A DNA stretch of 20,308 nt, from positions 1 to 20,308 of IMG/VR virus record IMGVR_UViG_3300010885_050633. One strand, given 5' to 3'. The notes under the pieces are model-generated. The model was not told the origin of the DNA. It saw only the letters and a list, made by a program, of their open reading frames with translations, and did no database searches. The position numbers were made by a program, and so were the translations under genes. This stretch comes from a virus. The stretch's first letter is position 1, and each line of letters opens with the position of its first letter. Positions 1 to 20,308 of the stretch are shown one piece after another.

Positions 1-180
1 ACAGTCGCGGCAGACGGCCGGGGCGGCCGGCTTGGGCGTCTCCCGGGCCGGGGGCGGCGGCTCGACCGCCAGCGCGGCGTATGCCACGTTGACGCTGCCG
101 GCTGCGCGGGCACGCTCCTGCTCAAGCAGCTGCGTGTCGGCGCTGGCGGCCGTCAGCACGTAGAGGATCCAGTGCCACAT
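1..180 (-). CDS. protein with CRDC motif, N-terminal part (3' end outside window)
   Basis: The ATG at 180 overlaps the preceding stop as TGATG and the frame is open to the left edge, giving 60 residues. It begins MWHWILYVLTAASADTQLLEQE, has an Ala/Arg helical stretch, a proline stretch (PPPPARETPKPAAPAP-like) and ends CRDC at the window edge. The C-x2-C at the end suggests a zinc site continuing outside the window. The start could be a weak signal or anchor. Function unknown. Confidence 0.5.
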   Translation of the reverse strand, partial: MWHWILYVLTAASADTQLLEQERARAAGSVNVAYAALAVEPPPPARETPKPAAPAVCRDC

Positions 181-461
181 CACCACACCTCGTTTCGCAG
201 CTGCTGGTGGCCGTCGGGGCCGAGGACCGCGTGAGCCAGGTGCACCTCGTCGGCATCGGCAGGGGGCGGCTCGGCGAACAGCAGGGCTGTGAGCCCGAAC
301 CGTGCGGCCACGCCGGCCACCTTCGCCAGGAACCGCAGCACGGGGCGGTCGGGTCGCGGCGGCGTCGGTCGCAGCGGAGACTCCGGAGCCGTGGCCAACC
401 ACCACGTCAGGGCCACGATGATCACGCCGGCGACCGCGAGTTTCTTTTGCGACTCAGACAT
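180..461 (-). CDS. small membrane-anchored protein (93 aa)
   Basis: A 93-residue protein. After a short polar start (MSESQKKLA) comes a single hydrophobic helix (VAGVIIVALTWWLATA, residues 9-25), then a Pro/Arg-rich linker (SPLRPTPPRPDRP). A second moderately hydrophobic stretch follows (VLRFLAKVAGVAARFGLTALLF), and the tail is acidic with several His residues. I chose the ATG at 461, which overlaps the upstream stop by eight bases; an in-frame extension to 500 is not needed. The N-in anchor with a proline-rich stalk resembles spanin-like proteins superficially, but nothing else supports that. Family not recognised. It ends in a TGATG overlap with the next gene. Confidence 0.6.
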   Translation of the reverse strand: MSESQKKLAVAGVIIVALTWWLATAPESPLRPTPPRPDRPVLRFLAKVAGVAARFGLTALLFAEPPPADADEVHLAHAVLGPDGHQQLRNEVW

Positions 462-684
462 TCGCTTCGCTCCAGAGACGATGCAGGTACAGCACGGCAA
501 CAGCGCCGATGATCGATCCTACGAACCCGGCCGGGCCGTGGCCGAACGGCAGCCCGCCGGCCATGCTGCCGAGACAGCCGATCGCGATCGTCGGCAGCCA
601 CCCGGCGGGGATCCGCGACGGCAGAAGCGAACGGGCAATTGCGCCCACGATCGCACCAAACACTGCCCACAGAATCAAATTCAT
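454..684 (-). CDS. GlsB/YeaQ/YmgE-type (transglycosylase-associated) small membrane protein, possible holin
   Basis: A 76-residue protein with three hydrophobic segments: NLILWAVFGAIVGAIARSLL, WLPTIAIGCLGSMAGGL and GFVGSIIGAVAVLYLHRL. The Gly-rich helices, the G-A-x-x-G start and the G-C-L-G-S-x-x-G-G middle are the pattern of the transglycosylase-associated (GlsB/YeaQ/YmgE) family. Cellular members are small stress-related membrane proteins of unclear function. In a phage, next to a peptidase, a three-span protein of this size could act as a holin; this is inference from position and topology. The start overlaps the peptidase stop as ATGA. Confidence 0.78.
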   Translation of the reverse strand: MNLILWAVFGAIVGAIARSLLPSRIPAGWLPTIAIGCLGSMAGGLPFGHGPAGFVGSIIGAVAVLYLHRLWSEANV

Positions 685-1748
685 AGTGCCAGCCCCCAGT
701 CAGCGTTTTGCAGATCCCGCCACTCATAGCTAGTGCCGATGGCCCACGAGTCGCCCTGCTGCAGGGCGGTTTCCACGTCGGGCCGCGACGCCCAAAAACT
801 GCCGTCGGGTTGATCGGCCGGCCACTTTGGACCGCTGACCCATTTCACGTACCAGGAGTTTTGAATCAGCGCCCCGTCGCGGCCGCCGCCGTTGTCCTTG
901 TGCCGCACGGCCCAGACCAGCATCGCATGCGACCAGGGCGTGCCGCGTGACAGAAAGCCCAGCGAGTCGCGCGTCCGCGGCGTCGGCCCATAGCCAACCT
1001 GCGAGCAGATGGCCACGGGGCTGCCCCGTTCCACGGCGGCGCACAGTTCCGCCCACGTCTGAACCTGCACGCACTTCGCCCGCCGCTTCGCGGCCTCGCG
1101 GCCGAGCTCGAGCGGCACACCGTCACGTCCCCACGACCTCGACAAGTCGATGGAATATTTCCGCAGATCGAACGGACCGTACTGCTGCCGATAGAGCACG
1201 CCGCCTATCGTCTTGTCCTTGCAGTTGCCGGTGAGCCAGCGGGCCGCGGCGCCGCCATAGCTCCCATCCCCACCGTAATTTCGCTCAAGCGGCGGCAGCC
1301 TGGCTGCCGTCCTGCTCCCGCCATAGATCGGCTCAGTCGCACATTCCAGCGGTGGCTCGCGGGTCTTGCCGGCGACGTGGTCCACGCATTCGGCAGCGTA
1401 TTCGCCGAGGCCGAACGCCATGCTGACGCAGGTGCCGGCGCTGCCCTGGTCCCACGACTGCCACGGCTTTCCGTAGCGCCGCTGGTGAGCGACGTTGACC
1501 GCGCGATACAAAAACGTGTCGCGGCCGGCCGCGTTCTTCATCGCGTCGGCACCAGCTTCGGCGAACGTCGGTTCCTGCAACTCTCGAAGGAACTCTCGGA
1601 CGCCCTCTGGGTTGGGCGTATAGCCGAACGATGAGTCGACACGCCGCAGCAGCCGGTGAGCGTAGTGATCGACGATCGCGCCGATCAACGCGGCCAGCGC
1701 GACGAACGCGATGGCGCTCCATGTCCACATCGCGCGACGGTAGGTCAT
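681..1748 (-). CDS. membrane-anchored papain-like (C1-type) cysteine peptidase
   Basis: A 355-residue protein. Residues 8-26 are a membrane anchor or signal (WTWSAIAFVALAALIGAIV). The papain-fold landmarks follow in order: SWDQGSAGTCVSMAFGLGEY (98-117), with Q101 of the oxyanion hole and C107 as nucleophile; WSHAMLVWAV (272-281), with H274; and IQNSWYVKW (295-303), with N297 and the following Ser-Trp. This is the full Cys-His-Asn set of the C1 family, so an active peptidase is likely. Several extra cysteines (121, 136, 176, 226, 236, 248) may form disulphides if it works outside the cytoplasm. The start at 1748 overlaps the upstream stop as TGATG; a longer in-frame extension is rejected. In phages the role might be host envelope degradation or protein processing. 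Confidence 0.85.
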   Translation of the reverse strand: MTYRRAMWTWSAIAFVALAALIGAIVDHYAHRLLRRVDSSFGYTPNPEGVREFLRELQEPTFAEAGADAMKNAAGRDTFLYRAVNVAHQRRYGKPWQSWDQGSAGTCVSMAFGLGEYAAECVDHVAGKTREPPLECATEPIYGGSRTAARLPPLERNYGGDGSYGGAAARWLTGNCKDKTIGGVLYRQQYGPFDLRKYSIDLSRSWGRDGVPLELGREAAKRRAKCVQVQTWAELCAAVERGSPVAICSQVGYGPTPRTRDSLGFLSRGTPWSHAMLVWAVRHKDNGGGRDGALIQNSWYVKWVSGPKWPADQPDGSFWASRPDVETALQQGDSWAIGTSYEWRDLQNADWGLAL

Positions 1749-1993
1749 CAATCGACCTCCTCGCCGAGACGTCGAAGACGCGGCAGCACGCGCGGAAGCA
1801 CCGGGCCGGGGTCGTCGGCCGGCTTGCACTCACACCGCGTGAGCTCTCGGCGAATGCCCTTGAGCTCGCCATAGATCATTCCCAGCCACAGCGGGCATGC
1901 CACCGCTGACACGCCGATGAATAGCACCGCGACGAGGTGCAGCACGTAGAGGCCGTTGTCGATAATTTCCCACACGACGTCGGCGAATTTCAT
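1748..1993 (-). CDS. small membrane protein (81 aa)
   Basis: An 81-residue protein with a hydrophobic stretch at about residues 15-42 (LYVLHLVAVLFIGVSAVACPLWLGMIYGEL), enough for one membrane helix or a short hairpin. A basic, Pro-rich cytoplasmic-type tail follows (GIRRELTRCECKP...RRLGEEVD). The start at 1993 is fixed by an ATGA overlap; longer in-frame extensions have no support. The size and topology are compatible with a holin or an accessory to the peptidase encoded next, with which it overlaps as TGATG. Confidence 0.6.
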   Translation of the reverse strand: MKFADVVWEIIDNGLYVLHLVAVLFIGVSAVACPLWLGMIYGELKGIRRELTRCECKPADDPGPVLPRVLPRLRRLGEEVD

Positions 1994-2448
1994 CGGATGG
2001 ACTCCTCGGCCGCGGTGGCCAGTGCACGGTAAGCGTCGACCCACCGACCTCGAGCAGCTGCGTCGAGCGGGCCGCCCGAGGTGCCGGCGACCTCGTCGAG
2101 ATACTTGCCGGCGGCCGCCGTGGCGTGGGGCTGCTTCTGCGTCAGCCGGCGGGGCAGAAACCGCCCCTCGGCCGCCGCCACCTTCACGTCCTCGATCTGC
2201 ACGCCCGTCGTGATCCGCGGCTGCTGCCGCGTGCCATCGACCTCAAGCGCGTCGGCGATGCCGCGGCACAGCCCGGCAAATGCCGCGGCGTCTTCGGCGG
2301 CATCCGGGCCAATCCACTTGCCGCGGAGCGTGAACTGCCCGGGTGGAATCGGGGCCGGCGTTGAGTTGCGCGGGGCAAACTCAACGTAGGCCGCGACTGC
2401 GGCAAGGAGGAGCAATCCGGTTGCGATCATCAATTTCTGCTGGTTCAT
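1990..2448 (-). CDS. membrane-anchored protein of unknown function (152 aa)
   Basis: A 152-residue protein with an N-terminal membrane anchor or uncleaved signal (MIATGLLLLAAVAAYVEF, residues 7-24) and a Pro-rich hinge. The globular domain has recognisable blocks: LRGKWIGPDAAEDAAAFAGLCRGIADALE (about 41-69), PRITTGVQIEDVKV and KYLDEVAGTSGGPLDAAARGRWVDAYRALATAAEE at the end. No catalytic motif was recognised. It is translationally coupled on both sides by ATGA. It probably acts at the inner membrane or periplasmic face together with its neighbours, as part of the lysis or envelope module (inference). Confidence 0.65.
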   Translation of the reverse strand: MNQQKLMIATGLLLLAAVAAYVEFAPRNSTPAPIPPGQFTLRGKWIGPDAAEDAAAFAGLCRGIADALEVDGTRQQPRITTGVQIEDVKVAAAEGRFLPRRLTQKQPHATAAAGKYLDEVAGTSGGPLDAAARGRWVDAYRALATAAEESIR

Positions 2449-2717
2449 TTCTTGCTCCCGTGGAGCAGGTCGAGCCAGAGAACGTCGACGGCCTTCGCCG
2501 AGTCTTCGTCGAGCGCGTCGGTCGCGGCCAACCGGTCGCGGACCTCGAGCAGACTGTCGATCGCGTCACGCGCGGCCGGGGCCGGGGGGGCTTTGTCGAC
2601 AACCGGTTGAACGCGAAACAAATCCTCTGCCGGAGGAAAGTTGGGCAGAGCATTCGTAACGCCCTTGGGCCAGAACAGAAACGCGAGAGCGACGGCAACC
2701 AGCAGCAGGGCGATCAT
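2445..2717 (-). CDS. small membrane-anchored protein (90 aa)
   Basis: A 90-residue protein with an N-terminal hydrophobic helix (MIALLLVAVALAFLFW, residues 1-16) and then a Pro-rich linker. A helical domain, ARDAIDSLLEVRDRLAATDALDEDSAKAVDVLWLDLLHG, ends the protein. The start at 2717 is fixed by an ATGA overlap with the preceding stop; the longer in-frame extension upstream is rejected as Arg-rich shadow. The topology predicted from sequence is a single anchor with a soluble C-terminal domain. I have the impression of similar short proteins in planctomycete phages and prophages, without a known function. It is coupled by ATGA to the next gene. Confidence 0.65.
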   Translation of the reverse strand: MIALLLVAVALAFLFWPKGVTNALPNFPPAEDLFRVQPVVDKAPPAPAARDAIDSLLEVRDRLAATDALDEDSAKAVDVLWLDLLHGSKK

Positions 2718-3070
2718 GCAGACCTCGTGATCGGAATGAGGGATTCGACGGCCCCGGACGCGATCGCGAGCACAAGCGTCCGCGTAGCGGGGCGGATGAT
2801 GGTCCAGAACGGATACATGGCCAGCGGCACGCAACGGTCGGCAGTCGAGTCGAAAAGAGATGCGACTGCCGTCAGCACAAGCGTTTTCTTCTCGGCACCC
2901 GTCAGCCCGGAGATCGTGTCGAGACCGGCGACGGCCTGGTGCAGCAAATCGATCAGCAGTTTTCCGAACGTCTGCCACGTCATGCCGACGGCGGCCTGAG
3001 CGCGCGCAGAAGTCAGAAACGCAGTGATCTGCGCCACGATTGCGTGCAGGTTTTCAGCCGGAGCGATCAT
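2714..3070 (-). CDS. helical protein, possibly membrane-associated (118 aa)
   Basis: A 118-residue, mostly helical protein starting MIAPAENLHAIVAQITAFLTS. I chose the ATG at 3070, which overlaps the upstream stop as TGATG; an in-frame extension of 44 residues to 3202 reads as the shadow of the upstream gene. SGLTGAEKKTLVLTAVASLFD (around 61-81) is an amphipathic helix pair. PLAMYPFWTIIRPATRTLVLAIASGAVESLIPI near the end is hydrophobic enough for one or two membrane-associated helices. Its place at the head of a run of membrane-anchored genes makes a holin-like or accessory role possible. No family was recognised with certainty. Confidence 0.6.
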   Translation of the reverse strand: MIAPAENLHAIVAQITAFLTSARAQAAVGMTWQTFGKLLIDLLHQAVAGLDTISGLTGAEKKTLVLTAVASLFDSTADRCVPLAMYPFWTIIRPATRTLVLAIASGAVESLIPITRSA

Positions 3071-3576
3071 CAGCTGTTGTCCGAGTAGGTGCCGACGCCG
3101 GCAAACGCCATGTCGAAGGTCACGCTGCCGCTCGATGGATTGGCAACGTACAGCGTCTTGTTGCCGGCAGTGATTGCGATGCCGTCTTGGTAATCGTTCC
3201 ACCTATAGCTGCCGCCGCGGTTGATTCGGGCAGCGTAGCCAGTGGTGTCCTGCGGCGAGATGACCCCATACAGGATGTAGCGGCCGGCGGCCGTCTCGTT
3301 GTTGACGACGATGACGTCGCGCAGCGTCGAGATCGAAACCTTTCCCACATAGCCAAACGCAGACGCCGGCAGGTTGGTCAGATCGAATGACGCGGCCTGG
3401 CCGGCGGCAATCGTCGTCTCGGCCGCCCACGCCACGTTGGCTTGCCCGGCCCCGCTCCCGTTAGCAATGTTGACCGACGATCGCACCTCGGCATTGGCGA
3501 TCACGTTGCCGACCAGCTGCGTGTCGGTCAGCGCAAAGGTCAGTCGGTCATAGCCCGTGACTGATAACGTCGGCAT
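3070..3576 (-). CDS. beta-rich putative virion structural protein
   Basis: A 168-residue protein rich in Ala, Gly, Thr, Val and Asn, made of alternating strands: LSVTGYDRLTFALTD, GKVSISTLRDVIVVNNE, RYILYGVISPQDTTGY and NKTLYVANPSSGSVTFDMAF. The pattern is that of a small beta-sandwich capsid-decoration, tail or fibre protein. No signal peptide or membrane segment is present. It begins four bases after the small CxCxxC gene and ends in a TGATG overlap with a set of membrane-associated proteins, so it lies at the border between structural genes and the last module. No family was recognised. Confidence 0.6.
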   Translation of the reverse strand: MPTLSVTGYDRLTFALTDTQLVGNVIANAEVRSSVNIANGSGAGQANVAWAAETTIAAGQAASFDLTNLPASAFGYVGKVSISTLRDVIVVNNETAAGRYILYGVISPQDTTGYAARINRGGSYRWNDYQDGIAITAGNKTLYVANPSSGSVTFDMAFAGVGTYSDNS

Positions 3577-3579
3577 CGG

Positions 3580-3807
3580 TTATCTCGCGATTTTCGTGTG
3601 ATCGACGTTGAAACCGATGCGGCACGCCCAGCACCGACAGGTGTTCTCGGCGGTCGCCGGCCGGGAGGTGATCACGCCGATTCCGACGCGACGCAGGGGC
3701 TGGTAGTGCACGTGATCACCAGACGGCGGCGCGAGTGGCTCGCGCCCTTGGGCGCTATGGCGAAAGTGCGTGTCGGCGAGTCGAGTGTGATTCGGTTTCA
3801 CCGGCAT
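3580..3807 (-). CDS. small basic protein with CxCxxC motif
   Basis: A 75-residue, Arg/His-rich protein filling the space after copy B of the repeated motif. The C-terminal part is VITSRP...TCRCWACRIGFNVDH, with a C-x-C-x2-C group and nearby His residues that could bind a metal ion. The ATG at 3807 directly follows TAGGAG, too close for normal use, so a GTG two codons later (3801) may be the real start, with AGGAG six bases before it. The family was not recognised. The small size, motif and compact fit (three bases before the next gene) favour a real gene, but it could be a leader region with chance coding potential. Confidence 0.5.
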   Translation of the reverse strand: MPVKPNHTRLADTHFRHSAQGREPLAPPSGDHVHYQPLRRVGIGVITSRPATAENTCRCWACRIGFNVDHTKIAR

Positions 3808-3809
3808 CT

Positions 3810-3826
3810 CCTACCGTCATTGTACC
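3810..3826 (-). promoter_or_regulatory. promoter-like/operator-like 17-base motif, copy B
   Basis: The minus strand reads GGTACAATGACGGTAGG in the 24-base spacer after the diphosphohydrolase stop and just before a 75-residue gene. TACAAT resembles a -10 box; no convincing -35 is present. It matches copy A (13799-13815) at 15 of 17 positions. If transcription began about seven bases after TACAAT, the transcript would start almost at the ATG at 3807, so initiation might serve the gene starting at 3576 or a GTG at 3801. Confidence 0.5.
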
Positions 3827-3831
3827 TTTGT

Positions 3832-4629
3832 TCAGGTGGGCGGTTTGCAGCCCGGACCACGCAGTGTTTGCTCGTTGAGATGTCTCCAGAGCTCCTCGGA
3901 GTGGATGGCCGCGAGGAGATTCCACGCGGCGTGACCGAGGTGCGGTTCGGTGCGGTCGCCAGCCAAAAACTGGTAGACGTGCGCGATGGCGTGGTTCAGC
4001 AGATCGTTTACCGGCATGCCCTTTTCCCAGTTCCAGTCGCCGTATTTTTCGGCCCCCTCAGCACACGCGCGAGCGACCTCGCGAAGGCCGATCGGCGAGA
4101 CCAGGTCATACCGAAACTGCTCGACGCTGTCCGATCGAACCGCACCCGTGCCGAATTTGGCCGTTGTGCCCGGTTGCGGCAGCACTACAGGCACACAGTC
4201 CTCGTTGCTCACCACACGCACCTCGAGCGGATCGGCGGCATACGGATCCTGCAGTCGCTGATGCAGTTCACGCTGCCGGTCCCGCACGGCAGCCCACGCC
4301 GCATCCAGCTGCTCGCTGTTCATTGCAGACACGCACATCGGCTCCGGAAACTCAGCCTCCGGCAGCGGAGTCGCCACGGTGAGTTCCACGTCTGCATAGG
4401 ACTCCGGCAGGTTCAGGGCCGGGGGCGGATCGCAGCGCTTCGCCGAAATTGCGGCACGCATCTCAGCGTTCTTCTTCTCCAACTCTTCGATCGTGCTCAC
4501 AAGGGTTTTCCTTTCCTGAATCATTCGGGCGACGTCTGCGGCCAGCGCCCCGCTGGTGCCGGTCCATTGCCCCTGAAATCGATATGCCCTGGCACGGGCT
4601 TCCGCGATGTATTCGTCGGTAAGTGTCAC
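3832..4629 (-). CDS. MazG-like nucleotide diphosphohydrolase (DUF5664/MazZ-like C-terminal domain)
   Basis: A 265-residue protein starting at GTG within a GTGA overlap. Residues 35-65 are a probable coiled coil (ARMIQERKTLVSTIEELEKK). Residues 75-165 are a linker without a recognised fold. Residues 171-245 match the DUF5664/dATP-dGTP diphosphohydrolase pattern of the all-alpha MazG-like superfamily: FRYDLVSPIGLREVARAC, EGAEKYGDWNWEKGMP (191-206) and NHAIAHVYQFLAGD...GHAAWNLLAAIH. Acidic and His residues at the expected helix positions (E191, E194, H213, H217, D225, H233, N237) support metal-dependent hydrolysis of dNTPs. A related protein, MazZ of cyanophage S-2L, supports 2-aminoadenine DNA synthesis, but no purZ-like gene is in the window. 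The coupled metallophosphoesterase could complete dephosphorylation (inference). Confidence 0.72.
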   Translation of the reverse strand: MTLTDEYIAEARARAYRFQGQWTGTSGALAADVARMIQERKTLVSTIEELEKKNAEMRAAISAKRCDPPPALNLPESYADVELTVATPLPEAEFPEPMCVSAMNSEQLDAAWAAVRDRQRELHQRLQDPYAADPLEVRVVSNEDCVPVVLPQPGTTAKFGTGAVRSDSVEQFRYDLVSPIGLREVARACAEGAEKYGDWNWEKGMPVNDLLNHAIAHVYQFLAGDRTEPHLGHAAWNLLAAIHSEELWRHLNEQTLRGPGCKPPT

Positions 4630-5630
4630 GACGTCCGCACCACGCCGTCTTTGGTGATTCGCATGTTCTGGACGTCAAACTCACCGTCGGATCGCACGTC
4701 GACCGTGGCGAACCCCCAGTTGTATTTGTTGAGCCGCGCATACTCCGGACGCAGGTCGGCGAGACAGCCGGTCGACCAGCAGAACACCTCGTTGCCCCAC
4801 ATGTCTGGCTCGCAGTGCCCCGAGGTGCGATGCCCGTGCCCCTCGAGCACGGTATGGTGCAGACGCAGGAACGCACCGCGGGCCTGGTTCACCGGCGCGC
4901 TGATGCCCTTGCCCTTTTCGTGTCCGTGCAGCACCGGGAGTTTGCCGAGCATGACCGGCAGCTGGTCGCCAACCATGTCGATGTTCAGGGTGTTGCAATG
5001 CGTCCACGCGGCCAGACTCATCTCCGGCTGCAACGAGAGCTCGGCCGCATGCTGCCACAGCCAGTGCTGATAACGCTCCTCGTGGTTGCCCTGCTTGTAG
5101 ACTATCTTGATTCCCGGGAACTCCTGCCGCAGCCACGCCAGCAGCTGCCGCACCTGGTCGAGTTCGCCGCCGAAGTCGCGGTTGGCGGGGTTCTTGACAT
5201 ACCGCGAAATCGAATAGAAATCCGCGATGTCGCCGTTGAGCAACAACCCGACTATCTGCGTCGACTTGAGGTGCTCGACGGCGGCCCGCAGCGCCAACTC
5301 CGAGTGATAGGGCACGTGGATGTCGGAGAGCACGCCCCAGACGCCGGGCACGCCGGGATCGTATGGCACCCATTCCGCCGCACGGCTTTTCGGCATCGGC
5401 ACGCCGTCGCCGGGCTGCCGCGCCGGCCGCGAAAATGTCTTGTTTGCCGTCTCCGATCGGCTGCGTTTGCCGCGCTGGCCGAATTGATCGCGGATTCGAC
5501 CTCGAGCAGACTCAAGCGTGATCGCGTTATTGGTGGCCTCGACGAGCTTGCGCGCAAGCGACCTGGCCGGATGGTCTGGATACTCAGAGACGATCTGTCT
5601 GGCCATCCGCGTGATTTCGTCGTTTGGCAT
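4626..5630 (-). CDS. calcineurin-like metallophosphoesterase with N-terminal helical domain
   Basis: A 334-residue protein with the full metallophosphoesterase motif set: SDIHVPYH (102-109; D103, H105), NGDIADF (132-138; D134), GNHEER (181-186; N182, H183), LHGHEKG (234-240; H235) and EGHGHRTSG (263-271). Residues 1-60 form a compact helical domain (ARQIVSEYPDHPARSLARKLV...ARGRIRDQFGQRG) that could bind DNA or another protein. The fold hydrolyses phosphomono- or diesters using two metal ions; the phage substrate is unknown, and nucleotide or DNA-end processing are candidates. I chose the ATG at 5630 because GGAG lies upstream; a TTG at 5684 would add eighteen residues. The 69 bases before the start hold nothing I can name. 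Its stop overlaps the next gene as GTGA. Confidence 0.9.
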   Translation of the reverse strand: MPNDEITRMARQIVSEYPDHPARSLARKLVEATNNAITLESARGRIRDQFGQRGKRSRSETANKTFSRPARQPGDGVPMPKSRAAEWVPYDPGVPGVWGVLSDIHVPYHSELALRAAVEHLKSTQIVGLLLNGDIADFYSISRYVKNPANRDFGGELDQVRQLLAWLRQEFPGIKIVYKQGNHEERYQHWLWQHAAELSLQPEMSLAAWTHCNTLNIDMVGDQLPVMLGKLPVLHGHEKGKGISAPVNQARGAFLRLHHTVLEGHGHRTSGHCEPDMWGNEVFCWSTGCLADLRPEYARLNKYNWGFATVDVRSDGEFDVQNMRITKDGVVRTS

Positions 5631-5699
5631 GATGTCTCCGGGGAGGGAGTAACTGCAGACTGCCAGATCGGGAATGCGGTGCAATAGCAGTCAGAAAAG

Positions 5700-6062
5700 T
5701 CACCAACGCCCGTCAGGGCATTTCTGATCCGCCCAACTGAGCTTTGAAACGTACCCAGCCACGCGGCTGACTGGACATCCGCACAGGTTGCAGGAATCGT
5801 CTCGCAAGTGCTCGCACGTCAAGCAAATGTCGTGGCGACGGATGATTTCCTCGTCGCTCGCCATCGGCATTCCGGCGGCGACGTGCGAGACGGCTGCACG
5901 GGCGACGTTCTTGACCTTGGTCAAGAAAGATGGAGCGTCTGTACGCGTCATTTCTGGCATCGGCACGTAACCGCACTCGCGGATTAGACCGACGATGGCC
6001 GTCTTATGCCCGCAGACGACGCACTGACCATCTTCGTAACGACAGTATGCGACTGATTGCAT
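5700..6062 (-). CDS. small cysteine-rich putative zinc-binding protein
   Basis: A 120-residue protein with ten cysteines. An N-terminal cluster is CRYEDGQCVVCGH (7-19). A C-terminal cluster begins CLTCEHLRDDSCNLCGC (80-96) and ends KCPDGRW (114-120), giving C-x2-C-x7-C-x2-C-x-C followed 18 residues later by a CP. The C-terminal pattern with a final CP..W is one I associate with small uncharacterised proteins of phages and bacteria, probably zinc ribbons. The middle (residues 45-75) is a basic-to-acidic helical linker. It lies three bases after the cysteine-rich tail gene. Possible roles are tail-tip metal binding or a regulatory zinc protein; neither is shown. A 69-base spacer with no evident signal precedes it on the plus-strand side. 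Confidence 0.7.
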   Translation of the reverse strand: MQSVAYCRYEDGQCVVCGHKTAIVGLIRECGYVPMPEMTRTDAPSFLTKVKNVARAAVSHVAAGMPMASDEEIIRRHDICLTCEHLRDDSCNLCGCPVSRVAGYVSKLSWADQKCPDGRW

Positions 6063-6065
6063 GCG

Positions 6066-7496
6066 CTATGAGGAAATGCCCACGGTAACCTGACCGAGTT
6101 TGCCAATCTGCAAAAGTTGATTATGTGAAAAAGGGACAAAAACAGTTTCAACAGAATTCAATGAAATTGATGGCGGTGCTCCACATGCTCGCGCCGCGCA
6201 ATCCACATTTGCGTAGCACGACAAATCCCATTGCCAGTACCTAAGATTGGACTTTACTCCATAGTATGCGTGAGAAAATAAGGCAAATTTTACTTGATAT
6301 GCAAATTGACCGTGCGGACACTTCGTCGTTGTTACTGACTTGCTGTTTCTGTCAATTGTCGTAACAGTTTTGACTGGAGAAACTACAAGCTGCATGCCAA
6401 CAGGATACTGCGTCTCATCGCCCGGCCACTCAGTTCGATAGTCTAGTATCCATCCTTGTTGCGTGCGAATGTTTCGATCCGCCCATTCAAAACGATCGAT
6501 TTCGTTGGGTACGCCATAGCCATTTACAAATGGAAGCCCAGAGAACGGGTCTGACGTAAACAGTTTGGATGGACCGAAAAACAAGCCATTTATAAACGGC
6601 GTTCCTATTCTGGCATTGTTGCTGTATTTGAGCGCATATGTTCCAGACAAAAACGAGTATGAGTATCCGTCTACATTTGGCCCATCGATTGATATGTGGG
6701 CGATAAGTTCAGGCCATGCGACTGTGGTTGATACGCTCTGCACACAATTGCCGTCATAGCACGGCAATGGCGTGACAGTGGTTGTTGTTTCGTCAACGTA
6801 ATTGAGTGAGTCGCACGGAGTGCAGGAAAACACCGGATACCGTATGGTGCCGGTGTATGTAATAGATGTAGCTGTTTGAGTTTGAGTGCTGGCTGCCGGC
6901 TTGGTTGTGTCCGTAGCAGTGTCGCACGAACACGTCTGTCCACCGGCAACCAGATTGGCGTCTTGTGGACAGACAAAGGGAACATACGTTGCCGTCGAGT
7001 CGTCGATCACGACTCGGAGATTCTGCCATCCGGCAACGCCACATGTCTGAGAATAAGTTTTTGAGACGCTTGTGCAGACAAGTGTTTCATCGAAGGGAAA
7101 CAAGTCGCGAAACTTCTTGCCGTCCGGTGGAGTGAAAACTGCGTACGCAGAATCCATTGCAAGAAGCAGTGTGTTGGCGTTCAGATCAAGAACGATCGAA
7201 TTTGCGTACCTCTCGAGAAAATTCACCGACTCGTTTCTGCTGCTATGCCACACGGTCGCATACTTGCACAGATTCGGATCATAGCTGCGGATTCGGAACA
7301 GCGTATACGAACACTCGTCGTCTTCAATCTCGCGGTTCGCCAGATTATCGGCAACGCATGATGACGACATGCCGAAAAGTGTTATCGTTGCTTTTTCTCT
7401 GTTATTGGAACACAAACCATTGCAGCAGCTGCACAACTCGGCAATCCTGCCGTCCTTGATAATGATTCCGTTGTTGTTGACTGCGATGTCTGTCAT
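6066..7496 (-). CDS. large cysteine-rich putative tail-tip/receptor-contact protein
   Basis: A 476-residue protein with about 20 cysteines, often in close pairs (CSCCNGLC near the start, TCSC, SCTPC, PCYDGNC, and CYANVDCAARAC near the end). The remainder is strand-rich with many Thr, Ser, Asn and aromatic residues. I chose the ATG at 7496 because it overlaps the upstream stop as ATGA; a GTG at 7520 would add eight residues. No enzymatic domain was recognised. Position after the tape measure and two further tail genes suggests a tail-tip or host-contact protein. The gene is clearly AT-richer (about 45% GC by eye on several lines) than most neighbours, which suggests separate evolution or acquisition. 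The cysteines could bind metal or form disulphides outside the cell; which is not decidable here. Confidence 0.65.
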   Translation of the reverse strand: MTDIAVNNNGIIIKDGRIAELCSCCNGLCSNNREKATITLFGMSSSCVADNLANREIEDDECSYTLFRIRSYDPNLCKYATVWHSSRNESVNFLERYANSIVLDLNANTLLLAMDSAYAVFTPPDGKKFRDLFPFDETLVCTSVSKTYSQTCGVAGWQNLRVVIDDSTATYVPFVCPQDANLVAGGQTCSCDTATDTTKPAASTQTQTATSITYTGTIRYPVFSCTPCDSLNYVDETTTTVTPLPCYDGNCVQSVSTTVAWPELIAHISIDGPNVDGYSYSFLSGTYALKYSNNARIGTPFINGLFFGPSKLFTSDPFSGLPFVNGYGVPNEIDRFEWADRNIRTQQGWILDYRTEWPGDETQYPVGMQLVVSPVKTVTTIDRNSKSVTTTKCPHGQFAYQVKFALFSHAYYGVKSNLRYWQWDLSCYANVDCAARACGAPPSISLNSVETVFVPFSHNQLLQIGKLGQVTVGISS

Positions 7497-8224
7497 GAGC
7501 AGTTTGTTGTTGAGACCCACGCAAGGCCGCCATCTGCGGAATGCGTGAGCACTTGCTGCTTGGCGGCGTTATAGCTTGGGAGTTTGTGCAAATCCCACGA
7601 AACCAGAACCCACTCGCTTCCATCGTGCATAATGAAGCATTTACAATCGGTCTGCGACGATATGGTCGCGATGTAGTTGTGAGCGGTGTACGTAGTTCCC
7701 GTAAGAAGTTCCGCAGTCACCGATTTTGAAGAATCTTTTTCCCATGTGCCGGAAAAGTGTGCGCGAACAATCCCGCTATTCAATCGTATGAGCGACCATT
7801 CAGAACCCTTCCAAATAATCGTTGAGGCGAATGTTTTTCCGAGATCAGCAGTTTTGCACTGCACCACACCACCGACAGCGATCCTTCCTACTTTGCCGCT
7901 TGAGATTGGCTCCACGGCAACTCCACACGCAGTCGTTGACTCAGACGACGTATCGACGGTCACGACCGGAATCGATTCAAACTGTGCGGTCGCTCTGTCG
8001 GCCGACGACGTTGGCTCAATTGCGATTCCGGTAATCGCCAGCACGCTCCAACGCGTAACGTTGGTCGATGGTTTTGCATAAACCCACGTATACGGCGTTC
8101 GCTGTTCGCCGCCGGATGACGCGTGCAGACTCGTGTCAGTTGCCAGCAGCCGATTGAGACCGTTGACCTGAGTCGCGGCCAAACGGATCGGATCGCCGGG
8201 GTTTACGTGCTGACGTGGGTCCAT
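7493..8224 (-). CDS. putative minor tail/tail-tip protein with WKGSEW-type repeats
   Basis: A 243-residue protein beginning MDPRQHVNPGDPIRLAATQVNGLN, a polar helix common at the N-termini of phage structural proteins of this kind. A strand-rich body follows, with SSGKVGRIAVGGVVQ (108-122) and two related strand pairs, KGSEWSLIRL (139-148) and DGSEWVLVSW (201-210), suggesting an internal duplication. Cys residues at 100, 123, 194 and 196 anticipate the very Cys-rich protein encoded next. It is AT-richer than the upstream genes. It overlaps its downstream neighbour as ATGA, and the two probably act together at the tail tip, perhaps in receptor contact (inference). No named family was recognised. 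Confidence 0.6.
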   Translation of the reverse strand: MDPRQHVNPGDPIRLAATQVNGLNRLLATDTSLHASSGGEQRTPYTWVYAKPSTNVTRWSVLAITGIAIEPTSSADRATAQFESIPVVTVDTSSESTTACGVAVEPISSGKVGRIAVGGVVQCKTADLGKTFASTIIWKGSEWSLIRLNSGIVRAHFSGTWEKDSSKSVTAELLTGTTYTAHNYIATISSQTDCKCFIMHDGSEWVLVSWDLHKLPSYNAAKQQVLTHSADGGLAWVSTTNCS

Positions 8225-9181
8225 TTAGGTTCCACGATTGAAAAATGCGTTGACCTGTTGAGCTGTCTCAGCAGCCGCGGCCAGCGAGCCGGAACGCGTT
8301 GCGCCGGGACTCGTTGCAACTATGCGGAGAGGAGTCCAGTCGGCTTTTCTGTAAATTTGATTGATGATTAACACCGACGGCCGTTGAATCAACAAGCCGT
8401 GGCCATCGTCCACGGTGCGGTAAACCACCCACGGGTACTCCCACCCTTCCTTGCGTGCGGTCGGCAACGCTTTCACGTAGTACGCGTCGTCGTTTGGGCG
8501 AGCTTCGAAATCAAACGTCACCGTCACGTAGGGTTGGTCGCCGCTCCACTGAGCTCGAGCACCGAGGAAAAGCGCCTCGCCAGGAGAAAACGCGCGAAAC
8601 GTGTTCTGGTTGACGGTTCCAGTCGCGGTGTAAACAGCTTGAACAAAATCGTATGAGACGCCGACACTCGACGGCATGATCCAAGTCTCGGAATACTTCA
8701 TTGCCGGAACGACTTTGTCGATGCCGGCAACATTTGTGCCTTGAACATTGATGGCACCGCCGAAATCATCGGAGCCGTCTCCACCAATGATTCGCTCGGC
8801 AAGAGCGTTGCTGATGTGTTCCGTTGCGCCGGTTGTGTCCCACGCGATTGACCCCGGCACGAACTGCCGGGTGTCCTCCGGCTGCTGCTGCTGACCGTCA
8901 CCGCCGAGATTCGGAATGAGCGTCGTGTATTCGCCGGTAACCTCGAAACACTGCTTGCCGATGCTCTTGATCGACATGCTCTTTCGCCGCCAATACCCGG
9001 CCGCCGACTGCCAGTAACGCGGCAGGTATTCGCCGATCTCATCCTTGACCTGGGCCATGCCGTCTGGGCATTGGCCGATCAGGTATTTCTTGGTGACGTT
9101 CCACACCTCTCCGGCTTCGAGGTTCTCGTTCTCGACGCTGCCGCTCTCAGAGTCACGCATCTCGTAGACGACGATGGTCAT
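8225..9181 (-). CDS. putative tail-tip/baseplate protein following the tape measure
   Basis: A 318-residue protein coupled to the tape measure by an ATGA overlap, the position where siphoviruses encode distal-tail or hub proteins. The N-terminal part is acidic (MRDSESGSVENENLEAGE). A mid-section carries Gly/Gln linkers (GGDGQQQQPED), and the second half is strand-rich with many aromatics (WSGDQPYVTVTFDFEARPND, EGWEYPWVVYRTVDDG). The end is a short Ala-rich helix. I do not recognise the family; the tail-tip assignment is positional. Candidate roles are distal tail protein or an adaptor for the next two proteins. It ends immediately before the ATG of the next gene (TAA then ATG). Confidence 0.6.
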   Translation of the reverse strand: MTIVVYEMRDSESGSVENENLEAGEVWNVTKKYLIGQCPDGMAQVKDEIGEYLPRYWQSAAGYWRRKSMSIKSIGKQCFEVTGEYTTLIPNLGGDGQQQQPEDTRQFVPGSIAWDTTGATEHISNALAERIIGGDGSDDFGGAINVQGTNVAGIDKVVPAMKYSETWIMPSSVGVSYDFVQAVYTATGTVNQNTFRAFSPGEALFLGARAQWSGDQPYVTVTFDFEARPNDDAYYVKALPTARKEGWEYPWVVYRTVDDGHGLLIQRPSVLIINQIYRKADWTPLRIVATSPGATRSGSLAAAAETAQQVNAFFNRGT

Positions 9182-11955
9182 TGAAACACCGCTTCGGTTC
9201 TGGGTTTCGCCGCGATCCCGGTCAGAACGCCGAGAATGGATCGCGACACGTTTGTGCCCTCTCTGACGGCCTCCACGATGTCGCTGCCGATCTTCCGGAA
9301 ATCAATTCCGGTTCCAGAGTTGGCCATCGCCGTCTGCGTGCCCTGGGCGGCAACTGCTTGCACCTCGGGAGCTCGAGGTGCCACGGTGTCGATTGCAATG
9401 GCTGGGGGGGCGGCCAGCTGCGGCGTCGGCCCGAATTTGCCGGAGGCACTCATCGCGAGCAGCTGCTCTGCGGTGACGTTTGGATCGGCGGCCGCCAAGG
9501 CCACGGCGTCCAGTGCGGCTTGAAACTCGCCGGGCTGTGGTTGTTCACCCGGTTGCGGCGCCAAAGGTTGTGCTGGCGGTTGCGGCTGCAACAGTTCTCC
9601 ACCGGCAACGTTTTGAGCGGTTATGCTGGTTTGCTTAAACGCGTCGAACGCGGCCAGGTCAGACTGCACTTGAGTCAGTTCCGCAACTTTGCTCTGCAAT
9701 TGCTCTTGGGCTTGTTTGCCGCTTTTAAAGTTCAGATCAGCTATTTCCGACTGCAGTGCAGACTGTCGGTCGGTCAGCTTCGACCGTTTGCCATCCACTT
9801 CCTTGCTGACGTCCTTTCCGCGCTCCGCCAGTCGCTTCGTAGCTTCCGCAGTAGCTTCCGTTGCGGCCGCCGTCCGCTCGGCAGGATCGGAAAGTTTTCC
9901 AAGCTCCGGCCCGATATCCAGCCCGACGCCGCTCCAGTTTCCGGCGGAACTGATTCCCTTGTCTTTCTCTGCCTTCGTCTCGTCCTGCGGCATGAACGCC
10001 CCGGGCGGTGCCGCGGGCAGCTTCGGCTTGATCGGCTGGCCGCGTCTTGTCGGCTCTTCGGCCGGTTTTGTCTGCCCCTCGCCGCGTGCACGCTTTTTGG
10101 CCCGCTCGTCATCCTCCCTCAACGCCCGGATCGTGTCGGCGAACCCCTTGTCGCGGGCATCGACAGCGGCCTGCCGCTCGGCCGCGTTTTGCTCTCTTTG
10201 TTTCTTCCGTTCTGCCGCTCTGGCGTCTTGGTCGGGAGTGCGCTGCCGAGCTTTTTCGACCTCATCATCAACTCGTTTCAACGCTCGCGACAAACCGTTA
10301 ATCGCGAAATCCCAGTCGAACGCCGCGCGGAAATACAACCCGAGCTTCTCAAACCCGGACTGCAGCGTAAGGATGTCTTCGCCGAAGACACCCATGAACC
10401 GATCGATGCCCTCGATCAGCATGTCGCCAATAAACTGCGACGCGGCGGACACCGTGTTCAACACAAAGTCGAACCCTTGCGCGAACTTCTGATGCATCTG
10501 CACCAGGGCGATGGCGAGATTGGTGTTCATCACCTGCCACGCGGCACCAAAGTCGAGCCGCATGAGCGCCGCCATGATCGCGTCCGTTTCTTCGCGAAAC
10601 GCCGGCGACAGCGTGCGAGCGATGACAACGCCGCCAGCGATCGCCGCCCCGACGCCGGCAACGGCCAGCCCGATTGGCGCGAACAGGGCAGGGATCAGGG
10701 GCAGGATGGATTGGACAACGCGAATCCCTGTTGCCAGCCCTTGAATTGCGATTCCAGCGGCGATCGCCGCCACGCCCAGGCCGAACAGGGCGGCCGTCCC
10801 GCCGGCCACCACGGCCACGAGCGTGCCGTTCCTGCTGATGAATTCGCCGAGAACCTTGAGTAGGTTTGTGAACGCTTGAACGGCCTGCGTGGCGATTGGC
10901 CCCATCGAATCAATCAGCTGAATTTTGAGAACGCCGAATTGCGCGCCCAGTTGGGCAACCGCACCGCCGAATGAGCTCATCACGGACGTCGCTTTGCCGA
11001 TCGCAGTGCCGCCGGAGTTTTGGATGGTATTCAGCACCTCGTCGAATTTGTCACGCATGGTCGACAACGAAAGTGCCGCGTTGGCGCCGCGAATCTCAAA
11101 GATGTCGGTGAACAACCGAATCTTGTCGACGTTGCTCATGTTGGCCGTTTGTTTGCCCAAGTCCTGGAGCACATCGATGAACGGTCGCATCGATCCGGCT
11201 GCATCGCGCGTACTGACACCGAGCGCCGCCAGCTTGCCTTCCTCGTTGGCGATCGACTCAATCACTCGCGCCAACCCGGTGCCGCCGAGAGATCCACGAA
11301 GACCCGCATCAGCGAGCGTGGCAATTGCGGCCGAAACATCGTCAAACGATTGACCGGCTTCTTGAGCTTTCGGCCCGACGAACGAAAGAGCTTCGCCGAT
11401 CGAATCGACGCTGGTCGTCGACGCGTTGGCGGTGGCCTGCAGCTTGTCGGCGATCGTTCCGAAGTCGTTGGTCGTCATGCCGAACTGCGCCATCGTGCTG
11501 ACTGCGACCTCGACCGCCCTGGCGAGATCCATGTTGTCGGCGGCAGCCACCGCGAGGATTGGCGAGATTGATTTCATCACGCCCTCTGCGTCCAGACCGG
11601 CCTTCGCGAGATCGCTCATTGCGCCGGCAACTTCCTCAGGAGCGCGGCCAAACTGGACGGCAAATCGTTTTGCTGATTCATTCAACCTGGCGAACTGCTG
11701 ATCGGTCGCGCCGGTATTCGCTTGCACCCGCGCCATCTCGAGCGAAAACGCTGCCGCGGTCCTGGCGGCCATTACAAACGGCACACCGAGCGCAGCCCCT
11801 CCGAGCGTCATGGCTGTACCGGCCTGACGCAGCTGCGTGCCCAGCGTCATCAGCCTGGCTCGAATACGGCTCATTCCCTGCTGGAACTGCCCATCGCGGG
11901 CAAAAATCTCGACATACGCCGAGCCCGCCCGAATCGCCCCTGAGCTAGCCGCCAT
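9178..11955 (-). CDS. phage tail tape measure protein (TP901/PhageMin_Tail-like)
   Basis: At 925 residues this is the longest gene of the window. The N-terminal third has the usual tape-measure core: FSLEMARVQANTGATDQQFARL, EVAGAMSDLAKAGLDA, STMAQFGMTTNDF, IATLADAGLRGSLGGTGLARV and RGANAALSLSTM. Residues about 375-450 contain strongly hydrophobic Ala/Gly/Val/Ile segments, likely membrane-spanning on DNA ejection. Residues about 560-620 are a highly charged Ala/Glu/Arg/Lys coiled coil, followed by a Pro/Gln-rich region. The protein sets tail length; the usual rule of about 0.15 nm per residue suggests a tail near 140 nm (inference). GGAGG lies upstream of the ATG, inside the T-frame end. Its stop overlaps the next gene as ATGA. 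No peptidase or lysozyme domain was recognised. Confidence 0.93.
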   Translation of the reverse strand: MAASSGAIRAGSAYVEIFARDGQFQQGMSRIRARLMTLGTQLRQAGTAMTLGGAALGVPFVMAARTAAAFSLEMARVQANTGATDQQFARLNESAKRFAVQFGRAPEEVAGAMSDLAKAGLDAEGVMKSISPILAVAAADNMDLARAVEVAVSTMAQFGMTTNDFGTIADKLQATANASTTSVDSIGEALSFVGPKAQEAGQSFDDVSAAIATLADAGLRGSLGGTGLARVIESIANEEGKLAALGVSTRDAAGSMRPFIDVLQDLGKQTANMSNVDKIRLFTDIFEIRGANAALSLSTMRDKFDEVLNTIQNSGGTAIGKATSVMSSFGGAVAQLGAQFGVLKIQLIDSMGPIATQAVQAFTNLLKVLGEFISRNGTLVAVVAGGTAALFGLGVAAIAAGIAIQGLATGIRVVQSILPLIPALFAPIGLAVAGVGAAIAGGVVIARTLSPAFREETDAIMAALMRLDFGAAWQVMNTNLAIALVQMHQKFAQGFDFVLNTVSAASQFIGDMLIEGIDRFMGVFGEDILTLQSGFEKLGLYFRAAFDWDFAINGLSRALKRVDDEVEKARQRTPDQDARAAERKKQREQNAAERQAAVDARDKGFADTIRALREDDERAKKRARGEGQTKPAEEPTRRGQPIKPKLPAAPPGAFMPQDETKAEKDKGISSAGNWSGVGLDIGPELGKLSDPAERTAAATEATAEATKRLAERGKDVSKEVDGKRSKLTDRQSALQSEIADLNFKSGKQAQEQLQSKVAELTQVQSDLAAFDAFKQTSITAQNVAGGELLQPQPPAQPLAPQPGEQPQPGEFQAALDAVALAAADPNVTAEQLLAMSASGKFGPTPQLAAPPAIAIDTVAPRAPEVQAVAAQGTQTAMANSGTGIDFRKIGSDIVEAVREGTNVSRSILGVLTGIAAKPRTEAVFQ

Positions 11956-12681
11956 CGCTCACCTCCGGCTGCTCTATGGGGCGGAATCCAAACGCCATGA
12001 GAATGTCTGGCGTGGCCTCCATCGGCCGCGGTTTAGGAACCTTGTAGAACGGATGGAAGTGGTACATCGATGGCGCCGGCTCGCCGCTTTCGTCGTTGTG
12101 ATGGATCTGCGCCCACAGCGACATCAACGTCGCCGTGTGCGTCCAGTTTTCGTGCTGACGGCCGTCGGCGAGCCAGACGAGCTCGCGAAGGGTGAAACTC
12201 CAGGGCTCGACTCCGACGATTCCTGCGAGGTGGAATCCGAGTTCCCAAGCGTCCTCAGGGTTTCCTCGAAGTCGCACGATTCCAGCGCTTTCTCGACCGC
12301 CGTCCTGGCGGCTTGCTCCATCTTCGTCTCCGTCTCCCGCAGCTTCGCGATCACTCTCTTGACCAGCCCCCGTCGGGGCTCTTGGAAAAAATCGGATACC
12401 TGATCGACAAGCCGCTCGACGGCTTCCCTTAGCACCGCCCCGTCGCAGACGGCGAAGAAGTCGTCGTCCGACATATCAATCGCAGCCAGCTGCGGCCGCA
12501 CGACCGCACAGATCACCTCGAGCACCTTGAGGTCGTCGGCCACCCAGCCCGACAACGACTCTTTGTCGAGGTTGCAGATGTCGAGCACGTTGACGCCGCA
12601 GAGATCGCGTACGCGCTTGACCGTCAGATAGGTGACCTCGATCACCCAGGTTTTGCCGTCGAGAGTCTTAATTTTGGGCAT
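11945..12681 (-). CDS. tail assembly chaperone G-T fusion made by -1 ribosomal frameshift
   Basis: If ribosomes slip at 12385-12391, the product has the first 99 residues of G followed by 146 residues in the -1 frame, 245 in all. The first part after the slip is a Gly/Asp/Ala-rich linker. The last ~100 residues form a folded-looking domain: RLRGNPEDAWELGFHLAGIVG, EPWSFTLRELVWLADGR and LMSLWAQIHH. That pattern resembles the T domain of siphovirus chaperones, which contacts the tape measure and tube. The -1 relation was checked: codon first bases are 0 mod 3 in G and 1 mod 3 in T on this strand. The T frame could start on its own only at a GTG at 12277, which has no ribosome binding site. T ends 11 bases inside the tape-measure gene. 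Confidence 0.75.
12124..12681 (-). CDS. tail assembly chaperone, G-type (zero-frame product)
   Basis: A 185-residue, mostly helical protein placed directly before the tape measure, as in lambda-like tail operons. It begins MPKIKTLDGKTWVIEVTYLTVKRVRDLCGV and has a conserved-looking core up to about residue 99 (VERLVDQVSDFF). A charged helix follows, then a Ser/Thr-rich tail ending in GRTRRR. G-type chaperones coat the tape measure before tube polymerisation. At codons 98-99 (TTT TTC) lies a slippery heptamer, and the -1 frame is open from 12475 to 11945, which fits production of a G-T fusion. The ATG lies within the end of the preceding gene (14-base overlap), with no strong ribosome binding site. 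The chaperone assignment rests mainly on position, size and the frameshift arrangement. Confidence 0.75.
   Translation of the reverse strand: MPKIKTLDGKTWVIEVTYLTVKRVRDLCGVNVLDICNLDKESLSGWVADDLKVLEVICAVVRPQLAAIDMSDDDFFAVCDGAVLREAVERLVDQVSDFFQEPRRGLVKRVIAKLRETETKMEQAARTAVEKALESCDFEETLRTLGNSDSTSQESSESSPGVSPFASSSGSPTAVSTKTGRTRRR
12365..12380 (-). other. hairpin 3' of the frameshift site (likely stimulator)
   Basis: The minus strand reads AGCCCC, a GACG loop, then GGGGCT: a perfect 6-bp GC-rich stem beginning four bases after the slippery heptamer. There is no U-tract after it and it lies inside a coding region, so it is not a terminator. The spacing is slightly short for a frameshift stimulator but workable. 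Confidence 0.6.
12385..12391 (-). promoter_or_regulatory. -1 programmed frameshift slippery site T_TTT_TTC
   Basis: The minus strand reads TTTTTTC, positioned in the G frame as T TTT TTC (codons 98-99), the X_XXY_YYZ arrangement required for tandem -1 slippage. Use of TTT for Phe in this GC-rich gene is itself suggestive. It lies within the region where the -1 frame is open. Confidence 0.75.
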
Positions 12682-13048
12682 TGGCGTAAGGCCAGAGTTT
12701 CAGGACGACTTCATAGGACAGCACGCCGGTAAGCGGGAAATTCCACTTGATCCCGTAGACGCAAAACGACGCCGACGTTGACGACGACGAATCGCCGATG
12801 GTGATGCTGATCGGGTTGGGCGGGAACGCATTCCAATGATTCAAAAACACCGCCAGGTCTTCCGAGTGGTAGACCTCGAGCGTCAGCACGGTCATCTCGG
12901 TCAGCGTGAGCTCGCCGCGAACGGACGAATCCCACGGCGTGACATCGGCGGTGTCTAAATCGACGTTGATGTCGAAATCTCGCGTCCCGAGCAGCGCAAC
13001 GCCGTTTACGCTGATCGACTGCGTTCTGGCCAGCCGCACACGTGGCAC
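12668..13048 (-). CDS. tail-tube-like protein 3
   Basis: A 126-residue protein starting at GTG with GAGGTGA four bases upstream. It keeps the pattern of the two upstream genes: a short basic start, SISVNGVALLG, then DFDINVDLDTADVTPWDSS, where ADVT matches the VDAT and VDIT turns. It has diverged more, with a W/F-rich C-terminal half (HWNAFPPNPISITIG, GIKWNFPLTG, LKLWPYA). Its function is probably structural in the tail shaft; its greater divergence could indicate a specialised end ring. The last 14 bases overlap the start of the chaperone gene. The paralogy call comes from eye alignment. Confidence 0.55.
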   Translation of the reverse strand: MPRVRLARTQSISVNGVALLGTRDFDINVDLDTADVTPWDSSVRGELTLTEMTVLTLEVYHSEDLAVFLNHWNAFPPNPISITIGDSSSSTSASFCVYGIKWNFPLTGVLSYEVVLKLWPYANAQN

Positions 13049-13060
13049 GCGTCACCTCGC

Positions 13061-13393
13061 TCAGGAGGCGCTCGGAGCCGGTGCGTAGGTGATGGTGTAC
13101 TCGTGACGACCCTTGGGAGTCACCTTGTTTTTCACGTCGAGCACAACGCAGCCGACGCCGGTCATGCCGCCGACGATGACGCTTCCCGTCTGACCGACAC
13201 TCGCCGAATGGTTGGTGGCCGTGATCTCGACCGTCACATCGAGCAGGCCGCAGCCGATCTGCTTTTCGGTGTCACCGAAAACAGTGATGTCGACCTCGTC
13301 GCCACTGGCGTTCAGGTCGACGTCGACAACGTCGGCCAACACCACGCCCGGCGCAGTCACCAGGGCGTTCTTCCCCAACTTGTAGCGAGCCAT
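13061..13393 (-). CDS. tail-tube-like protein 2
   Basis: A 110-residue beta-rich protein starting MARYKLGKNALVT and carrying DVVDVDLNASGDEVDIT at the position matching the equivalent strand and turn of the preceding gene. Later strands (LLDVTVEITATNHSASVG, HEYTITYAPAP) complete a small sandwich. The shared LGKN and VDxT signatures suggest tandem duplication. It would be part of the tail shaft, either as a second tube subunit or as a minor ring protein. A GGGGGAT purine stretch precedes the ATG by a few bases, and an 18-base gap separates it from the gene before. Confidence 0.6.
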   Translation of the reverse strand: MARYKLGKNALVTAPGVVLADVVDVDLNASGDEVDITVFGDTEKQIGCGLLDVTVEITATNHSASVGQTGSVIVGGMTGVGCVVLDVKNKVTPKGRHEYTITYAPAPSAS

Positions 13394-13411
13394 GCATCCC
13401 CCGCGAGGTTG

Positions 13412-13774
13412 TTAGACGTTGACCTGATCCGAAACATCGAGCGCGATGCCAGGCTTGATCGTGATCGAAACGGCTTCCGCGCCGCCGATCGGCTGCGTGC
13501 GCTTGGCCGACGTGATCACGCCGGTGATCGAAAATCCGGTCGTGCCGGTCGCCGTGACGTTGACTGCCACTTCCTTGCCGTAGGTCTGCACGCTGTCGCC
13601 GAGCACCGTTGCCTCGAGCATGCGCGACTGCAGGCCGGCGATCGTTCGTTTGTAGACGCCGGTCGCGCCCCTGGTCGTGGCATCGACCTTTTCGGTCTCG
13701 ATGGTCATCGAGACGTCCTGCACGCCGGTCAGACCGGTGATCGTGGTGTTTTTGCCCAGCAGAATCGTGGCCAT
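13412..13774 (-). CDS. tail-tube-like protein 1 (beta-sandwich, paralogue of the next two)
   Basis: A 120-residue, strand-rich protein that is the first gene after the promoter-like motif. It begins MATILLGKNTTITG, then DVSMTIETEKVDATT, and continues in alternating strands (VAVNVTATGTTGFSITGV). The size, fold pattern and place just before the chaperone and tape-measure genes fit a major tail tube or tail-tube-like protein. The N-terminal LGKN and the (V/A)D-x-T turn recur in the next one or two genes, so the three appear to be paralogues. The ATG has CGGAG seven bases upstream. Being first behind the motif, this may be the most highly expressed of the three. Which of them forms the actual tube cannot be decided here. 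Confidence 0.62.
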   Translation of the reverse strand: MATILLGKNTTITGLTGVQDVSMTIETEKVDATTRGATGVYKRTIAGLQSRMLEATVLGDSVQTYGKEVAVNVTATGTTGFSITGVITSAKRTQPIGGAEAVSITIKPGIALDVSDQVNV

Positions 13775-13798
13775 GAATCATCTCCGATGAGGACGATG

Positions 13799-13815
13799 CC
13801 TACCGTCAGTATACC
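13799..13815 (-). promoter_or_regulatory. promoter-like/operator-like 17-base motif, copy A
   Basis: The minus strand reads GGTATACTGACGGTAGG in the 55-base spacer between the HK97 gp10-like gene and the first tail-tube-like gene. TATACT resembles a bacterial -10 box. No TTGACA-like -35 box lies 16-18 bases upstream, so a standard sigma70 promoter is not shown. Copy B at 3810-3826 matches at 15 of 17 positions. A GGAG ribosome binding site for the next gene lies downstream. Confidence 0.5.
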
Positions 13816-13829
13816 TGAACATGCGGCCA

Positions 13830-14549
13830 CTAGCCGGACCGGAACCGTCCCTCGAACTCCTTCGCGATCCGTCCGCGGGCGATCCCCTCGAGCATCGCGG
13901 GGAACATAAATGCGCGCTGCGGATAGGGGAATGTTTTGCGGAACGACGTGAGCGCCCAGTTGTTTTTGTTTTTTGGTCCCTTGCCAACGCGGTACCAGCT
14001 GATGATGCCCTTGTAGCCGCGATCGTATCGCGGAATCCAAGCCCATGCCTGCATCTGCTGCGTTCCGCCGTGCTCGTGGAGCGCTGCGATGTATGGGGCG
14101 CCGTCCATGAACGCGCCGACGACAACAGACTCAGTCGCTGGATCGTATTGGTAGGTGATTGACCGTCTCAGCGTGCCGAAATGAGTGTGGGGCGGCGTGC
14201 CCGGCTGGCTTGGTTCTCGATCTTGGATTTCATAAATCCGTTCCCTGATTTTCCGTTTTGTGCGTTCGTTGATGTCTGATCGAGCGAGCAGCTGTCGCAG
14301 CGTCGCGCCCGAATTCACTCGCATGACCTTCAGCTGGGGCTTCGCCAAACCCATCTTCTTGATCGAACGACGCGAAATCTGCATGACCACAGATCCGGCC
14401 GAATACAGGCTGCGATAGATAGCTCTATCAAGCGCTTTCTGCACGCTCCCACGGTCGAAGAAAAAGTCGACGTTGATGCGCACCGGTATCGATGGCACGT
14501 TCAGCCCAGCGCCCAGCGGATTGCTCCCGGCCGGCATAAAAATGCTCAT
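13830..14549 (-). CDS. HK97 gp10-like head-tail joining/tail-completion protein
   Basis: A 239-residue protein. An early helix (VQKALDRAIYRSLYSAGSVV) precedes the characteristic PGTPPHTHFGTLRRSI (116-131), the strand SVVVGAF (141-147) and YIAALHEHGG (153-162). It ends with YPQRAFMFPAM (209-219) and a basic helix. This order of features is that of the HK97 gp10-like family, which sits at the head-tail junction or tail terminus. I chose the ATG at 14549 because it overlaps the upstream stop as ATGA; an in-frame extension of twelve residues has no support. Residues 60-110 are unusually rich in Arg and Lys. The protein is longer than the typical 110-150-residue family member. It is followed by the longest spacer in the tail module, which carries the promoter-like motif. 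Confidence 0.8.
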   Translation of the reverse strand: MSIFMPAGSNPLGAGLNVPSIPVRINVDFFFDRGSVQKALDRAIYRSLYSAGSVVMQISRRSIKKMGLAKPQLKVMRVNSGATLRQLLARSDINERTKRKIRERIYEIQDREPSQPGTPPHTHFGTLRRSITYQYDPATESVVVGAFMDGAPYIAALHEHGGTQQMQAWAWIPRYDRGYKGIISWYRVGKGPKNKNNWALTSFRKTFPYPQRAFMFPAMLEGIARGRIAKEFEGRFRSG

Positions 14550-15046
14550 GCGCCGGTCGCTCCCGTGGCGCCCTGCGGCGGCCACTTGTCAACCGGCACC
14601 GCCCACTCGACGCTCACCTGAGCCATGAATACGTTCCGCGCCTCAAGCAGTTCCGGATCGTAGGGCAAAGGAATGCCCACCTCGGTCCAATCGGTGTTTT
14701 CCGGCAGCCCCGCGGGCCGGATGTAATTCGACCGGATGGCATCGATGATTTCCTGGCACAGATCCTCGAGGACCTCGATCTCCGACTCGCTGCCGACGTG
14801 CTGGGCAACCACGATCCCCGAGGTGACGTCTGCGACCTCCAGGCCCCTCGTCTCGGTCTTCATCGTGTATGCGCCGGGCACGACCGACACCCGCAGGTAT
14901 CCGAGATCCTCGAGCCCGTAGTCCGGCTTGCGCTGCATGATGGCAGCGATCGTGCCGCCGGGCACCGTTTGCCAGGTGTACGCAGACAGCGCTTGCGCCA
15001 GCTGCGTGGCCACGTTTCGCGAAATGTGCGGAATGGTTGTCGGCAT
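14546..15046 (-). CDS. putative tail terminator/tail-completion protein
   Basis: A 166-residue mixed alpha/beta protein. An N-terminal helix (ISRNVATQLAQALSAY) is followed by strand pairs (LGYLRVSVVPG, TSGIVVAQHV), a long helix (IEVLEDLCQEIIDAIRSNY) and a final strand before VEWAVPVD. This order matches the small tail-terminator/completion fold encoded just before the tail tube in siphoviruses, and the gene lies in that place, before the HK97 gp10-like gene and the tube proteins. Family identity is by pattern and context only. GGAG lies upstream of the ATG, inside the end of the glycosyltransferase gene, and there is a one-base gap. The last residues, QGATGATGA, form a tiny collagen-like tail. 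The stop overlaps the next start as ATGA. Confidence 0.6.
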   Translation of the reverse strand: MPTTIPHISRNVATQLAQALSAYTWQTVPGGTIAAIMQRKPDYGLEDLGYLRVSVVPGAYTMKTETRGLEVADVTSGIVVAQHVGSESEIEVLEDLCQEIIDAIRSNYIRPAGLPENTDWTEVGIPLPYDPELLEARNVFMAQVSVEWAVPVDKWPPQGATGATGA

Positions 15047-15047
15047 G

Positions 15048-16106
15048 TCATCGCTCCTTCGGCCCGGGGATGAACGTGGTCAACTCAAGCTCAAGCCGAG
15101 CAACCAACGCGGCATTCCTCTGCGTGGCATCACGCCGAAATGCTTCGCGAGCGTGCTCCAGGGCCTCGTCCTTCAACCCGAGGTCATACGCCGCAGCGGC
15201 GGCCATCTCCGACGCTCGGTACCCATACGCGACCGGGTCGCTTGTATGCGATTGGCGGTCGGCAGGAGCCATCTCCGCTCGCCGAGCCCAGTGCAGCACG
15301 CCTACGGCGTCGCCGGCGTCCCAGCATCCCTGCCCGAGGGCCAGGTAGCCCTCCGGCTCGTGCGGCGACTCCTCAATCGCCCGGAGGAGCCAGTTGCCGG
15401 CCCGCTCCGGCTGCCGGCGTGCCAGCACGCGGTACGCGTAGGCCCGCTCGCAGGCCGCCCCCCCTGGCATCCGCAAATATTCCTTGAACGCTTCGACGAT
15501 CCCAGGCTCGTCGTGATAGTCGAGCTCGCGGGCGAGATACCACGCCATGCGAGCGTCGTGCGGGTTTTCCGCGACTGCCTGCCGCAGGAGAGCCAGGTCG
15601 GTCTTGTGCTGTTTTCCCGGCTGCCGGTGGTGTCGAATCAGCGTGTGTTCAGTGTGCGTCTGCACCTCGTCGCCGGACCAGCGCACGAGCCCCTCATGCG
15701 TTGCGCCGGTCCAGCGGTATCCCGCCCGAGTATGGATGCGATCGCTCTTGAATCGCAGCGCCTCCGACCATTGGTACCAGTAACGCAGTTTCGTGGTTTC
15801 TGGCTGCCACGCTTTCTCAAGCGTCTCCCGCCAGCCGGGCTCAAGCACCTCGTCCATGTCGAGCCTGATCGCGACTTCGACGTGCGGTGGCAGGTGTTGC
15901 ATCGAGAGATTGTGGGCGTCGTCCCATCGCCACGGGATCACGTTTCCGCGGGCGACCGTCACGCCACGCGACTCGAGCATTTGCACCGTGTCGTCGGTGG
16001 AACCTGTGTCCGTGACGACGCGAACGTCTGCGTCTGCCGACGACGCTTCCCACGCGACGACGTTGGCAGCTTCGTTTTTGGCGAGCGCGTAAATGCCGAC
16101 GATCAT
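15048..16106 (-). CDS. family 2 glycosyltransferase with C-terminal TPR-like helices
   Basis: A 352-residue protein. The N-terminal GT-A fold begins IVGIYALAKNEAANV (2-16), then DTGSTDDT (33-40) for nucleotide-sugar binding, WRWDDAHNLSM (59-69) and RLDMDEVLEP (81-90) containing the DxD metal site. HEGL and the His-rich ending near TEHTLIRHH are usual in the short GT2 type that carries a TPR tail. Residues about 185-335 are helical repeats (ARMAWYLARELDY, AYAYRVLARRQPERAG, EGYLALGQGCWDAG) that may hold the acceptor protein. It would transfer a sugar from an NDP-sugar to an acceptor. The position next to the collagen-like fibres suggests these as acceptors (inference). The ATG directly follows the TAG of the methyltransferase gene, with GAGGAA just before it. 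Confidence 0.9.
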   Translation of the reverse strand: MIVGIYALAKNEAANVVAWEASSADADVRVVTDTGSTDDTVQMLESRGVTVARGNVIPWRWDDAHNLSMQHLPPHVEVAIRLDMDEVLEPGWRETLEKAWQPETTKLRYWYQWSEALRFKSDRIHTRAGYRWTGATHEGLVRWSGDEVQTHTEHTLIRHHRQPGKQHKTDLALLRQAVAENPHDARMAWYLARELDYHDEPGIVEAFKEYLRMPGGAACERAYAYRVLARRQPERAGNWLLRAIEESPHEPEGYLALGQGCWDAGDAVGVLHWARRAEMAPADRQSHTSDPVAYGYRASEMAAAAAYDLGLKDEALEHAREAFRRDATQRNAALVARLELELTTFIPGPKER

Positions 16107-16661
16107 CTATTCCTCGACGATGACGGCCGCGGTCCGCAAACCGTCGGCGTAGTAGGTTGCCGTCCTGCCGGACTCGACACAGAACTGCTCGACCGCCCTC
16201 CGCACGTCGTCATTGTCGCAGTCGTCGGCGAGGATCACGGGCACGTCGGCGACAAGCCGCAGATCGGCTAGGGCGCCCTCGTAGGAGTGATCCCCGTCGA
16301 CGTGGGCAAAGTCGGCCGGCGGCACCGCACGAAGGTCGTGGCTGTTGGTCACCACGAGTTCGGCGTCGATGCCCAGCTGCTCGACGACCTTGTGCCAATG
16401 ATCCAAGCACGCCGGGCTGTCCTGGTCGACGGCACCGTCGATGCAGAAAAACCTTGCGGCCGGCACGACGGCGTGAAACGCGGCGAGCGAGTAGCCGCAG
16501 CGCGTGCCGATCTCGATCACGCGGGCCGGCTGGTACTCGCGGCACACCCGGGCCTTGGCCGCGTAGTGCGCGACGGCCTCCGGAGAGCACGGAAACCAGT
16601 CGCCCGGCATCCAGTGGATTCGCAGCCGATCGGTCAGCATCGTCTCGAGCTCATCGCCCAT
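16107..16661 (-). CDS. class I SAM-dependent methyltransferase (Methyltransf_24-like)
   Basis: A 184-residue protein. Motif I is RVIEIGTRCGYSLAAF (47-62), the SAM-binding glycine loop after an acidic strand end. FFCIDG (71-76) is the second acidic strand. FAHVDGDHSYEGALADL (118-134) is the DG-D-H signature of the Methyltransf_24 type, often found with sugar or polysaccharide genes. I chose the ATG at 16661 because GGAGG lies five bases upstream; the longer frame from a TTG at 16673 is unnecessary. The start overlaps the end of the propeller gene by 11 bases, and the stop TAG is immediately followed by the glycosyltransferase ATG, so the three are translationally coupled. A plausible role is O-methylation of a sugar made by its neighbours; the acceptor is not visible in the sequence. 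Confidence 0.85.
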   Translation of the reverse strand: MGDELETMLTDRLRIHWMPGDWFPCSPEAVAHYAAKARVCREYQPARVIEIGTRCGYSLAAFHAVVPAARFFCIDGAVDQDSPACLDHWHKVVEQLGIDAELVVTNSHDLRAVPPADFAHVDGDHSYEGALADLRLVADVPVILADDCDNDDVRRAVEQFCVESGRTATYYADGLRTAAVIVEE

Positions 16662-17718
16662 TGTGTCCTCCAATCCAAGACAGCACCTCGCTCAGGCTCA
16701 TTTCTGCGAGCCACGCTTCCTCATCACGCACGCCAAATGTGGCCACCAGCTGATCGCCACGCCGGGCGAGGCCCGCGGCAAATTCAATCGTTCGCGATTC
16801 GCGAAACGCGAAAGCGGGCGACCAACCAACGACTTCCAGCGGACTGCCGGCGAACAGTACGAACCGGTGTTCGTAGATTCGACGCCCGTCGTCCTCTGCG
16901 ACCTCGTGCACCAGGGCGAGCCAACGGCCGTCGCCGATGTCGATGAGTTGCGATCCGCCACGCCAGCCCCGGGCGATCGTCGGCGACTCTCCCTGTTGCT
17001 CAATCTGCCAGTGCCATCGATCTTTGTGGACGGTGGCCACGCGACCGTTTTCCCAGCAAGAGTAAAGCCACGTCGACGTGCCCGCGATCGGCATCCAGTT
17101 TTTCTCGTGGCGGCCCGGAATCGGCTCTTGGAGCATCTCGGTGTCGAGCGTCTTGGCGAGCTCGACCGATAGCCGTGACGTCGCGATTCGACAGGCCCCG
17201 TCTTTTCCGCACCAGTCTCGGCAGGTGGCGCTGACAACGAGCTCATCATCCATCACGCTCAGACGACAATCCTCGAATCCGTGCACCGGATAGTTCGACC
17301 GTTTGTATTGCGGATCGGAAAGCGTGCGTCTGCTCTGAACCGTCAGGTCCTGGCTCAGAGCGACAAGAATGTTGTCCGTGAGAATCTCGCCACGGTCTTC
17401 GTCGGGCATTACGTAGCGGCCGTCGACGATGCGGTAGTTGCTCGACCGGACGATGGCCAGGTAGCCGTCGTCGCGATCGATGATCGTTGGATTGAATGTC
17501 GACCATCCCGGCCGGGACGGTCCGACCTCAAACTGCCGCATCTGCACGGCGATCCATGCAGTCAGCGTCTGCGTGTACCAGGTGCGATTGCGTCGAACAA
17601 CGCGTTCGCGTTCCGCTGGCAGATTGCTCTCCAGCAAGCGCTCGCACGCGCGGCGACCGACATCAAGCTCGCCGCAGTAATACGCGTGCACCGCCAGCTG
17701 GTGAAGATGCTCGATCAT
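16651..17718 (-). CDS. GH130-like five-bladed beta-propeller protein (putative glycan phosphorylase/hydrolase fold)
   Basis: A 355-residue protein. Residues 1-50 look like the end of a TPR-type helical hairpin (ACERLLESNLPAERERV). The rest has the sequence landmarks of the GH130-like propeller fold: FNPTI (75-79), the NY pair at 94-95, GFEDCRL (147-153) and EKNWMPI (205-211). Characterised GH130 enzymes cleave or phosphorolyse mannosides, but phage and glycosyltransferase-linked relatives are mostly uncharacterised, so the substrate is unknown. It begins a three-gene block with a methyltransferase and a family 2 glycosyltransferase directly after two fibre genes, which suggests building or trimming glycans on the virion or the host surface. 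TGAGGACAC precedes the ATG, giving a GAGGA site. Its end overlaps the next gene by 11 bases. Confidence 0.72.
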   Translation of the reverse strand: MIEHLHQLAVHAYYCGELDVGRRACERLLESNLPAERERVVRRNRTWYTQTLTAWIAVQMRQFEVGPSRPGWSTFNPTIIDRDDGYLAIVRSSNYRIVDGRYVMPDEDRGEILTDNILVALSQDLTVQSRRTLSDPQYKRSNYPVHGFEDCRLSVMDDELVVSATCRDWCGKDGACRIATSRLSVELAKTLDTEMLQEPIPGRHEKNWMPIAGTSTWLYSCWENGRVATVHKDRWHWQIEQQGESPTIARGWRGGSQLIDIGDGRWLALVHEVAEDDGRRIYEHRFVLFAGSPLEVVGWSPAFAFRESRTIEFAAGLARRGDQLVATFGVRDEEAWLAEMSLSEVLSWIGGHNGR

Positions 17719-17724
17719 GTGTCC

Positions 17725-18378
17725 TCACGATGCTGCAGACTTGATCGCTGCCCTGAGCGTGGCGTTGTTGCCGACCGCAGTGATCACGTCGTTGATCGTC
17801 AGCGAGCCCGTCGGCCCTGTTGGCCCCGTCGGGCCGGCGAGCGAGATCGCGGCCGGCCACTGACCGTTAGCCTTCGGGCCGACAAGCTGGCGACCGTACA
17901 CGTCGATCGCGAAATCGCCGTTTCTGCCAATGTTGCTGTTCGGCAGTCCTCCGACCGCCAACAGCGTGGCCGCATCCGCCCCTGTCGCGCCCGTGGTGCC
18001 GGCCGCGCCGGTGGGGCCGGTGAAACTCTGTCCTGCCGGCCCGGTCGCGCCCGTCACCCCAGACGGCCCCTGAGCGCCGGACTGCAGCTGCAGCGGCGAG
18101 CCCCATGAGCCGTTCGATTTCGGCCCGTAGAGACGGCCGTTGGTTGTGTCGAGCCAGAAGTCGCGGCTGCTGCCAAACCCTGCGGACGGCGCGCCGGGGC
18201 CACCGTAAAACTGCGAGCCGTCGGCGCCGGTCGGCCCGGTGACACCGGTGGCCGGCAGCCACGCCGATCCGCTCCACGCGAGCACCTGGTTGGCTGCCGG
18301 TGCCGTCGCCGACACGGCACGCCCCTGCAGCTGCGTGGCATTCCCAGTCAGTGTCGATGGCAGGGAAAAAAACGGCAT
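17725..18378 (-). CDS. second collagen-like tail/head fibre with duplicated GPK domains
   Basis: A 217-residue fibre protein. The N-terminus has a segment typical of phage fibre linkers (LQGRAVSATAP, then QVLAWSGSAWLPATG, residues 18-44). Short collagen-like stretches lie at about 45-53, 101-135 and 182-192. Two related modules alternate with them: DFWLDTTNGRLYGPKSNGSW (73-92) and DFAIDVYGRQLVGPKANGQW (155-174). These modules commonly accompany bacterial and phage collagen-like proteins and may terminate or register the triple helix. A helical C-terminus (TINDVITAVGNN...) ends the protein. I chose the ATG at 18378 because GGGAG lies nine bases upstream; a TTG at 18405 is in frame but has no such site. 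A 40-base spacer separates it from the previous gene. Confidence 0.85.
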   Translation of the reverse strand: MPFFSLPSTLTGNATQLQGRAVSATAPAANQVLAWSGSAWLPATGVTGPTGADGSQFYGGPGAPSAGFGSSRDFWLDTTNGRLYGPKSNGSWGSPLQLQSGAQGPSGVTGATGPAGQSFTGPTGAAGTTGATGADAATLLAVGGLPNSNIGRNGDFAIDVYGRQLVGPKANGQWPAAISLAGPTGPTGPTGSLTINDVITAVGNNATLRAAIKSAAS

Positions 18379-18418
18379 GGCTTTGTTCTCCCACGACTCG
18401 CTCAATCGCCAAATAGAG

Positions 18419-19456
18419 TCACTGCAGGTTTGCCCACATCAACGTCAGCCGCACGGCCCCGGTGGCCCCCGTGGCCCCGCTGGCCCCGGTGGCCCCAGTG
18501 CTGCCGCTGGCGCCGGCCGCCCCCGTCGGCCCTGTCACCGTTGATGCCGCGCCGCCGGGTCCTGTGGAGCCGGTAGGGCCGGTGACGGTAGACGCGGCAC
18601 CGACAGGGCCGCTCGGACCCGTCGGCCCAGTAACCGTGGATGCTGCGCCAACCGGCCCTGTGGAGCCAGTCGGTCCGGTAACCGTGGACGCGGCGCCGCC
18701 AGGGCCTGTGGAGCCGGTGGGACCCGTCACCGTGGACGCGGCGCCGGTCGGTCCCGTCGGCCCTGTTACTGATGATGCAGCGCCTGCAGGCCCGGTCGAG
18801 CCGGTGGGGCCGGCAACGGTCGATGCGGCACCGACAGGGCCTGTGGAGCCAGTGGGGCCGGCCACCGTGGATGCGGCGCCGGTCGGTCCCGTGGTCGTCG
18901 ATGCAGCCCCGACCGCTCCCGTTGGGCCGGTCGCACCATCGGGACCTCGAGCTCCTGTCGGTCCGGTCGACGTTGCCCCGACGGCACCGGCGGGTCCTGT
19001 TGGCCCAGTGACGCTCGATGCAGCACCGGCAGGCCCGGTTACGGTTGACGCCGGGCCGATCGGCCCCGTGACACCCGTTGCGCCGTCGGCGCCCCGAGGC
19101 CCTGTCGGGCCTGTCATCGACGCCCCGGTCGGCCCGAGGCCGCCGGTCGGCCCGGTTTGCCCGCGATCCCCGGCAGCGCCCGTCGGCCCGACGATCGATT
19201 GACCGGTTGAGCCGGTAGGCCCAACCGGTCCTGCTACAGTCGACGCGGCGCCAGTCGGCCCAGTCGAGCCGACAGTGCCGGTAGACCCAGTCGCGCCAGT
19301 CGGGCCGATGCTGCCCTGGGGTCCGGTCGGGCCAACACCGGCCAACTGCACGGTGAACGTCTGGCCGTTCGTGATCGCGGGCGCGATTCCAGTCGCCCCC
19401 GTCACGCTGACGGCGAAAGCAGCCGGCCCCGTGACGCTGACCTGAATGTCGCTCAC
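18419..19456 (-). CDS. collagen-like fibre protein (Gly-X-Y repeats)
   Basis: A 345-residue protein with three parts. Residues 1-40 form a non-repetitive beta-rich head, probably the virion-docking part. Residues 41-334 are collagen-like, dominated by GPT, GST, GAT and GAA triplets. The last 11 residues are a short hydrophobic cap ([11 protein letters not shown]). Such proteins form trimeric rods in phage tail or head fibres. Residues about 200-310 contain 16-residue repeats in which a GAASTV stretch interrupts the triplet register, so the rod is probably kinked or segmented rather than a continuous triple helix. The start is GTG, overlapping the upstream stop as GTGA. The next two genes downstream are a second collagen-like fibre and a glycan-related enzyme. 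Whether the fibre sits on the tail or the capsid cannot be read from the sequence. Confidence 0.88.
18527..18859 (-). repeat. tandem 48-bp repeats encoding 16-residue collagen-like units
   Basis: Within the collagen-like gene about seven consecutive units (residues 200-310) follow the pattern [16 protein letters not shown], with x being V, G or A; one unit lacks three residues and one reads GPS instead of GST. The units are similar at DNA level but carry many silent differences, which suggests old duplications with drift or selection against exact identity. Confidence 0.85.
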
Positions 19457-19803
19457 GGAGCCCTCAGCGTAAACGTGCCCGAGGTAACCGCACGATCAAG
19501 GTTGACAGAGCGAATGAACCATCGATAAGTCTTGGCAAGCGACAGCGCCTTGATTGTATTGGCCGACAGCGAGAGCGAAACGGCGCCAACCGAACGGTTG
19601 ACGTGCGTGATCGACCAGGTCGCCGCCGGCGTTGCGTTGGCAGCAATCGCAGCTGCGTAGCCGGTGGGCGTGTCTTCGTAGACCACGGCCGTGAGGGTGT
19701 CGTTGGTAGTAGAAAACCCCAGCGAGCCGGTGATGGTCAGGCCATCGACGTGACTGGTCACGATGTCGAGCGTGCCCGGCAGCTGCGTGTATGTTGCGCT
19801 CAT
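19453..19803 (-). CDS. beta-rich virion protein, possible baseplate-upper/fibre-adaptor (BppU-like) domain
   Basis: A 116-residue protein made almost entirely of short alternating hydrophobic and Thr/Ser strands. It contains an early [19 protein letters not shown] segment, a central VYEDTP turn and a late [10 protein letters not shown] strand. This strand pattern resembles the small beta-sandwich found at the N-terminus of BppU-type baseplate upper proteins and other fibre adaptors, which dock a fibre onto the virion; that match is by eye and weak. It has one of the best ribosome binding sites here: GGAGG four bases before the ATG, inside the upstream gene, with an ATGA overlap. It lies directly before the collagen-like fibre genes and overlaps the first as GTGA, which supports an adaptor role. 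It could equally be a head decoration protein. Confidence 0.6.
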
Positions 19804-19976
19804 CTCACCTCCACCCCTCTCTCCTGAAGCTCATCAATCTCCCGCCGTCTCTGCCACACGGCGGCGGCGACCGGCTGCACGGCTGCCATCACGCGCGGCA
19901 GCAGCGACGACCAGTGCCAGACCAGCACGGCGGTCACGCCGCTGGTGACGATGAGGTCTAGGAGGAGGGATTTCAC
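19800..19976 (-). CDS. small single-pass membrane protein (58 aa)
   Basis: This 58-residue protein has one hydrophobic segment near the N-terminus (about residues 3-25, rich in L, I and V) followed by an amphipathic, charged tail (WQRRREIDELQERG). I chose the GTG at 19976 because it overlaps the upstream stop as GTGA and has a GGGG stretch six bases before it. A GTG twelve bases further upstream (19988) has no visible ribosome binding site. The size and single-span topology would fit a holin-like or accessory membrane protein, but it lies among fibre genes rather than next to a recognisable endolysin. No family was recognised. Its stop overlaps the next gene as ATGA. Confidence 0.6.
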   Translation of the reverse strand: MKSLLLDLIVTSGVTAVLVWHWSSLLPRVMAAVQPVAAAVWQRRREIDELQERGVEVR

Positions 19977-20308
19977 GAGATACCCCACTTAGCCGATAGA
20001 TAATTCCACAGGCTCGTGCGCTCGTCTGCCGACAGCACGCGGTTGTAAACAAGTATCTGATGTACTGTCATTGACATTGAATAACTCAAGCTTCCGCTAG
20101 CGCGACTAGCACCGATTAGAAGATTGTTGTCTGTCGTAAAACCGACATTGCTCGGCGTGTTGTCGTCTGCGGCAGACGCACTAGAACTTAAATCAAGCGT
20201 GACGCTTGCATTGTTGGCATACACGCCTGTCCCCGAGCTGGCAAATGTACAGACAAAGGATTGCGCGGTGTTCGCGGGGCGTGAGTATCCAGTGCTGCCT
20301 AGCCGTCC
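19973..20308 (-). CDS. LamG/concanavalin A-like surface protein, C-terminal part (5' end outside window)
   Basis: The reading frame is open to the right edge of the window, so only the last 111 residues are visible. The frame runs upstream of the first possible internal start (GTG at 20224) without a stop. The visible part is beta-rich and Ser/Thr/Asn-rich. It ends in a hydrophobic strand reading QILVYNRVLSADE and then KWGIS. That ending is typical of the last strand and C-terminal helix of laminin-G-like/concanavalin A-like jelly rolls in phage and bacterial surface proteins. Such domains bind glycans or serve as virion surface knobs. The gene is AT-richer than most of the window, as are 6066-7496 and, less so, 7493-8224. 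It overlaps the next gene by GTGA. The domain call is from motif shape; the ligand and the exact virion position are unknown. Confidence 0.7.
   Translation of the reverse strand, partial: GRLGSTGYSRPANTAQSFVCTFASSGTGVYANNASVTLDLSSSASAADDNTPSNVGFTTDNNLLIGASRASGSLSYSMSMTVHQILVYNRVLSADERTSLWNYLSAKWGIS

Follow-up and report, generated by a model that had tools for sequence, protein, structure and literature searches.

Organization of the G-T region

The window, the whole 20,308-nucleotide stretch of DNA analysed here, is a 20.3-kb IMG/VR virus record that shows a siphophage-like tail module on the minus strand, with the gene order tail proteins, G, T and tape measure. Two overlapping open reading frames (ORFs), G and T, sit between the tail tube and tape measure genes, the assignment of the tail tube being weak. 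The region contains the following features:

12668..13774, minus strand: three small ORFs upstream of G (13774-13412, 13393-13061 and 13048-12668)
12124..12681, minus strand: G-type frame, ATG at 12681, stop ending at 12124; 185 aa
12385..12391, minus strand: slippery heptamer T_TTT_TTC, in the G frame D97(GAT)-F98(TTT)-F99(TTC)
12381..12384, minus strand: spacer CAAG, 4 nt, between heptamer and stem
12365..12380, minus strand: stem-loop AGCCCC-GACG-GGGGCT, arms 12380-12375 / 12370-12365; 6 bp
11945..12385, minus strand: T part in the -1 frame after the slip, 146 aa; Gly/Asp/Glu-rich linker of ~40 aa, then T core (AGIVGVEPW...LREL)
12233..12384, minus strand: first part of the overlap, mainly conserved as G (C-terminal helices 103-146), from codon-phase variability and AlphaFold2, boundary approximate; read in the -1 frame it is the linker
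12124..12232, minus strand: last part of the overlap, mainly conserved as T core, from codon-phase variability, boundary approximate; read in frame 0 it is a Ser-rich G tail
9178..11955, minus strand: tape measure protein (PF10145, E 4.9e-37), whose start overlaps the end of T

One of the three small ORFs upstream of G is weakly similar to a major tail protein (phrog_10528, E 0.0014); the first two both start with LGKN and may be duplicated tail tube proteins. Elsewhere in the window, 19456-18419 and 18405-17725 encode collagen-like proteins with Gly-Pro-Thr repeats, probably fibres, the first of them matching PF01391. Three ORFs lie between the neck-like and the collagen-like genes (17718-15048): one encodes a methyltransferase (PF13578) and the other two matched no Pfam family. 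The ORF 4629-3832 shows a C-terminal dATP/dGTP diphosphohydrolase N-type domain (PF18909, E 2.8e-19), and its N-terminal half has no match.

The first-pass annotation of this DNA had proposed a programmed -1 frameshift in a tail chaperone pair, and a direct check of the sequence found all its coordinates right. The G and T frames overlap in the -1 relation, the heptamer at 12385-12391 lies in the zero frame and spans D97-F98-F99, the 6-bp GC-rich stem begins four bases further on, and the -1 frame is open from 12475 to 11945. In this frame F99 is followed by CCA (P), and the fusion through F99-P has 99+146 = 245 aa, the size that had been estimated (~245 residues). G continues for 86 residues after F99, which gives the annotated 87 codons when the stop is counted.

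According to AlphaFold2, G is folded and helical in residues 1-146, with pLDDT below 50 from residue 146 and a Ser-rich tail predicted to be disordered (146-185). T is predicted to be disordered in residues 5-40 and helical after them, so that the Gly/Asp-rich stretch originally read as a linker corresponds to the Gly/Asp/Glu-rich segment that precedes the helical T core. No credible Pfam or PHROG match was obtained for G and T, and none in Pfam for the relatives of both; DUF7553 and Spo0A_C scored below their own cut-offs, lay on long helices and were discarded. A tblastn search of INPHARED with G and T found no phage protein, profile comparison with lambda G and T showed no similarity, and Foldseek gave nothing significant for G against PDB or T against BFVD, the match to N15 GT having an E-value of 9.8, i.e. 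noise. Known G/T-type chaperone pairs share little sequence (PMC5009743), therefore sequence homology, which was not found here, is dispensable for recognizing such a pair.

Conservation of the slip site and the stem-loop

Scans of IMG/VR using T and G gave 27 close loci, and the resulting clade contains 21 distinct sequences, window included. In these, G shows 86-87 residues after the heptamer and T shows 144-146. Profile A1 found no relatives among genome contigs. Profile A4, made from distant T sequences, gave matches at 385 loci in IMG/VR (80 of them retained) and at 10 in GTDB; counts for the wider family rest on 79 distinct G/T pairs. Nine of the 10 GTDB loci belong to Planctomycetota MAGs (Pirellulaceae, Thermoguttaceae, Phycisphaerae and others) and one is labelled Nevskiales, and the hosts of these phages are probably Planctomycetota. 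Relatives within Planctomycetota MAG contigs (L103-L112) point to phages or prophages that are widespread in that phylum and whose G and T have no match in the INPHARED phage collection. Judged from these searches, the protein families and the probable hosts appear new to the databases searched.

T_TTT_TTC occurs twice in the window, against 1.45 expected. The heptamer alone proves little in a single sequence, and its significance comes from conservation in relatives. The sequence GATTTTTTCC is at the same codon in 21 of 21 distinct close relatives, the heptamer being invariant in the alignment. Among the 79 distinct pairs, the heptamer at the slip codon is T_TTT_TTC in 51, G_GGT_TTT in nine, A_AAT_TTT in three and G_GAT_TTT, a shift site known from pea enation mosaic virus (PMC5009743), in three. 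Homologues that keep the overlap and lack the heptamer had been named in advance as evidence against a frameshift: none is found among the near relatives, but 13 of the 79 pairs across the wider family keep the overlap without a canonical or G_GAT_TTT heptamer at the usual codon. Nearly all of these 13 retain a TTT/TTC-type site at the same codon; seven were assigned to the TTTTTCC type (mostly TCT_TTT_TCC or close to it), and six of the 79 (L029, L035, L097, L146, L165 and L189) show no listed heptamer at the usual codon. The overlap and the frame relation are kept without a tandem heptamer in L146, L165 and L189 (TCT_TTC_TGC) and in L097 (A_AAT_CTT). In 10 distinct sequences of the wider family, a stop closes the -1 frame directly before the heptamer, and therefore T can be entered only at the heptamer or later.

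Across the wider family, the slip site is located ~91-108 codons after the G start, and the median distance from the slip to the G stop is 68 codons. The layout is lambda-like at L035:4986-5034, on the contig that also carries L102: this distant relative shares the T core but has no linker, and its G_GGA_AAA lies ~11 codons short of the G stop. The same T core thus occurs with either layout, and the slip has changed place within the wider family.

The 5-bp core arms of the stem (AGCCC and GGGCT) are, like the heptamer, invariant in the 21 distinct clade members, which bears out the conservation of heptamer and stem that the first-pass annotation had proposed to look for in homologues. The sixth pair and the loop vary, and the sixth pair is lost in several members. 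No compensatory changes in the stem were seen within the clade, where the core arms do not vary. Compared with shuffled sequences, the window stem is modest (z about -1.5 to -1.9), and MFE z-scores over the family average only -1.1. A positional test on 35 divergent representatives took the best hairpin starting 3-9 nt after the site and compared it with those elsewhere in the same genes; the median rank was 0.10, i.e. the top 10% (KS p 2e-10, inflated by the kinship of the sequences). The hairpin sequences themselves differ, for example GCGAAGCG/CGCTTCGC in L031 and CGCAGAAGC/GCTTCTGCG in L168, and no special hairpin at the site was found by this test in L079, L081, L099 and L182. A stimulatory structure a few nucleotides downstream, by which -1 frameshift signals are recognized, is accordingly present and recurs in the family.

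Expression of T and selection on the overlap

No ATG, GTG or TTG is found in the T frame between the slip and the T core in 52 of 78 relatives, and the remainder are inconsistent. The window shows a GTG in the T frame (12277), ~17 codons before the T core and shared with 14 other distinct clade members, from which, or from a non-standard start, T could be made as a separate protein by translation coupled to that of G, the overlap being incidental. This is very improbable: the GTG of the window has no Shine-Dalgarno-like sequence, six of the 21 clade members lack the codon, GAGG is found upstream of it in a single member (L018), and 52 relatives have none of these start codons there. Nor does an own start explain the invariant heptamer, its slippery replacements or the stop that closes the -1 frame just before the slip site in 10 relatives. 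An independent start of T was the other result expected to speak against a frameshift, and no dependable one was found in the near relatives. The lack of an own start in the downstream ORF is one of the marks of a chaperone pair, and frameshifting is the only route to T common to the family.

Slippage of the RNA polymerase on the T run, by which a fraction of the mRNA would gain or lose one base and the fusion would arise by ordinary translation, is slightly less probable still. A six-T run is present, but six T is short for bacterial transcriptional slippage. Furthermore, relatives carry G_GGT_TTT, A_AAT_TTT or G_GAT_TTT at the same codon and in the same phase, which fits tandem tRNA slippage rather than slippage on a homopolymer. 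A sequencing error or a broken gene, for which no supporting point was found, can be practically dismissed, since the arrangement is common to 79 distinct sequences from many separate assemblies.

Codon-phase variability indicates which frame is under selection along the overlap. Upstream of the slip, the third positions of G vary most in the window clade (0.85 bits vs 0.30 and 0.14), and from about +135 until the G stop the third positions of T are the most variable (0.54-0.84 per 30-nt block), with partial constraint in both frames between the slip and about +135. The trend is similar in two other subfamilies: the pattern is G-type from the slip as far as the T core and T-type where only T is encoded, the change from one to the other being weak. 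Between the slip and the T core, the representatives (1,652 codons) contain no stops in the T frame, five in the G frame and 74 in the third frame. The G stop is 1-5 codons upstream of the T core in seven of the 79 pairs; most of the remaining family has it ~10 codons into the T core motif, and the window clade 33-34 codons into it. This later stop makes ~23 codons of the overlap a clade-specific tail, predicted to be disordered. These codon-phase and stop patterns show that the long overlap consists mostly of two successive coding regions, the first ~45 codons being selected as G and the last ~40 as T, in agreement with the AlphaFold2 models. The dual-coded overlap of the first-pass annotation stands as an arrangement of frames, and selection on it is mostly successive rather than simultaneous.

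Comparison with known chaperone pairs and proposed mechanism

A slip near the 3' end of G is not found here: 86 codons separate the slip from the G stop, compared with 2-10 in six phages. These distances are 5 codons in lambda, 6 in P2 and 10 in Paenibacillus phage Ley, and 2 in Streptococcus Javan414, 7 in Ruminococcus NatCom_38182 and 4 in Roseobacter RDJL Phi 2, the sites of the last three being heptamers picked in annotated genes and not annotated shifts. The overlap, annotated as longer than usual, is indeed longer than in lambda and P2, but Bacillus phage SPP1 also has an extended one. The pair gp17.5/gp17.5* of SPP1 has a putative -1 shift at UUUUUUC, with 112 of 173 aa shared and a long form of 297 aa (PMC6316719). 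In this published description, SPP1 shows the same heptamer, an interior slip ~61 codons before the stop (86 here) and a location just before the tape measure gene (PMC6316719). A slip near the 3' end of G is therefore usual and not defining, as SPP1 also departs from it. P2 gpE / E+E' has an annotated -1 shift at a six-T heptamer (T_TTT_TTG). In lambda, a -1 shift likewise joins the G part to the T part upstream of the tape measure gene, but at G_GGA_AAG, and no sequence similarity was detectable. Frameshifting of this class has long been known, and the interior slip, though uncommon, has a precedent in SPP1.

A downstream ORF in the -1 relation, with a conserved slippery heptamer in the overlap, is characteristic of chaperone pairs and is found here; the role of chaperone is assigned from gene order and by analogy with lambda, not from sequence homology. 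Taken together, the evidence supports the earlier interpretation, and a long-tailed phage very probably makes its tail assembly chaperones, G (185 aa) and G-T (245 aa), by a programmed -1 frameshift. Most ribosomes would stay in the G frame and make G. We infer that the stem-loop 4 nt downstream makes a minority pause while TTT and TTC occupy the P and A sites; these ribosomes would move back one base on T_TTT_TTC and so produce G-T, at a rate that would set the G:G-T ratio. G-T would consist of G residues 1-99, a flexible acidic/Gly linker of ~40 residues and the helical T domain. Lambda gpG is a binding partner of the tape measure protein, and lambda T of the tail tube protein (PMC5009743); by analogy, the G part would hold the tape measure protein and T would recruit tail-tube subunits. 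Because the slip is interior, G-T, unlike the lambda fusion, would lack the end of G, i.e. its C-terminal helices (about 103-146), whose coding sequence would become the linker. We give an even chance that G and G-T differ by a folded element in this way, the same DNA encoding helices in one protein and a flexible linker in the other.

On this reading, two protein families without a match to any Pfam or PHROG model would acquire a function. The phages that carry them have their nearest genome matches in Planctomycetota MAGs, and sequenced isolates include no close match. In a large family the slip is as a rule interior, a position that among the other phages compared here was seen only in SPP1. 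The training set of PRFect has a mean of 26 nt from slip to stop (PMC10885494), and predictors of this kind, built on short overlaps, would probably overlook such a slip; in annotation, T would be entered as a gene of its own with a wrong start. The slip sites of the family, together with the hairpins that go with them, form a natural collection on which slip-site strength could be tested directly. If the exchange of helices for linker is true, frameshifting in these phages swaps a helical segment for a linker plus recruiter instead of merely adding a tail, and some members, with TCT_TTC_TGC sites, make the same swap without a tandem heptamer.
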